Shown piece by piece: positions 1 through 64,000 of a stretch of 64,000 bases of DNA. The translations under genes and the position numbers were made by a program. The notes under the pieces were generated by a model that saw only the letters and a program-made list of their open reading frames with translations, searched no databases and had not been told where the DNA came from. The DNA comes from Pantoea trifolii (GTDB lineage: Bacteria > Pseudomonadota > Gammaproteobacteria > Enterobacterales > Enterobacteriaceae). Every line of letters starts with the position of its first letter. The first letter of the stretch is position 1. The stretch is from contig NZ_JANIET010000001.1 of assembly GCF_024506435.1 (NCBI RefSeq), positions 2,666,001 through 2,730,000 of the forward strand, given 5' to 3'.

Positions 1-546
1 GTCCAGCACAACGTTTCCGGCGAAGTGCTGATGCACGGTTATATGAACGAAGAAGCGCTGCAAAAAACCCTCAGCGAGGGCAATGTCACCTTCTTCTCAC
101 GCACTAAAAATCGTTTATGGACCAAAGGCGAAACCTCGGGCCACTTCCTGCAAGTGGCAAGCATCACGCCGGATTGCGATAACGATACCTTGCTGGTGCT
201 GGCCAATCCGATTGGCCCAACCTGCCATCTCGGCACTTCCAGCTGCTTCTCACCGGCTGCGCCAGACTGGACGTTCCTCTATCAGCTGGAGCAACTGCTG
301 GCTTCGCGCAAAAGCGCCGATCCAGAGAGTTCGTATACCGCGAAACTCTACGCCAGCGGCACCAAGCGTATCGCCCAGAAAGTGGGTGAAGAAGGCGTGG
401 AAACCGCTTTGGCAGCAACGGTTAATGATCGTTACGAGTTGACCAATGAAGCGTCTGATTTGCTGTATCACCTGATGGTGCTGCTGCAGGACCAGGAGCT
501 GGATTTGAGCACCATCATCAATAATCTGCGCGCGCGTCATAAATAG
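1..546 (+). CDS. hisI: Bifunctional phosphoribosyl-AMP cyclohydrolase / phosphoribosyl-ATP pyrophosphatase, 5' end outside window
   Basis: HisI (HisIE) catalyses the second and third steps of histidine biosynthesis in the cytoplasm: hydrolysis of PR-ATP to PR-AMP and opening of the PR-AMP ring. The frame is open from base 1, and 181 residues remain, so roughly the first 20 residues of a protein of about 203 are missing. The N-terminal cyclohydrolase half shows the metal-site motif CDND (about residue 59) and the cysteine motif [11 protein letters not shown]. The C-terminal pyrophosphatase half shows the [11 protein letters not shown] helix followed by [14 protein letters not shown]. It is the last gene of the his operon in enterobacteria, and no further his gene follows here. 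The internal ATG at 25 is not the true start. Confidence 0.97.
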
Positions 547-550
547 CAGA

Positions 551-652
551 TTGCGCAACATGCTGCTCAAAATTGGCTGATGAAGCGAAATTTGAGCAGC
601 ATCCTTCTCAAGGGAAGCAAAACGAACTAGAATTGAGCAATATGCTGCTCAA
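551..652. promoter_or_regulatory. Array of three operator-like inverted repeats upstream of hipA
   Basis: Three copies of a 20-bp inverted repeat of the form TTGAGCA-N6-TGCTCAA lie between hisI and hipA: 551-570 (TTGCGCA/TGCTCAA, one arm mismatch), 592-611 (TTGAGCA/TTCTCAA, one mismatch) and 633-652 (perfect arms). Their starts are exactly 41 bp apart, close to four helical turns, so the sites would lie on the same DNA face. The third ends 12 bp before the hipA start codon. HipB-type antitoxins are known to bind several palindromic operators upstream of their own operon, so these are the likely sites of the HTH protein encoded at 1978-2313. Binding is inferred, and the arm sequence differs from the E. 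coli hip operator. Confidence 0.75.
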
Positions 653-664
653 ATAAGGTTTACC

Positions 665-1981
665 ATGCTTACTATGCAGATTTATCTAGATGGATGCTGG
701 CATGATGCCGCAGTGCTCGATTTCAAAGAGCCGCTCAAAGGCCGCGATGGCGAAGCCCTGCTTGCCTACGACTTCAACTATGCCGTTGATCATTTAGACC
801 GCAACGATATTGCCAGCTGCAGCATTAACTATCCCGTAATGCTGATCGGCAGCCATTTTGCTAAACCCTGGTTTGGTTTTCTTGATGACATCATTCCCGC
901 CGGTGCCAGCAGGCGTTACTGGATTACGCAGTTAGGTCTGCAAGGCAAACCTGCTAACGAGCAAGATTACATGCTACTGAAGGCTGGAACCATCGCGCCT
1001 GTTGGTAACCTGAGAATAAAAGAGTCACTGCCGCAGCTGCCGCCAGATAGCCAACTCAAAAGTCGTCGTTTTCCCGCCGAATGGGCGATCGAACGTGATA
1101 CCGACTTTCTTGAGTACGCGCAGCAAATGGGCGCGGCCAGCGGTGGTGCAACGGGCGCAGGCGGTGAAGCACCAAAATTATTGTTGCGTCGTAATAGCAA
1201 CAGCGAAGTGTGGATCGATACCTGGCAAGATGATCAGGTGAATCAAGACACACCTTATCTGGTCAAATATCCTCGTGGCGCACGCACGCCAATTGATTGC
1301 GACATTCTGCGAGCGGAATACCATTTTTACCATGAGCTATCTGCTCTTGGCGTAGAGACCATCGATACAAAGCAGATGCTGCTGTGCGAAGGCGAGCGCT
1401 ACCCTTCCCTTTGGTTGCCGCGTTTTGATATGGCGTTTATCAAAGGTAAAAAAGCGCTGTATGGACTGGAATCCGTTTACTCAATGATGCAAAAAGCACC
1501 GGGCAGCTATCTCAACCATTTTGAGGTGATACGTTGTTTGGTGCGTACGCTGCCACTGGATACCGAGCAAAAAGCAGAATTGGTCATTGAATGGGTGAAA
1601 CGCGACATGCTGAATATCGCCTTTGGTAATTCTGATAATCATGGCCGCAATAGCGCTATCTTGAAGAAAATAGACGGCATGTGGCTGGCGCCTGTTTATG
1701 ATTTTGCCCCAATGAAAGCCGACCCGGAAGGCGTCGTACGCACCACACAATGGGGATCGCCGTATGAGGAAGGTGGCCATTATCAATGGCACCTCATTGC
1801 TCAGCAACTTAATGACCTGGTTTCTGCAGATGTTCTTCTTCTGCAACTCAGCGGACTAGCGAATAATCTGAAGGGTTTGAAAGCACGGCTTGCTGCACGT
1901 GGCGTACCACCATCAATACTGGAAATGCCGGGCATCGGCTTTAACTATCTGGATGAACGCATCGCGGGATGGCAATTATGA
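665..1981 (+). CDS. hipA: HipA-family serine/threonine kinase toxin
   Basis: 438 residues, the usual length of HipA (about 440). HipA of E. coli phosphorylates glutamyl-tRNA synthetase and triggers growth arrest and persistence. The N-terminal domain (about residues 1-120) is followed by the kinase fold: a glycine-rich loop near residues 156-170 (SGGATGAGGEAPK), the catalytic motif GNSDNHGRN with D324 and N329, and the metal-binding YDF with D346, all apparently intact. ATG 665 is chosen because AAGG at 655-658 lies six bases upstream; ATG 674 is an alternative. The stop overlaps hipB by an ATGA. The gene order is toxin before antitoxin, the reverse of E. coli hipBA. The substrate cannot be read from the sequence. 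Confidence 0.9.
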   Translation: MLTMQIYLDGCWHDAAVLDFKEPLKGRDGEALLAYDFNYAVDHLDRNDIASCSINYPVMLIGSHFAKPWFGFLDDIIPAGASRRYWITQLGLQGKPANEQDYMLLKAGTIAPVGNLRIKESLPQLPPDSQLKSRRFPAEWAIERDTDFLEYAQQMGAASGGATGAGGEAPKLLLRRNSNSEVWIDTWQDDQVNQDTPYLVKYPRGARTPIDCDILRAEYHFYHELSALGVETIDTKQMLLCEGERYPSLWLPRFDMAFIKGKKALYGLESVYSMMQKAPGSYLNHFEVIRCLVRTLPLDTEQKAELVIEWVKRDMLNIAFGNSDNHGRNSAILKKIDGMWLAPVYDFAPMKADPEGVVRTTQWGSPYEEGGHYQWHLIAQQLNDLVSADVLLLQLSGLANNLKGLKARLAARGVPPSILEMPGIGFNYLDERIAGWQL

Positions 1982-2313
1982 AAAAAAACATGTCGCCATT
2001 TGAGCGCGAAGCCTTATTACTAGAGCTGCTGCAGCAGTTTCTTGAAGAGAAATTCAGTCAGGGCACGTTGCTGATGCAACTGCGTAAAAAAGTGCTGGGT
2101 TTCTCTCAGGAGCGTTATGCGACGCTGGCAGGGATTAGCCGCCGTACGCTCTCCGATATTGAGCGGGACAAAGAGAGCGTCACCTTGACCATGCTAAATC
2201 GCGCTTTTAAGCCATTGGGTTTAAAACTCGGCTTGCTGCCACGTCAAACGCATATGATGCAGGCACTTCTTACTCAACTCACCCAACACGGAGAAGGCCA
2301 TGACCACACATGA
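1978..2313 (+). CDS. hipB: HipB-like Xre-family antitoxin/repressor
   Basis: About 111 residues with a Cro/C1-type helix-turn-helix: LRKKVLGFSQERYATLAGIS is followed by RRTLSDIERDKESVTLTMLNRAFKPLGL. HipB proteins bind HipA, neutralise it and repress the operon. The start at 1978 gives a four-base ATGA overlap with hipA, with GGGATGG (1966-1972) as ribosome-binding site; the in-frame ATG at 1969 is possible and adds three residues. The stop lies 14 bp inside the next gene (yeaK), so three genes are translationally linked. The N-terminal extension (residues 1-28, rich in E and L) and the short C-terminal tail are candidates for the toxin interface. The 41-bp-phased palindromes at 551-652 are its probable targets. 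Confidence 0.88.
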   Translation: MKKNMSPFEREALLLELLQQFLEEKFSQGTLLMQLRKKVLGFSQERYATLAGISRRTLSDIERDKESVTLTMLNRAFKPLGLKLGLLPRQTHMMQALLTQLTQHGEGHDHT

Positions 2314-2776
2314 AAAACTGATAGCGCTGCTCGACCAGCATCAGGCGCGCTATCGCGTGATGGAGCATGAAGCGACGGGCAAGTGTGAAGCGGTGGCGGC
2401 GATTCGCGGAACTGAAGTTGGGCAAGGCGCGAAGGCGCTGGTGTGTCATGTGAAAGGTAACGGCATCAAGCAACATGTGCTGGCAGTGTTGCCTGCCGAT
2501 CAACAAGCGGATCTCAGCAAAGTGGCAGCAGCGGTTGGTGGTCGACGTGCTTCATTGGCCTCACCGGCAGAAGTGGATGCGCTGACCGGCTGCGTGTTCG
2601 GCGCTATTCCCCCGTTTAGCTTTCATCCGGATTTACAGCTGGTGGTCGATCCGCTGCTGTTTGAACGTTATGACGAAATCGCCTTCAATGCCGGATTGCT
2701 GGAGCAATCAGTGGTGCTAAATGTTGCGGATTACCAGACGCTGCATAATGGTAACGTGATGAAAATAATCCTCTAA
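2300..2776 (+). CDS. yeaK: YbaK/ProX-family aminoacyl-tRNA deacylase, YeaK-like
   Basis: 158 residues, one YbaK/EbsC domain covering almost the whole chain. It closely resembles E. coli YeaK: HEATGKCEAVAAIRG near residue 22, GQGAKALVCHVKGNG near 42, LASPAEVDALTGCVFGAIPPFSFHP spanning about 90-115, and a conserved DPLLFERYDEIAFNAG stretch. Proteins of this group are free-standing trans-editing factors that hydrolyse mischarged aminoacyl-tRNAs in the cytoplasm; K47 (in GAKALV) corresponds to the conserved functional lysine of the family. The start at 2300 lies 14 bp inside hipB, so it is probably co-translated with the HipA/HipB pair, an unusual neighbourhood for a housekeeping editing enzyme. 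The exact amino-acid specificity cannot be read from the sequence. Confidence 0.88.
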   Translation: MTTHEKLIALLDQHQARYRVMEHEATGKCEAVAAIRGTEVGQGAKALVCHVKGNGIKQHVLAVLPADQQADLSKVAAAVGGRRASLASPAEVDALTGCVFGAIPPFSFHPDLQLVVDPLLFERYDEIAFNAGLLEQSVVLNVADYQTLHNGNVMKIIL

Positions 2777-2842
2777 TTGCCTTGCCAGGCCCTGAGCGGT
2801 ACTCTTTCTGACTCAACATCACATCAAAAGAAGACCGATATT

Positions 2843-3640
2843 ATGGCAATTTCTCGTTTAACCGCCCGCCTGCGTCAGACGCTGGCGCTGGCTGTACTGG
2901 CAGGTTGCGCATTTGGCGCGCAGGCAAAAATTGAACAGGTGCGTTTCGCGGTTGATCCTACCTATCCTCCTTTCGAATCCAAAACCCCGCAGGGCAAACT
3001 GATCGGTTTTGATATCGATCTCGGCAATGCGTTGTGTGAGCAGATGCAGGCCAAATGTGTGTGGGTGGAAAGCCAGTTCGATGGCATGATCCCGGCGCTG
3101 AAAGCGCGTAAGTTCGACGCCATCCTCTCTGATATGGGCATCACTGAAGAACGTCTGAAGCAGATTGATTTCACCGTGCCGCTTTACGACACCCATACGC
3201 AGCTGATTGCGCGTAAAGGTTCTGGCCTGCTGCCAACCGCTGAATCGCTGAAAGGCAAAACCGTGGGCGTTGAGCAAGGCACCGTGCAGGAGCGTTATGC
3301 GCTGGCAAAATGGCAGCCGCATGGCGTGCAGGTTGTACCTTATGGCGATCAGGCACAGGTTGAGAGTGATTTGATTTCGGGCCGTCTTGATGTGGTGTTT
3401 ACTGATGCTGCCCAGGCCGCAAATGGTTTCCTGAAACATCCGCAGGGCAAAGATTTCGAATTAGCAGGCCCGATTGTGCAGGATCCAATTATTGGTCCGG
3501 GCACTGCGATTGGTCTGCGTAAAGGTGACACCGAACTGAAAACCGCGCTGGATAACGCGTTTGCCGAGCTTAAGAAGAACGGCACTTTCGATAAAATCCA
3601 GAAACAGTACTTCGCGACTGACATCTCTATCCAGCAGTAA
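2843..3640 (+). CDS. ABC transporter periplasmic binding protein for basic/polar amino acids (ArgT/HisJ type)
   Basis: 265 residues from ATG 2843, with a Sec signal peptide of about 28 residues ending GAQA before KIEQVRFAVDP. The mature protein has the family 3 solute-binding fold: YPPFESKTPQGKLIGFDIDL, the FDGMIPALKARKFDAILSDMGITEERLKQIDFT segment that forms the ligand pocket, GVEQGT, and RLDVVFTDAAQ. This places it with the lysine/arginine/ornithine and histidine binding proteins. A longer frame from TTG 2777 has no support as a start, because the signal peptide begins at 2843. No permease or ATPase gene is adjacent, so it must use a transporter encoded elsewhere. An intrinsic terminator follows the stop immediately. 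Ligand identity is not certain. Confidence 0.9.
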   Translation: MAISRLTARLRQTLALAVLAGCAFGAQAKIEQVRFAVDPTYPPFESKTPQGKLIGFDIDLGNALCEQMQAKCVWVESQFDGMIPALKARKFDAILSDMGITEERLKQIDFTVPLYDTHTQLIARKGSGLLPTAESLKGKTVGVEQGTVQERYALAKWQPHGVQVVPYGDQAQVESDLISGRLDVVFTDAAQAANGFLKHPQGKDFELAGPIVQDPIIGPGTAIGLRKGDTELKTALDNAFAELKKNGTFDKIQKQYFATDISIQQ

Positions 3641-3646
3641 TCTTTT

Positions 3647-3669
3647 GGGCGGCTTTTTGCCGCCCTTTT
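3647..3669 (+). terminator. Intrinsic terminator after the binding-protein gene
   Basis: Perfect 7-bp stem GGGCGGC (3647-3653) / GCCGCCC (3659-3665) with a TTTTT loop, followed by TTTT. It starts six bases after the stop codon. Confidence 0.9.
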
Positions 3670-3751
3670 CGCACTCAGCACTATAATTCCATCAGAAAAT
3701 AAATCAGGCGTCGCTGAATGCGTGCCATGAATAAAGGACATCGATAGCGTT

Positions 3752-4867
3752 ATGCAACAACAACATCATCCTCTATTAAGCGCCTCGCTGGGCACGCAAC
3801 GCGAAATTGTCAGCTTCCACTTCGGCACGGATTCACAGCAACGCGTCTACATTCAGGCTGCACTACACGGCGATGAGCTGCCGGGCATGGCGGTGGCATG
3901 GTATTTGAAACAGAAGCTGTTAGCGCTGGAATCTGCGGGTCAGCTTAAAGCTAAAATCACGCTGGTGCCGGTCGCGAATCCTCTAGCGATGGGACAACAC
4001 TGGCACGGTAGCCATCTCGGGCGTTTCCATACGTTATCAGGACAAGACTTTAACCGCCGCTTCCCGGCATTGGGTGAAGCCTTGGTTGAGGAACTCGCTG
4101 GCTCACTGACGCAAAGTGAATACGAAAACAAACGCCTGATCAGGGAAGCGATTGATCGCCATTATCGTGACCGCATTGCCCGCACCGAACTGGATGCACA
4201 ACGCTTTACGCTAATGCGTATGGCGAGTCAGGCAGATTTAATGATTGATTTGCATTGCGACTGGGATGCGCTACCGCATTTGTACACTACGCCGCACGCG
4301 TGGCCGGACATTGAACCTTTGGCGCGTTGGTTAGGCAGTGAAGTGCAGTTGCTGGCGCAGATATCTGGCGGTGAACCGTTTGATGAGGCTTGCTGTGAGC
4401 CGTGGCTGACATTGGCAGAGCGTTTTGGTGATGAGTATCCGATGCCGCGCGGCTTACTGCCGGTGACGCTGGAACTTCGCGGTGTGGCGGATGTATCGCC
4501 AGAGCTGGCGGAGAAAGATGCTGACGCGATTATCAATGCACTGATTGAGGGCGGCTATATTGCCGGTGAAGTGGGTAAATCCCCTGCCCTGATTCATCCG
4601 GCGACGGCGCTGGCGGGATGTGAGTATATTCATGCAGCGCAATCTGGATTGGTGTTTTACCGACGTAATTTGGGCGAGTGGATTAAGGCTGGGGAAGTGG
4701 TAGCTGAGGTTGTTGACCCGATTACTGACCAGGTGATGCCGCTGGTGGCTGAGTTTGGTGGCGTGTTGTATGCGAGGAATTTGACCAGGTTTGTGACGGC
4801 TGGGATGTTGGTGGTGCGGTTGGCTGGGGAGAATGCGGGGAGACGGGGAGAGTTGCTGGTGGGATAA
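3752..4867 (+). CDS. Succinylglutamate desuccinylase / aspartoacylase-family zinc hydrolase
   Basis: 371 residues of the M14-like AstE/AspA family, which removes acyl groups from N-acyl amino acids using one zinc ion. Visible elements are HGDELPG near residue 31 (His and Glu zinc ligands), the DFNRRFP arginine motif near 92, and IDLHCDWDALPH near 166 (third zinc ligand). The C-terminal part (about 290-365) is a beta-rich domain typical of the longer bacterial members. It is not the arginine-catabolic astE, since no ast genes are nearby. An intrinsic terminator separates it from the binding-protein gene, so co-transcription is doubtful. AAGGA at 3734-3738 is a distant ribosome-binding site. 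The last roughly 190 bases are very rich in G and poor in C. Substrate unknown. Confidence 0.85.
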   Translation: MQQQHHPLLSASLGTQREIVSFHFGTDSQQRVYIQAALHGDELPGMAVAWYLKQKLLALESAGQLKAKITLVPVANPLAMGQHWHGSHLGRFHTLSGQDFNRRFPALGEALVEELAGSLTQSEYENKRLIREAIDRHYRDRIARTELDAQRFTLMRMASQADLMIDLHCDWDALPHLYTTPHAWPDIEPLARWLGSEVQLLAQISGGEPFDEACCEPWLTLAERFGDEYPMPRGLLPVTLELRGVADVSPELAEKDADAIINALIEGGYIAGEVGKSPALIHPATALAGCEYIHAAQSGLVFYRRNLGEWIKAGEVVAEVVDPITDQVMPLVAEFGGVLYARNLTRFVTAGMLVVRLAGENAGRRGELLVG

Positions 4868-4870
4868 AAT

Positions 4871-4891
4871 AACCGGCCTAAAAGGCCGGTT
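4871..4891. terminator. Bidirectional terminator between the hydrolase gene and wzz
   Basis: Perfect 9-bp stem AACCGGCCT (4871-4879) / AGGCCGGTT (4883-4891) with an AAA loop, placed between two convergent genes. An AT-rich stretch flanks it on both sides. Confidence 0.85.
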
Positions 4892-4897
4892 CTAAAA

Positions 4898-5908
4898 TTA
4901 GTGTCGATTGCGATAATTAGCTACAACGTTACGACCAATTACAATTGAAGAGCCTAATACACCGCCTAAAATTAACGCTAACAATACAGTTAATGTTTTC
5001 TTAGGGCTATCTCTTCTAAATGGTAGATCCGCTTTTGCAATATAACGGAAAGATTGCAAATTATCTGTCTGAATCTGGACATGAGTTACTGAGAGTAGCG
5101 CACGTTGTGCAGTGTAATAATCATCATCATAGTCTAATGGTTTTGTTGCTTCATTGGCGATCATAGCATTTAATGCATCGCTTCCTAAAAGATACAAAGT
5201 GTCGTCGGAGAGGTATGATGCTTCTTTTAACTGTGATTTGGTTAAACCCGACTGCATTGCTACTTTTAATGCTTGGTTAATCACGTCAATACGATGCTGT
5301 TTTTTATTAATGGCAATTTGTTTATGAGCATCAAGTATATTTGACAACTCCTTGGCTTTAACACCTAGATTCTTTTTGATATCAGAACCAAAGTCATCAA
5401 CAACATCTTTATTAACTTCTGCGATATATTTTGAAAGGGTTTCCTGCGCTTGCTTTCCGCTTTCAGCAACAAAAGAGATAGCAAGAGAATCATTACTTCC
5501 TTTATTTACCTGTTCAATGCGTAAGGTTGTTGGTTTCTCTTGATTAGCAAGGGAACCTGACAATGCATTCATTGATGCACTAAAACGAATGAACATTTGA
5601 TTTTGCAAGTCAGTAATCGAAGGTTTATCTTGTGGGTTTTGCGCATATAACGTACTTAACGTCGCGTTATAATTAGCAACCTGACCGGCAGCAGGAAGAG
5701 TAACTATGGCTTTTGACGTCCACTTTTCCTTTACAACGTTTAAATAAACGAGACTCAACGCCAAAGTAATTATAACCGTTACCACTATAGTAACTTTACC
5801 TTTCCAGAGTTGTACTATTATATCAACCAGATCAACTTCATTATCATTATTGTAAGAAACCTGCTGAAAATTTGAACTTTCTGAATTGGAATTTTCACTG
5901 TCTTTCAT
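4898..5908 (-). CDS. wzz: Wzz chain-length determinant protein
   Basis: 336 residues with the polysaccharide co-polymerase layout: a polar cytoplasmic start, a first membrane segment near residues 38-56 (VTIVVTVIITLALSLVYL), a long helical periplasmic domain, and a second membrane segment near 308-328 (TVLLALILGGVLGSSIVIG). Wzz proteins sit in the inner membrane and set the modal length of Wzy-dependent O-antigen chains. The position between gnd and his matches wzzB in enterobacteria, although ugd, which lies between gnd and wzzB in E. coli, is absent. It is transcribed separately, since the gnd terminator lies upstream. Composition is AT-rich like the O-antigen block. Confidence 0.93.
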   Translation of the reverse strand: MKDSENSNSESSNFQQVSYNNDNEVDLVDIIVQLWKGKVTIVVTVIITLALSLVYLNVVKEKWTSKAIVTLPAAGQVANYNATLSTLYAQNPQDKPSITDLQNQMFIRFSASMNALSGSLANQEKPTTLRIEQVNKGSNDSLAISFVAESGKQAQETLSKYIAEVNKDVVDDFGSDIKKNLGVKAKELSNILDAHKQIAINKKQHRIDVINQALKVAMQSGLTKSQLKEASYLSDDTLYLLGSDALNAMIANEATKPLDYDDDYYTAQRALLSVTHVQIQTDNLQSFRYIAKADLPFRRDSPKKTLTVLLALILGGVLGSSIVIGRNVVANYRNRH

Positions 5909-5941
5909 ATATAAAATGACTCACAAAACAAAAACCTAATG

Positions 5942-5971
5942 AAAAAACACCTCTCACAACTGAGAGGTGTT
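5942..5971 (-). terminator. Intrinsic terminator of gnd
   Basis: On the minus strand, an 11-bp stem AACACCTCTCA / TGAGAGGTGTT with a 4-base loop is followed by a run of six T. It sits 8 bases after the gnd stop codon. Confidence 0.92.
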
Positions 5972-5979
5972 AAATAATA

Positions 5980-7389
5980 TTAATCCAACCACTCGGTGTG
6001 GAACACACCTTCTTTATCAATGCGTTTATAAGTATGCGCACCAAAGTAGTCACGCTGAGCCTGAATCAGGTTAGCAGGCAATACTTCTGAACGATAGCTG
6101 TCATAGTAAGCGATCGCAGCAGAGAAAGTCGGCGTTGGAATACCATTCTGAATCGCATAGGAGACGACATCACGCAGCGCCTGCTGATATTCATCGGCAA
6201 TATTCTTGAAGTAAGGATCCAACAGCAAGTTAGCAATATCAGCATTGCTTGCATAAGCATCAGTGATTTTCTGCAGGAATTGAGCACGAATAATGCAACC
6301 GGCACGGAAAATCTTAGCGATTTCGCCGTAATGCAGATCCCACTCGTTTTCTTCTGATGCTGCACGCAACTGTGAGAAGCCCTGCGCGTAAGAAACGATT
6401 TTACCCAAGTAAAGAGCACGACGCACTTTCTCAACGAACTCAGCTTTGTCGCCAGTGAAAGCTTGCGCTTGTGGACCACTAAGCACCTTAGATGCAGCAA
6501 CACGTTGAGACTTGAGTGAGGAGAGGTAACGAGCGAAAACAGATTCGGTAATAAGAGACAATGGCTCACCAAGATCTAATGAACTTTGGCTAGTCCACTT
6601 ACCGGTTCCTTTATTTGCTGCTTCATCAAGAATCACATCAACAAGGTATTTACCATCTTCATCTTTCTTGGTGAAGATATCTTTGGTGATATCGATCAGA
6701 TAGCTGCTTAGCTCGCCGTTATTCCAATCGGTGAAAGTTTTAGCCAACTCTTCGTTGTTCAAACCCAGCGCGCCTTTCAGCAATGCATAGGCTTCTGCGA
6801 TCAATTGCATGTCACCATATTCAATGCCGTTGTGAACCATCTTCACATAGTGACCAGCACCATTAGGACCGATGTAAGCAACACAAGCCTCACCATCTTC
6901 AGCACGCGCAGCAATCTTATCGAGAATTGGAGCAACCAACTCATACGCTTCTTTCTGGCCGCCAGGCATGATTGATGGGCCTTTCAATGCGCCCTCTTCG
7001 CCACCGGAAACACCCGTACCGATAAAGTTGAAGCCTTGATCCGAAAGTTCTTTATTTCGACGAATAGTATCTTTATAGAAGGTGTTGCCACCGTCGATAA
7101 GGATGTCGCCTTTGTCGAGATGAGGAGTCAGTGAAGCGATGGTTTTGTCTGTGGCTTCACCCGCTTGCACCATCAGCAGGATACGACGAGGCTTTTCAAG
7201 CGATTCAACGAACTCTTCTACAGTGTAAAAAGGAGCAAGTTTCTTACCTGAATTCTCAGCAATCACTTCATCGGTCTTCTCACGCGAGCGGTTGAAGATG
7301 GATACCGTGTAGCCACGGCTTTCGATGTTCAGAGCTAGATTGCGGCCCATTACCGCCATACCTACAACGCCGATTTGTTGCTTGGACAT
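5980..7389 (-). CDS. gnd: 6-phosphogluconate dehydrogenase (decarboxylating)
   Basis: 469 residues, full length. It oxidises 6-phosphogluconate to ribulose 5-phosphate, making NADPH in the oxidative pentose phosphate pathway. The N-terminal Rossmann motif [15 protein letters not shown] and the [13 protein letters not shown]-binding loop are present, along with [11 protein letters not shown], the catalytic [15 protein letters not shown] and the C-terminal tail. gnd is the classic landmark next to O-antigen clusters and is often recombined together with them. The start ATG at 7389 has GGAG a few bases upstream. The 150-bp gap to wbuC suggests its own promoter, and a strong terminator follows. 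Confidence 0.98.
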
Positions 7390-7540
7390 TACATACTCCT
7401 GTCAGATGTGTTCGCTGCGTTGTTTTAGCAGCACAAAAGTAGTTCGATGTTAACTCACTAAAGATGACGCTGGATAGCGTTAGATGCTATACGGTATTTA
7501 AATGGATAAATGTCCAGCACGGAGAAAGCTGCTGCCAACG

Positions 7541-7954
7541 TTATCCACAACTCCATTGTGGAAAAGCTTTAGCAAATTTATCGTCAAATGGTCCTTCTTT
7601 AACTTCGAGCATTAATGCTCGCTCAGAAATACACTCAACACTATGAATATCACCTGGTGCAAACTCGATTAACGTAGTATTAGACGTTGGCCCAGCAGTG
7701 AACTTGCTAAGTATTTCACCATTTTCATTATATAAAGTTATTTCAAGTTCACCTTCTAACACAGTGAACAACTCCCACTGATGAGGTAATTCATGATAAT
7801 GAGGCTCAACATAACTACCCTGAACTAAACCAATCAATAATCTCTGCACTTTATCTTGATGAGAATAATGGAGTAAAACGTGAGATCTTTTTCTTTCCGA
7901 ACTAACAGCTGAATCAAATAATGATTGAATCATCGCATCATCAATGAGTCGCAT
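7541..7954 (-). CDS. wbuC: WbuC-family cupin-fold protein
   Basis: 137 residues beginning MRLIDDAMIQSL. A single cupin barrel is visible: the first metal motif HYHELPHQWELFTVLEGELEI near residues 71-93 and the second FAPGDIHSVECIS near 117. WbuC proteins are small putative metalloproteins that recur at the end of O-antigen operons, often right after wbuB; their biochemical role is not established. ATG 7954 is chosen because GAGGG lies just upstream on the coding strand and the resulting 14-bp overlap with wbuB is typical of this operon; a longer frame to 8035 lacks such support. Last gene of the O-antigen operon. Confidence 0.85.
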   Translation of the reverse strand: MRLIDDAMIQSLFDSAVSSERKRSHVLLHYSHQDKVQRLLIGLVQGSYVEPHYHELPHQWELFTVLEGELEITLYNENGEILSKFTAGPTSNTTLIEFAPGDIHSVECISERALMLEVKEGPFDDKFAKAFPQWSCG

Positions 7955-9155
7955 AATTTCCCTCGAAGGCGTTTTCAATAATATTGGCTGCGGAAGAAAC
8001 TGTAAATTCATCTTCCAATAGTTTGAATGCAGCACTACCTATGCGTTTTCGCAATTCAGAATCTTCAACCAATTTCACTGCAGACTGAAATAATGCCTCA
8101 TCATCACCATTGATATGGATAAATCCAGCTCCATGGTTATTTACTAAACTCTCCAGGTCATTACCGGCATTAATACTCCCTAATATCGGCAAACTTTCAA
8201 CCATATATCCCAATATTTTTCCAGGGAAATTAAATGCGGTATGATTAGCAGACAACGAAAATAATCCGATATCGATTTCAGCGAGTATATTTTTAAAATG
8301 AGCCTGAGGAACTGAAGGGAGATAACTAAAATTATTAAGCGCCCAGTCGTTTGCCAGTTTTTTAACTAGCTCAACCTCATCACCCTGACCAATAAACAAA
8401 AAATGTGCGTCGGGATATTTTTCCATGCGCCTTGCGAGACGCATCAAATTTGACATGTCTTGGGCATGGCCAATATTCCCTCCGTAAAAGAATATAATCT
8501 TCTTGTTTAAGTTTAATGATTGCCTAATAGGTACATAATCAACTGGCAGCACGTTGGATGGCCGAACATCAGCCCAATTACGCAACACCTCACAATTGGT
8601 AGAAGGATTACATTTTCGGAATAAAATTAAGTTGTTCTCAGACATAAGCCCGATTTTATCGGCCTGATTATAGGAGAACCTTTCAAAGTATTTGAAGAAT
8701 TTCTCTATGACGGAGCCACTTTTAATCATTCCGGCATCAATAGCCCATTGAGGGAATAAATCACGAAGAACAAGATATGATCTACAATGACATCGTCTCT
8801 TTATTTTGTTTACCAAATGCCCCCAAAAAATAGAGGGGGAATAGTAGACAATTCCATCAAAAGTGTCGGCTTTAACCAGTTGACGGATGGTTTTCCAGGC
8901 ACGCAGCGATAATAAAGCCTCATTGATTCCACGAGTTAGATGTCTGACATCCTTTATTGGCCCATTTTTAAAACGCCATACCTGGACATTGTCAAATGTC
9001 TCAATGACGAGCTTTTCCTTTTGCTCTGAACACGGCGTAATAACAGTCACATTATGCCCGCGTTTCAGGAACTCCAGAGCCAGTTCATGAAACATCTTAG
9101 CGCCAACGCGCGTGCTTTGTGGAAGATAATCGTCAATGATTAGAGCCAGATTCAT
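7941..9155 (-). CDS. wbuB: Glycosyltransferase family 4, WbuB-like L-fucosamine transferase
   Basis: 404 residues with a GT-B fold. The N-terminal domain starts MNLALIIDDYLPQSTRVGAK. The C-terminal donor domain shows FFYGGNIGHAQDM, HFLFIGQGDE and NFPGKILGYMVESLPILGS, as in WbuB/WbvD-type enzymes. WbuB adds N-acetyl-L-fucosamine from UDP-L-FucNAc to the lipid-linked O-unit at the cytoplasmic face. The assignment rests on the similarity and on position directly after fnlABC, which make the donor. ATG 9155 is preferred over the upstream TTG because it forms a one-base TAATG junction with fnlC, with GGAAAG as ribosome-binding site. Linkage and acceptor are not known. Confidence 0.85.
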   Translation of the reverse strand: MNLALIIDDYLPQSTRVGAKMFHELALEFLKRGHNVTVITPCSEQKEKLVIETFDNVQVWRFKNGPIKDVRHLTRGINEALLSLRAWKTIRQLVKADTFDGIVYYSPSIFWGHLVNKIKRRCHCRSYLVLRDLFPQWAIDAGMIKSGSVIEKFFKYFERFSYNQADKIGLMSENNLILFRKCNPSTNCEVLRNWADVRPSNVLPVDYVPIRQSLNLNKKIIFFYGGNIGHAQDMSNLMRLARRMEKYPDAHFLFIGQGDEVELVKKLANDWALNNFSYLPSVPQAHFKNILAEIDIGLFSLSANHTAFNFPGKILGYMVESLPILGSINAGNDLESLVNNHGAGFIHINGDDEALFQSAVKLVEDSELRKRIGSAAFKLLEDEFTVSSAANIIENAFEGNYATH

Positions 9156-10285
9156 TAATATTCTTTCCAAACAACTCGCTTAATATAATCAGTGTAAGAC
9201 TGAACAATTCTTACTACTTTATCTGATACATTCGGCATACTATAATCATAAACCTGTCGCAGTAACCTTTCATCTCCGCGCGGTTGATTCTCTAATATAG
9301 AGAGAGCTTGCAAGACACGTTCTGTTTCAAGCCCTACCATCATGACTGATGCTTCTTCAAAGCCTTCAGGTCGTTCGTGAGCTTCACGAATATTTAGCGC
9401 TGGAAAGTTCATTATTGAAGATTCTTCAGTGATGGTGCCACTGTCTGAAAGAACCGCTCTTGCATTTTTTTGCAAATGATTATAATCATGAAACCCAAGA
9501 GGCTTCAGCAACTGAATATTTTTGTGGAAAACGATGCCATTTTCTTCAACACGGTTTCTTGTACGAGGGTGCGTAGAAACAATTACAGGCAATTGATACT
9601 TTTCAGCAATGGTATTGAGTATGTCAGCAAGTTTAGATAGCTGCTTGGGTGAATCAACATTCTCTTCACGGTGAGCGCTAACAACAAAGAATTTATTCTT
9701 TTGTAGTCCAAGCCGATTTAAGACGTCTGAAGCATTAATCTGGGGCATATAGTGGTTCAGCACTTCAAACATCGGGCTACCCGTCTTAATAACTCGGTCT
9801 GCTGGTAAGCCTTCAGCGAGTAGATATTCTCTCGCGATGTCACTGTATGTAAGGTTAACATCGGCTGTGTGATCAACAATGCGGCGATTAGTTTCTTCAG
9901 GTACGCGTTGATCAAAACAACGATTACCTGCTTCCATATGGAAGATAGGTATCTTGCGTCGTTTTGCAGCGATTGCAGAAATACAAGAGTTCGTATCACC
10001 TAAAACCAACATAGCTTCAGGTTTAACCTCTTCGAAAACTTCATCAATTTTTATAATGACTTGCCCGATTGTTTCAGCTGCATTCTTGCCTGCAGCATTT
10101 AAAAAATAATCCGGTTTTCTTACTTGAAGATCATTAAAGAATACTTCGTTAAGCTCATAATCATAATTTTGACCTGTATGAACCAAAATGTGTTCACAAT
10201 ATGAATCAAGTTTTGCCAGAACTCGCGACAAGCGAATAATTTCTGGACGAGTGCCAACCACTGAAACTATTTTCAACTTTTTCAT
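9155..10285 (-). CDS. fnlC: UDP-N-acetyl-L-fucosamine synthase (2-epimerase)
   Basis: 376 residues of the UDP-GlcNAc 2-epimerase family. Signatures are VVGTRPEIIRLSRVL at the N-terminus, HTGQNYDYELNEVFF, HMEAGNRCFDQRVPEETNRR with the conserved acidic and arginine residues, and SDSGTITEESS near residue 280. FnlC (WbjD/Cap5G type) inverts C2 of UDP-N-acetyl-L-pneumosamine to give UDP-L-FucNAc, the last step of the pathway begun by fnlA and fnlB just upstream. Related 2-epimerases act on UDP-GlcNAc, but the fnlA-fnlB-fnlC order and the RCFDQRVPEE motif favour this role. AAGGA precedes ATG 10285. Confidence 0.92.
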   Translation of the reverse strand: MKKLKIVSVVGTRPEIIRLSRVLAKLDSYCEHILVHTGQNYDYELNEVFFNDLQVRKPDYFLNAAGKNAAETIGQVIIKIDEVFEEVKPEAMLVLGDTNSCISAIAAKRRKIPIFHMEAGNRCFDQRVPEETNRRIVDHTADVNLTYSDIAREYLLAEGLPADRVIKTGSPMFEVLNHYMPQINASDVLNRLGLQKNKFFVVSAHREENVDSPKQLSKLADILNTIAEKYQLPVIVSTHPRTRNRVEENGIVFHKNIQLLKPLGFHDYNHLQKNARAVLSDSGTITEESSIMNFPALNIREAHERPEGFEEASVMMVGLETERVLQALSILENQPRGDERLLRQVYDYSMPNVSDKVVRIVQSYTDYIKRVVWKEY

Positions 10286-10294
10286 AGGGTTCCT

Positions 10295-11422
10295 TCATAA
10301 TAAAGAAGCTGTAGTATCTGGATTTTGAGCGTCAAAATTTTCATTAGCCCAAACAATCGCTATCAGTTCTTCATCTCCAATATTGGTAACATCGTGTGAC
10401 CAGCCAGGAATCGTTTCGACGATGCATGCTTGAGCCTTACTGGTAACCAATTCATAACGTTCATTGGTAAGCAAATGGCGAAACCTAAACTTAGCAGTGC
10501 CTTGAATAACTAGGAACTTTTCCGTTTTGCAATGATGATAATGTCCGCCACGAGTTACTCCAGGATGTGCAGTAAAATACGAAACTTGTCCTGAATCTAT
10601 AGTTTTGATAATTTCTACAAAACGCCCACGCGGATCCTTATGTTCTTTGATTGAATAAGTAAATTTATCAACAGGGAGATAGCTTACATAAGTTGAGTAT
10701 AAGGCTCTTAAAAAACCATTCCCAACCCTTTCAGTCACTAAGTTTTCACGGCTATCAGCAAAGGATTTTATCGTGTCAGCTAGCTCTCCAACTGTCGTAT
10801 GATACTCAGGCTGAATTTCTAATAAAACATCTCGAAGCGGATTAACGTTCTTTCTATCTAATATCGAGATGAAGGTGGTTAAAACATCATCGATATGAAC
10901 TAATTTAAGCGGATGATGTTTGTCAGCAATTTCTATTGGCTTGTCATTCGCAATGTTATGGCAAAATGTTGCAACAACAGAATTATAATTTGGTTTAGCC
11001 CATTTACCAAAAACACCAGGCAAACGACAAATATAGATAGGGATTCCATATTTGTTATTCAAGCGTAATAAAACATTCTCGGCTTCTCGCTTGGAATTTC
11101 CATATGGTGTTTCTAGTACAGCGTGAATAGATGAAGTCAACAATACAGGGATCATACGCCCTGTTTTCTCGAAGATATCGGCGATACAGGAGCAAACGCT
11201 TTGCGTGAGATTAATATTTCCTGTAGTAAATTCCTCAGGATTCAACGGGCGGTTAATACCCGCTAAATGAAATACAAAATCTACGTCCTGCAACAGTGCT
11301 GATAATTCTTGCTCATTCTGCTGACGACTAAAATTGAAGGCAGTAATGCCCTTAATTTCACTCAGACGAAGAGAGAGATTTTTTCCTATAAATCCGTCAG
11401 AACCTGTAATCAGGACATTCAC
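10295..11422 (-). CDS. fnlB: UDP-2-acetamido-2,6-dideoxy-hexulose 4-reductase with cupin domain
   Basis: 375 residues. The N-terminal two thirds is an extended short-chain dehydrogenase: LITGSDGFIGKNLSL nucleotide motif, then FHLAGINRPLNPEEF, with the PYGNSKREAE segment holding the YxxxK catalytic pair. The C-terminal third (about 255-375) is a cupin with HPGVTRGGHYHHCKTEKFLVI. This two-domain build is that of FnlB/WbjC/CapF, which reduces the 4-keto-L-lyxo intermediate from FnlA to UDP-N-acetyl-L-pneumosamine with NADPH. The start codon is GTG at 11422, supported by a strong GGAGGAAT a few bases upstream and by the 3-base gap to the fnlA stop. Confidence 0.92.
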   Translation of the reverse strand: MNVLITGSDGFIGKNLSLRLSEIKGITAFNFSRQQNEQELSALLQDVDFVFHLAGINRPLNPEEFTTGNINLTQSVCSCIADIFEKTGRMIPVLLTSSIHAVLETPYGNSKREAENVLLRLNNKYGIPIYICRLPGVFGKWAKPNYNSVVATFCHNIANDKPIEIADKHHPLKLVHIDDVLTTFISILDRKNVNPLRDVLLEIQPEYHTTVGELADTIKSFADSRENLVTERVGNGFLRALYSTYVSYLPVDKFTYSIKEHKDPRGRFVEIIKTIDSGQVSYFTAHPGVTRGGHYHHCKTEKFLVIQGTAKFRFRHLLTNERYELVTSKAQACIVETIPGWSHDVTNIGDEELIAIVWANENFDAQNPDTTASLL

Positions 11423-11425
11423 TGC

Positions 11426-12469
11426 TTATTCCTCCGGGTCCGCATATTCGCCATGCGAAATTTTACGCATAAATTCAAGTTTTAAAAGCAATTGAGTCAT
11501 ACCTTCAACATCCAGACGTTGTGTATTATGAGAGTTGTACTCTTCACCGCACAATGCATCTGTCATTTTTTGTTCACCTTCTTCTACAAATTTCGCGTAA
11601 TTTAAATCACGCGTATCTGCAGGAACACGGAAGTAATCCCCCATATCTTCGGCGCATGCTCGTTCTTCTTTACCGAGCAGTGATTCAAACAGTTTTTCAC
11701 CATGACGCGAACCAATAATACTTACCTGATGCTCAGGTTTATTCATTAAATTCAGAATGGCTTTTGTTAAAGTTTCAACAGTAGCAGCAGGTGCCTTTTG
11801 TACAAAAATGTCGCCATTATTTCCATGCTCAAAAGCATACAGCACTAGATCGACTGCATCGGCAAGCGTCATCATAAAACGTGTCATGCTTGGCTCAGTA
11901 ATAGTAATCGTCTTGCCCTGCTGAACTTGCTGGACAAAAAGCGGAATGACCGAACCTCTTGACGCCATGACGTTGCCATAACGAGTACCGCAAATCACCG
12001 TTTCTGTACCCTCCAGATTACGGCTAGCAGCAACCATGACTTTTTCCATCATCGCTTTGCTGATACCCATTGCATTTATGGGATAAACTGCTTTATCCGT
12101 GCTCAAACAAACAACACGTTTAACACCTGCTAAAATGGCACAATTAAGTACATTTTCAGTACCTAAAACATTGGTGCGTACCGCCTGCATTGGATGAAAT
12201 TCGCATGACGGTACTTGCTTTAAAGCTGCTGCATGGAAAACATAATCAACACCGCGCATTGCAGCTGCAATGCTGTTCTCATCTCGCACATCACCCAGAT
12301 AGAATTTAAGCTTGCTGCTATTGTATTTTTTCCGCATGTCATCTTGTTTTTTTTCGTCGCGGCTAAAAATACGTATTTCACCAATATCTGAATCGAGGAA
12401 CCGTTTAAGAACAGCATTACCAAATGATCCTGTACCACCAGTGATAAGAAGAGTCTTACCTTTAAACAT
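11426..12469 (-). CDS. fnlA: UDP-GlcNAc 4,6-dehydratase (5-inverting) / 3,5-epimerase
   Basis: 347 residues of the FlaA1/CapE dehydratase group. Visible are LLITGGTGSFGNAVLKRFL (NADP binding), FHAAALKQVPSCEFHP, LSTDKAVYPINAMGISKAMMEK with the MxxxK pair that replaces YxxxK in this group, and GDIFVQKAPAAT. FnlA (WbjB/CapE) converts UDP-GlcNAc to the 4-keto-L-arabino sugar and then epimerises C3. Its first product is the same compound that PseB makes for the pseudaminic acid route, and no pseB is present in this locus. The sequence is FnlA-like rather than PseB-like, because it has MGISK where PseB has YGATK. AGGAG precedes ATG 12469. Confidence 0.93.
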   Translation of the reverse strand: MFKGKTLLITGGTGSFGNAVLKRFLDSDIGEIRIFSRDEKKQDDMRKKYNSSKLKFYLGDVRDENSIAAAMRGVDYVFHAAALKQVPSCEFHPMQAVRTNVLGTENVLNCAILAGVKRVVCLSTDKAVYPINAMGISKAMMEKVMVAASRNLEGTETVICGTRYGNVMASRGSVIPLFVQQVQQGKTITITEPSMTRFMMTLADAVDLVLYAFEHGNNGDIFVQKAPAATVETLTKAILNLMNKPEHQVSIIGSRHGEKLFESLLGKEERACAEDMGDYFRVPADTRDLNYAKFVEEGEQKMTDALCGEEYNSHNTQRLDVEGMTQLLLKLEFMRKISHGEYADPEE

Positions 12470-12495
12470 TGTTTTCTCCTAACTTATTAGCATTT

Positions 12496-13611
12496 CTAAA
12501 GTAAACGTTCTAAATATAATTCTGCTCGTTTGTTTGCATTTGCAAATGTCAAAGCGCGTTCATATGATTCATCAATTTTAGTCTGGAAATCATTTTGTAA
12601 ATATACATTTTTAAAATAATGAGCGATCTTTTCTGCAGCATCATGTGCATTAGTGGCTTCAAAATAAATGGCACCATCGCCGCAAACATCATGATTAAAG
12701 GGTTTATTAGAAGCAAACAATACTTTTTTTGAAATCATAGCCTCTAATGGTGTTGCGGAAAAACATTCCAATAGGCTTGGGAAAATGATGGCATCAATAT
12801 TACTATAAAACGATGGGCACTGATCTACAGTTAAAACACCCACGTTTTTAATTTCATTTCTGAATTCATTGCTACATAGCTCCCATTCTTTATCATTAAA
12901 AGTGACATAAAATTCAACTTCAATTCCGTATTTGGACGATAGGATTTTTTTTATCTGTGGGAAAATTTTGGTATTTTTATGTGCATAATTTCTTCCTACA
13001 AAGCCTAGCTTAATCCTGTTTGGATCGAATAAGTAGTTGATTTCCTTCCAACGACTGGGATCAAGGTAGATTGAACTTAGACAATTATGAATAATCTTTA
13101 CATGCTCTTTGGTCGCAATATTTTTTTTAATCACACCTTTTGCAACATGTTCAAGTTCAACAATAATTTCATCAGATTTATTAAAAAATTTCTGCTGAAG
13201 TGAAAATTTCAATTTGGTTTTTAATCGCGTTAGAAATGGTAGTGAATTATAAACTTCATTATCAGAATATATAATCCAAGGTTGGGCAAATCCAACTATA
13301 CTATAAAAATGACGATTGTATGTATAAAGTGGGCCAAATATAGTCAGTACCTTATTGAATGAATTAAGGTGTTTCACATTAGCCGGAAATAGCGCCTTGA
13401 TGCCAAAATTATTTTTAACTTGGTAATCGGGAAGCTTCGACAAATCATAATTGAGAGATTTTAAATTTTGATTAACGACTGATGATGACCAAATGGTCAA
13501 ATTAGATGGAATATTTTCCATCATTGTAATTTCACCAATCACTGAAGTCGCGACTTGAACTCCGCCTCCAACGTGTAAATTGCTTGCATTAAGTAAGACT
13601 CGATCTGCCAT
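12496..13611 (-). CDS. Glycosyltransferase, GT4-like (O-antigen assembly)
   Basis: About 371 residues, GT-B fold. The N-terminal LLNASNLHVGGGVQVA motif is typical of GT4 enzymes in O-antigen loci, and the C-terminal donor domain has LGFVGRNYAHKN and IIFPSLLECFSATPLEAM with the E-x7-E motif. It should add one residue of the O-unit at the cytoplasmic face; donor and linkage cannot be read. ATG 13611 and the GTG at 13614 are adjacent in-frame candidates, with AAAGG upstream. The gene overlaps the end of wzy by about 23 bp, and the strongly AT-rich composition matches its neighbours. Confidence 0.8.
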   Translation of the reverse strand: MADRVLLNASNLHVGGGVQVATSVIGEITMMENIPSNLTIWSSSVVNQNLKSLNYDLSKLPDYQVKNNFGIKALFPANVKHLNSFNKVLTIFGPLYTYNRHFYSIVGFAQPWIIYSDNEVYNSLPFLTRLKTKLKFSLQQKFFNKSDEIIVELEHVAKGVIKKNIATKEHVKIIHNCLSSIYLDPSRWKEINYLFDPNRIKLGFVGRNYAHKNTKIFPQIKKILSSKYGIEVEFYVTFNDKEWELCSNEFRNEIKNVGVLTVDQCPSFYSNIDAIIFPSLLECFSATPLEAMISKKVLFASNKPFNHDVCGDGAIYFEATNAHDAAEKIAHYFKNVYLQNDFQTKIDESYERALTFANANKRAELYLERLL

Positions 13612-14953
13612 CACAATTTTTGCCTTTAATTTTTGAAATTGACTTAGTGGCTAATAAATAAATTAAAATTGCGATTACAGTCAGCACAGTTCCCTTCCAC
13701 GCTGAAAACATTACCGCATGCCAGATTAGAAATATAGAAAATGAAAGTTTGAATATTAAGAAACCCATTATAAAGTTTCTATCTTTATTGAAAAGAACCA
13801 TTTTAGCTTGGAGAAAACCCAATAAAACAAAAATGATTGTTTGCAAAATCAAAGTTGGTAATAATCCCATAAAATGGATTTGAACTGCGGGAGAAAAACC
13901 TGATAAGTTCGTACCGGTTGCATTGTAATGCAAGTATGTTTGAATCGGCAAAAGATCATAAGATATATAATCGTAAACATTAGTGAAATTATCACAACCT
14001 GTCAGACAATATCTTTCATTACTAACAATATCAGGGAAGGAGTGATTTATAACACTCCACATAACTTGCCCCTGTAGGACTACACGCGTTAATATGAACG
14101 TGACGTCATATCCTTGCAGTGAGTAAGAAAGAGCAAGCATTAATACTAACAGTGCAAAAATAGCAAAAATGAAAAATAGACTTTTCTTTTTAAATTTCAA
14201 ATAATCATTAAATGAAGGATATAAAGCGAAGAAAATAGTGATATACACTATAAAAGCACTGAACTTTTGACCTAATACCATGAATGTAATGAAAATATAA
14301 AATATCAATAATAATAGCGATAGCTTACTGTTCTGTCTATCAAATCGCTTTAATAAAAAATAATAGGCCGAAAAATAAAAGGTTTGAATCACCAATGTTG
14401 GATAAAATGAAAAGCCAGTGTTACCCATCGAATCCCAAAATGCGACTCTATTTACCCCTTTTAGCACTGGCCCAGAGTAAAAAATAAGAATGGCCAGACC
14501 TAAAATAAAAACAACACTCATAGTTGAAAGTAAAAATTTACTAATAATATTAGCCGGCAATCGTGCTATTTTTATTTTATTAGGTTTCTTTAATGTCCAT
14601 TCAAAACTTACTTTTGAAATTCCGACTGAATAAATAAAGAAAGATAGCATCATAAAGGCGGCACCATTTGGAGTGCCAGTTTCATTTATCTCTATCATCA
14701 GCATACCAGTGCTGGCTATTACTAAACTAACCAACATACCGATATAATAATAAAATGTCATGCCGCTAGTGTACAAAAATGCTGGTGAATTCCTATAACA
14801 ATAAATAACAAGTGAAATTACACTTACAGGAATAACTATAAACTCTAAATAAACAGCATTTGATATATACCCTAAATACTCCGCATATCCAATAATAAAA
14901 AATGCAACTGGCGCGCAAAAAACCAGAAAAAGATCAGATTTATTTATAACCAT
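13589..14953 (-). CDS. wzy: Putative O-antigen polymerase Wzy
   Basis: 454 residues, strongly hydrophobic, with about 11-12 membrane segments and one larger polar loop in the second half (about residues 290-345, containing NERYCLTGCDNFTNVYDYISYD). This profile, the absence of any other polymerase in the operon and the presence of wzx and wzz identify it as Wzy, which joins lipid-linked O-units on the periplasmic side. Wzy proteins diverge too far for a motif-based call. It overlaps the upstream transferase by 10 bp and the downstream GT4 by about 23 bp. Confidence 0.82.
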   Translation of the reverse strand: MVINKSDLFLVFCAPVAFFIIGYAEYLGYISNAVYLEFIVIPVSVISLVIYCYRNSPAFLYTSGMTFYYYIGMLVSLVIASTGMLMIEINETGTPNGAAFMMLSFFIYSVGISKVSFEWTLKKPNKIKIARLPANIISKFLLSTMSVVFILGLAILIFYSGPVLKGVNRVAFWDSMGNTGFSFYPTLVIQTFYFSAYYFLLKRFDRQNSKLSLLLLIFYIFITFMVLGQKFSAFIVYITIFFALYPSFNDYLKFKKKSLFFIFAIFALLVLMLALSYSLQGYDVTFILTRVVLQGQVMWSVINHSFPDIVSNERYCLTGCDNFTNVYDYISYDLLPIQTYLHYNATGTNLSGFSPAVQIHFMGLLPTLILQTIIFVLLGFLQAKMVLFNKDRNFIMGFLIFKLSFSIFLIWHAVMFSAWKGTVLTVIAILIYLLATKSISKIKGKNCDGRSSLT

Positions 14954-16410
14954 ATTTTCTCATTTTCAACCGCATCAATATCTGAAAAAACAATTTCTTT
15001 AATTACAGACAGATAGATTTCTTCTGCTTTGACTTCAGCTGCTCGTCCCGTTAGCATTAAATTCATCGTACCAGGATAAGTAGCGAGGTAACAAGCCGCA
15101 ACAAAATTTTTCGCATATTCAATGTCATTATTAAATGGTTTTAAGTTCTCATTGAATATATTAAACAACTTCTCTGGGGATTCAACTTTCACCACATTTT
15201 TATGATATTCATAGAATACATTGCCGTATAAAAAAACTTTTTTTCCTAGCAGCAAGGCTTCATATCCAACCGTACTGGTCAGAGTGACAACACCTAAAGA
15301 ACTCTTAATTAAAAGTTTGGTTTGTTCTGTAGGCGCCAAAATCTTAACATTTGGTAGCTTCTTTAATTTGTTATAAAAATCCAGTGATGGATAGCCCCAT
15401 GCACTGATATGATCTTTCACATAAAGAAAAACACCTTGCGGAAGGTTAAATGAAATGTTTTTGATTACTTCATACTCATTTAAAAAGTTACCCGCTAAAA
15501 TAGAAGTAGATGATTCAGGATGAAAATGCATTGGATAAAGTAAAAAGCTTTCATCTAATGAGGAGTCATCATAATAATGCTTGAGTTTTTTAATTTTTAA
15601 CTTGCGCTTCACATTTCTTTTAAAAAGATTGAAATATGTTTTAACTGGGTTTCCTGACTGGAAAGAATGATAACCATCGTCATTGACATGTTTAAATATA
15701 CGTTTTAATGTATTTATTTTATTAGGGTTAAAATATCTGGTAATCAGATTAATGTTATCCAAACCATTTATTTTCATATAATCAGGTACAACAGTATCAA
15801 TATTCTCTAAATACTCTGCTGACCATTTTTTTACTTCTTCAGGAACTTCAATGCTATTTGTTTCGATTAATTTACTAAACGTTTTTGCTCTTGAGTCGTC
15901 TAATGGATTTGACGAAATTGAAAACCGACCAGGAATTCTCGAACCACCAATGCCAAGATATTTTTTGCCATGTTCCGTTGCCACCGCCCATGCAACATGT
16001 GAGAAGGTATTCGATACATTTTCATACAGAATATAATCAATGTTTTCCTTTTCAATGATCATCTCATAGAAACTGCATAACGCACTTAGGAGACGACTTA
16101 AATAACCTTTATCTTTCTCTCCCCAGACGCCATAAATCTCAGCACGTTCAAAGTCGGATAGCAGCATGAAATTAAGATTATATTTATTATATCGCTGTAA
16201 TGTATAGATATTAGTCTCATGCTGTCGAAAATATGATGAAAACTCATACACATTGAGATTTAATTCATCTAATGCGTTATTATCTCTTGATAACTCACTA
16301 TCAACTGCAAACGCTACGTTGGCTTCATCTTTGGATAAAAGTCGTGCCAAATGATTAAAGAAATAATGATAATTAGGTGCGCCATTAGATAAAATTAGAA
16401 CATTTTTCAT
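14944..16410 (-). CDS. Capsule-synthesis (KpsS-like) protein, candidate pseudaminyltransferase
   Basis: 488 residues. The C-terminal half resembles the Capsule_synth/KpsS superfamily: FLLYPMHFHPESSTS near residue 292, GVFLYVKDHISAWGYPS near 327, and LGVVTLTSTVGYEALLLGKKVFLYGN near 372-397. KpsS-type enzymes are GT-B transferases of CMP-activated ulosonic acids, and a KpsS-type retaining pseudaminyltransferase has been described in Acinetobacter. The gene follows pseI with a four-base overlap, so transfer of pseudaminic acid from CMP-Pse is the best inference. No signal peptide or membrane segment is visible, consistent with a cytoplasmic enzyme. The N-terminal 200 residues are not recognised. 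Confidence 0.65.
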   Translation of the reverse strand: MKNVLILSNGAPNYHYFFNHLARLLSKDEANVAFAVDSELSRDNNALDELNLNVYEFSSYFRQHETNIYTLQRYNKYNLNFMLLSDFERAEIYGVWGEKDKGYLSRLLSALCSFYEMIIEKENIDYILYENVSNTFSHVAWAVATEHGKKYLGIGGSRIPGRFSISSNPLDDSRAKTFSKLIETNSIEVPEEVKKWSAEYLENIDTVVPDYMKINGLDNINLITRYFNPNKINTLKRIFKHVNDDGYHSFQSGNPVKTYFNLFKRNVKRKLKIKKLKHYYDDSSLDESFLLYPMHFHPESSTSILAGNFLNEYEVIKNISFNLPQGVFLYVKDHISAWGYPSLDFYNKLKKLPNVKILAPTEQTKLLIKSSLGVVTLTSTVGYEALLLGKKVFLYGNVFYEYHKNVVKVESPEKLFNIFNENLKPFNNDIEYAKNFVAACYLATYPGTMNLMLTGRAAEVKAEEIYLSVIKEIVFSDIDAVENEKIWL

Positions 16411-17474
16411 TTTTCAAACTCTACGAGCGACTCTTCCGTGACAGGTGTGTTAGGTTCAATATTACGACTAACAATTTTTCCAATAACTTTTTCTATATAT
16501 TTAGGCGCTAAACCAAAACCGGGCCTAACACTTCGGATACTGTCTTCAGTAACAATATCTCCCTTTTCTAAGGATTTCACAAAATAGAGTGAGCGTCTAA
16601 ATTGCACATTACCTTGCTCACTGGATTTGCGACCATAATCTACTTTACCGAGGGCTGACCATGCAGTTTTAGCCCCATTGCAAAGCTCTTCCATCTCCAG
16701 AGGTTCAAGTGAAAAGCTGTCATCTGGGCCGCCCCCTGAGCGATCTAATGTGAAGTGTTTTTCAATAATAGATGCACCTAACGCAACACTCGTAATAGCT
16801 GTTGTGTTATCCAGCGTGTGATCAGAAAGGCCGGTAACTAAATTGTGCCGATTGATCATGTCAGAGACCGTACGCAAATTGTAATCTTCAGCTGGTGCAG
16901 GGTAACCACTTACGCAATGTAATATAGCAAGCTCCTTGCAACCACCAGAACGCGCTGCTTCAATCGCTTCTGATATCTCATCAGCATCAGCCATACCTGT
17001 TGAAATGATCATCGGTTTGCCGGTACTGGCCACATAACGAATAAGAGGAAGGTCAATAGCCTCAAACGAAGCTATTTTGTACGCTGGAGCATTTAAATCT
17101 TCCAACAAATCTACAGCTGTTGAATCAAATGGAGAACTAAAAATTGTAATGTCATTTTTAGATGCGCATTCAAAAAGTATTTTATGCCATTCCCACGGCA
17201 TCGCTGCTTGCTGATAGAGATTATAGAGAGTTGTTCCGTCCCATAATCCACCTTTGATTTGGAAGTCGTCTCTATCGCTATTTAGCGTGATCGTATCAGC
17301 TGTGTAAGTCTGTAATTTTATTGCATCAGCGCCAACAATTTTAGCTTGTTCAATAAGTTTCATTGCATTCTCAATTCTCCCATTATGATTTGCAGAAAGC
17401 TCCGCGATTATATATGGAGAATAGTCCAAACCAATTTTTCGACCTGCAATTGTTATATATGGATAATTATGCAT
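16407..17474 (-). CDS. pseI: Pseudaminic acid synthase
   Basis: 355 residues of the NeuB family. It condenses 2,4-diacetamido-2,4,6-trideoxy-L-altrose with phosphoenolpyruvate to give pseudaminic acid. The TIM-barrel part has IIAELSANHNGR near residue 23, AIKLQTYTADTITL and GLWDGTTLYNLYQQAAMPWEWH (the PseI-type rather than NeuB-type signature), then GLSDHTLDN and IIEKHFTLDRSGGGPDDSFSL. The last 60 residues form the SAF antifreeze-like domain (RRSLYFVKSLEKGDIVT). It overlaps pseH by 8 bp and the KpsS-like gene by 4 bp. Assignment as PseI rather than a legionaminate synthase is supported by pseC, F, G and H upstream. Confidence 0.93.
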   Translation of the reverse strand: MHNYPYITIAGRKIGLDYSPYIIAELSANHNGRIENAMKLIEQAKIVGADAIKLQTYTADTITLNSDRDDFQIKGGLWDGTTLYNLYQQAAMPWEWHKILFECASKNDITIFSSPFDSTAVDLLEDLNAPAYKIASFEAIDLPLIRYVASTGKPMIISTGMADADEISEAIEAARSGGCKELAILHCVSGYPAPAEDYNLRTVSDMINRHNLVTGLSDHTLDNTTAITSVALGASIIEKHFTLDRSGGGPDDSFSLEPLEMEELCNGAKTAWSALGKVDYGRKSSEQGNVQFRRSLYFVKSLEKGDIVTEDSIRSVRPGFGLAPKYIEKVIGKIVSRNIEPNTPVTEESLVEFEK

Positions 17475-18000
17475 TTGAAGTTACCTTTTTTTTCCATTCA
17501 TTTTTCAAGAGGCCAAAACATATTACATCATGGTATTTTACGCCGTCATAATGCTCATCGCGTAGAACACCTTCTTCAGTAAAAAAAAATTTATTATGTA
17601 GATGAAGTGACCGTTGATTAAAGTCGATTACGCGAGCACTAATTTTATGTAGATTTAAAGATTCGAAAGCGTATTTTAAAACGTTCAAAGCCATTTGCTG
17701 CCCAGTTCCCCTCGGAGAAGATGGATCCACATAGAATCCCCATTCAGCAACGCCTCCTTTCAATACTGATAACTGGACAAAGCCAACACTGAATTTGTTC
17801 TTTTCAAAAATGAGAAGATGTTTTTTCTCATCTTTTACAGTCCGCTTGAACCATGCTTGATGATCAGCTAATGCAATGACATCGCTATTAAACATAAAAT
17901 GCCTAATTTTATCATCATTGCGCCATTGCAAGATGATGTCTAAATCTTCTTCCTGTAACTGCCGGAGGTTATTACTATTAGACGATAGAAACTCGATCAT
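17467..18000 (-). CDS. pseH: UDP-4-amino-4,6-dideoxy-N-acetyl-L-altrosamine N-acetyltransferase
   Basis: 177 residues, a GNAT-fold acetyltransferase: NLRQLQEEDLDIILQWRND at the N-terminus, VAEWGFYVDPSSPRGTGQQMA with the acetyl-CoA pyrophosphate loop near residues 85-105, and KISARVIDFNQRSLHLHNKF. PseH acetylates the 4-amino group produced by PseC, using acetyl-CoA. The identification depends mainly on its place in the pse gene string (C-F-G-H-I), because GNAT proteins are divergent. Its start overlaps the pseG stop by four bases (ATGA), and it overlaps pseI by 8 bp. Confidence 0.9.
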   Translation of the reverse strand: MIEFLSSNSNNLRQLQEEDLDIILQWRNDDKIRHFMFNSDVIALADHQAWFKRTVKDEKKHLLIFEKNKFSVGFVQLSVLKGGVAEWGFYVDPSSPRGTGQQMALNVLKYAFESLNLHKISARVIDFNQRSLHLHNKFFFTEEGVLRDEHYDGVKYHDVICFGLLKNEWKKKVTSNA

Positions 18001-19097
18001 CTTAACTTCTCCAATTCAGTTACCACTTTCTCTGCTCCTTTACCATCGGTGAGCAAAGAACTAAAATATGACATTTGTTCTAAAATCTCTGGGTTTTCGT
18101 GGATAAGATCAAAACAATGAATTATTTTATTTTTCACATTTTCTTCTAAATTGATAATAAATGCTGCATTACTTTTTAATAAATTTTCAGCAATTATTTT
18201 CTGATTATCAGCAACAACTATCATTATTGTAGGTACTCCCATGGCACATCTTTCCCATGCGGAAGAACCTGCTGCACCTATAGCAATGTCACTGTGACTG
18301 AGCAGTTTGGCCATTTCCGTTGTATCAACGAAGAGATTGTAATTCCATGGAAGTTTATCTGCATTACTTCGAACAACTTCGATCCATGGTGATTTCCCCC
18401 CCATGACAATGGTTAGCTCACATTCATCAGGTAGACCACATTCCGAAAGAGAGTCCATAACCTCGGAAGTAATGTTGTCTTTATCAATACCGCCCAAAGA
18501 TATTAATATAGATGTTAACTTCCCTCTTTCTTTTTTATTAATACTTGCGTTTCTGTATTCTGAAAACTCATCTCTTAGCAAAGAATAGCCTGGCCCAAAG
18601 AGTGTTATACATTTTTCTGGCAATAATAATTTATAGTCATCCCATGAACGCCCTGCATTCTGATCCAGAATAAAATTGCAAAAATGCTTTCTATTAGCTA
18701 AATCATCAATGACAGCAATATAAGTCGTTGAAGCTTTGACTGCAGATTCCCAGACAATATCTAAAGCGTAGTGGTCGATAATAATTAAATTAACGGTGAT
18801 ATTATCTAAAATCTCTAATGTTTCTTTTGAATCAATTTCTTGAGTGCATCCTAGCCAATCTTCATATCCCTTTGATGCATCATTCACGGCATATTCATTA
18901 GATGGGAGTATTAAACATCTAAATCCTCTTTTTTCTATTGCGTTAATAGCGTTCCCTGGATGTGGTCGAGTGACAAAATAACAAATTGCACCTCTTTTTG
19001 AGAGTTCATCCGCAAGAGTCAAACACCGCATAACATGCCCGGTGCCAATGCTCAGCGATGCATCAACACGAAAAACCACATTTTTCCCAAAAAACAT
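17997..19097 (-). CDS. pseG: UDP-2,4-diacetamido-2,4,6-trideoxy-beta-L-altropyranose hydrolase
   Basis: 366 residues, a GT-B-like hydrolase. The start FRVDASLSIGTGHVMRCLTLADEL is the hallmark of PseG, with the catalytic His in GTGHVMRC near residue 20. IDDLANR near 130, ILISLGGIDKDN near 195 and IAIGAAGSSAWERCAMGVPTI near 272 follow. PseG removes UDP from the diacetamido sugar so that PseI can act. It lies 2 bp after pseF and overlaps pseH by four bases. The protein is slightly long for the family, whose members are usually 275-360 residues. Confidence 0.93.
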   Translation of the reverse strand: MFFGKNVVFRVDASLSIGTGHVMRCLTLADELSKRGAICYFVTRPHPGNAINAIEKRGFRCLILPSNEYAVNDASKGYEDWLGCTQEIDSKETLEILDNITVNLIIIDHYALDIVWESAVKASTTYIAVIDDLANRKHFCNFILDQNAGRSWDDYKLLLPEKCITLFGPGYSLLRDEFSEYRNASINKKERGKLTSILISLGGIDKDNITSEVMDSLSECGLPDECELTIVMGGKSPWIEVVRSNADKLPWNYNLFVDTTEMAKLLSHSDIAIGAAGSSAWERCAMGVPTIMIVVADNQKIIAENLLKSNAAFIINLEENVKNKIIHCFDLIHENPEILEQMSYFSSLLTDGKGAEKVVTELEKLR

Positions 19098-19099
19098 AT

Positions 19100-19789
19100 T
19101 TAGCCTCTATTAAGCAAGTAAAAGAGCTGCTCAGCTCTGTCCCAGTCTTCCTGTGTATCTATATCCTGCACGCGTGTACGAGGAAGTATAACTGGCACCG
19201 AGCTGCTGCTAAAAATCGGCCGTTGATTTAACCATGCTTGTGATGTTCCCCAATAGAACTGCCCTGCATCATGTAGCGCTTCTTCGAGATCCTGTGAACG
19301 AGTATTGTAGTGCTCGGGAAAAAACATTTCAGTTCTGCCCTGAGAATTAACTTTTATCGCTCGCTGTATTGGAAAAGGGTAATGCGTTACAGAAAATGCA
19401 TAATCAGATTTATGAACAATCAGTTCTTGCAAGCCTTTAATCAAGTCTTCCGAAGTGATGAATGGAGCTGTAGCATAGATGCAACATGCAGCAGTAACTT
19501 TCTGAACGTTGTCTTCAATCCATTTAACTGCATGAGAAATAACCGGCACAGTCCCAGTAAAATCATCTGATAACTCTCTAGGCCTGAGAAAAGGAACCTC
19601 AACGCCATATGCCCGAACAACATCAGCAATTTCTTCATCATCTGTTGACACAATAATTTTGTCAAAAATCATGCTTTTTTGAGCTGAAAGAATTGAATGA
19701 GCAATCATTGGCATGCCACAGAATTCACGTATGTTTTTTCTCGGAATTCGTTTACTCCCACCACGGGCTGGGATCACAGCAACTTTCAT
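19100..19789 (-). CDS. pseF: CMP-pseudaminic acid cytidylyltransferase
   Basis: 229 residues of the NeuA/KdsB nucleotidyltransferase family. The N-terminal CTP-binding motif AVIPARGGSKRIPRKNI is complete, followed by IIVSTDDEEIADVVRAYG, LRPRELSDDFTGT and VQDIDTQEDWDRAE near the C-terminus. PseF activates pseudaminic acid with CTP to CMP-Pse, the donor used by the transferase. The ATG overlaps the pseC stop by four bases. Related NeuA or LegF enzymes use other nonulosonates; the flanking pse genes decide the call. Confidence 0.93.
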   Translation of the reverse strand: MKVAVIPARGGSKRIPRKNIREFCGMPMIAHSILSAQKSMIFDKIIVSTDDEEIADVVRAYGVEVPFLRPRELSDDFTGTVPVISHAVKWIEDNVQKVTAACCIYATAPFITSEDLIKGLQELIVHKSDYAFSVTHYPFPIQRAIKVNSQGRTEMFFPEHYNTRSQDLEEALHDAGQFYWGTSQAWLNQRPIFSSSSVPVILPRTRVQDIDTQEDWDRAEQLFYLLNRG

Positions 19790-20946
19790 GACATCAATGC
19801 TTCTTTAAGCACATTAACAACCTCATTTTGTTGTTCAATTGTTAATGTTGGATACATTGGGATACTAATTGCTTCCAGGTAATATTGCTCAGATTCTGGA
19901 TAATCCCCTGGCTTGAAGCCCATTTTTTCATAATATGGTTGTGTATGAACAGGAATATAATGCAGATTAACAATTATTTCCTTGCTACGCATATAGTTGA
20001 ATACTTCAAGATGTGTTTTATTAATTCTATTTAGTTGCAAACGAATAACGTAAAGATGCAAACCAGAATAACTATCAGGGTGCTGCCATGGCACAGTTAC
20101 TGCAACGTCAGAAAAAAGCTCATCATATCTCTGCGCAATAGCATGCCTGCGAGCTACATACTCATCAAGCCTGTTAATCTGACTGGCTCCCAATGCTGCT
20201 TGCATATCTGTCATACGATAGTTATAGCCAAGAGCAACCTGCTGATAATACCAAGGCCCATCCATTTCCTTTGTCATCAACTCAGGCTCACGAGTAATGC
20301 CATGACTTCTTAACAGACCCAATTGTGTAGCCAACTCATCATCATTTGTCACTGCCATACCGCCTTCAGCAGTGGTAATGATTTTCACTGGGTGAAAACT
20401 GAAAATCGTAATATCGCTAAATTCGCAATTACCAATTGGCTTATTTTTATACTTCCCGCCAATAGCATGAGATGCATCCTCAATGATACGGAAGCCATAT
20501 TCTTTGGACAATTTATGGATTGCTTCCATATTGCATGGTTGCCCAGAAAGATGAACTGGAACTACTACCTTAGGCAGTCGATTTTCTTTTTTTGCTCTGA
20601 CTAACTTTTCCTCTAATTTTTCGGGGCATAGGTTGTAAGTTCTTGCATCGATGTCAACAAAGTCAACTTTTGCACCACAATAGAGCGCACAATTTGCTGA
20701 AGCGACAAAGGTATTCGGTGTCGTCCACAACCAGTCACCTTTGCCCAAACCTAAAGCTAAGCAGGCTATATGTAAAGCTGATGTGGCGCTATTAACTGCA
20801 ACGGCATGTTTAACATTGCAATAATTTATCACCGATTGTTCAAAACGAGTAATAGCAGGACCCTGGGTAAGATTAGTTGATTTTAAAACTTCGACAACCG
20901 CATCAATATCAGCCTGTGTGATATCTTGTTGACCATATCTTATCAT
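19786..20946 (-). CDS. pseC: UDP-4-amino-4,6-dideoxy-N-acetyl-beta-L-altrosamine transaminase
   Basis: 386 residues, a DegT/DnrJ/EryC1 PLP-dependent aminotransferase. Motifs are AVNSATSALHIACLALGLGKGDWLWTTPNTF split over residues 52-82, EDASHAIGGKY near 160 and FSFHPVKIITTAEGG near 184, containing the PLP lysine. PseC aminates the 4-keto-L-arabino sugar made by a 5-inverting UDP-GlcNAc 4,6-dehydratase. The dehydratase pseB, normally directly upstream, is missing; the next gene upstream is wzx after 98 bp. FnlA at 11426-12469 may make the substrate. PseC begins the compact pse string. Confidence 0.93.
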   Translation of the reverse strand: MIRYGQQDITQADIDAVVEVLKSTNLTQGPAITRFEQSVINYCNVKHAVAVNSATSALHIACLALGLGKGDWLWTTPNTFVASANCALYCGAKVDFVDIDARTYNLCPEKLEEKLVRAKKENRLPKVVVPVHLSGQPCNMEAIHKLSKEYGFRIIEDASHAIGGKYKNKPIGNCEFSDITIFSFHPVKIITTAEGGMAVTNDDELATQLGLLRSHGITREPELMTKEMDGPWYYQQVALGYNYRMTDMQAALGASQINRLDEYVARRHAIAQRYDELFSDVAVTVPWQHPDSYSGLHLYVIRLQLNRINKTHLEVFNYMRSKEIIVNLHYIPVHTQPYYEKMGFKPGDYPESEQYYLEAISIPMYPTLTIEQQNEVVNVLKEALMS

Positions 20947-21044
20947 ATTGAAGTCCAGTTTATTCCGTGTATTAATGTTTTGTTAGATTATCTAATTGGT
21001 AGAGTGAATATAACGATAAGATTTATTTCTTATCAACTGCTCAG

Positions 21045-22271
21045 TTAACTTGATTTTCGTTCAATAACTAACGCTAGCGTCTTGAAAATGAAAATATAAA
21101 GAAAGGCAACATTGAGACCCAACGGCACACATAATATTGCACTCCATTTAGAAATAGTTACTGTAGCTAATGCGAAAACTATCATAGATGTGACATGACT
21201 GATTATAATAATTTTGTCTTCACCTTTTGCATACAATGCATAGTGTGAAATCATTCCTAACGCATTGAAAATCGTAGCTGACATCAATACGTAGTAAATA
21301 TCAAGATATTCAAAGTAAACGGTTTTTCCAGTCCACTTTAGTAAGTAGGGCATAACCAGTAAACTGACTGCCACGAAAACAATTGTTAATAATATCGTCG
21401 AAAGTGTCATTTTAGATAACTGTTTGCTGAATTCAGTTTTTTTATTGTCGTTGTGTAGTTTAATTAGTGTAGGGTAACTGAATGAAAATACACCTGCATC
21501 CAGGAACGTCATTAAGGTACTAGCCATACCTATAAATAGTACGTAGGCTCCCACTACATCCAACCCATTGAGACTCTGAATCCAGTAACGATCAACTGTC
21601 TGTATACCGCGTAAAGCTAATGTGGCAATTAAAAAGATGCCACTGGTTTGTATTCCTAATTTAATCCAGTGATAATCAATTTTATCTCGCCACCCGCCCA
21701 TACCAACTTTATGAAGGCAAAGAAGTCCTAAGACAAATGTTAGCACTCCAGATGCAAGCCATAATGCAAAAACAAACTCAAGCGTTCTTAATACTGGATA
21801 GAACATCATAAGAACTACTACAATTATTGCCCACAGACCTTGTCTTAGGAACAATAAAACACTTGCTACAGTTTGCTTATGAATCGCAATAAGTAATCTA
21901 GAAATCTCTTGATTCAAATGCTCAAAAAATAAAATAACAAAAAACCACAAAGTTTGAATTATAGTGATTTTTTGCAATGCAATCAAAAACACTAATGCAA
22001 TCAAGAGAAATACATATAAAACAGAAGAGACGCATGCTTGATTTTTAAGGAACCCGCCCCATCTTTTTTTGTCATTTTTGAGGATCTCGCGTGTTGTAAA
22101 CACATAAAAATCGAGTCCAACGAAATACAATGCATAGCCTACTGTGGCAGTGAATATTCCATATGCACCTAAAATAGATGGTTCTAAATACTTAGCCAAA
22201 AAGAATATAAATAGAAATCGACTTATTAAAGTAAGGCCTCTTAATGTTACATTAAAAATTCTTTTATTCAT
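21045..22271 (-). CDS. wzx: O-antigen flippase Wzx
   Basis: 408 residues, MATE/PST-like membrane protein with about 12 hydrophobic segments. The first is LTLISRFLFIFFLAKYLEPS, and the polar linker DNDKKRWGGF falls early as in other Wzx proteins. Wzx moves the undecaprenyl-linked O-unit across the inner membrane. As first gene of the O-antigen operon it lies 152 bp downstream of the ops element, with AGGT as a weak ribosome-binding site. A separate EPS flippase is encoded at 25066-26406, so the two pathways do not share it. Confidence 0.88.
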   Translation of the reverse strand: MNKRIFNVTLRGLTLISRFLFIFFLAKYLEPSILGAYGIFTATVGYALYFVGLDFYVFTTREILKNDKKRWGGFLKNQACVSSVLYVFLLIALVFLIALQKITIIQTLWFFVILFFEHLNQEISRLLIAIHKQTVASVLLFLRQGLWAIIVVVLMMFYPVLRTLEFVFALWLASGVLTFVLGLLCLHKVGMGGWRDKIDYHWIKLGIQTSGIFLIATLALRGIQTVDRYWIQSLNGLDVVGAYVLFIGMASTLMTFLDAGVFSFSYPTLIKLHNDNKKTEFSKQLSKMTLSTILLTIVFVAVSLLVMPYLLKWTGKTVYFEYLDIYYVLMSATIFNALGMISHYALYAKGEDKIIIISHVTSMIVFALATVTISKWSAILCVPLGLNVAFLYIFIFKTLALVIERKSS

Positions 22272-22422
22272 TAATTTGACCTAAAAAAACACTTGGATAG
22301 GTAGCAGCAAGGCTTTTATTGTGTACACATAAGCTGTTAGCATCTTTGTATGCTTATAAGTATTCAAACTCATCATTTGATAATTGTGTGATATTAATCA
22401 ACAAAAACAGACAACCAATTGG

Positions 22423-22461
22423 CACGCTACCGCCCCTGGCTTACGGCAACCACACGCCTTT
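22423..22461 (-). promoter_or_regulatory. JUMPstart with ops element (RfaH recruitment) for the O-antigen operon
   Basis: Read on the minus strand, the segment ends in AAGCCAGGGGCGGTAGCGTG (22442-22423), containing the exact ops core GGCGGTAGCGTG at 22434-22423. Twenty-one bases match the 3' part of the 39-bp JUMPstart; the 5' part is diverged. RfaH binds RNA polymerase paused at ops and lets it read through long operons without early termination. The element lies in the 5' leader, 152 bp before wzx. Confidence 0.93.
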
Positions 22462-22721
22462 ACTTCTCTGTATTTGCCAAAACGACTAACAATGCCCACC
22501 ATGCTTACAACCATTTTAAATCAATCTAACCTGAAGATTCATCCTTACATCGTACAACAAATGAAAAAAAATCCGCTTTAACAAAATTCCTAATATAACT
22601 AATCTCACTAACTGCCTTCATTGTACAAACACCACACAATCAGTTCATTTATCAGCCAACCACTCTAATATCTCACTCATCTCACGTAATCACTTTGGTA
22701 AGTTTAACTAAATCTATAAAT

Positions 22722-22748
22722 AAAAAAAGGCCTCTGTTTCCAGAAGCC
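22722..22748 (-). terminator. Intrinsic terminator of galE
   Basis: On the minus strand, a stem GGCTTCTG / CAGAGGCC with one mismatch and a 4-base loop is followed by seven T. It lies 74 bp after the galE stop codon. Confidence 0.82.
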
Positions 22749-22821
22749 ATTTCAATTGATTTAAACTACCTGATGGTGGTCATAGTTACAACGCTTTAAC
22801 TGCACAAAGTTAGGTCGGCTT

Positions 22822-23835
22822 TCACGCAAACCCATTCGGATTCTTACTCTGCCAGTTCCACGTATCACGCATCATGGCATCAATCCCGCGCGTCACACGC
22901 CAGTCCAACTCAGTATTTGCGAGACTTGCATCTGCCCAGAACGCTGGCAAATCGCCGTCACGGCGTGGCTTAAACTCGAACGGAATCGGCTTACCGGACG
23001 CTTTCTCAAACGCCTTGATCATCTCCAGCACGGAGAAGCCCACGCCGCCACCGAGGTTGTAAGCTTTGTAGCCTTCAACCTTGGCTAAGTGGTCCAGCGC
23101 TTTCAGGTGCCCTTCTGCCAGGTCGACAACGTGAATGTAGTCGCGCTGTGCGGTGCCATCCGGCGTGTCGTAATCATCGCCAAACACGCCCAGCTTCTCC
23201 AGACGGCCAATCGCCACCTGCGCGATATACGGCAGCAGGTTGTTAGGAATGCCGGTTGGATCTTCACCGATTTCGCCAGATTCATGCGCGCCAACCGGGT
23301 TGAAGTAGCGCAGCGCGATGGCTTTGAAGTTCGGGTCCGCTTTAGCGAAGTCGCGCATCACGAATTCGATCATCAGCTTCGAGGTGCCGTACGGGCTGGT
23401 AGTTCCACCGATTGGCGTGGTTTCCACGTAAGGAACCGGTGCATCCGCGCCATAAACGGTCGCAGATGAGCTGAAGATGAAGTTCCACACGCCAGCAGCG
23501 CGCATCTCTTCCAGCAGCACCACGGTGCCAGCCACGTTGTTTTCGTAGTATTCCAGCGGCATGCGCGTGGATTCGCCAACGGCTTTCAACGCAGCGAAGT
23601 GAATCACGGCACTGATGTCGTTGGTGGCAAACAGGTCACGCAGGCAGGCGCGATCGCGGATGTCGCCTTCAACGAACACCGCTTTTTTACCTGAGAGCTT
23701 TTCCACGCGGTTAATGGCTTCGCGGGAAGCATTGCAAAGGTTATCCAGGACCACAACGTCGTCGCCACGCTCCAACAGCGCCAGCACCGTATGGGAGCCG
23801 ATGTAACCCGCTCCGCCCGTTACCAAAATAGCCAT
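22822..23835 (-). CDS. galE: UDP-glucose 4-epimerase
   Basis: 337 residues, full length. It interconverts UDP-glucose and UDP-galactose with bound NAD. The N-terminal LVTGGAGYIGSHTVLALLER binds NAD; FSSSATVYG (catalytic Ser/Thr) and SPYGTSKLMIE with the YxxxK pair follow, then RYFNPVGAHESGEIGEDP. Placed next to galF and the EPS operon, it supplies UDP-galactose for a galactose-rich polysaccharide started by WbaP. It follows galF after 48 bp and ends in its own terminator, so galF-galE is probably a small separate unit. GC-rich composition contrasts with the O-antigen block next to it. Confidence 0.97.
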   Translation of the reverse strand: MAILVTGGAGYIGSHTVLALLERGDDVVVLDNLCNASREAINRVEKLSGKKAVFVEGDIRDRACLRDLFATNDISAVIHFAALKAVGESTRMPLEYYENNVAGTVVLLEEMRAAGVWNFIFSSSATVYGADAPVPYVETTPIGGTTSPYGTSKLMIEFVMRDFAKADPNFKAIALRYFNPVGAHESGEIGEDPTGIPNNLLPYIAQVAIGRLEKLGVFGDDYDTPDGTAQRDYIHVVDLAEGHLKALDHLAKVEGYKAYNLGGGVGFSVLEMIKAFEKASGKPIPFEFKPRRDGDLPAFWADASLANTELDWRVTRGIDAMMRDTWNWQSKNPNGFA

Positions 23836-23883
23836 GTGTACTCCTTTAAACCGCGCTAATGGCGCGGTAGAGAATGAGGAAGC

Positions 23884-24777
23884 TTATTTCGCCAGGATTT
23901 TCTGAATGGATTCGCGGAAATCGCGGCCCTGATCGTTGTTACGCAAGCCGTAAGAGACGAATGCCTGCATGTAACCAAGTTTACGACCGCAATCATAACT
24001 GGTTCCGGTCAGCAGTTGCACATCAACCGGCTTCTTCTTGCTCAGGGAGGCGATAGCATCGGTCAGCTGAATACGGCCCCATGCGCCTGGCTCGGTGCGC
24101 TCCAGCTCTTCCCAGATATCTGCAGAAAGCACGTAACGGCCAACTGCCGTCAGATCAGAGTCGGTTGAGCCCGCTTCTGGCTTCTCGATAAAGCTGGTGA
24201 TGGTGCTGATATCGCCTGGGTTATCAATCGGCTGTTCGGTGGTCAGCACGCCGTATTCGGTGAGATCTGCGCCTGGCATGTGTTTCGCCAAAACCTGGCT
24301 GTGGCCGGTATCTTCGAAGCGAGCCACCATTGAGGCGAGGTTATAACGCAGGTGGTCAGCGGTAGAGTCATCCAGCAGCACGTCTGGCAGCACCACCACA
24401 AATGGGTTGTCACCAATCATTGGACGCGCGCACAGCACGGAGTGGCCCAGACCCAACGGGTTAGCCTGACGCACGTTCATGATAGTCACGCCCGGCGGAC
24501 AGATTGACTGCACTTCGCTCAGCAGCTGACGTTTAACGCGCGCTTCGAGCAGCGCTTCCAGCTCGTAGGTGGTATCGAAGTGGTTTTCCACTGCATTTTT
24601 GGAAGCATGGGTGACCAGCACAATCTCCTTGATGCCAGCCGCGACGCATTCGTCAACAATGTATTGAATCATTGGTTTATCGACGATTGGCAGCATCTCT
24701 TTCGGAATGGCTTTGGTCGCAGGAAGCATATGCATACCGAGGCCCGCAACGGGGATTACTGCTTTAAGCTTGGTCAT
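23884..24777 (-). CDS. galF: UTP-glucose-1-phosphate uridylyltransferase-like protein GalF
   Basis: 297 residues, the length of E. coli GalF. The N-terminal nucleotide loop reads [20 protein letters not shown]; the GMHM variant distinguishes GalF from GalU, which has [23 protein letters not shown] and [20 protein letters not shown] follow. GalF is a weak or regulatory homologue of GalU and marks the start of capsule/O-antigen regions in enterobacteria. Here it is the boundary between the EPS operon and galE/O-antigen. The 288-bp gap upstream (24778-25065) should hold its promoter. A separate galU elsewhere is expected for UDP-glucose supply. Confidence 0.95.
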
Positions 24778-25032
24778 ATTTATTCCATTTCATGAAGTGA
24801 ATACGTGGGGTCGATTATGCAGGATCGGCCGGTCGAGCAAGTATAATCTTTATCTGAAAATCCGACACTAACTCTCTGTCCCGCCATCAAAAATCGCCAA
24901 TTTGGCCGGTAAAAATGCCAGGCTTCCAATGAGAAACGGATGCGCTAAACCGCTGAAAAACCGCGAGAGGATGGAATGAGAGCGACGAAGGAAAAGACCA
25001 GCGATTTTCAGAAAAGTTAACGTGTAGGAATT

Positions 25033-25060
25033 GTAAGGTCACCATTAATGGTGACCTTAC
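25033..25060. repeat. 28-bp perfect palindrome after the EPS flippase gene
   Basis: GTAAGGTCACCAT / ATGGTGACCTTAC with a TA centre, six bases after the wzx stop codon on the minus strand. It can act as a transcription end hairpin, although no T-run follows. It belongs to a family of short GGTCxCCAT palindromes that also occurs at 29083-29102 and 45482-45501. Confidence 0.8.
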
Positions 25061-25065
25061 GAAGG

Positions 25066-26406
25066 TTACAGCCAGCCCTCAAACCATTCCGGCATTACGA
25101 ACAGGTTGAAGTGGTTTACCAGCATCATCAGCGCGACAAACACCACCGACACTGAAACCCACTGGCGCGCATACGGCATAAAGCGGATGCCAATCACTGG
25201 CTTGATAAAGAACGGATGCGCGAAGGCAGAAATCAGTACCTGCGAGATCGACAGCGTCAGCGCTACATACAGCACGTTCGGCCAGATGTAGGTTGTCGCC
25301 AGCACCGCGACCACCACCAGGCTCGCCACAATGTTCCAATAGAACTCAACATTGGTGCGGCCGTTGGCCTGCGAAATTGCGCCGGTTAAGCCGCCCATCG
25401 GACGCAGCATGCCAAACAGCAGCATCAGCGGAATCAGATGGTAAACCTGCTCATGCGAAGCGCCGTACAGCACGCGCACAATCACCGGTGACAGAATGCC
25501 AATCGCCAGATACATCGCGCTGCTGAACAGCATGATGACGAAGGTGCCTTTCAGGAACAGCTTTTTCAGCTGCTCTGGATCGTGCTGCTTCTCAGCAAAG
25601 CGCGGGAGCGCCAGGCGGTTAATCACCGGCGAAACCAGCTTTAGCGGTTGCAGAATCAGCTCTTTTGCCAGCGAGTAAATCCCCAGCATTTCCGCGCCCA
25701 TCACTTTACCGACGATCAGCGCATCCGCCTGCGTACGCAGCTGGTTAATGGTCTGCGAACCGAGCTGATACACGCCATAACGCACCGCGCTGACGAAGGT
25801 TTTGCCGTCGAATTCCCAGGTCGGTCGCCACGATTTCTCGCCGAAGTAGATCATGCAGAGAATACGCGTGAAGGCATTGATGAACAGACCAAGAATCGCC
25901 GCCGCCACGGTGAGCGAGGTGTAATACAGCATCGCGACGGTACACAAGAACGCAAACAGCTTGGTGGCCATCTCAATCTTCGCCAGCGTCACCATGCGTT
26001 TGGTTTTCACATAGTGCGCCTGATACTGCGACAAATGTCCCAGCACCAGGAAGTTGAGGCTGGTGAGCATGATTAAGCCCACCAGCTCCGGCAGGTGATA
26101 GAACCACGCCACCGGATAGGCAATCGCCAGCATAATCAGGCCGGTGCAGAAACTGAGCGACACGTTCACCCAGTAAATGGTGCTCTGCTCGCGGCGATTA
26201 ATGTCCTGGCGATGCACGATGTAGCTGCTCATGCCCATATCCTGCAGCACGGTCGCCACCGCCAGAATCGCATTGATGATCGCCAGTAAACCCAGCTCGT
26301 GCGTTTCCAGTTTGCGCGCCAGAACGGCGAGCTGTAACACCTGAAGCAATGCGGCAAAACAGGTACTACCAAACAGCCAAACGGCCTGTTTTTTTAATCC
26401 GCTCAC
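25066..26406 (-). CDS. amsL: EPS repeat-unit flippase Wzx (AmsL-like)
   Basis: 446 residues with about 12-14 hydrophobic segments, polysaccharide-transport (Wzx/PST) family, starting KKQAVWLFGSTCFAALLQVLQ and containing SSYIVHRQDINRREQSTIYW near residue 60 as in colanic acid and amylovoran flippases. It exports lipid-linked EPS units to the periplasmic face for polymerisation. It is the last gene of the EPS operon, and its start overlaps the amsK stop by four bases. GC content is clearly higher than in the O-antigen wzx, and the two proteins do not look alike, as expected for different substrates. Confidence 0.9.
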   Translation of the reverse strand: MSGLKKQAVWLFGSTCFAALLQVLQLAVLARKLETHELGLLAIINAILAVATVLQDMGMSSYIVHRQDINRREQSTIYWVNVSLSFCTGLIMLAIAYPVAWFYHLPELVGLIMLTSLNFLVLGHLSQYQAHYVKTKRMVTLAKIEMATKLFAFLCTVAMLYYTSLTVAAAILGLFINAFTRILCMIYFGEKSWRPTWEFDGKTFVSAVRYGVYQLGSQTINQLRTQADALIVGKVMGAEMLGIYSLAKELILQPLKLVSPVINRLALPRFAEKQHDPEQLKKLFLKGTFVIMLFSSAMYLAIGILSPVIVRVLYGASHEQVYHLIPLMLLFGMLRPMGGLTGAISQANGRTNVEFYWNIVASLVVVAVLATTYIWPNVLYVALTLSISQVLISAFAHPFFIKPVIGIRFMPYARQWVSVSVVFVALMMLVNHFNLFVMPEWFEGWL

Positions 26407-27626
26407 ACCATGCGCTCCAGAATTTTCGCCAGCTCACCGTAAGCGATGTGCTGATTGAACTCAGTTTCGACTTTCTGGCGCGCGGCCGCGACCACCGGAG
26501 CCACATCGACATCGCCGCGCGACAGACGCAGCAGCGTCGCCGCCAGCTCGTCAGGATCGTTCTCAGCCACCAGCCATCCGCTGACGTCATTCTCAATCAG
26601 CTCAGGAATGCCGCTGTGATAGGTCGACACCACCGGCAAGCCAACCGCCATCGCTTCCATCAGCGCCACCGGAATGCCTTCCATATCGCCATCTGCGGCG
26701 GTTTTGGATGGCAGCAGGAAGATGTCCGCTTCGTTTAGCGCCTGACGAATCTCGTCCTGCGGCTTAAAGCCCGGCATGTCGACGCAATCCTGCAATCCGG
26801 CACGCGCAATGTGCTCGCGCATCATGCCGTCCTGTTCGCCGTTACCGATGATGGTGAACTGGAACTGGCCGCCATTATTGCGCAGGATTTCGCTGGCTTT
26901 CACCGCGACATCCAACCCTTTCTTCTCGGTCAGACGCGCAACAGAGACGATGCGCAGCGGTTGATGGAAGGCTTCGCGCGGGCGGAAGTTAAACTTCTCC
27001 GGCTCGATGCCCATACGCGTCACGTGCACTTTGGCACGCGGACAGCCCATCTCAATCAGCTTGTTCTCCCACAAGTGGCTGATAGGCAACATCAGTTCAC
27101 TCTGTTTGAACAGGTTGATGTAGTCGAGCTTGTGCTCTTCGAGGATGTGACGACGTGAAATATCCGCGCCGTGGAACACCGTCGCCTGCTTGCCTTTCAG
27201 CACGCCAAGCTCGCGCAGTTTGTTCGCCAGCGCGCCGGCATAGCCGAAGTGCACCAGAAACACATCTGCGGTGTATGGCTGCTTAGTGTTGGCGACAATC
27301 GCCGGCAGCAGCAGTTTGCTGGCCTGTGCGCCGTAACGACGCACATTCAGCGACTTGAGCAGCGCGCCTTTGGTGATTTTCGGCAGTATCAAGCCGATAC
27401 GCTGCGTCAGCTTATCGAGGTTGGATACTTTCTCTTCCGGCAGTAAATAGTGGGTTTTCGCTGCCAAATTGTAGTCATCGAACGCGGCGTGGCGATTGAT
27501 CATATCGCCCGGAAACACGGAGATAATCTCCACGTCGTAGCCTGCGTCAATGAAATGCGTTACCTGATTGAGCACAAAGGTCTCAGAGGCAACAGGAAAA
27601 CGCATGGTGAAAAAGGTCAGCTTCAT
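26403..27626 (-). CDS. amsK: EPS glycosyltransferase AmsK-like (GT4)
   Basis: 407 residues from ATG 27626, GT-B fold of family 4 resembling AmsK/WcaL. Start MKLTFFTMRFPVASETFVLNQ is typical of colanic acid and amylovoran late transferases; later VTRMGIEPEKFNF, IVSVARLTEKKGLDVAV and LPSKTAADGDMEGIPVALMEAMAVGLP contain the UDP/phosphate-binding and E-x7-E motifs. It adds one of the last sugars of the EPS unit. A longer frame to 27680 overlaps amsJ and lacks support; ATG 27626 begins 4 bp after the amsJ stop, with GGGGTGA as ribosome-binding site. Donor sugar is not readable. Confidence 0.9.
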   Translation of the reverse strand: MKLTFFTMRFPVASETFVLNQVTHFIDAGYDVEIISVFPGDMINRHAAFDDYNLAAKTHYLLPEEKVSNLDKLTQRIGLILPKITKGALLKSLNVRRYGAQASKLLLPAIVANTKQPYTADVFLVHFGYAGALANKLRELGVLKGKQATVFHGADISRRHILEEHKLDYINLFKQSELMLPISHLWENKLIEMGCPRAKVHVTRMGIEPEKFNFRPREAFHQPLRIVSVARLTEKKGLDVAVKASEILRNNGGQFQFTIIGNGEQDGMMREHIARAGLQDCVDMPGFKPQDEIRQALNEADIFLLPSKTAADGDMEGIPVALMEAMAVGLPVVSTYHSGIPELIENDVSGWLVAENDPDELAATLLRLSRGDVDVAPVVAAARQKVETEFNQHIAYGELAKILERMV

Positions 27627-27630
27627 CACT

Positions 27631-28893
27631 TCACCCCAGGACGTTGAGAATTTCTGCTGTAATGCGGTTACCAATCTCACGCTCCTGCGCCACCGCGGTA
27701 TCCACTTTGCGTTTCACGTTGTCGTAGTCGGCCAGCACCGTCTGCACTTTATCGATGAGCGAACCGTCCATCAGGCTCTGCACATCGGTGGCCATCTGCG
27801 GCAGGCCAAGCTGTTTCATCACGCCGAGCGACTTGTGCTCGTAGTTGATGGCCACGGCTGGCGTACCAAAGTTCATGGAGATGATGGCGGAGTGCAGGCG
27901 GGTACCAATGGTCAGATGACAATGGCTGAGGAGGATGCCGAGTTCGAGGTCGTTGAACTCGTCCATGATGACATGGTAATGCTCGGGATGCTCGACATGA
28001 TCGCGCAACGTTAGCGCCACCATGCGGTCATCTTTGGCGTAGCTATCAATACCGGTACAGGTAGAGAAGGCAACCACCTGATAACCTTCAGCAATCATCG
28101 CGTTAATCACGCGGCCAAAGGCAGCTTCATACTCTTTCTGCGTCACACCGAGACGTTTGTCAAACGGCGCCAGTTCGCGCACGGTAATCGCAATGGTTTT
28201 GCGTGCGCTGATAATCGCTTGCCAGTGCAGCAGGTTATGGCTTGGATTGGCCACCTCACGCGCTTCAACCAGAAACGCGGTATCAACGCCCTTCTTCACC
28301 TTGCTGGTGGTCACGCCATCTTGTTTCAGGCGGTCGTAGCTCACCTCTTCGCGCAGTACCAGGCTGTCGACGCGATCAAAGACAAAGTTCGCCAGCGCAT
28401 TCACGCGCGGGTTTTCGAATGGACCGACCGAGTGACCGACCATATGCAGCGGCTTTTTCGCCATCAGCGCACAGAGCGCGTGGTCGAATTGGGTTACGCC
28501 GTACAGGTCGACGAAAAACGAGCCACCAACCTGAATAATCGCGTCATACTGCGCAAGGCTTTTGGTAAACGCCGCCAGATGCGGTGGCACCGAGAAGGAT
28601 TTGTACACGCCGCCTTTGCCGAGGTGCGCCATCATGATGTCCGGCATCAAACGGTTCGCTACTTTGCGTTTCAGGCTACCGACTAACCCTTTGCCCGACT
28701 TGCTGTTGTGCAGGAACAGGGAATCCTGCTGGATGTCCTGCTGCAGTAAATAGCCAGAGCTTGTTGGATAACGGCTGATCACATCGATATCCAAATCCGC
28801 GCGCGCGGATTTCAGTGAATCAATCAGCCCACGTAAAATCGCGCCATCCCCACGATTTCCACAGGTATGGTTTCCTACCAATAAAATCTTCAT
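27631..28893 (-). CDS. amsJ: Polysaccharide pyruvyl transferase AmsJ
   Basis: 420 residues of the polysaccharide pyruvyltransferase (CsaB/AmsJ/WcaK) superfamily. The N-terminus MKILLVGNHTCGNRGDGAIL, the internal IIQVGGSFFVDLYG and VGHSVGPFENP, and the C-terminal CHLTIGTRLHSAIISMNFGTPAV are characteristic. AmsJ-type enzymes transfer pyruvate from phosphoenolpyruvate to form a ketal on a terminal galactose of amylovoran-like EPS, adding negative charge. Its place between amsF and amsK matches the amylovoran cluster. The 226-bp gap upstream is filled with small palindromes. Confidence 0.92.
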   Translation of the reverse strand: MKILLVGNHTCGNRGDGAILRGLIDSLKSARADLDIDVISRYPTSSGYLLQQDIQQDSLFLHNSKSGKGLVGSLKRKVANRLMPDIMMAHLGKGGVYKSFSVPPHLAAFTKSLAQYDAIIQVGGSFFVDLYGVTQFDHALCALMAKKPLHMVGHSVGPFENPRVNALANFVFDRVDSLVLREEVSYDRLKQDGVTTSKVKKGVDTAFLVEAREVANPSHNLLHWQAIISARKTIAITVRELAPFDKRLGVTQKEYEAAFGRVINAMIAEGYQVVAFSTCTGIDSYAKDDRMVALTLRDHVEHPEHYHVIMDEFNDLELGILLSHCHLTIGTRLHSAIISMNFGTPAVAINYEHKSLGVMKQLGLPQMATDVQSLMDGSLIDKVQTVLADYDNVKRKVDTAVAQEREIGNRITAEILNVLG

Positions 28894-29026
28894 AAAAAAA
28901 CTCCGGAAAAATTTTTGTAATTTTTACAAGCCGCCAATAGCTGCACTGGCAAAGTGAACTCTGATTCAAAGGACTGCAATGGGAGTAAACCCCAAAAAGT
29001 GGTGCTTAACGTCGGTGCTGCTCTCT

Positions 29027-29102
29027 GGTGCGCATGAATGCGTACCCTACAAAACCCATCATCCAATGCCGATTTAACGTAGGGTCGCCATTAATGGCGA
29101 CC
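29027..29102. repeat. Pair of short intergenic palindromes between amsF and amsJ
   Basis: The gap 28894-29119 contains GGTGCGCAT/ATGCGTACC (29027-29045, one mismatch) and, about 40 bp later, the perfect 20-bp palindrome GGTCGCCATT/AATGGCGACC (29083-29102). The second lies 17 bp after the amsF stop on the minus strand, so it could form a hairpin in the transcript inside the EPS operon. It shares its core with 25033-25060 and 45482-45501. Nothing else was recognised in the gap. Confidence 0.75.
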
Positions 29103-29119
29103 GATTTACAAACCACTCA

Positions 29120-31330
29120 TTACGACTTCACAGCGAAATACGGCATAGCCACCTGCTCGCCATTTATCACTACCGAGATGAAACCTTTGGGTTCGCGGGT
29201 ATCAACCTGTTCCGGCTTGAGCGCGCGCGATGCCATCAATAAATCGCCCTGCTCGTTACCGCCGATGCCAGCCTTACCGTTGTGCAGGCTGAAACGCTGC
29301 GGCGCCTGCTGTGCGCCACTGCCCGGTGCGCCTTTGTCCATCACCGCATCCACACGCGCACATTGGCCGGTCAGGAAGCGATCCTTGGCGGTGCTTTTGA
29401 TCAGCACGGCGGTGGTCGGCGTCCAGCCCGCCAGCTTGACGTAGACTTTGGTGTCGGTATCGCTTCGCGCTTCTAAACGCACATCAACCACCGGCGAGCT
29501 ACCTTCCGCTGACCAGCTGGCTTCGGCTTTGTTTTTCTTGCGCTGCAGATGAATCACCGCGCGGCCGCCAGTGCCTTTACCGTTGATCACATCCATCAGC
29601 GGCTGATTGGCAGTACCGTTATTAAACTGCGACTGGCCAAACACCTCGATCTCCCAGCTATCGCCCACCGTTGGCGAGTAGAAGTTGCCGAGTTCAAACC
29701 AGGTTTGCTGATCGCTGTTATTGGTCAGGCGGAAGCGCGAGGTGATGTAGTTGTATTTCAGGCTGCCATCGATGGCGACGCCGTAAGATTCGACGCGCGT
29801 TGAGCCCATTTCCCAGATGTTCAGCCAGCGCTCGCCTTCAAGCGAGTTATCAATCCAGCTGCCCGACTGCAGATTGGTCTGACGCATATTAAGGCGCGAG
29901 TTACGCGCGTTAAGCGGGTTCTTACAATCCTCAATGCTCAGCGCATCGACAATCCACTGGCCGTTCGAGATGTCGCCAGGGAAATCGCTGTGCTCAATCC
30001 AGCCGTTATGGATGATGGATTGGCTGCAGCGTGGCAGATTCAACACCATGCCGCCTTTACAGTGCTGAGCGTTAAAGTTGGAGAGCTCAATCGCGGTGCT
30101 GTGATCCCATGCGCCGGCCTTTTGACCCGACCAGCTGGCTTTAATCACATCGCCGGTACAGGCGTTGGCATACCACTGGTCGATTTTGCAATCCAGCGTA
30201 TCCAGCAGGCTAAGGGAGACGCCGCCAACCTGATTGAAGCGCAGGCAAGCGCCACGGAAGAACTGGCCGCCCGGACAGGTATTGCGGAACAAACCCTGTT
30301 TGTTCGGACGCTTGTCAGTGTTGCCGTTGAAATTCAGGTTGGAGATTTCCGTCCAGCGCGCATTCACCTGGAACAGGAATTCGGAGCGTCCGTCAGAAAC
30401 CAGCGTGGTCGCCGGGAAATAACCGAAGTTGACCATCGCGCCCGAGATGCGGAAGAAGCGACGACCTTCGTCACCGAAATCACATTCGGAAACGAAGAAG
30501 GTACCGGCCGGGAACTGCACGCAGATCTGCTGGCTGGCATCAATCGACCATTGATACATGGCTTTGATCGCCGGCGCGGTATCGGTTTTGCCGTCGGCGA
30601 TGGCGCCGAAATCAAACAGCGTCAGGCGGTTAAAATCTTCCACCACACGACGCCAGGTGAAACCGTTGCCGCTGAAGTTCACGCCGCCATCATCTTTGCC
30701 ATCACCGAAGGTGCCGACGAACTCGCCGCCGCCCACTTCCAGCCCTTCGTGCCAGCTTTTCAGCTTGATTTTGGCACCGGCAAACAGCGGACGGGTTTTG
30801 CGCAGTTCTTCAACCGACGGAATTTCGCCAATCAGCTGGTAGCCGTTCGGCTGCGCCAGACGCTGGCTAAAGTTGCTCTGATTAGGACGTGAAACATCGC
30901 TGATGGAGAACAGCGTGTGGCCTTGATCGTCCTCCACCACCATTGAGTGTGATGGATTAGCGATCAACGCCGCATTGTCGTGAATGAACTGGGCGAAGTT
31001 CCCTTTGTTCAACGCAATCGGCTGGCTGATTTGTGACACTTTGCCATTGGCATCGCGCAGAAACACCGGGATCTGATTACCAGACTGGCTGGCATCACTG
31101 CCTGCCTTACCGATCCACAGTTTGCCCTCAAAGTTCTGCCAGAACTGCGGTGGCATGGTATAGACGTTTTCTGGCGTCAGAATCGGCACATCGCCCGCCG
31201 GTACGCTGGACGGATCCACAGATTTTAACGTTGGCTGACCACTTTTTGCGGCGTAGCTGGAAAACGCACTCACTGAGAGCGCAGTAACAATCGAGGAGGC
31301 TGCGGCCTGCAAGACTTCTCTTCTTTTCAT
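29120..31330 (-). CDS. amsF: Secreted EPS glycanase, AmsF/WceF family (tailspike-like beta-helix)
   Basis: 736 residues, AmsF/WceF type. The Pantoea stewartii homologue WceF is a tailspike-like glycanase that cuts its own EPS. The N-terminus MKRREVLQAAASSIV followed by a hydrophobic stretch and SSYAA is a signal peptide with two adjacent arginines, compatible with Tat export. The body has LTLFDFGAIADGKTDTAPAIKAM near residues 236-258, the standard opening of pectate-lyase-like right-handed beta-helices, then many short repeats rich in N, G and hydrophobic residues. The catalytic carboxylates cannot be named without a structure. Lies between a GT4 gene and amsJ, as in amylovoran and stewartan loci. 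Confidence 0.88.
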   Translation of the reverse strand: MKRREVLQAAASSIVTALSVSAFSSYAAKSGQPTLKSVDPSSVPAGDVPILTPENVYTMPPQFWQNFEGKLWIGKAGSDASQSGNQIPVFLRDANGKVSQISQPIALNKGNFAQFIHDNAALIANPSHSMVVEDDQGHTLFSISDVSRPNQSNFSQRLAQPNGYQLIGEIPSVEELRKTRPLFAGAKIKLKSWHEGLEVGGGEFVGTFGDGKDDGGVNFSGNGFTWRRVVEDFNRLTLFDFGAIADGKTDTAPAIKAMYQWSIDASQQICVQFPAGTFFVSECDFGDEGRRFFRISGAMVNFGYFPATTLVSDGRSEFLFQVNARWTEISNLNFNGNTDKRPNKQGLFRNTCPGGQFFRGACLRFNQVGGVSLSLLDTLDCKIDQWYANACTGDVIKASWSGQKAGAWDHSTAIELSNFNAQHCKGGMVLNLPRCSQSIIHNGWIEHSDFPGDISNGQWIVDALSIEDCKNPLNARNSRLNMRQTNLQSGSWIDNSLEGERWLNIWEMGSTRVESYGVAIDGSLKYNYITSRFRLTNNSDQQTWFELGNFYSPTVGDSWEIEVFGQSQFNNGTANQPLMDVINGKGTGGRAVIHLQRKKNKAEASWSAEGSSPVVDVRLEARSDTDTKVYVKLAGWTPTTAVLIKSTAKDRFLTGQCARVDAVMDKGAPGSGAQQAPQRFSLHNGKAGIGGNEQGDLLMASRALKPEQVDTREPKGFISVVINGEQVAMPYFAVKS

Positions 31331-31387
31331 GCTTCAATTCCCGTGGTTGTACGGCCAAAAAGGATTCCCGAGGCACGATAATTGTCG

Positions 31388-32422
31388 CTAAACAAGCGCG
31401 AGCCAGCTCTGCTTGATCTGGTTACCGTCAAACTTGAGCGCGGTTTCTTTGGTTTTTTCACTCATCGCATAGAACAGGCCATCATCGCTGGCGAGCTGCT
31501 CCATACGCTTAATAAACGTGGTTTTGTCATTCATCGGCACAAGGAAGCCATCTTCACCGTGATTGATGATCTCCTGCGGCCCGGTTGGGCAATCGTACGC
31601 CACCACCGGCAGCGACCAGGATTTGGCCTCCAGCAGCACCAGCGGCAAACCTTCATAGCGCGAGGTCATCAGCGCCATGTCGCTTTCGCGGTAGTAATCG
31701 TTGATGTTGCTGACTTTGCCGACGAAATTGACGCTGTTAGTGATACCTAACGCGGCAGCCTGATCGTGCAGCTGCTGGCGCAGTTCGCCGTCACCGGCAA
31801 TCACCAGTTTCCACTCGGGATGCTTCTTACTGAAGTCGGCCCAGATATCCAGCAACAGGTCGAAGCCTTTCTGGTTATCAAGACGCCCCACCGCCAGCGC
31901 CTGACGGCTGCGCGTTTGGCGTTGAAACGCTTTGTACACCACCGGATTGGGGATTTGCTGGCTGGCAATATTCCAGCGGTTAAAGACCTGATGATCTTTG
32001 TCAGTCAGGACGATCACCTGATCGTAATAGCGCAGCATCAGCCACTTCAGCAGCTTAATTGGCTTGCTGAACGAGTTGATCGCGATGTGTTCGCAGGCAT
32101 ACGCCTTGAAGCGCTTCTTCTTCAGCGCCATCAGGTTCCAGAAGGCGAACATCACGCTCAGGCGGCCCATGCTGATCAGGAATACGCTGTCGAAGCCTTC
32201 CTGGTGGATGCTGGCAACGGCGCTTTTAATCGGGTTGCTGTGGCCTTCAAAGCTGACAATTTTTTTCACACGTTCGAACGGATAAAAGGTTTTGCCGTGG
32301 CCTTCCAGCGAGTAAATGGTGACTTCATGCTGTTCGCCAAGGCACTCAGACATAAAGTTGCAGATGTTTTCCGTGCCCGCATATGAGTAGGCATCTTTAA
32401 TCACCAAAACGATCTTTTTCAT
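31388..32422 (-). CDS. EPS glycosyltransferase, GT4 (AmsD/WceN-like)
   Basis: 344 residues, GT-B. N-terminal KIVLVIKDAYSYAGTENICNFM, then a linker with QAHMLRYYDQ-like helical sequence, QALAVGRLDNQKGFDLLLDIW near residue 175, VIAGDGELRQQL and DMALMTSRYEGLPLVLLEAKSWSLPVVAYDCPTG split over about 252-285, which holds the E-x7-E motif. It resembles AmsD-type galactosyltransferases. Upstream, an ERIC element separates it from the GT2 gene at 32580. In Erwinia amylovora the transferase order is amsB-amsD-amsE; here two GT2 genes precede this one, so one-to-one naming is not secure. Confidence 0.85.
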   Translation of the reverse strand: MKKIVLVIKDAYSYAGTENICNFMSECLGEQHEVTIYSLEGHGKTFYPFERVKKIVSFEGHSNPIKSAVASIHQEGFDSVFLISMGRLSVMFAFWNLMALKKKRFKAYACEHIAINSFSKPIKLLKWLMLRYYDQVIVLTDKDHQVFNRWNIASQQIPNPVVYKAFQRQTRSRQALAVGRLDNQKGFDLLLDIWADFSKKHPEWKLVIAGDGELRQQLHDQAAALGITNSVNFVGKVSNINDYYRESDMALMTSRYEGLPLVLLEAKSWSLPVVAYDCPTGPQEIINHGEDGFLVPMNDKTTFIKRMEQLASDDGLFYAMSEKTKETALKFDGNQIKQSWLALV

Positions 32423-32460
32423 AAAATCCTTTCCACCTCAAACGACTGTTTAATTGAGAC

Positions 32461-32577
32461 CCAAATCCTTCGCGCTGCAACAAGGCGGCAAGTACGACCA
32501 TCCCCCGGAGCTTACTTCAGTAAGTGACTGGGGTGGACGTGCGCAGCCAACGCAGTTGCAGCGTGAAGGATGCCGGG
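32461..32577. repeat. ERIC (enterobacterial repetitive intergenic consensus) element
   Basis: Contains GGAGCTTACTTCAGTAAGTG at 32507-32526 and continues with ACTGGGGTGGACG, a close match to the ERIC core. The ends form inverted repeats ATCCTTCGCGCTGCA (32465-32479) and TGCAGCGTGAAGGAT (32557-32571). It fills the gap between two glycosyltransferase genes inside the EPS operon, so it is transcribed as part of the long mRNA and would fold into a large hairpin there. A second copy is at 47321-47433. Confidence 0.9.
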
Positions 32578-32579
32578 TA

Positions 32580-33332
32580 TCAACGGTGTTTTAAGGCGAA
32601 AAGAACGCCGTTCACCATATACCAGACGTAATAGTAATATACTTTTAACGGATTGTTTTTATAGATAATTCTTAATAATTCGAGGTGCCACTTCGCCGCT
32701 TTATTTTTGTTGCGCGACAGTGAATCGCCCAACTCGTAATAGTTGACCAGGGTTTTCTGGATCACGCGGGCTTGTTTGTAGCGGAGGAACAATTCATAGA
32801 GGAACAGGAAGTCTTCGTGGCCTTTACGCTGGAAGAAGATGCCCTGTGGAGGACGGCGGAAACACACCGAGGAGAAGCAAACGCGATATTGCTTCTTCAC
32901 GAAGTTTTCCTGCTGCAGGTAGGGTTTGCTGTAGTTGATATCGTGATCAGCGGTTTTGGTTTTGTAGTGATAATGCGTGATCACGAAATCGTCGCCGGCG
33001 GCAATCGCAGCCGTCTGTTCGGCCAGTTTTTCGCGGTGCCACTCGTCGTCGCTGTCGAGAAACGCGATGATCTCTTCTTTCGCTGCACGCAATCCAACGT
33101 TACGGGTTTCGGCTGCGCCCTGATTCACTTCATTGTCGAGAATGGTGATGCGTGCGTCCCGACAATGTTCACGCACAAAGGCCAGTGAATCATCGGTGGA
33201 TTTGTCGTTGATGAGGTAAAGATGCCAGTCGCTGTAGGTCTGGTTGATGATCGACTCAACCGCGCGCAGAACGGTATTTCGCGCGTTATACATCGGCATC
33301 ACAATACCGACGGTGCCAACATGATTTGTCAT
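32580..33332 (-). CDS. EPS glycosyltransferase, GT2 (GT-A fold)
   Basis: 250 residues. The family 2 domain begins VGIVMPMYNARNTVLRAVES, with LINDKSTDDSLAF (first Asp motif), EVNQGAAETRNVGL and IIAFLDSDDEWH (the DxD-like metal motif) by residue 100. The C-terminal half is basic and aromatic with VYYYYVWYMVNGVLFAL near the end, a possible membrane contact. ATG 33332 is chosen over an upstream GTG frame because GGGT precedes it and the GT2 fold starts there. It resembles AmsE-type enzymes, but the exact equivalent in the amylovoran cluster is uncertain. Its stop codon directly adjoins the ERIC element. Confidence 0.85.
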   Translation of the reverse strand: MTNHVGTVGIVMPMYNARNTVLRAVESIINQTYSDWHLYLINDKSTDDSLAFVREHCRDARITILDNEVNQGAAETRNVGLRAAKEEIIAFLDSDDEWHREKLAEQTAAIAAGDDFVITHYHYKTKTADHDINYSKPYLQQENFVKKQYRVCFSSVCFRRPPQGIFFQRKGHEDFLFLYELFLRYKQARVIQKTLVNYYELGDSLSRNKNKAAKWHLELLRIIYKNNPLKVYYYYVWYMVNGVLFALKHR

Positions 33333-33405
33333 TTGTCTACCCGGAGTTTCAGGAACCAAAAAATTGCCCCCATGTAGGGAGCAAGTGAAAGTGTTTAAAA
33401 GTGAA

Positions 33406-34323
33406 TCAGGAGACGGCTCTTCTGCCCGAGAAGCGCGACTTCACCTTATCGAGCAGGCGATTCATGAAGTAGGCGCGATTGTCACGGTTGGTGAGGAAGA
33501 AGTAGCGTGCAAAGCTGAGGCTGGCCTGCAGCGATTTACCATCCATCTTATAGCGCAGCGGCAGCTTGAACGCCTTATAAGTATGGATGTCGCGTGTGGT
33601 CAGATGCGGCTTCATGGTGTCGAGCCAGAAGAAGGAGTATTTGACCGATTCGCCTTTGTGCTTGGAACCAAATTTGGTCACCAGGTGGTAGGTTGCCAGC
33701 GGCTTGTCGATCATCACGAACGCGTAACCCATGCGGTCAGCGCGGATGCAGAAATCATAATCCTGATGGCGAATATAGCGCGCATCAAACTGAATCTTCG
33801 CCGCATCTTCGCGCTTCAGCACAATGGTGCTGGTTTGAATGAAGCCGTAACAGCCAAACAGATATTCGGCCACGGTTTCGTTCTTACCGGGCGGCTGCAT
33901 CGGCATCACCTTGAGGAAGCTGCCATCCTGATGGATGTTCACCTGACTAAAGATGACGTAGCGCGATTTGCCCTGCGCTTCCAGTTTGGCGATGGTTTCA
34001 CTCGCCACTAATAACTTGTCCGGATGCCACTCATCGTCGGCATCGAGAAAGCTAATAAAGTCGCCGCTTGCCAGCTCAATACCTTTGTTACGGGCGCCGG
34101 CGCCGTTGAGTTTGACCTCAGACAGCTCCAGTTTTATAGCCAAATCCTGATAACGCTCGCTGCGCACCACCTGCGCCAGTTCGGCCGCATCGGCCGATTT
34201 GTCATCAACAATAATGACTTCAAAATTGCGATAGGTTTGCGCTTTGACACAATCTAGCGTCGTGACAATTGATTTCGACGCGTTATACGCGGGAATAACA
34301 ATTGAGAAGCGAATCTCCTGCAT
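33406..34323 (-). CDS. amsB: EPS glycosyltransferase, GT2 (AmsB/WceB-like)
   Basis: 305 residues. FSIVIPAYNASKSIVTTLD starts the GT2 fold; VIIVDDKSADAAEL, NGAGARNKGIELASGDFISF and LDADDEWHPDKL give the nucleotide- and metal-binding motifs, and HQDYDFCIRADRMGY the acceptor-side ED/QD-type region. AmsB-like transferases add an early sugar of the amylovoran/stewartan unit. ATG 34323 with GAGGTG upstream is preferred to the GTG three codons earlier. It follows the acyltransferase gene by 74 bp; the terminal 20 residues are basic. Donor specificity cannot be deduced. Confidence 0.85.
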   Translation of the reverse strand: MQEIRFSIVIPAYNASKSIVTTLDCVKAQTYRNFEVIIVDDKSADAAELAQVVRSERYQDLAIKLELSEVKLNGAGARNKGIELASGDFISFLDADDEWHPDKLLVASETIAKLEAQGKSRYVIFSQVNIHQDGSFLKVMPMQPPGKNETVAEYLFGCYGFIQTSTIVLKREDAAKIQFDARYIRHQDYDFCIRADRMGYAFVMIDKPLATYHLVTKFGSKHKGESVKYSFFWLDTMKPHLTTRDIHTYKAFKLPLRYKMDGKSLQASLSFARYFFLTNRDNRAYFMNRLLDKVKSRFSGRRAVS

Positions 34324-34397
34324 TGCCAGCACCTCATTAAAAAAGTTACAAAATCAATGATATAACTTGTGGGCTCAAAAGAATAATGGGTGGTGTC

Positions 34398-35576
34398 CTA
34401 ATTTGTCGGCGAGGTCTTCATCGCCACTTTCTTCTTGTTGCTACTGCCGATAAACGGTTTCTCGACAAACAGGTAAGTCAGTTTCGCCACATAGAAAGAG
34501 GCGACAAAGAACAGCGTTGAAAGCAAGGTGTAGAACAGGAACGAATGCGGATAGAGCGTTTCTGGGATCTGCTTGATGAAATAGAGCACCACACCGTGAA
34601 TCAGATACAGGCTGTAACTCACCTCACCAATCGACATCAGGGTTTTGTTTTCCAGAATGCCAAACACGGCGTTACCGCTGCTGACAATAAAGAAGATCAC
34701 CGTCAGGCAGCAGAGGAAAATCAGATACCAGAAGGTGTTGCTGGTGAACGACAGCGAGAACAGCGACAGCACAATCACCGCAAAGCCAGCCAGGCTGGAG
34801 GTTTTGTAGTGCGCAAACCTATCGCGATATTTATACGCCAGATAGCCCATGGCGAAGCCCAGCACCGGACGCGGATCGGTATAGGTTTTACCCCACAGAC
34901 GCAGGCCGACCGCCACGCAGAAAATCACGCCGATCGAGCCGAGAATCAGCAGCGTTTTGTATTTGCCTTTGGTGGCGCGGTTAAGGACGTAAATCAGCGG
35001 AATCGACAGATACAGCAGCCATTCGAGGCGCAATGTCCACTCAACACCGGCGTTCACATCCGCCGTCAGGAAATCACCCATGCGATAGCTGCCGATAAAC
35101 AGCAACCACAACACGGCATCTTTCACCGCCGTCAGGCTGTAAGTCAGATCGCCCTGCACCACGCCCACCGCGATGATGACAAAACCGGAGAACCAGAACA
35201 TTGGGACAATACGGCGGATACGCGACTTGAGCAGCTTGTGCGTCAGCTGCCCTGGCGTCAGGGTTTCATTATCCAGCCAGCGATAGAACAGGAAGGCGGA
35301 GATCATGAAGAACAGCAGTACACCGAATTTACCGGAGTTAACGAAGAAGTTGCCTTCGGAGAACCAGGCAAAATAGTCTTTATCGAACACCCACTGACCA
35401 TCCAGCGAATAGATGTAGTGCGCGAAGTGTGAGAACGCCACAATGCTGGCCAGCAGCGCGCGCATACCAGAGATACTTTTAATACCGCTCTCGTTGTAAA
35501 CGCCTTTGTGGAAGGAGAATACTCGCAGAATGATTAGCGCCAGACAAAATGACAGCACCATGATTAATACATACAT
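34398..35576 (-). CDS. Membrane acyltransferase-3 family protein (probable EPS O-acyltransferase)
   Basis: 392 residues with about 10 membrane segments. After a first hydrophobic helix, SGIKSISGMRALLASIVAFSHFAHY holds the conserved R and the catalytic-type His of acyltransferase-3 proteins (OafA/NolL family). RRIVPMFWFSGF near residue 130, GFAMGYLAYKYRD near 245 and SIGEVSYSLYLIHGVVLYF near 318 are further family hallmarks. These proteins carry acyl groups, usually acetyl, across the inner membrane to periplasmic glycans. Many carry a C-terminal SGNH domain; this one ends after the last membrane helix, and a free SGNH protein is encoded directly upstream. Acetyl as donor is an inference. Confidence 0.88.
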   Translation of the reverse strand: MYVLIMVLSFCLALIILRVFSFHKGVYNESGIKSISGMRALLASIVAFSHFAHYIYSLDGQWVFDKDYFAWFSEGNFFVNSGKFGVLLFFMISAFLFYRWLDNETLTPGQLTHKLLKSRIRRIVPMFWFSGFVIIAVGVVQGDLTYSLTAVKDAVLWLLFIGSYRMGDFLTADVNAGVEWTLRLEWLLYLSIPLIYVLNRATKGKYKTLLILGSIGVIFCVAVGLRLWGKTYTDPRPVLGFAMGYLAYKYRDRFAHYKTSSLAGFAVIVLSLFSLSFTSNTFWYLIFLCCLTVIFFIVSSGNAVFGILENKTLMSIGEVSYSLYLIHGVVLYFIKQIPETLYPHSFLFYTLLSTLFFVASFYVAKLTYLFVEKPFIGSSNKKKVAMKTSPTN

Positions 35577-35600
35577 GTCAGCTCCTGAATCTGAGTTGGG

Positions 35601-36323
35601 TTAGCTGCTGTGCCGTGACAAAACGCTATCGAAAGTGCTGCTTAAGACATTGAAGGTTCTTTCTGCTTTCTGTTTATAAAGCATCTCATTGGGGTGAATG
35701 CAATCGGGCGACATCTCAGATTGCCAGTCACGGTTTTCTTTGATGACGCTGAACTGCTTCACAATCGGAACTTGCTGCTCTTTAGCCACTTCATTTAATT
35801 GGTAAACATACGGCCAGACGTTCCAGCGCTCGGCTTTGCCACAAATGGGATTCGGTTCCTGAAGAACCACCAGTTTGTTATTCGCCTTCGCGCCTTTTAC
35901 CAGCTCGGTGATGATGCGCTTGTACTCTTCCGGCGTTTCAATGCGCTCGCCTTTATCTTTGAAGAAGTTGATGCGCGCATCATTGATCGCATAGTTAATC
36001 AGAATCATGTTGGCATCGGATTTCGCCATGCGGTCTGACCAATCCATTGGCGTATTGTCTTTGTTGTAAACCAGCACCGAAACCTGCGCGCCCGGCATGC
36101 CGTGATTCTTCACCTCAATGTTGTTACCGTACTTCTCGCGCAACATTTGCTGCAAAAAACTCACTTCGTTGTTTTGACTGATGATGTTGCGATTGCCCGA
36201 CGCGGTAACGCCTGCGGTGGTGGAGTCACCGTAGGCCGCGATGATAAAGGTGCCGGGATGATCGTCTGCCTGCGCCAGCAACGGCGCAGAGGTGATCAGC
36301 ATTGCCAGTAAGGTCTTCCGCAT
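35601..36323 (-). CDS. Periplasmic SGNH/GDSL-family hydrolase or acyltransferase
   Basis: 240 residues. Signal peptide MRKTLLAMLITSAPLLAQA, then FIIAAYGDSTTAG (block I, nucleophile Ser), VKNHGMPGAQ (block II Gly), ILINYAINDAR (block III Asn) and SPDCIHPNE (block V Asp and His): all four SGNH positions are present. Such enzymes remove or transfer O-acetyl groups on glycans. The adjacent acyltransferase-3 gene, 24 bp downstream, suggests a two-part system equivalent to the fused OafA-type AT3-SGNH proteins. ATG 36323 is preferred over ATG 36335 because GAGAGGA lies at the right distance and the signal peptide starts there. A deacetylase is the alternative. Confidence 0.85.
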   Translation of the reverse strand: MRKTLLAMLITSAPLLAQADDHPGTFIIAAYGDSTTAGVTASGNRNIISQNNEVSFLQQMLREKYGNNIEVKNHGMPGAQVSVLVYNKDNTPMDWSDRMAKSDANMILINYAINDARINFFKDKGERIETPEEYKRIITELVKGAKANNKLVVLQEPNPICGKAERWNVWPYVYQLNEVAKEQQVPIVKQFSVIKENRDWQSEMSPDCIHPNEMLYKQKAERTFNVLSSTFDSVLSRHSS

Positions 36324-36338
36324 ATTTCCTCTCATCGG

Positions 36339-37475
36339 TTAATGAAACAATTTGAATTCACGAGCAACTTCATAGCCGACAACGGCTTGCTTCAGTGAGA
36401 TCGTGTTGTAATAGAGGTAATAAACAAGGAAGAAAGCAAACATCGCAAACATCGCCGGCTTCAATACCCGTTTCGACTGATAAATCAGCGACGTCAAAAT
36501 AATCGGTTCGACCTGCAGCAGGTAGTTCGACAGGCGCGCACCCGATGAGTAGTTATAGAAGAAGATCCTGATGCCGCCGCCGATCGCAAAGGTCAGAATC
36601 AGCAGGTAGTTCAGCTTCCACACGTCGTACTGCTCGCGCTTGAGCTGGTTGCTCAGCATGAAGTAGACAAAGATAAACACCAGCATGATGTTTTTCAGGT
36701 TCGACACCGACACCACGCTGCCGTCACCGGCATTCGAAGCTTCGTTACTGTAGCCTGCAGCCCTTTCCCCCATCGATCCCAGATGTCCGGCGATCAAGGC
36801 GATAAAGCCGGTCCCGCCCACCACCGAAAGGGGCACACTTAATATGATGATGGCCACTGGCCACCAGCGTGATTCCCGAATAAACAGGAAAGGAATGATG
36901 GTCACCACCATCACTGCGGTGTTGTGACTGAGGAAGGAGAGAATAAAGAAGGCAAACGCCCACCAGTATTGCTTGAGGTAAATCGTCCAAATCACGCCAA
37001 GAAACAGCGCCGAACTCAGGCCAAAACGAATCTGGTTCACGTCTTTGTTAATAAAGATATGCGCCGAGTAAAGCGCCAATGCCAATACCGGATACGGCGA
37101 CATCTTTTTAAAGAAGATAGCGTTAGTCGATACCGCCAGAATACTAAACACAAACAGGAACACGCTGGCATTGTGTGAAAACAGGCTGGTGATCCACGCG
37201 ATAGCAAAAATCAGCGGTTCGTAACGGAAGAAGGCGACGGTGTTAGCAAAACCGTTGACCTCAATACGGCGGATGAAGTCAGCAAAGAAGCTGCGATATT
37301 GATAGTCATCCATCCCGGTGCCGAGACCGCGAATACCGGCAAAGATAATTAGCGTGACGGTGGCGATGCACAGCAGATAAGTCAGAATATGGGTGGTTCG
37401 TTCGTCTTTCTTCAACAGGATTTCGACCAGCGCAAGCAACAGTACAAACCCTGATAAATACCAATATGGAGCCAT
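36339..37475 (-). CDS. amsC: EPS polymerase, EpsG/Wzy-like (AmsC position)
   Basis: 378 residues with 10-11 membrane segments, EpsG family: MAPYWYLSGFVLLLALVE, then FAGIRGLGTGMDDYQYRSFF near residue 47, HIFINKDVNQIRFGLSSALF near 142 and LSFLSHNTAVMVV near 180, which are the conserved EpsG motifs. It is the only polymerase candidate in the EPS operon and sits directly after wzc as amsC does in the amylovoran cluster. ATG 37475 with AAGGAA upstream is preferred to GTG 37496. It is the first gene after the attenuator-like hairpin. Confidence 0.85.
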   Translation of the reverse strand: MAPYWYLSGFVLLLALVEILLKKDERTTHILTYLLCIATVTLIIFAGIRGLGTGMDDYQYRSFFADFIRRIEVNGFANTVAFFRYEPLIFAIAWITSLFSHNASVFLFVFSILAVSTNAIFFKKMSPYPVLALALYSAHIFINKDVNQIRFGLSSALFLGVIWTIYLKQYWWAFAFFILSFLSHNTAVMVVTIIPFLFIRESRWWPVAIIILSVPLSVVGGTGFIALIAGHLGSMGERAAGYSNEASNAGDGSVVSVSNLKNIMLVFIFVYFMLSNQLKREQYDVWKLNYLLILTFAIGGGIRIFFYNYSSGARLSNYLLQVEPIILTSLIYQSKRVLKPAMFAMFAFFLVYYLYYNTISLKQAVVGYEVAREFKLFH

Positions 37476-37586
37476 GGTGTGATTCCTTAATTCCACAAGT
37501 TCTCATGCCAACAGTGGCTTTTTTTGGCGTTATAAAGAGAATCACCTGTGTCAATCGTTGCGTGTCGTCATTCAAACGGTGCAATC

Positions 37587-37609
37587 AAAAGGGGCGGTCA
37601 ACCCGCCCC
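37587..37609 (-). terminator. Attenuator-like intrinsic terminator between wzc and the polymerase gene
   Basis: On the minus strand, a perfect 7-bp stem GGGGCGG / CCGCCCC with a 5-base loop is followed by TTTT. It lies about 50 bp after the wzc stop and about 110 bp before the next gene of the same operon. A stem-loop at this position, after wza-wzb-wzc, is known from group 1 capsule and colanic acid operons as a partial terminator that RfaH-modified polymerase can pass. Confidence 0.82.
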
Positions 37610-37656
37610 TCTATTCACCGGATTACCCTCATCATTAACAGTGAATGACGGGCAAA

Positions 37657-39834
37657 TTAACTTTTAGTCGGTTTGCCATACTCGTAATCGTAATAGTCGT
37701 AACCGTAACCATACGAGTTGGCGGCTTTGCGCACCACGGCGTTGAGGATCACACCTTTAATCTCAATACCGTTCTGGGCAAAGCGTTTGAAGCTGACATC
37801 CAGCTCTTTCGGCGTGTTGGTTTCAAAACGCGCCACCATCAGCGAAGTACCGGCCAGTTTACCGATGATGGATGCATCGGTTACCGCCAGAATCGGTGGC
37901 GTATCAATCAACACCAGATCGTAGTTCTTGCTCGCCCAATCCAGCAGCTCACCCATGCGACGATGCATCAGCAGTTCAGACGGGTTTGGTGGTACCTGGC
38001 CGCGTGGCAGGAAGTCAAAACCATACGCACCTTTCTGAATCAGCGCTGGGCTGAACTCGGTTTTGCCCGACAACACGTTGGACAGACCGGATTTGTTATC
38101 GGCTGACAGCAGTTCGTGGGTGTAACCGCGACGCATATCACCATCGATGAACAGTACTCGTTGGCCCGCTTTTGCTACCAGCGTTGCCAGGTTGGCACAG
38201 ATAAAGGTTTTACCAATGCCTGGGCTCGCGCCGGTGATCATCAGGATGTTGTTTTTCGCTTCCATCATCGCGAAGTGCAGGCTGGTACGCAGGCTACGAA
38301 TCGCTTCGATTGACAGGTCAGTAGGATTACCCAGCGCCAGCAGCGTTTCGTGTGGATCGGTTTTCACCTTGTTGCCACGACGCGCCAATGCTTCGGTATC
38401 TTTCTTACGTTGCCATTCTGACAGCGGCACGCTCGCATACACGTTCATGCCCAGCTCTTCCAGCTGTTCTGGATTTTCGATGCCGTGATGCAACAGCGCT
38501 TTCATCAGAACCAGACCAACAGAAACCATCAGACCCAGAATCAGGCTCGCCGCGATGATCAGCAGTTTCTTCGGTGCTACCGGGCTGTTGCCGGTTGCTG
38601 CGCCATCGATGATACGTACATCACCCACGGTGCTGGCTTTACTGATACCCAGCTCTTGCTGACGGTTCAGCAACTGCATGTAGATTTCCTGACCAGACTG
38701 CACATCACGCGTCAGACGCAAGATCTCTTGCTGCGTTTGTGGCATCTGAGAAATCTTTTTGTTCAGCGTGGCCTGTTCGTTTTCCAGCGTTTTGCGTTTT
38801 TCCAGCAAGGCGCGGTAGGTTGGGTGATCTTTGGTAAACAGCTGAGAAACTTCAGCTTCACGGAAGGTCAGTTCGTTCAACTGGCTCTGCACGCTGACAG
38901 AAGAATCCAGCGCAGATTTTGCTTCCAGCGACAGGTCAACCGACTCGTTCTGGCGACGGAAGGTATTCAGCTTGTCTTCCGCATCATCCAGTTTGCCACG
39001 CACTTGCGGCAGCTGATTGCGCAGGAATTCAAGGCTCTTTTCCGCTTGCTCAGATTTACGCTCAACGTTCTGCAGCAGGTAGTTATTGACGATTTGGTTC
39101 AGCACTTTGCTGATCTGCTCTGGATCTTCACCCAGATATTCCAGACCCAGCACGCCGGTGTCTTTGCCTTTGTCCGCAACGGTCAGGTTCGCCAGCACCG
39201 AGTTAATCGCCTGCAGCTCGTTCAGCTTGGTGACGCTGAAGCTGGTGCCTTCATCAGCATTGATGCCGCTCACCAGCATGGTCACTTCACCGTGCGTTTC
39301 CAGCTGACCGACTTTACCTTTGAACAGTTCATCACCATCCGCTGACACGGTGTACGAGTCAGGACCGGTCACTTCCAGTTCAACGGTGCGCTTATCGATG
39401 GTGCGTGGAATTTCCAGGCGGGAGATGGCGACCGTCGATGGCTTATTTCCCATCAGGCGCGACAGACCTTTACCAATCACCGGGAAATAGTTCTGAGTGA
39501 CAACGGTGTCCAGACCCAGATCGTCAACGGTTTTACCGATAACCATACGTGATTCAAGAATCTGAATCTCGGTATCGGACGCCGGCGTTGGCGGCAGAAT
39601 GCTGTCTAACTCATTCAGTACTGAGCTGGCATTCTTCTGCTCAACCTGCACTAACGCATCTGCGCTGTAGATTGGTGTAGCAAACAGTGTGTAGAGCGTC
39701 GCCACCAGCATGAAGAAGGCGGTAACGGCAACAATGATCCAGCGATGATCAATCAGCTGTCCCACAAGATGCGCCAGATCCCATCCATTCGAATCTTCCT
39801 TTGGCGCGGTCATAACCTTGTTTTTGATATTCAT
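37657..39834 (-). CDS. wzc: Wzc-type polysaccharide co-polymerase and tyrosine autokinase (AmsA)
   Basis: 725 residues. The N-terminal Wzz domain has a first membrane segment near residues 32-52, a long periplasmic part with two coiled-coil stretches (about 250-390), the PxxP region near GNSPVAPKKLLIIA and a second membrane segment. The cytoplasmic BY-kinase has Walker A GASPGIGKTF near 530, Walker A' VLFIDGDMRRG, Walker B DLVLIDTPP and a C-terminal tail with seven tyrosines (YGYGYDYYDYEYG). Wzc drives EPS polymerisation and export with Wza; cycling of tail phosphorylation by Wzb is needed. ATG 39834 with GGGAT upstream is preferred over the longer frame. Confidence 0.95.
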   Translation of the reverse strand: MNIKNKVMTAPKEDSNGWDLAHLVGQLIDHRWIIVAVTAFFMLVATLYTLFATPIYSADALVQVEQKNASSVLNELDSILPPTPASDTEIQILESRMVIGKTVDDLGLDTVVTQNYFPVIGKGLSRLMGNKPSTVAISRLEIPRTIDKRTVELEVTGPDSYTVSADGDELFKGKVGQLETHGEVTMLVSGINADEGTSFSVTKLNELQAINSVLANLTVADKGKDTGVLGLEYLGEDPEQISKVLNQIVNNYLLQNVERKSEQAEKSLEFLRNQLPQVRGKLDDAEDKLNTFRRQNESVDLSLEAKSALDSSVSVQSQLNELTFREAEVSQLFTKDHPTYRALLEKRKTLENEQATLNKKISQMPQTQQEILRLTRDVQSGQEIYMQLLNRQQELGISKASTVGDVRIIDGAATGNSPVAPKKLLIIAASLILGLMVSVGLVLMKALLHHGIENPEQLEELGMNVYASVPLSEWQRKKDTEALARRGNKVKTDPHETLLALGNPTDLSIEAIRSLRTSLHFAMMEAKNNILMITGASPGIGKTFICANLATLVAKAGQRVLFIDGDMRRGYTHELLSADNKSGLSNVLSGKTEFSPALIQKGAYGFDFLPRGQVPPNPSELLMHRRMGELLDWASKNYDLVLIDTPPILAVTDASIIGKLAGTSLMVARFETNTPKELDVSFKRFAQNGIEIKGVILNAVVRKAANSYGYGYDYYDYEYGKPTKS

Positions 39835-39846
39835 GGATAATCCCAA

Positions 39847-40281
39847 CTATCGGCTTAATACGTTGACCCATTTCTGGGTAGCGTTTTCCAGTAACCCGTA
39901 GACCTCTTCAAAGGCCTCGCGACTTTTTTTGTACGGATCCGCAATTTCCTGCTGATTGAGCCAGTGGCCAAGCAGCATGGTTTTTCCGCGTGCGGCTGGA
40001 TCGATGCGATTCACCTGCTCAACGTGGCGCTTTTCCATTACCAGAATCAGGTCATAGTCACGGCACATGCTGGCCGTTAACTGCTGTGCCTGATGACCAT
40101 CGAGCGACACGCCGTGATCGGCGGCCACATCAAGGGCTTTCTGGTCCGCCGGATAACCTTTCAGGGCACTGAGCCCTGCTGAGGCAACCCGGATGTTTGG
40201 TAGCGCGCGTTTGAACAGACGCTCCCCGGTTGGGGAGCGGCAAATGTTGCCGACGCAGACGACTAACACGGACTTAATCAT
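39847..40281 (-). CDS. wzb: Low-molecular-weight protein-tyrosine phosphatase Wzb (AmsI)
   Basis: 144 residues. The phosphatase loop VCVGNICRSPTGE near residue 9 contains the C-x5-R catalytic motif, and EIADPYKKS near 112 the general-acid Asp. Wzb removes phosphate from the tyrosine tail of Wzc, allowing the kinase to cycle. AAGGG precedes ATG 40281. The gene lies between wza and wzc with 9- and 12-bp gaps, in the standard wza-wzb-wzc order. Confidence 0.96.
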   Translation of the reverse strand: MIKSVLVVCVGNICRSPTGERLFKRALPNIRVASAGLSALKGYPADQKALDVAADHGVSLDGHQAQQLTASMCRDYDLILVMEKRHVEQVNRIDPAARGKTMLLGHWLNQQEIADPYKKSREAFEEVYGLLENATQKWVNVLSR

Positions 40282-40290
40282 GGCGAACCC

Positions 40291-41427
40291 TTAGTTCGAC
40301 CAGTTGCGGAAACGAAGCGCCGCGGAGCTGGCATCGTCAACACCTACGATGGTCGGCAGCAGGCTTGAAATCACACGGTTCCAACGGGTAAGTGGTGTAG
40401 CGGTGACATAGACGATGTCGTATGGCTCCAGTTGGAATTCGGTGCCCATCACCATCGATGCCGCATCTTTGGTATTCAACTGATAGATGTTGGCGATCTT
40501 GGTGCGGTTGGCGCCGCGAATCGGACGAATCACGAACACGCCGGTGGCATCAGAAGTGGTCTGATCCATACCTTGCGAGTTGCCCAGCGCTTCGGCCAGC
40601 GTCATGCCGCTGCGGTCCATCTTCAGCGTTGACTGCTGCTTCACTTCGCCCATCACGAAGACTTTGAGATCGTCGTTACGTGGCACGTAAAGGATGTCGC
40701 CCGGATAGAGCAGATGGTTTTGGCTCAGGTCGCCGTTTTGCATCAGCGCCTGCAACGAAAGACGTTGTTCTTTGCCGTTGTGCGTCAGCACCACATTGCG
40801 CCAGTCAGCGTCGGCGGCTAAACCGCCCGCAGCGTTGACGGCATCCAGCACGGTCAGCGGCACGTTAGTGATCGGCTGCTGTCCGGAGGTGGTGACTGAA
40901 CCGGTCACATAGGCTTTCTGTGAACGGAATGAGGCGACGTTTACGTCAACCTGCGGGCTTTCAATGAACTGTGCCAGTCGACGCGCCACTTCGGTGCGGA
41001 TCTCGGTGACCGTTCGGCCTGCTACGCGCACTTTACCGATGTATGGATAGAAAATAGTGCCATCCGCCTGAACCCAGTTGCCGGTGTCGCTGGCGCTACG
41101 GTACTGACCGGCGGGTGTGGTCAACTCTGGGTGATCCCAGACGGTGACGTTCAGCACGTCACCCACACCGATGCGGTATTCGTAACTCTGAATTTCATTT
41201 TGCAGCATTGGGTTAGCCTGAGCGACTAACGGCTTCGGACGCATCTGTTCAACCAGACGCGGCGTCAGCGGGAAGACGTTGACATATTTGTCGATGTCAT
41301 AGTTGCTATCCTGTTGCTCTATGACATCTTTTCCACTGGTGGAAAGGTGAGAACCCGGCTCAATGGTACATCCGGAGAGAAAAGTCGCGGATACCAGTAA
41401 AGGTATCAATTTAATTTTCATTATCAT
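40291..41427 (-). CDS. wza: Outer-membrane polysaccharide export lipoprotein Wza (AmsH)
   Basis: 378 residues. The signal peptide ends in the lipobox LSGC (Cys about residue 20), giving an outer-membrane lipoprotein. The PES motif region [22 protein letters not shown] near residue 85, followed by [20 protein letters not shown], then two SLBB-type domains ([16 protein letters not shown] and [15 protein letters not shown]) and a C-terminal amphipathic helix [13 protein letters not shown] that forms the pore barrel. Wza is the octameric channel through which EPS leaves the cell. ATG 41427 and ATG 41421 are both possible. Confidence 0.95.
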
Positions 41428-41658
41428 CTGATTCTTCGCTATCAGTTATTGATTGATAGAGGCGAAATCGCCCGCTGTGTAGCGTCTTACAAAAATGGAA
41501 TATGACAGGTTAAACACTGAAACTGTGGGTCATTATTATGCGCTCCCTTGGTTTTATGTTGTCACCGAGTCTAAAGACGACATCAATTAAAATGGTTTAT
41601 ACAGACTCAATCAGTGCAGCTGTCAAATAACGACACACTCAGCACCCGCAGTTTTCAA

Positions 41659-41682
41659 CCGGGGAAATAACGCCCTCCCCGG
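41659..41682 (-). terminator. Hairpin between wbaP and wza
   Basis: CCGGGGA (41659-41665) / TCCCCGG (41676-41682) with a 10-base loop, 13 bp after the wbaP stop in the 267-bp gap before wza. There is no clear T-run, so it may be a processing or pausing hairpin rather than a terminator. Nothing else was recognised in the gap 41428-41694. Confidence 0.45.
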
Positions 41683-41694
41683 CTTCGCTGTCTA

Positions 41695-43128
41695 TCAATA
41701 GGCGCCATCGCGTTTCAGCACTACGCCAACCGTCTTAAACAGAATCGCAATGTCATTCCACAGCGACCAGTTCTTGACATACCACGAGTCAAAATAGACA
41801 CGGGTTTCATAGTCAACGTCGTTACGACCGCTAACCTGCCACAATCCCGTCATGCCTGGTTTCGCCATCAGGTAATAATCGACATCACCGGCATAACGGC
41901 AGAGTTCATCTTCAATAACCGGGCGCGGCCCCACCAGGCTCATATCGCCACGTACTACGTTCCACAGCTGCGGCAGCTCATCCAGACTGGTTTTACGGAT
42001 GAAATGACCGACTTTGGTAATGCGCGGATCGTTCTTCAGTTTGAAATCTTTATCCCACTCGGCGCGGGCAACAGGATCGGTACGCAGTACCTCTTCCAGC
42101 ACCTCTTTCGAGTTGATCACCATGGAGCGGAATTTCAGGCATTTGAACTTACGTCCGCCCAGCCCCACACGTTCATGACCGTAAATCGGAGGTCCGCCAT
42201 CGCGGCCAACCATAAATCCGAGCACCATCAACGCCGGTGACAGCGCCAAAATAATGCTCAGCGCGCCGACGATATCGAATGCACGCTTCAGGAAACGTGA
42301 AGTGCGCTTCGCCAGGTTGTTATTTACACGCAGAATCATCACTTCATGGCTGAAGATGTAAGCCATATCGGTGCCGTACAGCGGTACACCACGCAGCGTT
42401 GGGATCACTGAAACAGAACGGCAATTGTGCATTGCCAGCGTTTTCAGCCAGTGATCGCGGTGCTGGCTCTGTTCGAACTCCACCGCCACGATGAATTGGG
42501 TTTCGCTGTTGGTCAGTTGCCACAGCTCTTGTTCGTTGTGTAGCACAGGTACGCCAGAGATGCTGGCCTGCGGGCTGCTCTTATCAACATCGAAGAAGGC
42601 GATTACATCAAAGCCCATCACCTCTTCACTCTGCAGCGCCTGCCAGGCTTCCTGCGCGTTGCGGCTGCTGCCGATGATGATGGTTTGCTTCTTCCACATG
42701 CCGTAATGATTCAGCACACGTTTAGAGATGGCGCGCGCTAGTGGAATCAGAATCAACGCCAGAACCCAGGTCGCTACCCAGACAAAGCGCGACATTTGCC
42801 ATTGTGAAAGTGCCGAAATTGACAAATCAATTACAGAGAAAATAAGAATGGTACGAAAGATCTCTTTGAGCTCGAACCAGAATGGTTTGCGGTAAGTATA
42901 ATGTCGCAGACGAACCCAGAACCAGCCTACGCAAATAACCGATAACGCAATGTGCGTAGCGATTTTCAAATGCAGGTATTTTTCAGATATATCTGCCAGT
43001 GGAGAATGGGTGAACGAATTAATCATCGCCATCGCAATAAATAATGCTGCGTTGAAACAAATTAAATCCGAGCACGCCAGTAAAATTTTGGTCAGAAGAC
43101 TTTTATAAGTAATTTCGTTATCGCGCAT
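41695..43128 (-). CDS. amsG: Undecaprenyl-phosphate galactose phosphotransferase (AmsG/WbaP)
   Basis: 477 residues. The N-terminal part has four or five membrane segments, a CoA-binding-like middle domain begins [16 protein letters not shown] near residue 150, and the C-terminal catalytic domain contains [18 protein letters not shown] near 280, [42 protein letters not shown] and the final [13 protein letters not shown]. These are the signatures of WbaP-type polyisoprenyl-phosphate hexose-1-phosphate transferases. AmsG loads galactose-1-phosphate on the lipid carrier and starts each EPS unit. First gene of the operon, 225 bp after the ops element. Confidence 0.95.
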
Positions 43129-43352
43129 ATTTAACTCTTTTATATTATTTCTTTAATCCCTAATGCCTCAACGCTGTTTAATAAACGAGCGAAACTTTCA
43201 CTGCATTTGTTGAGGCAATCTGCGGTAAATTCTCTGAGGCCAAATCAATTCTCACAATAGTAAGCAAGAGAATTGTGATTAATACCAACAGATTAGTCCG
43301 ACTTCCCTTACCACAGTGGCAGACCGTTAAACCAAGAGAAAGGCGCTTCAGG

Positions 43353-43372
43353 CACGCTACCGCCCTTGGCTG
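43353..43372 (-). promoter_or_regulatory. JUMPstart/ops element of the EPS operon
   Basis: Minus strand reads GCCAAGGGCGGTAGCGTG at 43370-43353, with the exact ops core GGCGGTAGCGTG (43364-43353). It is in the leader 225 bp before amsG. The core is identical to that of the O-antigen operon at 22423-22434, so RfaH is expected to act on both. Confidence 0.92.
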
Positions 43373-43656
43373 TCGCTGCCAATACCGCTTTCATCATCCT
43401 AATTACAACTTGTTGTATGCGGCATTTTTGCGCTAATTACTGGCCGTGGTCCGCGTGCGATCACAATTCGCAACATTAAGAGGCTATGGAGCACGCTATT
43501 AACAACATTGGCGCAGACATTTACTAACACGTTGCTATACTAGTTATTACTGGCTTGTTTACAAGTAGGCCCCGTGTTCCCTGCACTACTTTAGGAAAAA
43601 GACTACCAGCCATAAGTATTGATGCCACCCCTTTCAGGCCTTTCCTCTGCAAAATT

Positions 43657-43669
43657 CAGATTAATTCGA
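43657..43669 (-). promoter_or_regulatory. Candidate RcsAB box upstream of amsG
   Basis: The minus strand reads TCGAATTAATCTG, matching 10 of 13 positions of the RcsAB consensus TRVGAAWAWTSYG. It lies 529-541 bp upstream of the amsG start codon, close to where the RcsAB box of Erwinia amylovora amsG lies. The match is imperfect, so this is only a candidate. Confidence 0.35.
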
Positions 43670-43917
43670 TACTCAACGACGCAATACACTGCATTAAAAA
43701 TGTACGCACTTGTCTGCTGAAAAAAAATAATAGCCGCCGTTATTCAGGTGCAATTTTTATCCATACTTTCATCTTATCTGTGCAAATCGGCAATCAGGGT
43801 TATTCTTCTTGCCTGGACATAGCCCGGATTGACCGGGTCAACGGCTATTTGTACGCTTTACGCCAATTCACTATCATCAGATTTAGCTCAATTCGAAGAC
43901 ATTAAGGTGATTAACAC

Positions 43918-45474
43918 ATGTTGGAGTGGATCATTGATCCGTCGCTCTGGGCCGGATTAGTAACGCTAATCGTTCTCGAGCTGGTGTTGGGCATTGATAA
44001 CCTGGTTTTCATTGCCATCCTGGTAGAAAAGTTGCCGTCGAAAGAACGCGACCGCGCGCGCGTGATCGGCCTGCTACTCGCGCTGGTGTCGCGTTTAGCG
44101 CTGCTCGCCTCACTTTCCTGGCTGGTTACGCTGACAAAACCGCTGTTTACTCTGCTGGATCATGGGTTCAGCGCCCGCGATCTGCTGCTGCTGTGCGGCG
44201 GTTTCTTTCTTCTTTATAAGGCCACCACCGAGTTAAACAGCCGTCTGGAAGGGGCTGACGAGGAAACTGGTCAAAATAAGAACGGTGCTAAATTCTGGCC
44301 AGTGGTGGCGCAAATAGTGGTGCTGGACGCCATCTTCTCGCTGGACTCGGTCATTACCGCCGTTGGCATGGTCAATGAGCTGCCGGTAATGATGGCGGCG
44401 GTCACAGTGGCAATATTGCTGATGCTGCTGGCGAGTAAGCCGCTGACGCGTTTCGTCAACGGCCATCCGACCATTGTGATTCTTTGCTTGAGTTTCCTGC
44501 TGATGATCGGCTTCAGTCTGGTGGCCGAAGGGTTAGGCTTTATTATCCCGAAAGGTTATCTTTACGCGGCGATTGGATTCTCCATCGTCATCGAGATACT
44601 CAATCAGCTGGCGATGTTCAATCGCCGCCGCTACCTCACCGCCGGACGTCCGCTGCGCCAGCGCACTTCAGAAGCCGTATTGCGTATTCTGCGCGGCGAA
44701 GCGCAGCGTGCGGAGCTTGACGCCGATACCGCGTCACTGGTGGCCGACGGCGAGGAAGGTGCACTCTTCAATCGCCAGGAACGCCGCATGATTGCGCGCG
44801 TGTTGGGGCTTGGACAGCGTCAGATTAATAGCATCATGACCTCGCGCCACGACGTTGAGCATATCGACCTCAGCGAAGATCCGGCGGAGATTATGGCGAA
44901 GCTCGATCGTAATCAGCACACGCGTATTCTGGTGACCGAACAGGGCCGCGACCCGCTCGGCGTGGTGCACGTGATTGATTTACTGCATCAATCGTTGCAC
45001 AGCAAATCACTGGATTTACGCTCGCTGATTCGCCAGCCGCTGATCTTCCCTGAGCGTGTCACCTTATTGCAGGCGCTGGAGCAGTTCCGCAATGCGCGCA
45101 CCCACTTCGCCTTTGTGGTGGATGAGTTTGGTTCGGTAGAGGGCGTGGTTACGCTGAGCGACCTAATGGAAACCATCGCCGGCAATCTGCCGATTGAAGG
45201 GGAGAAAGTTGATGCACGCTATGATATTCAGGCGCTGCCCGACGGCGGCTGGGTGGCAAACGGTCATATGCCATTGGAGGATTTAGCCGTCTACGTGCAG
45301 TTGCCACTCGATGAAAAACGCAATTACCACACGCTGGCGGGATTGCTGATGGATAGCCTGCAACATGTGCCGCAGGAAGGCGAAGAGTTGCAGATCGGCG
45401 ATTATCTTTTGCGCACGTTGCAGGTTGAAAACCATCGCGTGCAGAAGGTGGAGATAATGCCGATCGCGCCGTAA
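43918..45474 (+). CDS. yegH: TerC-family membrane protein with CBS and CorC/HlyC domains
   Basis: 518 residues, close to E. coli YegH (527). The N-terminal TerC domain (about 1-235) has seven membrane segments with [17 protein letters not shown] near residue 20 and [17 protein letters not shown] near 138, carrying the conserved acidic residues. A CBS pair follows (about 300-425; [20 protein letters not shown] and [22 protein letters not shown]), then the CorC/HlyC C-terminal domain (about 440-515). TerC proteins are linked to metal ion handling, particularly manganese; the role of YegH itself is not settled. It is divergent from amsG and convergent with asmA. Confidence 0.93.
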
Positions 45475-45481
45475 TTAACCG

Positions 45482-45501
45482 GGTCGCCATAAATGGCGAC
45501 C
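45482..45501. repeat. Short palindrome between convergent yegH and asmA
   Basis: GGTCGCCAT (45482-45490) / ATGGCGACC (45493-45501) with an AA centre, in the 32-bp gap between two convergent genes, where it can end transcription from both sides. Same core as 29083-29102 and a close relative of 25033-25060. Confidence 0.78.
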
Positions 45502-45506
45502 TTACG

Positions 45507-47303
45507 TTAAGGTTTCGCCGGTTGCTGGCGGTCCAGCCACTGATTCAAGCGCGACTTCGCTTCACTTTGCAGCTGTTGACGTACCACGTCATCCACCGGC
45601 AAGGAGTACTGCAAATTATTCCAGCCGCCGTACATGCGCAGCGGAATAGTTTGCTGGTTCAGTAAAGCAGCTAATTTGTCGTCGCCCTGCCAGCCGCGCA
45701 GCATCATATTAATGGTGACGTCGAGCTGCTGTTTGACCATATCCACATTGCCTTTGGTCTGCACCGCCAGACGACTGTTGCCACCCTGCAGATCCGGTAA
45801 GCTGAAGATGCCCTGTTTGAGCGTGACGCGTCCACTCAACTGCTGAATACCCTGATCGTCGGGCTGATCGTTGGTGACACGATTACTTACGCGCGCCACC
45901 GCACGTCGCACCATCTGTTGCAGATTCAGCTGCGAAAGCTGCAAATTAGTCGCTTCCAGATCCGCACTACCCTGCCAGTTGCGTTTTGCCTCTTCAATGC
46001 TTAATCCCGCTCCGCTGATATCACCTTTCAGCGAAACGGTACCTTGCAGCGTCTCTGGCAGTTCTAAAGCCTTCAGCAATGGCGCTATGGCGATGTTATT
46101 CAGCTCAGGCTGAAACGCCACTTGCGTCACCGGTTTGCGGATATCTACCGAGCCGGGCACCGAGAAATGCCCTTCACCGAATTTGCCTTGCAGCTTACTC
46201 AACGTCATCAGACCCTGCTGATTACTGCCGTCGAGCTGCAAATTGGTCAGCGTCAGGCCGCGCCACACGCTGCTATCGGCGGTGAGGTTGAGGGTCAAAT
46301 CCAGCTGATTCAGCGGCGAATCGCTGTTGTCACGCATCCGCGGCTCCGCAATCACTGGCGTGCTCACCACGTTGGCACGCTGCGGCGCGCTGCTATCCGT
46401 CACCGGTGCATTCGCCATCAACGCGTCGATGTTTAAACTGGTGGCATGCAGCGCCAGATTAAGCTGCTGCGGCAACGCCAGACGTCCCTCGGCGCTGCCA
46501 TCCAGTGCGCTGTCATTAGCGGTAAGCTGCATCTTCTGTAAGGAGAAACGCTGATTGTCGCCGTTCCATTCGCCCTGACCACTCAAGGTACCTTTAATCC
46601 CCTGCGTCGGCAGATTGGCGCCGTCGATGGCGTAATTCAACTCATCCAGCTGTCCGACTAAACGATGCGGATACTGCGCCACATTCATTTGCCCTTTGAG
46701 ATTGACGCTGACATTGCGCTGATTGCGCGAAATTCGGGTAGACAGATTGATGCTGGCCTGTTTGCTGGCATCCTGATCGAGGTTGAGATTGAGGTCGCGG
46801 AAATTGTATTCATCGCCGCCTGGCTGCTGCCAAATCAACAAACTATCGGCAAGACGCAATTTGCCAATGTTGAATGACCAGCCGTTATTGCTGTTGCTCA
46901 CCGGCTCGGCATCGCCCGGTCCAACTGGCGCACCGGTCGGTTTTTGCGCGGCGCTGTCTGGCGTCACGCGGATGATGGCGTTTTTCAGCATCACCTGGCT
47001 GACGCTCAATTGATGCGACAATAACGGCCAGAGATTGACATCCAGTCGCATATTATCGGCGGTGACCATCGGCTGCGTGGCGCCAGGCGCAGTCAGACTC
47101 ATGCGCCCGGCGAGAATGCTGAGCTGCGGCCAGACGTGCCAGCGCAGATCGCCGCCTACCTGAAGCTGATAACCACTGCGCTGCTCTACCTGCTGTACCA
47201 TATAGGTACGAAAGTCGTTGGGATTGACCAGCAACACCAATGCTGTCATGCCCGCTACGACCACCACTAACAGGATGGCCAGCGTTGTTATCACTCTTCT
47301 CAT
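45507..47303 (-). CDS. asmA: AsmA-family outer-membrane biogenesis protein
   Basis: 598 residues from ATG 47303. A single N-terminal membrane anchor (TTLAILLVVVVAGMTALVLLV) is followed by the AsmA N-terminal domain with GYQLQVGGDLRWHVWPQLSI, a long beta-rich periplasmic body and the C-terminal AsmA-like part near QQLDVTINMMLRGW. AsmA-like proteins resemble bridge-like lipid carriers and affect outer-membrane composition. A longer frame to 47369 runs into the ERIC element and is rejected; GAGGAATTG lies directly before ATG 47303. The ERIC element lies between asmA and dcd, in the leader if the transcript starts upstream. Confidence 0.95.
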   Translation of the reverse strand: MRRVITTLAILLVVVVAGMTALVLLVNPNDFRTYMVQQVEQRSGYQLQVGGDLRWHVWPQLSILAGRMSLTAPGATQPMVTADNMRLDVNLWPLLSHQLSVSQVMLKNAIIRVTPDSAAQKPTGAPVGPGDAEPVSNSNNGWSFNIGKLRLADSLLIWQQPGGDEYNFRDLNLNLDQDASKQASINLSTRISRNQRNVSVNLKGQMNVAQYPHRLVGQLDELNYAIDGANLPTQGIKGTLSGQGEWNGDNQRFSLQKMQLTANDSALDGSAEGRLALPQQLNLALHATSLNIDALMANAPVTDSSAPQRANVVSTPVIAEPRMRDNSDSPLNQLDLTLNLTADSSVWRGLTLTNLQLDGSNQQGLMTLSKLQGKFGEGHFSVPGSVDIRKPVTQVAFQPELNNIAIAPLLKALELPETLQGTVSLKGDISGAGLSIEEAKRNWQGSADLEATNLQLSQLNLQQMVRRAVARVSNRVTNDQPDDQGIQQLSGRVTLKQGIFSLPDLQGGNSRLAVQTKGNVDMVKQQLDVTINMMLRGWQGDDKLAALLNQQTIPLRMYGGWNNLQYSLPVDDVVRQQLQSEAKSRLNQWLDRQQPAKP

Positions 47304-47320
47304 CAATTCCTCATTGCCAT

Positions 47321-47433
47321 CATACTTCAAGTTGCCGCAGCGTTGGCTGCGCTCGCTCACCCCGGTCACTTACTGATGTAAGCTCCCGGGGATTTACTCG
47401 CTTGCCGCCTTGCTGCAACTCGAATTATTTTGG
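47321..47433. repeat. ERIC element upstream of asmA
   Basis: CATACTTCAAGTTGC at one end, the core CACTTACTGATGTAAGCTCC in the middle, GCTTGCCGCCTTGC and CAACTCGAATTATTTT at the other end: a nearly complete ERIC. It fills most of the gap between dcd and asmA, 18 bp from the asmA start codon. Second copy in this window after 32461-32577. Confidence 0.92.
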
Positions 47434-47449
47434 CAAGCATTAGTTTTAG

Positions 47450-48031
47450 TCAGTCTTTATCTATACGGCTGGCATCCGCGCCCTGCTGACCACGATATTT
47501 GGCATCTTCGCGACGGTTATACGGTCGCGCAGCGGGGCCCGACAGCGGCTCAAAGCTTAATGCACCAATTAACATGCCGGGACGCAGTGCCAGCGGCAGT
47601 TTACCTGAGTTATAGAACTCCAGCACGATGCGGCCTTGCCAGCCCGGATCGATACGGTGCGCCGTGACGTGCACCATCAAACCCAGGCGCGCCAGCGAGG
47701 AGCGTCCATCCAGCCAGCCGACCAGATCGTCGGGAATGGTGACCGATTCCAGCGTTACCGCCAGTGCCAGTTCGCCAGGATGCAGGAAAAAGGCTTCGCC
47801 TTCTGGCAGCACAATCTCATCGCTCATGACGCGGTCCAGCGCGGCACTGACTTCGTGCTTAGGACCACTCAAATCAATAAATGCCGCCGTGTGGCCGCTA
47901 AAAGTGCGGAACTGGTTGCCGAGGCGCACATCCACCGTGGCGCCATTAATGCGTTCCACCGGCGGGCGCGGCTCAATCGCCAACTTTCCGCTGTCCAGCC
48001 AGGCTTCAATATCGCGATCGCATAATCTCAT
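47450..48031 (-). CDS. dcd: dCTP deaminase
   Basis: 193 residues from ATG 48031, identical in length to E. coli Dcd. It converts dCTP to dUTP, the main route to d[20 protein letters not shown] at the N-terminus, [43 protein letters not shown] with the catalytic Arg and Glu region, and [17 protein letters not shown] identify it. The longer frame to 48082 is not used because the conserved N-terminus begins at 48031. The order udk-dcd-asmA is conserved in enterobacteria. Confidence 0.97.
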
Positions 48032-48103
48032 CGCAGGTACTCCGTGAATTAAGTGTAGCGAATGGCTACGACAGCGCGTCACGCCGGGGCGGACGCGATG
48101 TCG

Positions 48104-48742
48104 TTAAAGATACTGATTAATCTTGGCCTTGAGGATATCAATCGCGATACGGTTCTTTCCGCCGCGCGGCACAATGATGTCAGCGTACTGCTTGGAAGGT
48201 TCAATAAATTGCAGGAACATCGGACGCACGGTCTTCTGATACTGGCTCATCACCGAATCCATTGAGCGGCCGCGCTCATTCACATCGCGCTTCATACGAC
48301 GCATTAAACAGATGTCCAGCGGCGTATCGACGAAGATGGAGAAATTCATCTCCTGGCGCAGGCGCGCATCGGTTAACAGCAAGATGCCTTCAAGGATGAT
48401 GACTTTCTTCGATTTGAGATGAATGCAATCGCTGGTGCGGGTGTGCTCAACGTAGCTGTAAACCGGCAACTCAATTTCCTGGCCGGCTTTCAGCGCGCGC
48501 AGATGCTGCAACAACAGATCATGATCCATCGCACTCGGATGGTCATAGTTGGTTTTCACCCTCTCTTCCATGGTGAGGTGGCTCTGATCTTTATAGTAGG
48601 CATCTTCGGGGATCACACCGATATGCTCGTCACCGACCTGGTCACGGATTTCACGATAGAGCGTGCTGGCGATAAGACTTTTTCCGGATGCGGATGCACC
48701 TGCGATGCCAACGATCACGCACTGATGAGACTTGTCAGTCAT
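48104..48742 (-). CDS. udk: Uridine kinase
   Basis: 212 residues. It phosphorylates uridine and cytidine with ATP or GTP in pyrimidine salvage. The P-loop [18 protein letters not shown] is at residues 12-29, followed by [30 protein letters not shown] with the substrate-binding residues, YSYVEHTRT and [23 protein letters not shown]. The last 25 residues ([13 protein letters not shown]) match the family C-terminus. It is followed by dcd after 72 bp. The 230-bp gap to the divergent PAP2 gene should hold promoters in both directions. Confidence 0.97.
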
Positions 48743-48972
48743 ACTTTTTTAAGACCTGATAACTGGAGCCTGCCTAAGCCGAAGCTGCAACGGGCCGAAT
48801 GAGAGGGTTTGTTGGCGGCAATTATAGGTATTTCACCGGTTTGATGCCAGAGAAATGGGCCAACGGCTTTTCAGAATATCCCCTTTTGCAGCCAGACGCT
48901 TAATCGATACACTGTTCATCTGCCAACACTGTCGCAGGCGTTGGCACTCCGAATGTAGCCACAAGGAAAAGT

Positions 48973-49584
48973 ATGAGCTGGAAAACCCTGACCTATTTTG
49001 GCGACAGCATGTTGCTGATCCCGACTGCGGTGATCATCGCGCTGGTCTTGCCATGGAAAAGCGACAACCGCCAAACCGTGTGGTATTGGGTGCTGGCGTT
49101 TGGTCTGGCTGGCCTGGTGGTGAGCGTCTCGAAAATACTGTTTCTCGGCTTTGGCATTGGTAGCGCCAGATTTAACTTCACCGGCTTCAGCGGACACAGC
49201 GCGATGTCCGCCACGCTCTGGCCGGTGATGATGTGGTTGATCTCCGGTCGCTGGTCGCCGCGTTGGCGTCTGTTTACCATCGGTATCGGCTATCTGATCC
49301 CGTTGATGGTTGGCCTATCACGTTTGGTGATCCACGCGCACTCAAAAAGCGAAGTGCTGGCGGGCCTGATGCTCGGTTTCACACTCAGCACCGCATTTCT
49401 GCTGACGCAGCGCCGCACTTCGCTGAAGGGCTTTAGTCTGCCGCAGATCGGCGTCGCGCTACTGGTGCCGCTGCTGCTGCTGGGCCACGGTCGCGTCGCC
49501 ACCACACAACAATTCCTCGAGCGCTTCTCTGCCAATCTTGCCGGCTTAGAAAAGCCTTATACCCGCGCCGATCTTTTTCGCTAA
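48973..49584 (+). CDS. PAP2-superfamily membrane phosphatase with divergent active site
   Basis: 203 residues with five or six membrane segments. Motif C2 appears as FTGFSGHSAMSA near residue 76 (SGH kept) and motif C3 as SRLVIHAHSKSE near 115, where the final Asp of SRx5Hx3D is Glu; motif C1 (Kx6RP) is not recognisable. The family includes undecaprenyl-diphosphate and lipid phosphatases, and a similar PAP2 protein is found near capsule loci of Klebsiella, so recycling of the lipid carrier is plausible but unproven. AAGGAAAA precedes ATG 48973. The deviations leave activity open. Confidence 0.8.
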   Translation: MSWKTLTYFGDSMLLIPTAVIIALVLPWKSDNRQTVWYWVLAFGLAGLVVSVSKILFLGFGIGSARFNFTGFSGHSAMSATLWPVMMWLISGRWSPRWRLFTIGIGYLIPLMVGLSRLVIHAHSKSEVLAGLMLGFTLSTAFLLTQRRTSLKGFSLPQIGVALLVPLLLLGHGRVATTQQFLERFSANLAGLEKPYTRADLFR

Positions 49585-49590
49585 CAGCGG

Positions 49591-49616
49591 TTGGCCCTTT
49601 GCGTGCAAAGGGCCAA
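49591..49616. terminator. Hairpin terminator after the PAP2 gene
   Basis: Perfect 12-bp stem TTGGCCCTTTGC / GCAAAGGGCCAA, six bases after the stop codon. The T-run is weak, but position and stem strength support termination. Confidence 0.7.
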
Positions 49617-49745
49617 TCAATTCAGTGAATAACGGCTGAAATGCAATTCCCGGCAGAAATCTCAAACAGATGTGCTAGCATGCGAAATAGTGATTGATTG
49701 GCGCATTTTCCATCGTGAATCAGGTGCGCGCAGCTGGATTCTTGC

Positions 49746-52310
49746 ATGACCCTCGAAATATTGACTTCACGAGAAAGACCACAACGAATTTGGCTCAATG
49801 CCTTGCTCATTGGCGGGCTCACTTTTCTACTGACGCTATTTTGTCTGGAACTGATCGTTGTCAGCGGACGTATTTCACCGCTTTGGTACTCCACCGCGCT
49901 GATGACGGTGATCGTGTTTCGTGCCCACTCAAAACACGTTCCCTTGCTGCTGCTTGCTTGCGTGATGGGTACCGCGCTGGCCAATCTGATCATTATTGGT
50001 CCCGCGCTCAGCAACATTAAATTTGCCATCTTAAATATGGTGCAGGCGATTCTGGGCGGCTTGATGCTGCGCGCCCTGCTCGATCGCCGCGCCCCGCTTA
50101 ATTCGTTACTCGACTGGGTACGCTTTGCCTTGTGCGCCGGTCTGATTGCGCCGCTGCTCGGCGGCGTGGTGGCGTTGTGGATGCTGCATGTCGGTAGCAG
50201 CGCGTCACTGCCCTTCTTCTCAACCTGGGTGATTTCTGAAGTGATCGGCGTGCTGGCATTTGGTCCGGTGTTATTGCTGTGGCCGAACAAACCGCTGCGC
50301 CAGATTTTAACGCCAGGTCGTCAGCTGGAAACCTGCCTGACGCTGCTTGGCACGCTGCTCGCCAGCTATTTATCGCTGCGTTTTCTGCCGTGGCCCTTCA
50401 CATTTATTGTGGTGATCCTGTTCTGGTGTGCGGTGCGGCTGCCAAAATTTGAAGCCTTTCTGCTGTTCTTCCTGAACGCCAGTTTTATCTCGATTCTGCT
50501 CGCCTTTAATTTGGTCAACCTGGCGCAAAACGGCATGCTGCTCGGCCAGGTCAGCACCTGGCTGCCGTTCCTGTTAGTGCTGCTGCCAAGCCACGTGATG
50601 GCGCTAGTAATGGATGCCTTCCAGCGCGAAAAACATCACATCAGCGAGAGCGAAACCCGCTTCCGTAACGCCATGGAATATTCTGCGATCGGTATGGCGC
50701 TGGTTGCGCCGAATGGGGGCTGGCAGCAGGTCAATCAGTCGCTGTGCCAGACGCTGGGCTTCCCGGCCGATGAACTGAAAAAGCTCACTTTCCAGCAAAT
50801 TACCCATCCCGACGATCTCAACAGCGATTTGCACCAACTCGAACGATTGGTGGCGGGTGAAATCATGACCTACACCCTGGAGAAGCGCTATTTCCGCAAG
50901 GATGGTGAGATCGTTTGGGCGCGCCTGACGGTGTCGATGGTGCGCGACGCCGCGCAGCAGCCGCACTACTTCATCGCGCAGATTATCGATATCTCCGAGC
51001 TGAAGCAGAGCGAGCAGGTCAATCGCCGCCTGATGGAACGCATCACGCTGGCCAACGAAGCTGGCGGTATCGGCGTGTGGGAGTGGAATCTGCTGACCGG
51101 TGAAATGCTGTGGGACAAGCGCATGTACGAGCTGTTTGGCTTAGGTCCGCATCAAACGCCCACCTACGATCTGTGGGTGCATTTGCTTGATCCCGCCGAG
51201 CGGGAAACCGCCGCGCTGGTGGTGCAGCAAGCCATCGAACGCCGCAGCGCTTTCCAGCTGGAATACCGCATCAATTTGCCGGAAGGCCCGCGCTATGTGC
51301 GTTCTGAGGCCAACCGCATCCTCAGTCAGGATGGACAGATTGAACGTATGCTTGGCATTTGTCAGGACATCACGCCGCTGCGCGCGCTGAATGAAGCGCT
51401 GTTCCAGGAAAAAGAGCGCATGGCGATCACCCTCGACTCCATCGGCGAAGCGGTGATCAGTACCGATGATGAAATGCGCGTTACCTTTATGAATCCGGTG
51501 GCCGAAACGCTGAGCGGCTGGCCGCAGGAAAAAGCGGCAGGCGTGCCGATTACCGAGCTCCTCAACATTACGCGCGGCACAAGCGGGCCGCGTGTAGACA
51601 ACCTGTTGCTGTGCCAGCTGCCGGGCGAAAAAATTTCCCCCGATCTCGATGAAGAGCTGGTGCTGCACACGCCAGACGGCACGCGCGTCGAGATTCATTA
51701 CAGCATCACGCCGCTGAAAACCCTGACCGGCGCCAGCATCGGCGCGGTAATGGTTATTCAGGATGTCAGTGAATCGCGCAAGGTGATGAAGCGCCTGAGC
51801 TACAGTGCCTCACATGACATGCTGACGCGCCTGCCCAATCGTCACAGCTTCGAACAGCGCTTAAAACAGTTGGTGAACGATGCGGCGGCCAATGACAGCC
51901 ATCACGTATTGGTGTTTATCGATCTGGATAAATTCAAAGCGGTGAACGATACCGCTGGCCACGCCGCCGGTGATGCGCTGCTGCGCGAACTGGCAGAGCT
52001 GATGCCGCATCATCTGCGCAGCAGCGATATGCTGGCGCGTTTGGGCGGCGATGAGTTTGGCGTGTTGCTGCCGAATTGCGAAGTGGATCAGGTGCGCGAC
52101 GTGGTGCAGCGCATCGTCAGCGCCGTGAGCGAATACCGTTTTATCTGGCAGGATCAGCCTTATCACGTGGGCGCGAGTGCCGGCATCACGCAAATTGATC
52201 AACGCAACTGTATCAGTAATGTGGTGATGTCCCAGGCTGATGTCGCCTGTTACAGCGCGAAACACGCGGGCCGTGGTCAGTATCACGTTTATCAGGAAGT
52301 GCAGATGTAA
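49746..52310 (+). CDS. dgcE: Diguanylate cyclase with MASE1 and PAS domains, lacking an EAL domain
   Basis: 854 residues. MASE1 membrane sensor (about residues 15-285, 8-9 membrane segments), three PAS/PAC units (about 300-420, 430-555, 560-685; the second has GIGVWEWNLLTGEMLWDKRMYELFG) and a GGDEF domain with intact GGDEF at 767-771 and the inhibitory I-site RSSD at 758-761. It makes c-di-GMP and so should influence EPS, biofilm and motility. E. coli DgcE (YegE) has 1105 residues with a degenerate C-terminal EAL domain; here the protein stops after GGDEF, and the next gene is yegD. The locus order yegE-yegD is conserved. It overlaps no neighbour; yegD starts 77 bp later. Confidence 0.93.
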   Translation: MTLEILTSRERPQRIWLNALLIGGLTFLLTLFCLELIVVSGRISPLWYSTALMTVIVFRAHSKHVPLLLLACVMGTALANLIIIGPALSNIKFAILNMVQAILGGLMLRALLDRRAPLNSLLDWVRFALCAGLIAPLLGGVVALWMLHVGSSASLPFFSTWVISEVIGVLAFGPVLLLWPNKPLRQILTPGRQLETCLTLLGTLLASYLSLRFLPWPFTFIVVILFWCAVRLPKFEAFLLFFLNASFISILLAFNLVNLAQNGMLLGQVSTWLPFLLVLLPSHVMALVMDAFQREKHHISESETRFRNAMEYSAIGMALVAPNGGWQQVNQSLCQTLGFPADELKKLTFQQITHPDDLNSDLHQLERLVAGEIMTYTLEKRYFRKDGEIVWARLTVSMVRDAAQQPHYFIAQIIDISELKQSEQVNRRLMERITLANEAGGIGVWEWNLLTGEMLWDKRMYELFGLGPHQTPTYDLWVHLLDPAERETAALVVQQAIERRSAFQLEYRINLPEGPRYVRSEANRILSQDGQIERMLGICQDITPLRALNEALFQEKERMAITLDSIGEAVISTDDEMRVTFMNPVAETLSGWPQEKAAGVPITELLNITRGTSGPRVDNLLLCQLPGEKISPDLDEELVLHTPDGTRVEIHYSITPLKTLTGASIGAVMVIQDVSESRKVMKRLSYSASHDMLTRLPNRHSFEQRLKQLVNDAAANDSHHVLVFIDLDKFKAVNDTAGHAAGDALLRELAELMPHHLRSSDMLARLGGDEFGVLLPNCEVDQVRDVVQRIVSAVSEYRFIWQDQPYHVGASAGITQIDQRNCISNVVMSQADVACYSAKHAGRGQYHVYQEVQM

Positions 52311-52387
52311 TCTGCCACGTCTGCCCATTGCCAGCCCGCGCTGGCTGCGCTAAAGTCGCCCCCTTTTTTCCGGCATGGGGGATAAAT

Positions 52388-53740
52388 ATGTTTATCGGAT
52401 TCGATTACGGCACAGCAAACTGCTCAATTGCGGTCAGCGATAATGGCACGCCGCGCCTGCTGACACTGGAGAATGGTCAGCGCCTGCTTCCCTCCATGAT
52501 TTGTGCACCAACGCGTGAAGCGATCAGCGAATGGCTGTATCGCCATCATCAGGTTCCCACGCCCGACAGCGAAGGCACCGCCTTATTGCAGCGTGCGCTG
52601 CGTTATAACCGTGAAGAAGACATCGACGTCACGCCAGGCAGCGTGCAGTTCGGGTTGACTGCGCTGCAGCAATACATGGTCGATCCCGAAGACGTGTGGT
52701 TCGTGAAATCACCGAAATCCTTCCTGGGCGCGAATGGCCTGAAACCGCAGCAGATCGCTTTCTTTGAAGATCTGGTGTGCGCCATGATGCTGCACATTCG
52801 TCAGCAAGGTGAAACCCAGCTCGATCGCCCGATTGAGCAAGCGGTAATTGGTCGCCCGATTAACTTCCAGGGTTTAGGCGGTGAAGAAGCCAACCAGCAG
52901 GCGCAAGGTATTTTGCTGCGTGCAGCACAGCGCGCCGGTTTCCGTGATGTCGAGTTCCAGTTTGAGCCGGTGGCGGCAGGCCTGGATTTTGAAGCCACGC
53001 TGCAGAAAGAGACGCGCGTGCTGGTCGTGGATATCGGCGGCGGCACCACCGACTGCTCGATGCTGCTGATGGGCCCAGAATGGCGTCACAAAACCGATCG
53101 CCGTGAAAGCTTGCTCGGACACAGCGGATGCCGCGTGGGCGGAAACGATCTCGACATTATGCTGGCGTTCAAAACCCTGATGCCGCTGCTGGGCCTCGGT
53201 GGCAATACGCAGAAAGGCACCGCGCTGCCCGCGCTGCCATGGTGGAATGCGGTGGCGATCAACGATGTTCCAGCGCAAAGCGACTTCTATTCCGCAGCCA
53301 GCGGCAAACTGCTGCGCGATTTGATTCGCGATGCCGAACACGGTGACAAAGTATCGCACCTGCTGAAAGTGTGGCAGCAAAAGCTGAGTTATCGTCTGGT
53401 GCGTGCGGCGGAAGAGAGCAAGATTGCGCTGTCGGAGATGAAAGAGACCGACACCTCGCTGGCGTTTATCGCCGCCCAATTGCAGGCGCAGATCAGCGCA
53501 GCGCAGCTGGAAGAAGCGATTAACCAACCGCTGGAACGGATTCTGGAGCAAGTGCATCTGGCGCTCGCCACCTGCGAAACCAAGCCAGAAGTGATTTATC
53601 TCACCGGCGGTAGCGCACGTTCGCCGGTGCTGCGCGCTGCACTGCAGCATGCGCTGCCCGACACGCCTATCGCCAGCGGCGATGACTTCGCCTCGGTGAC
53701 CGCCGGCCTGGCGCGCTGGGCCGAAGTGATGTTCAGTTAG
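52388..53740 (+). CDS. yegD: Hsp70-like chaperone-family protein YegD
   Basis: 450 residues, the same length as E. coli YegD. It has the actin/Hsp70 ATPase fold: phosphate-1 loop FDYGTANCSIAV at the N-terminus, phosphate-2 loop VLVVDIGGGTTDCSML near residue 215, and adenosine motif VIYLTGGSARSPVLRAAL near 410. The substrate-binding domain of DnaK is absent. The function is unknown. A longer frame from 52328 is rejected, since the first ATPase motif begins right after ATG 52388. A block of small palindromes follows the stop codon. Confidence 0.93.
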   Translation: MFIGFDYGTANCSIAVSDNGTPRLLTLENGQRLLPSMICAPTREAISEWLYRHHQVPTPDSEGTALLQRALRYNREEDIDVTPGSVQFGLTALQQYMVDPEDVWFVKSPKSFLGANGLKPQQIAFFEDLVCAMMLHIRQQGETQLDRPIEQAVIGRPINFQGLGGEEANQQAQGILLRAAQRAGFRDVEFQFEPVAAGLDFEATLQKETRVLVVDIGGGTTDCSMLLMGPEWRHKTDRRESLLGHSGCRVGGNDLDIMLAFKTLMPLLGLGGNTQKGTALPALPWWNAVAINDVPAQSDFYSAASGKLLRDLIRDAEHGDKVSHLLKVWQQKLSYRLVRAAEESKIALSEMKETDTSLAFIAAQLQAQISAAQLEEAINQPLERILEQVHLALATCETKPEVIYLTGGSARSPVLRAALQHALPDTPIASGDDFASVTAGLARWAEVMFS

Positions 53741-53742
53741 TT

Positions 53743-53833
53743 CCCTCTCCCGCTTGCGGGAGAGGGTTAGGGTGAGGGACAGAACGCACGGTGCGATTTT
53801 CCCCTCACCCTGCCCTCTCCCAAAAGGAGAGGG
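53743..53833. repeat. CCCTCTCCC-type intergenic palindrome cluster
   Basis: Perfect hairpin CCCTCTCCCGC (53743-53753) / GCGGGAGAGGG (53756-53766), then GGGTGAGGG (53770-53778) and its inverse CCCTCACCC (53802-53810), then CCCTCTCC (53813-53820) / GGAGAGGG (53826-53833). Nested inverted repeats fill the gap between convergent yegD and the porin gene and probably stop transcription both ways. This type of GGGAGAGGGTTAGGGTGAGGG repeat is widespread in gammaproteobacterial genomes. Confidence 0.85.
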
Positions 53834-53855
53834 AAAAGCCAAAGATTCTGCCAGA

Positions 53856-55190
53856 TTAGAAATTCACGTTCGCACTGATCCCGCCTACAAACGCATCTTT
53901 CACTTCACTCACCGCACCCGGCGCAACCACATATTGCAGGTTCGGACGCAGCTGCAGCCATTTGGTCAGCTGAGCGTTGTAGTAGATCTCATAGTTGTAC
54001 TCTGAGCCATCCTGAATTGGCAGATAGGTTGGGCTGTTGAAGTCCGTCTCGCCGTTAGCGTTGTTCTGCTCACGCAGTGAACGCGTGTAAGCGCTATTCA
54101 CGTGAATACGCGCCGCACCGACACCAATCTCATCCTGCGGACGCGCATCAAACGGCCCTTTCCAGGTGAAGCTCACCGACTGATAGTTATCGGTTTTCGA
54201 GGTTTTGTGGTCGTTCATCACCGCCTGTACGGTAACGCCCAAGCCACGGCTGGCATCGCCGCCTTGTGCCGTCAACTGCTGTTGCAACAGCACGTAGCCG
54301 CCGTAAGCATGATCCTGGCTTTGATAGGCGCCATCGCGCCAGCTGCCGTAGTTGTCGCCGTTAGCCGATGAGTAGTAATACCCGATGCGATAATTACCCG
54401 GCAGCTTGTCTGCGCCCAACGTCGGTTTCCAGCCCAACTCTACCGGCACCATATTGCCTTCGGAGTTGCTGGTATCCAGGCGGAAGCCGTCACCGCGATC
54501 GTAGTTGGCGCTGTTCTGGTTATAGAAGCCAACCTGGAAGAACACTTCTGGCGTGATATTCACCTTCACGCGGCCGCCCCATTGGGAAACTGGCCAGTTG
54601 AACCAGCGATCGCCACGCCAGTTCCCTGCCTGGCCGCTACCAAACGCCAGGTTCTGGAACTTGCTGTCAAAGTTATCGAAATCTTCACCCACGGTCACAC
54701 GACCCGCTTTCAGGTTCACGGTGTTATCGAACAGACCCTGGCTCAACCAGAACTGGGTCAAGCGCCAGGTTTGGCCGCGTCCGTACACTTCCTGAGGTGA
54801 TGACAACATGCCAGTACGAGAATCGGCAACCTGATCGGCGATGTTCTGACCATTACGATCGGTAATCGTCACCTGGAATTGCGCGTCCTGCCAGTTGAGC
54901 AGTTTTTCCAGGTCGAAGTTAGCGCCAAATGCCCACTGGTCGCTGTAGCGCATGGTGGTGTTGGTATCGGCACCGCCTGCCAGGTTGGAGCCGGTTTCCA
55001 TGGTGTAGTTAACGTCGAATTTAATGCCGTCGTTTTCCAGCTGCGTTCGGTAACCGCCCCAATCACCAAACATATATGGAGAGTCGTAACTGAAAGCATC
55101 AGCGGCCAGCGCAGATGCACTCAGCATCGCAAACATCAGGGTTCCCGCTGCCAGGCGGGGTAAATGCTGCACTGCTTCTTTTCTGTTCAT
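53856..55190 (-). CDS. OprB-family carbohydrate-selective porin
   Basis: 444 residues. A signal peptide of about 29 residues ends ASALAADA. The mature chain starts with YMFGDWGGYRTQLENDGIKFDVNYT, the OprB N-terminal hallmark (FGDWGG), and has alternating beta-strand patterns to a terminal Phe (GISANVNF), as in outer-membrane beta-barrels. FWLSQGLFDNTVNLKAGR and NITPEVFFQVGFYNQNS are also typical. OprB proteins form 16-stranded channels that pass glucose and other sugars through the outer membrane. No sugar transporter gene is adjacent, so the substrate is not known. Confidence 0.9.
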   Translation of the reverse strand: MNRKEAVQHLPRLAAGTLMFAMLSASALAADAFSYDSPYMFGDWGGYRTQLENDGIKFDVNYTMETGSNLAGGADTNTTMRYSDQWAFGANFDLEKLLNWQDAQFQVTITDRNGQNIADQVADSRTGMLSSPQEVYGRGQTWRLTQFWLSQGLFDNTVNLKAGRVTVGEDFDNFDSKFQNLAFGSGQAGNWRGDRWFNWPVSQWGGRVKVNITPEVFFQVGFYNQNSANYDRGDGFRLDTSNSEGNMVPVELGWKPTLGADKLPGNYRIGYYYSSANGDNYGSWRDGAYQSQDHAYGGYVLLQQQLTAQGGDASRGLGVTVQAVMNDHKTSKTDNYQSVSFTWKGPFDARPQDEIGVGAARIHVNSAYTRSLREQNNANGETDFNSPTYLPIQDGSEYNYEIYYNAQLTKWLQLRPNLQYVVAPGAVSEVKDAFVGGISANVNF

Positions 55191-55382
55191 GATGGTTATT
55201 CTTATATGAAGTTACTGGAGTGGATCGAACAGAGGATAGTGCTGAGGATTTGTCAGTTTTTGCAAATATGTGCGCAGTTAACCTGAGGTTGATAGTGCGT
55301 TAGCGCAATTGTGACGCCTGTCTATGATTGAAAATCTTTTGGCGAAAATGGCATTTTTTGTGAGGCAGAGCAGGAAAATGGC

Positions 55383-55400
55383 GGGACGCCGCAGCGTCCC
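55383..55400 (-). terminator. Hairpin after the aldo/keto reductase gene
   Basis: GGGACGC (55383-55389) / GCGTCCC (55394-55400) with a 4-base loop, 8 bp after the stop codon on the minus strand; the following minus-strand bases contain only a short TTTT. Confidence 0.6.
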
Positions 55401-55408
55401 TGAAAACA

Positions 55409-56371
55409 TTACAGTTTGCTGGCGCTCGCCAGCTCTTCGATCTCTTGCTTGCTGAGTTCCAGCTGAGTAGCTTTCACCAGCTCATCCAGCTGCTCCAGTG
55501 AAGTGGCACTGACAATGGGCGCGGTGATGCCTGGGCGCGCAATCTGCCACGCCAGCGCAACCTGCGTCGCCGACACATCGTGCGAGGCGGCGACATCTTC
55601 TAATGCTTCAACAATGCGCTTGCCGCGTTCATTCAGATATTTATCTACGATGCCCTGCCCGCGCTTACTTTTGCTGGCATCTTCCGGCTTTTTGTATTTG
55701 CCGCTGAGGAAGCCGCTGGCCAGTGAATAGTAGTTGATCACCCCGAGGCCATTTTTCACCGCGACCTGCTCCAGACCGCTTTCGTACTCCTGACGATCGT
55801 AGAGATTGTATTCCGGCTGCAGCGTTTCATAGCGCGCCAGGCCGTGCTGCTTGCTCACATCCAGCGCTTCCTGCAGACGTTTCGCGTTGTAGTTTGACGC
55901 GCCAATCGCACGCACTTTGCCCTCTTTGATCAGTGAATCGAAGGCTTTCAGCGTGTCCAGCAGCGGCGTGGTTTCATCATCGCGATGCGCCTGATAGAGA
56001 TCGATAACGTCGGTTTGCAGGCGGCGCAGTGAATCTTCCACCGCCTGACGAATGTAAGCCGGTTTAAGACCGGTTTTCTCTGGCGACAGCTCCATGCCGA
56101 CTTTAGTAGCCAGCACGATGCTGTCGCGCTTGCCGCTTTTCTTCAGCCATTTACCGATGATGGTTTCCGATTCGCCCCCTTCGTTACCCGGCGCCCAGCG
56201 CGAATAAACGTCGGCGGTATCGATGAAGAACAAGCCCTTCTCCACCAGCGCATCAAGCAGTGAAAACGAGGTTTTCTCATCCACCGTCCAGCCAAACACG
56301 TTGCCGCCAAAGGTGAGACGGGGAACGTCGATACCGCTGTCGCCAAGCTGGCGGAGTTTCTGTTGACTCAT
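55409..56371 (-). CDS. Aldo/keto reductase
   Basis: 320 residues, TIM-barrel NADPH-dependent aldo/keto reductase. The catalytic tetrad is visible: Asp and Tyr in FFIDTADVYSRW, Lys in VLATKVGM, His in DLYQAHRDD. The NADPH region near the C-terminus reads APIVSATSLEQLDELVKATQLELS. It reduces aldehydes or ketones; the natural substrate cannot be read. ATG 56371 with AAGGAG upstream is preferred to a longer frame. It is a single gene, convergent with nothing and divergent from mdtA. Confidence 0.92.
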   Translation of the reverse strand: MSQQKLRQLGDSGIDVPRLTFGGNVFGWTVDEKTSFSLLDALVEKGLFFIDTADVYSRWAPGNEGGESETIIGKWLKKSGKRDSIVLATKVGMELSPEKTGLKPAYIRQAVEDSLRRLQTDVIDLYQAHRDDETTPLLDTLKAFDSLIKEGKVRAIGASNYNAKRLQEALDVSKQHGLARYETLQPEYNLYDRQEYESGLEQVAVKNGLGVINYYSLASGFLSGKYKKPEDASKSKRGQGIVDKYLNERGKRIVEALEDVAASHDVSATQVALAWQIARPGITAPIVSATSLEQLDELVKATQLELSKQEIEELASASKL

Positions 56372-56609
56372 TTTGTTCTCCTTATTTAAACGAGACAGGT
56401 CTGCTATTGAGCTTAGCAAAGGAATTCGTCGCGCTTATGCCTATTGCTGGCAGAATATTTACAGAATATGAATACTTACCTTCGCCAGGACGATATTCTT
56501 ATTTCCTTCAATTTTTGCCCGATCCGGGCGACTACAATCATTCGTTTGCGTAGTGGCATTTTTATTACGCACCTTGGGAATACGAAACCGCTGGAGAGCA
56601 CACACCTTG

Positions 56610-57830
56610 ATGAACCGTCGACTCAAAACAAGCTTGCTGGCCGTAGCCGTGATTGCCGTATTGGCTGGCGGATATTACTGGTGGCAACATCCAGCGGAAC
56701 CGAATAAACAGACGCAGGCTGAAGGTCAGCAGCAGCGTGGACGCGGCGCAAGCGGCAAACGCCCTTTAGCGCCAGTGCAAGCCGCCGCTGCCACAACCAG
56801 TAGCGTGCCGTATTTCCTTAGCGGCCTCGGCACCGTCACCGCCGCCAACACCGTCACCGTGCGCAGTCGCGTTGATGGGCAATTGATGGCGCTGCACTTC
56901 CAGGAAGGACAACAAGTGGCCGCTGGCGCTTTGCTGGCGGAAATCGATCCGCGTCCTTATCAGGTGGCGTTAACCCAGGCGCAGGGCCAATTGGCAAAAG
57001 ACCAGGCCACACTCGCCAATGCGCGCCGCGATCTCAGCCGCTATGAGAAACTGGCAAAAACCTCGCTGGTATCGCAGCAGGAACTTGATACGCAACGTTC
57101 GCTGGTGAGCGAGACACTAGGCACCATTAAGGCCGATGAAGGCAACGTCGCCAGCGCCCAGCTCAATCTGACTTACAGCCGCATTACCGCGCCAATTGGT
57201 GGACGCGTCGGCTTGAAGCAGGTTGATGTCGGCAATTACATCACGTCCGGCGACACTACCGGTTTAGTGGTGATCACCGAAACGCATCCAATTGACGTGG
57301 TGTTCAGCGTCGCCGAGAACAACATCAGCCAAATCCTCAAGGCGCAGAAAAGCGGACAGCCGCTGATCGTCGAAGCCTGGGATCGCAGCAACAAAACGCT
57401 GCTGACCAGCGGCACGCTGTTGAGTCTCGATAACCAGATTGATGCCACCACCGGCACCATCAAGCTTAAAGCGCGCTTTAGCAACGAAGATGACACGCTG
57501 TTCCCGAATCAGTTTGTGAACGCGCGTCTGAAAGTCGATACCTTGCAGGATGCGGTGGTGATTCCGACCGCCGCGCTGCAGATGAGCAACGACGGTCACT
57601 TTGTTTGGGTGGTCAACAGCGACAACAAAGTGAGCAAGAAACGCGTTACCGCTGGGTTGCAGGATAGCCAGAAAGTGGTGATCAGCGCGGGCCTCGAAGC
57701 AGGCGATCGCGTGGTGACCGACGGGCTGGATCGTCTGACGGAAGGCGCCACCGTTGAAGTGGTGGCACCGCAAAGTGCCGCGACACACAGCACGCGCGCT
57801 GCGCAGCCCGCACGCGGAGAGCGTCAATAA
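56610..57830 (+). CDS. mdtA: Multidrug efflux periplasmic adaptor MdtA
   Basis: 406 residues. An N-terminal membrane anchor ([17 protein letters not shown]) precedes the RND adaptor fold: biotinyl-lipoyl half motif [18 protein letters not shown] near residue 89, a coiled-coil hairpin of about 120-185, the second half motif [23 protein letters not shown] and the beta-barrel part [14 protein letters not shown]. MdtA links the MdtB/MdtC pump to TolC. In E. coli the operon confers resistance to novobiocin and bile salts and is controlled by BaeSR. ATG 56610 is chosen over a longer frame because the anchor starts there. Stop and mdtB start share TAATG. Confidence 0.95.
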
Positions 57831-60800
57831 TGCAGGTGATGCCTCCTGACAGCAGCGGTGGACCTTCGCGCCTGTTTATTCTGCGCCCGGTCGCCACCAC
57901 GCTGCTGATGATCGCCATTCTGTTAGCTGGCGTGCTCGGCTACCGTTTTCTGCCGGTTTCCGCTCTGCCTGAAGTCGATTATCCAACCATTCAGGTAGTT
58001 ACGCTCTATCCCGGCGCCAGTCCTGATGTGGTGACTTCATCCATTACCGCGCCGCTGGAACGCCAGTTCGGCCAGATGTCCGGCCTGAAGCAGATGTCGT
58101 CGCAGAGTTCGGGCGGCGCTTCCGTGGTGACATTGCAGTTTCAGCTGACGCTGTCACTGGATGTTGCCGAGCAGGAAGTGCAGGCGGCGATCAACTCCGC
58201 CACCAACCTGCTGCCTAACGATCTGCCGAATCCGCCGGTGTACAGCAAAGTGAATCCGGCCGATCCGCCAATCATGACGCTCGCCGTTACCACCACCAGC
58301 ATGCCGCTCACGCAGGTGCAGGACATGGTGGAAACGCGCGTGGCGCAGAAGATTTCCCAGGTTTCGGGCGTGGGTTTGGTGACGCTGTCAGGCGGGCAAC
58401 GCCCTGCGGTGCGCGTGAAGATGAACACCCAGGCGCTGGCCGCGCTCGGCCTGACCAGCGAATCGGTGCGTACCGCCATTACCAACGCTAACGTCAACTC
58501 GGCGAAAGGCAGCCTCGACGGCCCAACGCGCTCGATTACGCTGTCGGCCAACGACCAGATGACCTCGGCGGAAGATTATCGCAAGCTGATCATCAGCTTT
58601 AACAACGGCGCGCCGGTGCGACTGGGCGATGTCGCCACCATTGAACAAGGTGCCGAGAACAGCTGGCTCGGCGCCTGGGCAAACCGTCAGCAGGCGATTG
58701 TGCTCAACGTGCAGCGCCAGCCCGGCGCCAACATCATCGCCACCGCCGATAATATTCGCGCCATGTTGCCTGGATTAACCGCCACGCTGCCGAAATCGGT
58801 GGATGTGAAACTGCTTACCGACCGCACCACCAACATCCGCGCTTCAGTCAGTGATACCCAGCACGAACTGATGCTGGCGATGGCTTTGGTGGTGATGATC
58901 ATCTACCTGTTCCTGCGTAACGTCCCGGCAACCATCATTCCTGCCGTCGCCGTACCGCTGTCGCTGATCGGCACCTTTGCCGCGATGTATTTCCTTGGCT
59001 TCTCGGTCAACAATCTGACGCTGATGGCGCTGACCATCGCCACCGGCTTTGTGGTTGATGATGCCATCGTGGTGATCGAGAACATCTCGCGCTATATCGA
59101 AAAAGGCGAAAAGCCGCTGACGGCGGCGCTGAAAGGCGCGGGCGAGATTGGCTTCACCATTATCTCCCTCACCTTCTCGCTGATTGCTGTGCTAATCCCG
59201 CTGCTGTTTATGGGCGATGTGATTGGCCGCCTGTTTCGCGAATTCGCCGTGACGCTGGCGGTGGCGATTTTGATTTCCGCCGTGGTGTCGCTGACGCTGA
59301 CGCCGATGATGTGCGCGCGCATGTTAAGCGCCGAATCGCTGCGCAAGCAGAACCGCTTCTCGCGCGCCAGCGAAGCGATGTTTGACCGCGTTATTGCCAG
59401 CTACGGACGCGGCTTAACGCGCGTGCTGCTGCATCCGTGGATCACCTTGTCGGTGGCGCTCAGCACCTTGCTGATCACCGTGTTGCTGTGGATCGTCATC
59501 CCCAAAGGCTTCTTCCCGCAGCAGGATAACAGCATTATTCAGGGTACCTTGCAGGCACCGCAGTCGGTTTCCTACGCCAACATGGCGGAGCGCACGCGCG
59601 ATGTCGCGTCGATCATCATGAAAGATCCGGCGGTGCAGAGCATGACCTCGTTTGTCGGCGTCGATGGCACCAACGCCGCGCTCAACAGCGCTCGCCTGCA
59701 AATCAACCTCAAGCCGCTGAATGAACGTGACGATCGCATTCCGGCGGTGCAGCAGCGCCTGCAACAGGCGCTAGCCAAAGTGCCAGGCATTTCACTGTGG
59801 CTGCAACCGGTGCAGGATTTGACCATTGATACCCAAGCCAGCCGCACGCCGTACCAGTTCACGCTGCAATCCGGCTCGCTCGAGTCGCTGAGTTTGTGGG
59901 TGCCGAAACTGCTGGAGCAGCTGAATACGCTGCCACAGCTGCGTGACGTCAGCAGCGACTGGCAGGATCAAGGACTGGAAGCCTTTGTGCGCGTCGATCG
60001 TGACAGCGCCAGCCGGCTGGGCATCAGCATGGCCGATGTAGATAACGCGCTATATAACGCCTTTGGTCAGCGGCTGATCTCCACCATTTACACCCAGGCC
60101 AACCAATATCGCGTGGTGCTGGAACAGAACAGCGATGCCACGCCGGGGCTGGCGAGCCTCGACGGCATTCGTCTGACCAGCAGTGACGGCGGCAGCGTGC
60201 CGCTTAGCGCCATCGCACAAATTGAGGAGCGCCACGCCGCGCTCAGCATCAACCATCTCGATCAGTTCCCGTCGGCAACCTTCTCGTTCGATGTCGCTGA
60301 CGGCTATTCGCTGGGCGATGCGGTGAAAGCGGTGAGCGCGGCGGAAGATCAGGTGGGCATGCCCGCCGAGATGATGACGCAGTTCCAGGGCAGCACGCTG
60401 GCCTTCGAAGCCGCGTTGTCCAGTACCGTGTGGCTGATCGTGGCGGCGGTGGTGGCGATGTATATCGTGCTCGGCGTGCTGTATGAGAGCTTTATCCACC
60501 CGATCACCATTCTCTCGACGCTGCCCACCGCTGGTGTGGGTGCGCTGCTGGCGCTGATGCTGAGCGGCAACGAGCTGGATATCATCGGCATCATCGGCAT
60601 TATCTTGCTGATCGGTATCGTGAAGAAAAACGCCATCATGATGATCGACTTCGCGCTGGCCGCGGAGCGTGAACAAGGCATGCCGCCGCGCGAGGCAATT
60701 TATCAGGCATGCTTGCTGCGTTTCCGTCCGATTCTGATGACGACATTGGCGGCGCTGCTCGGTGCGCTGCCGCTGATGCTGAGCACCGGCGTCGGCGCAG

Positions 60801-60952
60801 AGCTGCGCCATCCGCTGGGGATCGCCATGGTCGGCGGCTTAGTGGTAAGTCAGGTGCTGACGCTGTTCACTACGCCGGTGATCTATCTGCTGTTTGATCG
60901 TCTGTCGCACGCTACGCGCCGTCGCTTTAAACGCTCGGAGGCGCAGTCGTGA
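57830..60952 (+). CDS. mdtB: RND multidrug efflux transporter subunit MdtB
   Basis: 1040 residues, 12 membrane segments and two large periplasmic loops. [20 protein letters not shown] starts the first helix, then [20 protein letters not shown] in TM4 with the Asp pair used for proton transfer, and [24 protein letters not shown] in TM10 with the essential Lys. MdtB forms a heteromultimer with MdtC (2:1 in E. coli). Starts with a one-base overlap with mdtA and overlaps mdtC by four bases (GTGA), so the three genes are translated together. Confidence 0.97.
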
Positions 60953-63900
60953 AGTTCTTCGCGCTGTTTATCCATCGCCCGGTCGCCACCACGTTGCTGA
61001 CGCTGGCGATTGCGCTGGCCGGCATTCTCGGCTTCCGTCTACTGCCGGTGGCGCCGCTGCCGCAGCTCGATTTCCCGGTGATTTTGGTCTCGGCTTCGCT
61101 GCCCGGCGCATCGCCGGAAACCATGGCGGCCTCGGTGGCAACGCCGCTCGAGCGCTCGCTGGGGCGCATCGCCGGCGTCAGTGAAATGACCTCCACCAGC
61201 TCACTGGGCAGCACGCGCATCATTCTGGTGTTCGATTTTGATCGCGACATCAACGGTGCGGCGCGCGATGTGCAGGCGGCAATCAACGCGGCACAAAGCC
61301 TGCTGCCAACCGGTATGCCAAGCCGTCCCAGCTACCGCAAAGCCAATCCTTCCGATGCGCCGATCATGATTTTGACGCTGACCTCGGACATTTATAATCC
61401 CGGTCAGCTGTATGATTACGCCTCAACGCAGCTGGCGCAGAAGCTGTCACAAATTGAAGGCGTAGGCGATGTGACGGTCGGCGGCAGCTCGTTGCCTGCG
61501 GTGCGCGTCGAACTCAACCCGCAGGCGCTGTTCAATCAAGGCGTGTCGCTGGATGCGGTGCGCACCGCCATCAGCAACGCCAACCAACGCCGTCCGCAGG
61601 GCGCGATTGATGATGTGCAGCAGCGCTGGCAGTTACGCACCAACGGAGAATTGCAAACCGCCAGCGAATATCAGCCGCTGGTGGTGCATTACAACAACGG
61701 TGCGGCGGTGCGGCTCAGCGATGTCGCTAACGTGCAGGATTCGGTGCAGGACGTACGCAACGCCGGGATGACCAACGGCAAAGCGGCGGTGCTGCTGGTG
61801 GTGCGCAAATCGCCGGAAGCCAACATCATCGATACCGTTGATCGCATTCGTGGCGAATTGCCGGAACTGCATGACGTGATCCCCGCCGCCATCGATCTGC
61901 AAATTGCACAGGATCGCTCGCCCACCATTCGCGCCTCGCTGCATGAAGTGGAACAATCGCTGATCATCGCCGTCGCGCTGGTGATTCTGGTGGTGTTTGC
62001 CTTCCTGCGCGACTGGCGCGCGACGCTGATCCCCGCCGCTGCGGTGCCGGTTTCGCTGATTGGCACCTTTGCCGCCATGTATCTGTGCGGTTTCAGTCTG
62101 AATAACCTGTCGCTGATGGCGTTAACCATCGCCACCGGTTTTGTTGTCGATGACGCGATTGTGGTGCTGGAGAACATTGCGCGCCACGTCGAAGCGGGCA
62201 TGAAGCCGCTGCAGGCGGCGCTGACCGGCGTGCGCGAAGTCGGTTTTACCGTGCTGTCGATGAGCCTGTCGCTGATTGCCGTGTTCCTGCCGCTGCTGAT
62301 GATTGGCGGCATCATTGGCCGCTTCTTCTCAGAGTTTGCCATCACGTTGTCGGTGGCGATTCTGATCTCGCTGTTTATCTCGGTCACGCTGACGCCGATG
62401 ATGTGCGCTTATCTGCTCAAGCCGCAGGTCAAGCGTAGCCAGCCACGCACGCGCGGTTTCGGCAAGCTGCTGATGAAGGTGCAAAACGGCTACGCGCGCT
62501 CACTAGGTTGGGTGCTGAACCACGCTATTTGGGTGCTGATGCTGCTGCTCGGCACCGTGGCTCTTACGGTTTGGCTGTTCATCTCGATCCCGAAAACCTT
62601 TATGCCGGAGCAGGATACCGGCCGCTTACAAGGGTTTATCTCGGCGGACCAGAGCATTTCGTTCCAGGCGATGCGCGGCAAGCTGCAGGATTTCATGAAC
62701 ATCATCAAAGCCGATCCGGCGGTGGATAACGTCACCGGCTTTACCGGCGGTTCGCGCACCAATAGCGGCTCGATGTTCGTCTCGCTCAAACCGCTCTACG
62801 AGCGCAGCGAAAGCGCGCAGCAAGTGATCGCCCGGCTGCGTATCAAGCTGGCAAAAGAGCCGGGCGCCAATCTCTATCTCAACGCGGTACAGGACATTCG
62901 CATTGGCGGACGTGAATCCAACGCCAGCTATCAATACAGTTTGCTGTCGGACAACCTGAATGATTTGCGCGAATGGGAGCCGAAAATCCGTCAGGCGTTT
63001 ACCGCCCTGCCCGAGCTGGCGGACGTCAACTCGGATCAGCAGGATAACGGCAGCGAAATGAATCTGACCTACGATCGTGAAAGCATGGCGCGGCTCGGCA
63101 TCGATGTGTCTGCCGCTAACGCGCTGCTGAATAACGCCTTTGGTCAGCGCCAGATCTCCACCATTTATCAGCCGCTCAATCAGTACAAAGTGGTGATGGA
63201 AGTCGATCCGCGTTACACCCAGGACATCAGTTCACTCGATCAGATGTTTGTGATTAACAGCGACGGCAAAGCGATTCCGCTGAGCTGGTTTGCCAAGTGG
63301 CAACCGGCCAACGCGCCGCTGTCGGTGAACCATGAAGGCTTGTCGGCGGCGTCCACCATTTCGTTCAACCTGCCGGAAGGCGTGTCGCTGTCGCAGGCGT
63401 CTGAAGCCATCGATCGCACCATCACCGCGCTTGGCGTGCCCTCCAGCGTGCGCGGCAGTTTTGCCGGCACCGCGCAGGTGTTCCAGCAGTCGCAATCCAA
63501 CCAGCTCTACCTGATGCTGGCAGCGATTGCGGCGGTGTATATCGTGCTCGGCATTCTGTATGAGAGCTACGTGCATCCGCTGACCATTCTCTCTACGCTG
63601 CCGTCGGCGGGCGTCGGCGCGCTGCTGGCGCTGGAACTGTTCGATACGCCGTTCAGCCTGATTGCGCTGATCGGCATTCTGCTGCTGATCGGTATCGTGA
63701 AGAAAAACGCCATCATGATGGTCGACTTTGCGCTGGATGCCGAGCGCAACGGCAATCTGTCGCCGCGCGACGCCATCTTCCAGGCATGCCAGCTGCGCTT
63801 CCGCCCGATTCTGATGACCACGCTCGCCGCGCTGTTTGGCGCGCTGCCGTTGGTATTGACCAGCGGTGACGGCGCGGAACTGCGTCAGCCGCTCGGCATC

Positions 63901-64000
63901 ACCATCGCCGGGGGGTTGGTGATGAGCCAGCTGCTGACGCTCTACACCACGCCGGTGGTCTATTTGATGATGGATAAGCTGCGGCGGCGTAAGAAAAAAG
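60949..64000 (+). CDS. mdtC: RND multidrug efflux transporter subunit MdtC, 3' end cut by window
   Basis: The frame opens at GTG 60949, four bases inside mdtB, and stays open to the window edge: about 1017 residues of an expected 1025. The start reads [21 protein letters not shown] (GTG read as Met). TM4 has [23 protein letters not shown] and TM10 [21 protein letters not shown], the proton-relay positions. The last visible residues are DKLRRRKKK, close to the usual C-terminus. It pairs with MdtB and MdtA in the efflux pump. Any mdtD would lie beyond the window. Confidence 0.96.

Follow-up and report, generated by a model that had tools for sequence, protein, structure and literature searches.

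An O-antigen operon of Pantoea trifolii with pseudaminic acid genes and no pseB, in which FnlA probably supplies the first step of two rare-sugar pathways

The window, which is the whole 64-kb stretch of DNA analyzed, carries a single co-directional O-antigen operon that runs from wzx to wbuC entirely on the minus strand, with reading frames matching the coordinates listed below. The operon contains pseC, pseF, pseG, pseH and pseI together with fnlA, fnlB and fnlC, and lacks pseB. Families were assigned from bit scores against the curated NCBIfam cut-offs, with Pfam matches in addition.

22423..22434, minus strand: ops element 5' of wzx, putatively an RfaH-type operon leader; exact match to the 12-base ops consensus
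21045..22271, minus strand: wzx-type flippase at the head of the operon, the usual place of pseB; PF01943 match at 21.4 bits (E-value 1.9e-4), short of the gathering score of 28.2
19786..20946, minus strand: pseC, aminotransferase, proposed user of the FnlA product; PseC 557.9 bits (cut-off 423.5)
19100..19789, minus strand: pseF, CMP-Pse synthetase; PseF 339 bits (cut-off 205.7)
17997..19097, minus strand: pseG, UDP-sugar hydrolase; PseG 295.9 bits (cut-off 153.55)
17467..18000, minus strand: pseH, 4-N-acetyltransferase; PseH 121.7 bits (cut-off 93.1)
16407..17474, minus strand: pseI, Pse synthase; PseI 494 bits (cut-off 340.25)
14944..16410, minus strand: Capsule_synth-type protein adjoining pseI, candidate Pse transferase; PF05159 33.9 bits
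13589..14953, minus strand: 454-residue protein, probable wzy by position; no Pfam or NCBIfam match
12496..13614, minus strand: GT4-type glycosyltransferase; PF00534
11426..12469, minus strand: fnlA, predicted 5-inverting UDP-GlcNAc 4,6-dehydratase, proposed branch point; FnlA 615.8 bits (cut-off 730), PseB 315 bits
12056..12100, minus strand: FnlA active-site motif T124-D125-K126 ... M134-GIS-K138; alignment with Ab-WbjB and CapE
10295..11422, minus strand: fnlB, CapF/WbjC-type 3-epimerase/4-reductase, competing branch; NF047837 550 bits (cut-off 500)
10514..10549, minus strand: FnlB cupin HxHHxxxE motif; alignment with CapF, PF14667 147.3 bits
9155..10285, minus strand: fnlC, UDP-sugar 2-epimerase giving UDP-L-FucNAc; wecB-type 236 bits (cut-off 210.15)
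7941..9170, minus strand: wbuB-type glycosyltransferase, presumed L-FucNAc transferase; PF00534, WcaI-type match below cut-off
7541..8035, minus strand: wbuC cupin protein, end of the operon; TIGR04366 138.5 bits (cut-off 42)

From pseC to wbuB, neighboring genes either overlap by 4-26 bases or are separated by gaps of 2-26 bases. As listed, wbuC overlaps wbuB by 95 bases; its start probably lies later, because the family match begins at residue 30. The name wbuB follows from the operon and is presumably the right one, and the 12-base sequence used to identify the leader is what we take to be the ops consensus; no JUMPstart pattern was found with up to three mismatches allowed. As a sequence-only reading of this DNA had claimed, pseC, F, G, H and I are complete and the usual position of pseB is occupied by a Wzx-type protein. 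Each of the five Pse proteins exceeds its NCBIfam cut-off, and the Wzx-type protein shares 43-45% identity with the gene preceding pseC in Nitrincola (L044 and L045).

Profile search of the whole genome, which is 100% complete, revealed no PseB above the cut-off. The sole full-length match to the PseB model is FnlA (315 bits against a cut-off of 407.75), followed by a partial match of 40 bits in galE, and PF02719 gives one full-length match, again FnlA, in addition to four partial matches in other SDR genes. A search for a pseB remnant, including tblastn with 74 PseB proteins, found none, either in the wzx-pseC interval or in the rest of the window. The two genome-wide searches rule out a hidden pseB elsewhere and agree with the sequence-only reading, according to which the operon has no PseB-type dehydratase and its one 5-inverting UDP-GlcNAc 4,6-dehydratase is FnlA; that reading had named a genome search for pseB as its refuting test, and the search came back negative.

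We describe the product of fnlA as FnlA-type, short of a certified equivalog. Its score lies below the NCBIfam FnlA equivalog cut-off, as do those of five relatives encoded beside fnlB and fnlC (612-672 bits), so that this cut-off looks stricter than the family. The closest solved relative is Ab-WbjB (4j2o, 585 bits), and T124, D125, K126, M134 and K138 are identical in alignments with both Ab-WbjB and CapE (3vvb); the residues are named in the available sections of PMC5774825. Besides scoring below the PseB cut-off, the protein has a Met at the place of the catalytic Tyr of the YGATK-type motif, a Tyr present in 76 of the 77 PseB-like rows examined, the remaining row not matching the motif expression. 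FnlA is followed by the cupin-bearing FnlB, which aligns to CapF (2zkl) over residues 1-370 of 375, and then by FnlC, the neighborhood that marks the family. SpsM of Bacillus subtilis is also Met-type, yet its product is uninverted (PMC7439481, in excerpt), so the Met motif by itself is no proof of C5 inversion; inversion and product release by FnlA are predicted from what is known for its relatives. A special Pse-feeding clade was considered and rejected: in the tree, FnlAs from PseB-less loci are interspersed with those from other loci and thus bear no mark of specialization.

The chemistry of the relatives indicates how the two modules could be joined. According to the accessible parts of PMC3699295 and PMC5774825, CapE/WbjB performs 4,6-dehydration with C5 inversion, and CapF/WbjC performs C3 epimerization and reduction; in published work, seen in extracts, CapE, WbjB and PseB are given an identical product, a 4-keto sugar. 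On this chemistry the first product of FnlA would be the substrate of PseC, as the earlier reading proposed, whereas its view that FnlB acts on an already 3-epimerized product needs refining, since CapF/WbjC does the epimerizing. FnlA would thus convert UDP-GlcNAc to the 5-inverted 4-keto-6-deoxy sugar of L-arabino configuration. PseC would aminate this product, and PseH, PseG, PseI and PseF would lead on to CMP-pseudaminic acid; FnlB would 3-epimerize and reduce the same product, and FnlC would epimerize C2 to yield UDP-L-FucNAc. Because FnlB itself carries out the 3-epimerization, FnlB and PseC would compete for one intermediate. In vitro, the keto product of PseB builds up when PseC is limiting (PMC7910423, in excerpt), which suggests that a fixed partner is unnecessary. 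Under this proposal FnlA supplies both pathways, and PseB would therefore be dispensable and absent. We infer that in vivo PseC draws on the FnlA product, and that the O-unit contains both sugars. Taken together, the evidence makes it quite probable that FnlA performs the first step of both rare-sugar pathways encoded here. A search of the open-access literature found no description of FnlA feeding the Pse pathway.

A survey of PseC neighborhoods, sampled at one genome per species, found PseB in 232 of 240 PseC genomes, which makes its absence unusual; of the eight others, one was cut by a contig edge and seven were kept. FnlA lies beside FnlC in five of these seven and in at most seven of the 233 others (p ~2.5e-6, uncorrected for relatedness). 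For the FnlA count among PseB-bearing genomes, a score of 250 bits or more against the PseB model sufficed, which admitted G620 and G631 on score alone; G077 was removed after inspection, and a partial second PseB in G001 was left out of the FnlA-like count. G632, one of the five that have FnlA without PseB, lacks a PseI above the cut-off and hence is no Pse case; it was set aside as such and kept in the count of five. G771 and G803, also without PseB, carry PseC and PseI above the cut-offs but no proper FnlA; some genomes must therefore draw PseC substrate from a different source, and FnlA is not the sole bypass. This bears on an alternative in which the substrate of PseC comes here from an unrecognized enzyme (a distant SDR, or a pair of the Pen/Pal type) and FnlA serves FucNAc only, and Pen and Pal do replace PseB in Bacillus thuringiensis (PMC7439481, in the part available). 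Against it stand the enrichment of FnlA in PseB-less genomes, the lack of a recognized, unexplained dehydratase in the operon, and, within the PF02719 family, the lack of a second full-length match in the genome; we regard it as improbable.

The same layout recurs in other bacteria. The order flippase-pseCFGHI...fnlABC, in genomes with no PseB above the cut-off, is found in two species of Nitrincola and in Psychrobacter immobilis (L044, L045 and L087), whose PseC to PseI proteins share 40-76% identity with those of the window. In G641, pseC, pseG, a weak pseH and pseI lie with fnlABC in one cluster, which the cluster of G511 probably resembles; in G511, pseC and pseI are separated by a contig break, and the gap could hold pseB. 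Further candidates were set aside: L068 has PseB on another contig, L084 and L091 have pseC at a contig edge, L083/G398 has no PseI above the cut-off, and the contig of G013 begins inside PseB directly before pseC. On the PseC tree the PseB-less label needs five changes, four of them forced by well-supported branches, after the window copies L001 and L004 were dropped and L084 and L091 (PseB status uncertain), L095 (cut) and L068 were placed on the PseB-bearing side. On our reading of the tree, the pse module would have joined an fnl-bearing cluster about three times (window/Nitrincola, Psychrobacter and G641/G511). Two observations count against the one-enzyme reading: one cluster (G894, L112) carries pseB and fnlABC together, and G105 has its pse genes ~1.9 Mb away from fnl. 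In 5,426 Escherichia coli genomes the pse block has no near match by megablast; a longer operon query matches eight genomes, with the alignment confined to fnlA (5% of its length), and the two of these regions examined are both O181 loci without pse genes.

A layout that recurs across bacterial families looks like real rewiring, and the one-enzyme reading gains from it. It also weighs on the possibility that the Pse branch is dead, pseB having been lost and pseudaminic acid no longer being made. The absence of PseB above the cut-off is what such a loss would leave, and Acinetobacter clusters with full Pse sets have a reported structure without Pse (PMC3726653, in excerpt). Nevertheless, the five pse genes are intact, the window holds no pseB remnant, and a dead pathway is unlikely to persist across Nitrincola and Psychrobacter at the identities given above; we consider this account unlikely. 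Highly improbable is a third, in which PseC takes the C3-epimerized keto sugar from FnlA and FnlB to give an undescribed pseudaminic acid epimer altered at C6 beside L-FucNAc: an older scheme, cited in a figure legend of PMC7198725, credits FnlA with 3- as well as 5-epimerization, so that both keto forms may be present, but the papers cited above on CapF/WbjC assign C3 epimerization to that enzyme, and PseC, PseH, PseG, PseI and PseF have the scores expected of standard Pse enzymes.

The reading of one enzyme for two sugars is therefore supported, with the branch itself predicted from gene content and the chemistry of relatives. If it is true, PseB cannot serve as an obligatory marker of pseudaminic acid synthesis, and genome scans demanding it miss producers; one enzyme sets the supply of two rare sugars per repeat unit, giving a measurable flux split at a natural branch point; and a sugar module can drop its own first step on joining a cluster that already has one.

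Among known systems, the CMP-pseudaminic acid pathway of Helicobacter pylori and Campylobacter jejuni (PseB, C, H, G, I and F) is alike in PseC, H, G, I and F, all above their cut-offs here; the difference is that PseB is absent from both operon and genome, with an FnlA-type enzyme as the proposed stand-in. A second comparison is the UDP-L-FucNAc pathway, represented by WbjB-C-D of Pseudomonas aeruginosa O11, CapE-F-G of Staphylococcus aureus and FnlA-B-C of E. coli. The operon shares with it adjacent fnlA, fnlB and fnlC in the same order, the active-site motif and the cupin domain, whereas here PseC would also draw off the first intermediate. The Pen/Pal route of B. thuringiensis likewise leads to Pse without PseB, but by two dedicated enzymes rather than a dehydratase common to another sugar pathway. 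In the SpsM/legionaminic acid route of B. subtilis, a Met-type CapE relative likewise feeds a nonulosonic acid pathway; unlike the proposal here, it yields an uninverted keto sugar and legionaminic acid. The K loci of Acinetobacter baumannii hold the same two kinds of module (psa or fnlABC) within that locus family, psaA being what we take to be the counterpart of PseB. Their Pse modules each carry psaA, as given in the accessible part of PMC9676051, in contrast to the PseB-less operon described here.

The genome carrying the window (5.06 Mb in three contigs, completeness 100%) has an operon between galF/galE and gnd, the usual position of an O-antigen locus, entirely on the - strand. Its order is wzx, pseC, pseF, pseG, pseH, pseI, a Capsule_synth-type gene, the gene of a 454-residue protein that is probably Wzy, a GT4 gene, fnlA, fnlB, fnlC, a WbuB-type glycosyltransferase gene and wbuC. 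The junctions from pseC to wbuB are overlaps of 4-26 bases or gaps of 2-26 bases, and wzx and pseC are spaced 98 bases apart. An exact ops element, the 12-base RfaH-type operon leader motif, sits ~150 bases 5' of wzx, following galE and a terminator-like hairpin, so the operon is likely transcribed as a single unit. The operon genes have a GC content of 31-42%, compared to 55-57% for galE and galF. Coordinates of three features of the window, two of them operon genes, are:

7541-8035, - strand: wbuC, a cupin protein gene that accompanies fnl-type operons, including that of E. coli O181 (also at 10048-10452 of locus L009)
14944-16410, - strand: Capsule_synth-type gene adjoining pseI, whose product is a candidate Pse transferase
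43353-43364, - strand: second exact ops element, far upstream

A weak homologue of the Capsule_synth-type protein (28% over 157 residues) lies one gene from pseI in the cluster of genome G641 (locus L106, 18353-19846). The E. coli O181 reductase is of RmlD type and, judged by its length, has no cupin domain; one may speculate that WbuC is a separate 3-epimerase.

The sequence-only reading had found no PseB-type dehydratase, the usual first enzyme of the Pse pathway, in this operon, and database searches agree. A set of 74 PseB proteins matched fnlA in the window at 247 bits and other genes weakly (best galE, 52 bits). The absence extends to the whole genome, where the best match to the PseB model is FnlA itself, at 314.8 bits against the curated NCBIfam cut-off of 407.75, followed by part of galE at 40 bits. 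Similarly, PF02719, the Pfam family of PseB, has one full-length match genome-wide, which is FnlA, and four partial matches to other SDR genes.

Among solved structures, FnlA is closest to Ab-WbjB (PDB 4j2o, 585 bits) and CapE (487 bits), with H. pylori PseB (FlaA1, PDB 2gn4) far behind at 229 bits. The residues named for Ab-WbjB, T124, D125, K126, M134 and K138, are all identical in FnlA. FnlB aligns with CapF over residues 1-370 of 375, including the cupin motif. In published descriptions, Ab-WbjB and CapE combine 4,6-dehydratase and C5-epimerase activities, whereas WbjC/CapF carry out C3 epimerisation and reduction (PMC5774825, PMC3699295). An older scheme, in a figure legend, assigns C3 epimerisation to FnlA as well (PMC7198725); even so, the reaction would pass through the L-arabino form. 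When PseC is in short supply in vitro, the PseB keto product builds up, and extra PseC gives a higher yield (PMC7910423). This build-up suggests that PseC need not pair with PseB.

Using the PseC of the window as query, we collected 52 loci, 45 of which carry pseB within the stretch examined (divided between two ORFs in L078 and lying on the opposite strand in L088). Among the seven lacking it, two Nitrincola loci (L044, N. alkalisediminis; L045, N. tibetensis), near-copies treated as one event, and one of Psychrobacter immobilis (L087) share a one-strand arrangement in which a flippase gene and pseC-F-G-H-I are followed by fnlA-fnlB-fnlC, the stretch examined ending inside fnlC in each. No PseB above the cut-off was found in these three genomes, whose completeness is unstated; their best PseB-model matches are the FnlAs, at 307.8-313.7 bits. 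Two further loci (L084 and L091) lie at contig edges, and L083 has an FnlA-type enzyme on the same contig and an atypical PseI. The L083 contig (also L108; Sulfuritalea MAG, G398) bears a PseC-like gene, distant PseI, PseG and PseF matches, and FnlA and FnlC with no CapF-type FnlB in between, which may represent another, related route to a nonulosonic acid. The uncultured Psychrobacter locus L068 has no pseB in the stretch examined; its genome encodes PseB on another contig, and PseB may thus act from a distance.

PseC above the cut-off was found in 145/394, 47/369 and 77/398 genomes sampled from the order, class and phylum, 240 distinct genomes in all. PseB accompanies it in 232 (142/145 in the order, 41/44 new ones in the class and 49/51 new ones in the phylum). 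The eight without it are the window's genome (G000), G105, G013, G511, G632, G641, G771 and G803; in G013 a contig edge falls inside a PseB. FnlA has FnlC beside it in G000, G105, G511, G632 and G641, that of G511 being more distant. PseI exceeds its cut-off in all eight genomes but G632 and G013; of those six, four carry FnlA and two lack it. Overall, FnlA occurs in 5/7 PseB-less genomes versus at most 7/233 others (the 232 PseB-bearing genomes and G013; p = 2.5e-6, kinship ignored). FnlA-like matches of at least 250 bits were detected in eight of the 232 (G190, G247, G077, G057, G061, G620, G631 and G894), the G077 gene belonging to another subfamily; in seven of these eight, the gene lies >1 Mb from PseB or on another contig. 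G894 (L112) has pseB and fnlABC in one cluster, with fnlB split over two frames and stop codons in pseI. As for the PseB-less clusters, G641 (L106) has no pseF within the 40 kb examined, and in G511 (L105) pseC ends one contig and pseI starts another, leaving a gap that could hold pseB.

Mapped onto the PseC tree, the lack of PseB (nine rows, of which L103 and L083 are without typical PseI) requires five changes, four forced by well-supported branches; three of the nine rows sit on long branches. The window joins Nitrincola with modest support (97/72), and P. immobilis stands beside the pseB-bearing P. phenylpyruvicus. We read the clusters with both modules as three origins: the window with Nitrincola, P. 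immobilis, and G641/G511. An older loss of pseB with later regain is also conceivable. G105, with pse and fnl genes ~1.9 Mb apart, may be a further case; the gene before its pseC has no Pfam match. In the PseB-less two-module clusters the gene directly 5' of pseC encodes an exporter, of Wzx type in the window, L044, L045 and L087, and an ABC transporter rather than wzx in L106 (8080-9876) and L105 (6278-8104).

PseC might in principle receive its substrate from a source other than PseB or FnlA, since G771 (L109) and G803 (L110, L111) have PseC and PseI above the cut-offs without PseB or a proper FnlA. G771 has no match at E 1e-40, and G803 has a different enzyme of Met type (Met replacing the catalytic Tyr). 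Against this, the window's genome has no second full-length match to the PseB/FnlA family. The Met-type enzyme of L111 and of L098 (G077), with the motif SSDKAVNPTNVMGTSK, is a third relative, almost as far from FnlA as from PseB.

Altogether, the published chemistry of its relatives and the recurrence pattern make it the simplest account that FnlA would supply both PseC and FnlB, with pseB being redundant and hence omitted or lost. In the portions of the open-access literature searched (PMC7198725, PMC8987622, PMC3699295, PMC5774825, PMC7439481, PMC9676051, PMC6309461, PMC3726653, PMC8304393, PMC3628348 and PMC7910423), a scope lying outside the original publications on the FucNAc and Pse enzymes, we found no account of the Pse pathway being supplied by FnlA, WbjB or CapE, which is no proof of absence. 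That FnlA-type enzymes and PseB yield the same product is already in print in those portions, which makes an FnlA that feeds Pse synthesis less surprising.
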